Source: Rhodospirillales bacterium (GTDB taxonomy: Bacteria; Pseudomonadota; Alphaproteobacteria; Rhodospirillales; Casp-alpha2). Taken from it: a stretch of DNA of 5,696 bases. This document shows positions 1 to 5,696 of the stretch, in pieces. Every line of letters begins with the position of its first letter. Position 1 is the first letter of the stretch. The position numbers and the translations under genes are program-made. Below the pieces are notes generated by a model. It worked only from the letters and a program-made list of their open reading frames with translations. It was not told the DNA's origin and made no database searches. The DNA is taken from positions 1 through 5,696 of the forward strand of contig JABJOR010000350.1 in the NCBI GenBank assembly GCA_018664265.1. Reading direction: 5' to 3'.

Positions 1-92
1 CCCTTCAAGGCGAAGCACTGTTCTTTTGCAACAAGCGGCAAGACGCGCACCAACAACTGGACCTGCTTGAAATACTCACTGTTGCGGTCCAT
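1..92 (-). CDS. abiEii: AbiEii-family nucleotidyltransferase toxin, N-terminal fragment (runs off the left edge)
   Basis: Only the first 30 codons are in the window. The protein begins MDRNSEYFKQVQLLVRVLPL and the last visible residues are CFALK plus a partial Gly codon. This is the usual approach to the FALKGG nucleotidyltransferase motif of AbiEii-type (type IV toxin-antitoxin, DUF1814/NTase) toxins. The ATG is preceded by a strong GGAGG (complement of 99-103) 6 bases upstream, which fixes the start. The gene overlaps the end of abiEi by 17 bases in another frame, implying translational coupling. In this family the toxin is a nucleotidyltransferase that blocks growth and can abort phage infection. 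Recognition rests on a short N-terminus plus the position behind AbiEi. It cannot be seen whether the gene is complete beyond the edge. Confidence 0.8.
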   Translation of the reverse strand, partial: MDRNSEYFKQVQLLVRVLPLVAKEQCFALK

Positions 93-867
93 ATAGCGCC
101 TCCGGCACGGTTATCTGGTAGGCCTTGTCTAATCGACCACCTTTGGCGAGCATCCGTTTTCCCTTACCCAGATCGAAATCTTCAGGGTTAAGTTTGTTAC
201 GCCACTGATGCTGCTGACGGTCGGTGAGGAAGAAGAAAAGCCGTTTTACTTTAATGCTTGATATCTTTTGCAGGAGCTTCTCCAAGCGTCGCGGTGACAG
301 GGTTGTCAGTCCCTGCATGAGTAGATCAGCGTGCTCGAAAGAAATTTTAGCAGGCACGTCCAGCAAAACTTCGAATAATGCACGCTCTGGCGAAGACATT
401 GTTATGCGATCCCCACCATCTGACCAGGGTATTTTGATCGTAAAATCCGACATAGTATCTGTTACGTTTTTTCCTGTGAGCCGGGTGTTGTTGTGGTAAT
501 AAAAAATTATGCCCGGCATCAACTTATTAAGCCATGTAGGCAAGATATCAGAGCCGTATAGATAGACATTTTTTTGCTCTGACAATGACAAGTAATGCGC
601 TTGCCCCTGGAGAGATAACGCACTGAGCCCACCAACAGTGAGGTCCCGCCCCATACGTTGGAGAGAACAAACAGCGCCCTCCCATGTGAGTTTCGTTTCC
701 GGGCGTTTGTAAACACCATGGCTGAGCGATATGAGTTGCTGGCTCTTCACCAAATTATCGAGGCTATGGCGTGCCACCCCCTGCTCCATAAGCCAACCTC
801 TGGTAGCCACAAGCCCGTGCGGCACCAGCGTTATTAGATGTGAACGTGTTTTGACATTTATCGGCAT
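76..867 (-). CDS. abiEi: AbiEi-family antitoxin / transcriptional repressor of a type IV toxin-antitoxin system
   Basis: The protein has 263 residues, a normal length for the family. Residues about 12-60 (HGLVATRGWLMEQGV, then SHGVYKRP) form the N-terminal winged helix-turn-helix typical of AbiEi. A middle region with SLSALS-like and YLYG segments and a basic C-terminal region (about 195-263, with RLEKLLQ and KVKRLFFFLTDR) match the antitoxin domain layout. Known members repress their own operon by binding inverted repeats in the promoter. They also neutralise the AbiEii toxin without forming a stable complex with it. The ATG at 867 is the only reasonable start; a weak GGAAA lies about 11 bases upstream. 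The toxin gene follows with a 17-base overlap. Two matching dyads (888-906 and 963-981) flank the likely promoter. The gene is transcribed away from the replication and transfer genes, as an independent cargo module. Confidence 0.9.
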   Translation of the reverse strand: MPINVKTRSHLITLVPHGLVATRGWLMEQGVARHSLDNLVKSQQLISLSHGVYKRPETKLTWEGAVCSLQRMGRDLTVGGLSALSLQGQAHYLSLSEQKNVYLYGSDILPTWLNKLMPGIIFYYHNNTRLTGKNVTDTMSDFTIKIPWSDGGDRITMSSPERALFEVLLDVPAKISFEHADLLMQGLTTLSPRRLEKLLQKISSIKVKRLFFFLTDRQQHQWRNKLNPEDFDLGKGKRMLAKGGRLDKAYQITVPEALYGPQQ

Positions 868-887
868 AGTTTAAATTTTTCCACATA

Positions 888-906
888 TACGGCGATAGTC
901 GCCGCA
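888..906. promoter_or_regulatory. Promoter-proximal AbiEi operator candidate (dyad)
   Basis: This 19-bp dyad reads TACGGCG-N5-CGCCGCA. It has the same arms and spacer length as the dyad at 963-981, with a centre-to-centre distance of 75 bp, about seven helical turns. It covers the expected transcription start of abiE, so a bound repressor would block initiation. AbiEi proteins are known to bind two inverted repeats in their promoter; assignment to this AbiEi is inference. Confidence 0.7.
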
Positions 907-911
907 CACAA

Positions 912-940
912 ACCATAACATAAACCACTCAGCTTAACAA
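912..940 (-). promoter_or_regulatory. Promoter of the abiEi-abiEii operon
   Basis: On the minus strand a -35 TTGTTA (940-935) is followed after 17 bases by a -10 TATGGT (917-912) with an extended TGT just upstream. Each hexamer matches consensus at four of six positions and the extended -10 compensates. Transcription would start near 905, leaving a leader of about 38 bases. The promoter sits between the two matching dyads. Confidence 0.55.
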
Positions 941-958
941 TAAGTTTACATTCTTTTG

Positions 959-985
959 TATTTACGGCGTTCATCGCCGTAAATA
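959..985. promoter_or_regulatory. Promoter-distal AbiEi operator candidate (perfect dyad)
   Basis: Perfect 11-bp arms, TATTTACGGCG and CGCCGTAAATA, are separated by 5 bases. The core TACGGCG-N5-CGCCGTA repeats the proximal site at 888-906. It lies upstream of the abiE -35 element, suiting cooperative or looping repression by AbiEi. A role in the rightward DUF2285 transcription is also possible, since the region is divergent. Confidence 0.7.
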
Positions 986-1012
986 TAAAAAAATATGAAC
1001 TAAATCACATCT

Positions 1013-1067
1013 AACGCTCTCAATTGCGTTCAGCCTCTCGCTTACAGAAACAACGCTCTAAAGTGCG
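1013..1067. repeat. Imperfect 16-bp direct repeat
   Basis: The two copies, 1013-1028 and 1052-1067, share AACGCTCT and then TGCG at the end, matching at 14 of 16 positions with a period of 39 bp. The first copy also forms a small dyad (AACGC and GCGTT). They may be protein-binding sites upstream of the DUF2285 gene. No function can be assigned. Confidence 0.4.
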
Positions 1068-1074
1068 CATTTAG

Positions 1075-1092
1075 ACATCAGCATGCAGATGT
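1075..1092. promoter_or_regulatory. 18-bp near-perfect palindrome, candidate activator or repressor site
   Basis: The sequence ACATCAGCATGCAGATGT is an 18-bp dyad with a single mismatched pair. It is centred about 42 bases upstream of a start site that would follow a possible -10 TATTTT at 1114-1119, the position expected of a class II activator. LuxR/TraR-type boxes are also 18-20 bp dyads, but the sequence is not recognised as a specific known box. Confidence 0.45.
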
Positions 1093-1181
1093 TTCCATTC
1101 CACAGGCGCATCGTATTTTCATTCAAGGTCCTGCAACATACCTAATATGGAGAACACACAACCTAACAGGTATTTATTTTA

Positions 1182-1187
1182 TATAAT
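1182..1187 (+). promoter_or_regulatory. Consensus -10 hexamer upstream of the DUF2285 gene
   Basis: A perfect TATAAT lies 78 bases before the ATG at 1266. The bases 16-18 upstream of it do not resemble a -35 element, so this would be a weak or activator-dependent promoter. Transcription would start near 1194. The surrounding stretch is AT-rich, so a chance match cannot be excluded. Confidence 0.35.
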
Positions 1188-1265
1188 TACGCTCAAAAAT
1201 TAACAAACTTTTTGCAATCAATAGATCATTATCGCGCCTTTTCACCCTATATACGAGAGGCAAAT

Positions 1266-1811
1266 ATGAACATTCAGAATTACTCCCTAACAACCCCCTC
1301 GCAAATCGCCTGGGCATACCTTCAAAGAAACCGAAATTACCAAAAAGATGTGTGTTGTCACATGACGAAGAAACATACCAATGTAGGAAGCAACTCTTTC
1401 CCCTGCATTCAACAAGCAAAATCCGACTTACGGGCTCGAAAATGGGGATTGCTTACTTTTGCCAATCCCAGGCAAGACACACCACCGCTCTGGCACCCGG
1501 ATATGCGAGATACGACTATCCCTGCTGAAACGACAGATACGGGCAAGGCACCACTCATTTCAATGCTTCGCAACGTCGATACCGTTGTGCAGAGTTTATG
1601 CCTGCTTGATGAAAGGCAATGTTTGAAGATTACATCGAACACTTCAGAAGTTCAGCTAATATTTCCACCTGGAACCACTCTCGACGAACATTCTAACGTG
1701 AGTCTCAACCTATCCTTTGACCTGGATCTTCCGAGCCAGATTAAGAAAGTAAAAACCTTGTGGGATATCTCTCACGGGAAAGCAAAAAAAATGTCTGCCA
1801 TCACTTCATAA
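1266..1811 (+). CDS. DUF2285-type ICE/plasmid regulator, zero-frame N-terminal part (frameshifted)
   Basis: The zero frame gives 181 residues and stops at TAA 1809-1811. The chosen ATG has GAGG 5 bases upstream; an upstream TTG at 1212 would add 18 residues but has no such support. Residues about 9-25 (PSQIAWAYLQRNRNYQKDV) and 56-76 (ARKWGLLTFANP, then PPLWHPD) match the N-terminal transcriptional-regulator-like domain (DUF6499 type) found in front of DUF2285. Residues about 108-160 (SLCLLDERQCLKI, VQLIFPPGT) are the beginning of DUF2285. The frame leaves the family similarity at an A8 run (1784-1791). The similarity continues in the +1 frame to 2022, giving about 251 residues when joined. 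DUF2285 is known as a helix-turn-helix variant controlling conjugative elements. The unshifted product would lack the helical C-terminal part. Confidence 0.75.
   Translation: MNIQNYSLTTPSQIAWAYLQRNRNYQKDVCCHMTKKHTNVGSNSFPCIQQAKSDLRARKWGLLTFANPRQDTPPLWHPDMRDTTIPAETTDTGKAPLISMLRNVDTVVQSLCLLDERQCLKITSNTSEVQLIFPPGTTLDEHSNVSLNLSFDLDLPSQIKKVKTLWDISHGKAKKMSAITS
1784..1791 (+). other. A8 slippery run joining the two DUF2285 frames (programmed +1 shift, transcriptional slippage or indel)
   Basis: In the zero frame the ribosome reads GCA AAA AAA ATG. A lysine tRNA on the second AAA can re-pair perfectly one base forward, after which TGT CTG CCA continues into the DUF2285 helices. Loss of one A in the transcript or gene has the same effect. 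The two frames are open together only from 1753 to 1808, and this run lies in the middle. The sequence does not decide between a real regulatory slip, a mutation and a homopolymer sequencing error. Confidence 0.6.
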
Positions 1812-1824
1812 GCATCGTGAATTA

Positions 1825-2022
1825 TTGATCGCATTGGATGGCTCTCTTAGAGGAAAAAGTTTGCGACAAATCGCCCTTGATCTCTACCCTCCCGAACATG
1901 TTGCCTCAGACTGGTTTAACAACAGCGCCCTGAAGAACCGTGTACGGCGACGCGTAGAACGTGGCCGTTATTTCATGAATGGTGGTTATAAGACGTTACT
2001 TGGTTTCAGTCCTAATCAGTAG
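1825..2022 (+). CDS. DUF2285 C-terminal part, read by +1 frameshift from the upstream frame
   Basis: This frame is open from 1753 to the TAG at 2020-2022. It encodes LHKHRELLIALDGS, then GKSLRQIALDLYP, then LKNRVRRRVERGRYFMNGGY. That is the typical end of DUF2285: the variant helix-turn-helix, the arginine-rich helix and the closing GGY segment. The first plausible initiation codons are a TTG at 1825, without a ribosome binding site, and an ATG near 1975, inside the domain. Independent translation is therefore unlikely, and the segment belongs to the gene beginning at 1266. The coordinates given are those of the ORF from the TTG. Confidence 0.65.
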   Translation: MIALDGSLRGKSLRQIALDLYPPEHVASDWFNNSALKNRVRRRVERGRYFMNGGYKTLLGFSPNQ

Positions 2023-2029
2023 CCCGTAA

Positions 2030-2065
2030 GAGTGCCGTTTTTGATGCAGGCCATAAACGGCACTC
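2030..2065. terminator. Perfect 11-bp stem-loop after the DUF2285 gene, terminator-like but without a T-run
   Basis: GAGTGCCGTTT (2030-2040) and AAACGGCACTC (2055-2065) pair perfectly around a 14-base loop, 7 bases after the DUF2285 stop codon. Position and stem strength suit a terminator. No T-run follows on either strand, however, so it may instead be an operator for the HTH-repA operon or a transcript-end stabiliser. Confidence 0.45.
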
Positions 2066-2093
2066 CCCAAAACAACCCACAAAGTCTTTACTC

Positions 2094-2120
2094 GTCATCA
2101 ACTGACATGAGCTGACAGGA
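2094..2120 (+). repeat. Three degenerate GACATGA-like repeats at 10-bp spacing before the HTH-repA operon
   Basis: GTCATCA (2094), GACATGA (2104) and GACAGGA (2114) start exactly 10 bp apart, immediately before the HTH gene. They resemble units of the longer 10-bp array before virB2 (3529-3598). The last unit also contains the AGGA ribosome binding site, so part of the match may have another cause. Confidence 0.35.
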
Positions 2121-2130
2121 AAAGACTGCA

Positions 2131-2334
2131 ATGGAGAAGATTAATTATCTAAACCGCGTCAAGGCGGCTGAATATCTCGGTTTAAGTTCAAAAACCCTTG
2201 ATCGATTGAGGATTTCAGGAGGTGGCCCACGGTATTGGAAAGCAGGATCACGCGTTATGTATGACCAGCGTGATCTCGATGCCTGGGTGGACGAACGCAA
2301 ACGCAGTTCGACTTCAGAAATCGTGAAGAATTAA
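2131..2334 (+). CDS. Small excisionase/MerR-like helix-turn-helix DNA-binding protein
   Basis: The protein has 67 residues and is almost entirely one HTH_17-type (AlpA/excisionase-like) winged-helix domain. The first helices are VKAAEYLGLSSKTLDRLR (residues 10-27). A GGGPRYWKAGSRVMYDQRDLDAWV segment (about 31-54) forms the wing and last helix, and a short basic tail ends the protein. Such proteins act as transcription regulators or recombination directionality factors on mobile elements, and a small HTH gene often sits directly before RPA-type repA. AGGA lies 10 bases before the ATG. The stop codon TAA shares its last A with the repA ATG, so both genes are on one transcript and repA translation is probably coupled. 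Control of repA is a reasonable guess; a role in excision cannot be excluded. Confidence 0.85.
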   Translation: MEKINYLNRVKAAEYLGLSSKTLDRLRISGGGPRYWKAGSRVMYDQRDLDAWVDERKRSSTSEIVKN

Positions 2335-3176
2335 TGCCTCAAGGCCCCCCATCAGAACGCAAACAACTCGAACTGTTTTCCTGCACCCCTGAACCATCTG
2401 GCATTCGAGATTACCAAGACTTGATGGCGTTCCCGTTCTTTTCACTGGCAAAGGGGCGTCGTGTAAAGCCCCTGATCTATGATCGCAATGATGTGGCCAT
2501 CAAGGTCGAGGCCGTACCGGAATACGGCATGGCGACGATCTGGGATGCTGATTTGTTAATCTGGGCGGCCAGTCAAATCATGGATGCACGAAACCGTGGC
2601 GCACCAACTTCTCGACTGTTGCGGTTCATGCCGCATCAGTTCCTGCGCTTTGCAAATCGTCCTACCGGGAAACTGGGATATGAGCGTCTTCGCGCAGCAC
2701 TCGACCGATTACAATCGACCACCATCCAGACCAATATCCGCAGCGTTGATCCTGATACCACCCCTGCCCGAAAGGCCAGGCGACTACACCGTTTCAGTTG
2801 GATTAACGAATGGAGTGAGTTGACCATCGCCGGGGGATATACCCGAGGCATGGAGATCGTCCTGCCCGACTGGTTCTACCAAGGTGTCATCAACGAGAAC
2901 TGGGTGCTGGCGATTGATCCAGCCTACTTCGACTTAACGGGCGGCATCGAGCGTTGGCTCTACCGCCTGGCCCGCAAACACGGTGGTCGCAGCAAAAACG
3001 GCTGGGGGTTCAGCTTTAAGGTTCTGTATGAAAAAAGCGGAAGCCTTGCCCGGTTTTCTGATTTCGCGTTTGATTTGCGGCGACTTGCACATAAGCAGAG
3101 TCTGCCGGGTTATCAGCTATCCCTCTCCATGGATGCCAAGGGTAATGAATGCCTTCAGATCATGTGGATCGCCTAG
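2334..3176 (+). CDS. repA: Replication initiator protein A (RPA family)
   Basis: The 280-residue protein is recognisable over its whole length as the RPA replication initiator family. Motifs in order are QLELF (11-15), DLMAFPFFSLAK (about 29-40), GMATIWDADLLIWAASQI (about 65-82), LRAALDRLQSTTIQTNIR (about 119-136) and FDLTGGIERWLYRLARKHGG (about 198-217). The last is DFAFDLRRLAHKQSLPGYQL (about 242-261). These initiators bind iterons at the plasmid origin and recruit the host replication machinery. Direct repeats and DnaA boxes begin about 100 bases after the stop codon, which fits a cis-acting origin. The ATG overlaps the stop of the HTH gene as TAATG, so expression probably depends on translation of that gene. 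No truncation is seen. Confidence 0.93.
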   Translation: MPQGPPSERKQLELFSCTPEPSGIRDYQDLMAFPFFSLAKGRRVKPLIYDRNDVAIKVEAVPEYGMATIWDADLLIWAASQIMDARNRGAPTSRLLRFMPHQFLRFANRPTGKLGYERLRAALDRLQSTTIQTNIRSVDPDTTPARKARRLHRFSWINEWSELTIAGGYTRGMEIVLPDWFYQGVINENWVLAIDPAYFDLTGGIERWLYRLARKHGGRSKNGWGFSFKVLYEKSGSLARFSDFAFDLRRLAHKQSLPGYQLSLSMDAKGNECLQIMWIA

Positions 3177-3231
3177 ATATTTAGTCTCGGTATCTGATTC
3201 GCGTTTTCATGACTTTCAATTCACACTTCAA

Positions 3232-3257
3232 AAATTTTAGGATGAAATTTTATGATT
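3232..3257. repeat. Two tandem AT-rich 13-mers, candidate unwinding element
   Basis: AAATTTTAGGATG and AAATTTTATGATT abut exactly and match at 11 of 13 positions. They lie 19 bases before the first DnaA box. AT-rich 13-mers next to DnaA boxes recall the unwinding region of chromosomal oriC, though the sequence itself differs. Confidence 0.55.
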
Positions 3258-3275
3258 TTTTTCTGTCCACAGAAC

Positions 3276-3308
3276 TGTGGATAAATCTGTTGATAACTCT
3301 GTGGATAA
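3276..3308 (-). promoter_or_regulatory. Cluster of three DnaA boxes at 12-bp spacing
   Basis: TGTGGATAA occurs at 3276-3284 and 3300-3308, both exact complements of the consensus TTATCCACA. TGTTGATAA at 3288-3296 has one mismatch. All three share an orientation and start exactly 12 bp apart. A fourth, weaker and opposite box, CTGTCCACA (3263-3271), forms a dyad with the first. The cluster shows that host DnaA takes part in initiation. Confidence 0.9.
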
Positions 3309-3321
3309 CCGTGTTTCAGAG

Positions 3322-3387
3322 TTCGTACTATCAGGCGCAAGGATTCGTACTATCAGGCGCATTTGTTCGTACTATCAGGCGTACAGT
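3322..3387 (+). repeat. Three 22-bp iterons, RepA binding sites
   Basis: The identical 16-mer TTCGTACTATCAGGCG occurs at 3322, 3344 and 3366, giving a period of exactly 22 bp, about two helical turns, so all copies face the same side of the helix. The first two copies also share the following C and A. Iterons directly beside repA are the normal binding sites of plasmid initiators. Binding by this RepA is inference. Confidence 0.9.
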
Positions 3388-3423
3388 GTTTCCCAAAGCA
3401 TTGTAGTTGTTGGTGTTTTCGTG

Positions 3424-3493
3424 AGCTAAAAACTAATAAAAACATCTAAAAACTTCTTTGTTGTTGGGCCTTTGGTTTTTGAATTTTTTAGCT
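3424..3493. repeat. AT-rich region with three TAAAAAC repeats at 10-bp spacing inside a 9-bp inverted repeat
   Basis: TAAAAAC starts at 3427, 3437 and 3447, exactly one helical turn apart, so the A-tracts should bend the DNA. The stretch is bounded by the inverted repeat AGCTAAAAA (3424-3432) and TTTTTAGCT (3485-3493). It is a candidate unwinding element or an intrinsically curved segment at the far end of the origin. Confidence 0.6.
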
Positions 3494-3528
3494 AAATAAC
3501 CCGCCCCTCCCAAAAAAATATCAATTTG

Positions 3529-3598
3529 GACATAGCTGTACATGGAAAGGCATGAATCGACATGCGTGGATATAGAGTGACACAAGAAGACATAGCCC
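3529..3598 (+). repeat. Array of seven degenerate 10-bp repeats (GACATRG consensus)
   Basis: Seven consecutive 10-bp units start at 3529, 3539, 3549, 3559, 3569, 3579 and 3589. The first and last are exact GACATAG. The inner ones keep five or six of seven positions (for example TACATGG, GACATGC, GATATAG). The last three bases of each unit vary. The array does not continue on either side. Helical phasing suggests cooperative binding of a protein along one face, as ribbon-helix-helix repressors and ParR-type partition proteins do on tandem 10-11 bp repeats. It lies about 110 bases before virB2, so a transfer-operon operator is the other main option. Confidence 0.65.
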
Positions 3599-3707
3599 TT
3601 TGTTTTTATTGAATTATTTAGTTTGACTCATTTTCGAAATAACGTTTTCCTTCCGACATGAACGATGACGGCGAGGGATGCACACTTAATTCCAAGAGGA
3701 CAATACG

Positions 3708-4043
3708 ATGATACAACTGCTTAAAAATTTTCGGAGTAAAGATGGTCTGACAGCCATGGCTATTGCAGCCGCCATACTTCTTGCGCCGGAGGTTGTTCAC
3801 GCCGCAGCAAACAGTGACGAGTGGGTAAAACCTGCTACGGGACTCATTGATGCCTTGCGTTCCGGTTTAATGCAAATAGGCGCGGTCGTAATTGGTCTTG
3901 TTATAATTGGCCGTGGAATTTACATCGCTTCAACGGGCAATCCGGATATCGGGAAACTTGCCATGGTGATTTTTGGCGGTGTTTTAATTATGGCTGGCCC
4001 TAAATCAATGGCTCTGCTGCTCGAAATTGCTCAAGCCTCTTAA
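3708..4043 (+). CDS. virB2: VirB2/TrbC-family conjugative pilin precursor
   Basis: The 111-residue protein is the major subunit of the type IV secretion pilus. A basic start (MIQLLKNFRSK) and a hydrophobic stretch end at VHA, giving a likely signal peptidase site after residue 32 and a mature pilin of about 79 residues, normal for the family. Two hydrophobic helices follow (about 53-74 and 84-105), joined by a short polar loop with STGNPD. GAGGA lies 7 bases before the ATG. The gene opens the operon virB2-virB3-virB4, with virB3 starting 13 bases after its stop. The absence of a trbB-like ATPase gene upstream favours a VirB-type over a Trb-type order, although the rest of the operon is not visible. 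The name could equally be trbC. Confidence 0.88.
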   Translation: MIQLLKNFRSKDGLTAMAIAAAILLAPEVVHAAANSDEWVKPATGLIDALRSGLMQIGAVVIGLVIIGRGIYIASTGNPDIGKLAMVIFGGVLIMAGPKSMALLLEIAQAS

Positions 4044-4056
4044 TGTGGTCGAACTA

Positions 4057-4380
4057 ATGAAAGCAGAAAGCTACATATTCACAGGCCTTCACAAGCCATT
4101 AACAGTCTTTGGATTGCCGCCATTATTATTGGCGCTATCCGGGGCAGCGCTTGGTGTTAGCTTTGCGTTGCTGATCATTCTTGATCTGACGTTCCTTGCC
4201 TTACCAGTTTCTATATTTCTATTTATCGTCATTGTTGGATTTTTTGCTCGCAAGACCAGCCAGGACCATCATTTTGTGAATTTGCTTGCTGTGCCTCCTC
4301 GCTTTTGGCGCGGTCGGAAAGCTCGCACACTCATTGTCGGCATTCAGCCTGAAAAGAAGGGCAAGAAGAATGTGGAATGA
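4057..4380 (+). CDS. virB3: VirB3/TrbD-family type IV secretion inner-membrane protein
   Basis: From the ATG at 4057 the protein has 107 residues, the usual VirB3 size. It starts with the typical FTGLHKPLTVFGLPP segment (residues 8-22). Two membrane helices follow (about 17-38 and 40-63), then a cytoplasmic tail with FARKTSQDHHFVN and a strongly basic end. VirB3 helps anchor VirB4 and assemble the pilus at the inner membrane. An upstream TTG at 4027 would extend it by 10 residues and overlap virB2, but the ATG places the family motif at the expected distance from the N-terminus. No strong ribosome binding site is present, so translation may be coupled to virB2. The stop codon overlaps the start of virB4 by 11 bases. 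Confidence 0.87.
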   Translation: MKAESYIFTGLHKPLTVFGLPPLLLALSGAALGVSFALLIILDLTFLALPVSIFLFIVIVGFFARKTSQDHHFVNLLAVPPRFWRGRKARTLIVGIQPEKKGKKNVE

Positions 4381-5696
4381 GCTTCTTATGACAACACTGG
4401 CCGCATCAACGGCAGGAGCACTGATTAATCCTGCGGCCCGTAATTTCATGCTTGGCAGTGTCGAGCACGACTGGCTGGCCGGAGAACTGGACCTTGATCA
4501 GATTGAGCCAGACAATCACACGGTTCATTTAAAATCCGGAGCTATATTTCGGGCCTTTAAACTGCAAGGCGTAAGCTACGATGCCAAAGAGCGTATCGAG
4601 CAAGACGCGATGTTAAAGGTTCGCTCCAGCCTGTTTCATTATATAGGCGAGTTGGGTTGTTCCATACGTGTTTTTGGCATCAAACGTCTACGTGATATCA
4701 GCTTTGATGCTGAGTGGCCTTCAAAAACATTGAAAGAAATTGGTGATGCAGAGCGCAGCCTGTTTCAGTCGAGCTATTATATTGACTGGTATCTACTGGT
4801 TTCCAGCTCATCAGTTAGCTCGGTAATTGAAGCTGATAAGAAAATTATGTCGATGCTTGGTGACTACAAGCCTGAGCGATTAGAAAGGCCAAAAGATAAA
4901 AATGCCGTCTGTCCATTAACTGGATTTATGAATTTTCTGGTTTGTGGCGAGCTGCGCAATGATCTCCTTGCCGTTTCTGAAAACATTTCAGGGAATATTC
5001 CCGGCAGTGATCTCGGCATTGATAATGAAAGCGGGATCATCAAAACCTTCACGCCTACATGCAAGCTAAGCCAGGTTATCGCAATACGCACTTGGCCGGA
5101 GGTTGTAAATGGCAAAATACTCTCGGACATTCTAACCATACCAGGCGAATTGGAAGTTTCGCAAATTTGTGTTCCCTGGGATCGGGACGCTGCCAAAACA
5201 TTGCTTGGCCGTAAAGAGAATGAACAGCGTAACCGTTTCTTTGGCAATTCAACCCTTGCCAATGAGTGCAAAGCAACACGGCAGCTTCTCTCAGAAGGCA
5301 ATACAACGCTGTTTCATACCCAATTGCAGATTATTGTCCGGGCAGCCAATCAAGAAGAGCTGAACAGTATTATCCATAAGGTTTGCGATATCTTAGGGCG
5401 GCTTCGTATCGCTCATAATGTGGAGACCGCAGGAGCGCCCGTTTGCTGGTTTAACCGTTTGCCAACAGGTGTCGGCAAGATCAATGGGGCGAGTGGTCTG
5501 CTGCGCCCCTTGACCCTGCGCAATGATAATATTGCAGCTCTTTGGTCATTTCAGCATTCACCCGTGGGTATGACATCATCGCCGTATGGTGATCTTCCTA
5601 TCCGTAACTTCCTTACGCCTTCTGGGCAAGCTTATGCGTTTCAATTTCATGTGAAGGCCAAAAAAACAAGTATTGGTAACTATCTGGTGTTTGCAC
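4370..5696 (+). CDS. virB4: VirB4/TrbE-family type IV secretion ATPase, N-terminal part (runs off the right edge)
   Basis: The frame is open from the ATG at 4370 to the window end, giving 442 residues without a stop. It is the largest gene here. It shows the CagE/TrbE/VirB N-terminal domain, including CWFNRLPTG (about 355-363), GLLRPLTL (about 375-382) and NFLTPSGQAYAFQFHV (about 412-427), and ends GNYLVFA. In VirB4 proteins this is followed at once by the Walker A P-loop, so the ATPase half lies just outside; the length before it agrees with the family. VirB4 powers pilus assembly and substrate transfer at the inner membrane. A GAAGG-like site precedes the ATG, which overlaps virB3 by 11 bases. 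A second ATG at 4388 is a possible alternative start. No frameshift is seen. Confidence 0.92.
   Translation, partial: MWNELLMTTLAASTAGALINPAARNFMLGSVEHDWLAGELDLDQIEPDNHTVHLKSGAIFRAFKLQGVSYDAKERIEQDAMLKVRSSLFHYIGELGCSIRVFGIKRLRDISFDAEWPSKTLKEIGDAERSLFQSSYYIDWYLLVSSSSVSSVIEADKKIMSMLGDYKPERLERPKDKNAVCPLTGFMNFLVCGELRNDLLAVSENISGNIPGSDLGIDNESGIIKTFTPTCKLSQVIAIRTWPEVVNGKILSDILTIPGELEVSQICVPWDRDAAKTLLGRKENEQRNRFFGNSTLANECKATRQLLSEGNTTLFHTQLQIIVRAANQEELNSIIHKVCDILGRLRIAHNVETAGAPVCWFNRLPTGVGKINGASGLLRPLTLRNDNIAALWSFQHSPVGMTSSPYGDLPIRNFLTPSGQAYAFQFHVKAKKTSIGNYLVFA

Follow-up and report, generated by a model that had tools for sequence, protein, structure and literature searches.

The closest described system is FseA (Msi172-Msi171), the excision activator of the conjugative element ICEMlSymR7A, in which a DUF6499-middle-DUF2285 order of domains is spread over two overlapping frames that have to be joined by a +1 shift. 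In the accessible part of its description (PMC10359603), the frameshift is placed beside a WGL motif at the end of DUF6499, a +1 site is reported for about 61% of 4709 FseA homologues, and FseA is stated to bind a pair of inverted hexamers separated by 16 bp (in relatives, 15 or 16 bp) and to activate rdfS. While the +1 frameshift of FseA at WGL is known from this portion of the literature, the break treated here, which lies in the linker ahead of DUF2285 and mostly calls for -1, appears to be new; no description of a linker site or of a -1 form of an FseA-type gene was found in the full-text literature, subscription papers and supplements aside.

A regulator gene in two frames

The window, that is, the whole stretch of 5,696 nt that was analysed, is a contig of an alphaproteobacterial genome (78% complete, 603 contigs) and belongs to a conjugative element in which the gene for a likely excision activator is split in two frames. 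On the + strand, the split DUF6499-DUF2285 regulator is followed by an inverted repeat, an HTH_17 gene, the gene for replication initiator protein A (RPA), 22-nt direct repeats, and TrbC/VirB3/TrbE-like genes (Table 1). The N-half frame carries the motifs of its family, AWAYLQRN (AWEFLRRN-like) and KWGL, and matches DUF6499 (PF20109) with an E of 8e-5, the 23.3 bits being slightly under the cut-off of 23.8; past two lysines, KK (residues 174-175), it contributes MSAITS and nothing more. DUF2285 (PF10074) is matched in the +1 frame with an E of 5e-16. The overlap of the two frames is restricted to positions 1753-1808, and joining the halves needs a +1 shift at the A8 run. Up to 110 nt beyond that run, the sole ATG, GTG or TTG codons of the C frame are TTGs within the domain. 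The first-pass annotation, made from the sequence of the window alone, was right in these respects: the family similarity of the N frame ends at A8 and DUF2285 continues in the +1 frame, the C frame offers no usable start, and it depends on the break whether a protein with the DNA-binding domain arises.

Table 1. Features of the window around the split regulator gene
Feature	Position	Strand	Remarks
AbiEi-type antitoxin gene, complete	76-867	-	type IV toxin-antitoxin; PF11459 E 9e-43, PF17194; divergent from activator
Shine-Dalgarno-like GAGAGG ahead of N half	1255-1260	+	dG -5.8 for ACGAGAGGC
N half: DUF6499 + middle domain, 181 aa	1266-1811	+	family similarity stops at KK, codons 1785-1790
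Open C frame	1753-2022	+	post-shift coding part 1792-2019, DUF2285/RovC DNA-binding domain; stop TAG 2020-2022
A8 run, GCA AAA AAA ATG	1784-1791	+	predicted +1 slip site; also in G001 and G051
Inverted repeat GAGTGCCGTTT-N14-AAACGGCACTC	2030-2065		contains GCCGTT-N16-AACGGC (2034-2061), FseA-box-like geometry
Second imperfect inverted repeat	2083-2127		15-nt arms, 80%; directly ahead of HTH_17 gene
HTH_17 excisionase-like gene	2131-2334	+	likely RDF, predicted target; PF12728 E 5.5e-9
Replication initiator protein A (RPA)	2334-3176	+	neighbour gene; PF10134 E 5e-78
Three 22-nt direct repeats (TTCGTACTATCAGGCG...)	3322-3387		past replication initiator; iteron-like
Conjugation genes	3708-5696	+	TrbC 3708-4043; VirB3/TrbD-like 4057-4380 (under Pfam cut-off); TrbE-like, starting at about 4373 and running off the contig

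By sequence, RovC (6xz5) is the sole relative of solved structure. It is matched colinearly over residues 13-243 of the joined protein with an E of 3e-10, as against 3e-4 and 4e-3 for the separate halves, which together with the domain matches upholds the earlier reading as a DUF2285 regulator resembling FseA and makes the protein a DUF6499-DUF2285 regulator of FseA/RovC type. RovC is also the top fold match of the model of the joined protein (E 1.1e-5), with a TM of just 0.30. In the AlphaFold model (mean pLDDT 63.7, residues 174-195 below 50), K174-K175 may, at low confidence, lie in a coil between the last helix of the middle domain (155-169) and the first helix of DUF2285 (180-194). Judged from its coding sequence, the window gene encodes an FseA/RovC-like protein in two frames, with the break just ahead of the DNA-binding domain.

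The window shares with FseA the order of domains, the two overlapping frames needing +1, and an inverted repeat of similar geometry ahead of an HTH_17-type excisionase gene on a conjugative element. The site of the break is different. Identity with the published WGL site was considered and rejected: the WGL of the window is read through in frame into LTFANP and the middle domain, and 113 codons separate it from the break (residue 62 to 175), which falls immediately before DUF2285. This also disposes of the earlier idea that the msi172/msi171-type site had recurred in another element. Whereas FseA breaks after WGL and the +1 FseA homologues use a TTTCGC-like site (13 WGL-type loci are labelled in the tree described below, many with the context TGGGG..TTTCGC), the window breaks in the linker at a run of eight A's; its un-shifted product retains the middle domain, unlike that of FseA, and, again unlike FseA, it has sister genes needing -1. 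RovC, given as an activator of a type VI secretion system in the accessible text of PMC10359603, differs in function from the window protein, a likely excision activator.

Conservation of the break

Nucleotide alignment of homologous loci and a check for purifying selection on both halves had been proposed along with the first-pass annotation, and both speak for the break. The sequence GCA AAA AAA ATG and the +1 break are identical to those of the window in G001 (L003/L006), a genome of the same genus, and in G051 (L007), from another family of the order, which is more than would be expected by chance. The N half of G001 is 76-77% identical to that of the window (77% by BLAST) and its C half 91%; the C half of G051 is 65% identical. 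The window and G001 align without a gap over 754 nt, and their substitutions at positions 1/2/3 of the N frame go from 30/14/33 upstream of the run to 31/8/3 downstream, so that the phase of the substitutions flips at A8, as a switch of coding frame at that point would predict. The dN/dS ratios (Nei-Gojobori) between window and G001 are 0.365 for the N half and 0.059 for the C half. Sister loci described below gave 0.145 and 0.160 (G037-G178), 0.271 and 0.157 (G006 and the second element of G001), and 0.181 and 0.206 (the two G179 copies) for N and C half, respectively; between G001 and G051 the C half gave 0.213, the N half being saturated, and between window and G051 dS was saturated in both halves. 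The identical DNA read in wrong frames gave 0.54-3.6 (six pairs). The pattern of substitutions thus places both halves under purifying selection, although part of the constraint seen in G001 may be past because its element looks partly decayed, with the replication gene cut.

Relatives with a break in the linker

Searches with the C half covered 100 relatives, 317 genomes of the order, 385 genomes sampled across the class and 398 sampled across the phylum, and an additional one covered 11 genomes of the order of G669. In six other loci the break falls on the two lysine codons used in the window, but joining needs -1: G006 (A7), the second element of G001 (A6), G037 (A6), G178 (A6), and two loci of G179 (A7). 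Five GC-rich loci, all with CGG GGG A, likewise need -1 at the linker (G669, G301, two near-identical ones in G499, and G1055). Compared with G669, the phase of substitutions across the linker shifts clearly in both G499 copies and mildly in G1055; in G301 it is clear upstream of the linker, with few changes downstream. Three more -1 loci (the second locus of G669, G592 and G380) were placed by profile score, their shift point being unpinned. The GC-rich -1 loci are thus L060, L039, L096, L099, L097, L047, L059 and L098, five of them with CGG GGG A; L047, L059 and L098 need -1 at a point that was not pinned.

Altogether, the full-length linker-type loci found number 17 in 13 genomes, and every one is out of frame, three by +1 and 14 by -1. 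Since all 17 are split at the same domain joint, synthesis of the DNA-binding half likely depends on slipping out of frame there. The first-pass annotation had the shift run in the direction of FseA; this stands for the window, G001 and G051, but it fails for the branch, where 14 of 17 loci need -1 at this linker. In a tree of 49 rows, the 14 linker loci included (of 17) form one branch (100/98) without any WGL-split or in-frame gene, within which the three +1 genes make up one branch (100/97) and the -1 genes, eleven in number, another (97/94). Being unrooted, the tree does not show the order in which the sites arose. As read from the genes themselves, the linker branch appears to have changed both its direction of shift (+1 or -1) and its slippery bases, which are A8, A6-A7 or GC-rich, without any full-length in-frame gene being found.

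Outside this branch, 77 loci were read, some of them near-duplicates: 42 are split once, all by +1, one is split twice, 27 are in frame, and for seven no N half was placed (L033, L034, L048, L049, L051, L052, L117). For L051 and L052 the linker profile scored slightly better in a comparison of the C domain alone. L031 is a WGL +1 gene, its label "fused" in the tree being a motif artefact. The locus with two breaks, L109 (G224:C14), has both as +1, at WGL and near the linker, and may represent decay or a second site. All 51 places returned by the order-wide search were read, and the last 17 of them add none to the linker branch. Searches of viral contigs, plasmids and phages gave no match.

A profile of the N half, run against 5.8 billion sequences, returned 32 proteins at E <= 1e-10, that of the window counted, and PF10074 is listed for none of these. 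Seven of them (the window's included) are N halves of the +1 type, ending 5-9 residues beyond KK; for three of these seven the DNA was read. When the joined protein served as query, only three N halves and no joined relative came back. The linker-break branch accounts for such N halves, which are carried in databases as unnamed or hypothetical proteins.

Slip site and mode of frame change

In all nine A-run loci KK is encoded as AAA AAA, that is, 18 of 18 codons are AAA, whereas the remaining lysine codons of these genes comprise 74 AAA and 39 AAG; the chance of this is about 4e-4 if the loci are assumed to be independent, which they are not. The A run at the break is the longest A run of the gene in seven of the nine loci, tied in one and shorter in one. 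A Shine-Dalgarno-like stretch ending 7 nt upstream has a dG of -8 to -10.9 in three of the nine, each a -1 locus; in the remaining six it is less strong, at -3.7 to -6.5. A consistent downstream structure was not found in the nine loci.

An A8 run may by itself be compatible with either ribosomal or transcriptional slippage, to go by the available text of PMC1088944. The halves of the window gene are probably joined by an occasional +1 slip of the ribosome at A8, giving what is likely an FseA-type excision activator. Lysyl-tRNA on AAA would re-pair one base on, AAA AAA A/TG being read as AAA AAA TGT; the majority of ribosomes would produce the protein of 181 residues without the DNA-binding domain, a minority the activator of 251 residues. 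Against a +1 ribosomal slip counts the codon that occupies the A site after the run, AUG, which is neither a slow codon nor a stop. Alternatively, RNA polymerase could drop an A at A8 (or add one at A6-A7) and the altered mRNA be translated normally. Such slippage would fit the conserved homopolymer A runs where the two frames join, and ORFs of IS elements joined in this way have such a run at the joint as well, according to the part of PMC1088944 that is accessible; the same text has A/T runs of about nine selected against in many genomes and eight A's possibly productive in some. The IS cases, however, concern a transposase, as far as that text goes, whereas here a transcription activator is concerned and the runs are of 6-8 A's or GC-rich; the -1 sisters with only six or seven A's, and the eight more with GC-rich sites, are less suited to a slipping polymerase, which makes transcriptional slippage rather unlikely. 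Re-pairing on the ribosome is preferred because the A6-A7 and GC-rich -1 sites across the branch fit it better.

That the C half starts by itself and pairs unjoined with the N half has a parallel in the Azorhizobium homologues rihF1b and rihF1a, which have start and stop codons of their own in the text available from PMC9601964; it is very improbable here because start codons are scarce in the C frame, five of the nine A-run loci having no ATG, GTG or TTG up to 110 nt past KK and the other four offering TTG or GTG only. A plain mutation, a pseudogene or a homopolymer sequencing error, which the first-pass annotation had kept as an alternative, might be suspected since the window comes as a short contig from an incomplete genome in many pieces, and a relative with seven A's and an open frame, named beforehand as the sign of a mutation or error, does exist as a second copy in G001 (L002/L013; G001:C13 near 86.5 kb). 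That copy is truncated in its N half, and none was found full-length. With an identical break in three genomes from two families, the flip in substitution phase at the run and both halves constrained, error or decay was rejected as the main explanation and retains hardly any probability. The truncated copy adjoins an HTH_17 gene of its own and, where the contig ends, a replication gene that is cut.

Predicted downstream circuit and element context

A pair of hexamers of the form GYCGNN-N15/16-NNCGRC lies 11-39 nt past the stop of the activator in all nine A-run loci, with a spacing of 16 in the +1 group and of 15 in the -1 group. This pattern occurs 17 times in 30.6 kb as against 4.2 expected, its letters being taken from these same loci. 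An HTH_17 gene follows in all nine; in the GC-rich loci L039 and L060 none was found within the stretch read. As predicted from the window sequence, the inverted repeat at 2030-2065 would be the binding site through which the 251-residue activator turns on the HTH_17 gene.

The elements around these genes vary. The +1 gene of G051 has a tyrosine integrase directly upstream and Trb genes downstream, while one -1 gene (G001:C23) stands upstream of RPA and F-type conjugation genes; L088 and L092 show a tyrosine integrase and Trb-type setting for a +1 gene and F-type transfer genes (TraK, TraB/TrbI-like, TraC) for a -1 gene. In the window, the iteron-like repeats suggest that the element can replicate. 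The toxin partner of its AbiEi-type antitoxin gene is absent from the window.

Biological meaning

The linker branch supplies natural pairs (+1 at A8 versus -1 at A6) in which the setting of slip direction can be studied. In homopolymer runs, gain or loss of a single base ranks among the most frequent mutations. One base would restore the frame of an A-run gene, yet no full-length gene found is in frame, which is read here as selection for being out of frame; and a sister branch whose break lies elsewhere and mostly runs the other way hints that it is the out-of-frame state, not a particular site, that is selected. A gene held out of frame would yield little of a costly activator, the dose being limited by rare slippage at the homopolymer, and the sister genes appear to achieve the same outcome by -1 slips in the same linker. 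It is thus conceivable, and put forward here tentatively, that selection keeps these activators out of frame and that the break acts as a movable limiter of their dose; as a matter of speculation, the abundant N half could in addition serve as a brake that forms pairs with the scarce full-length activator.
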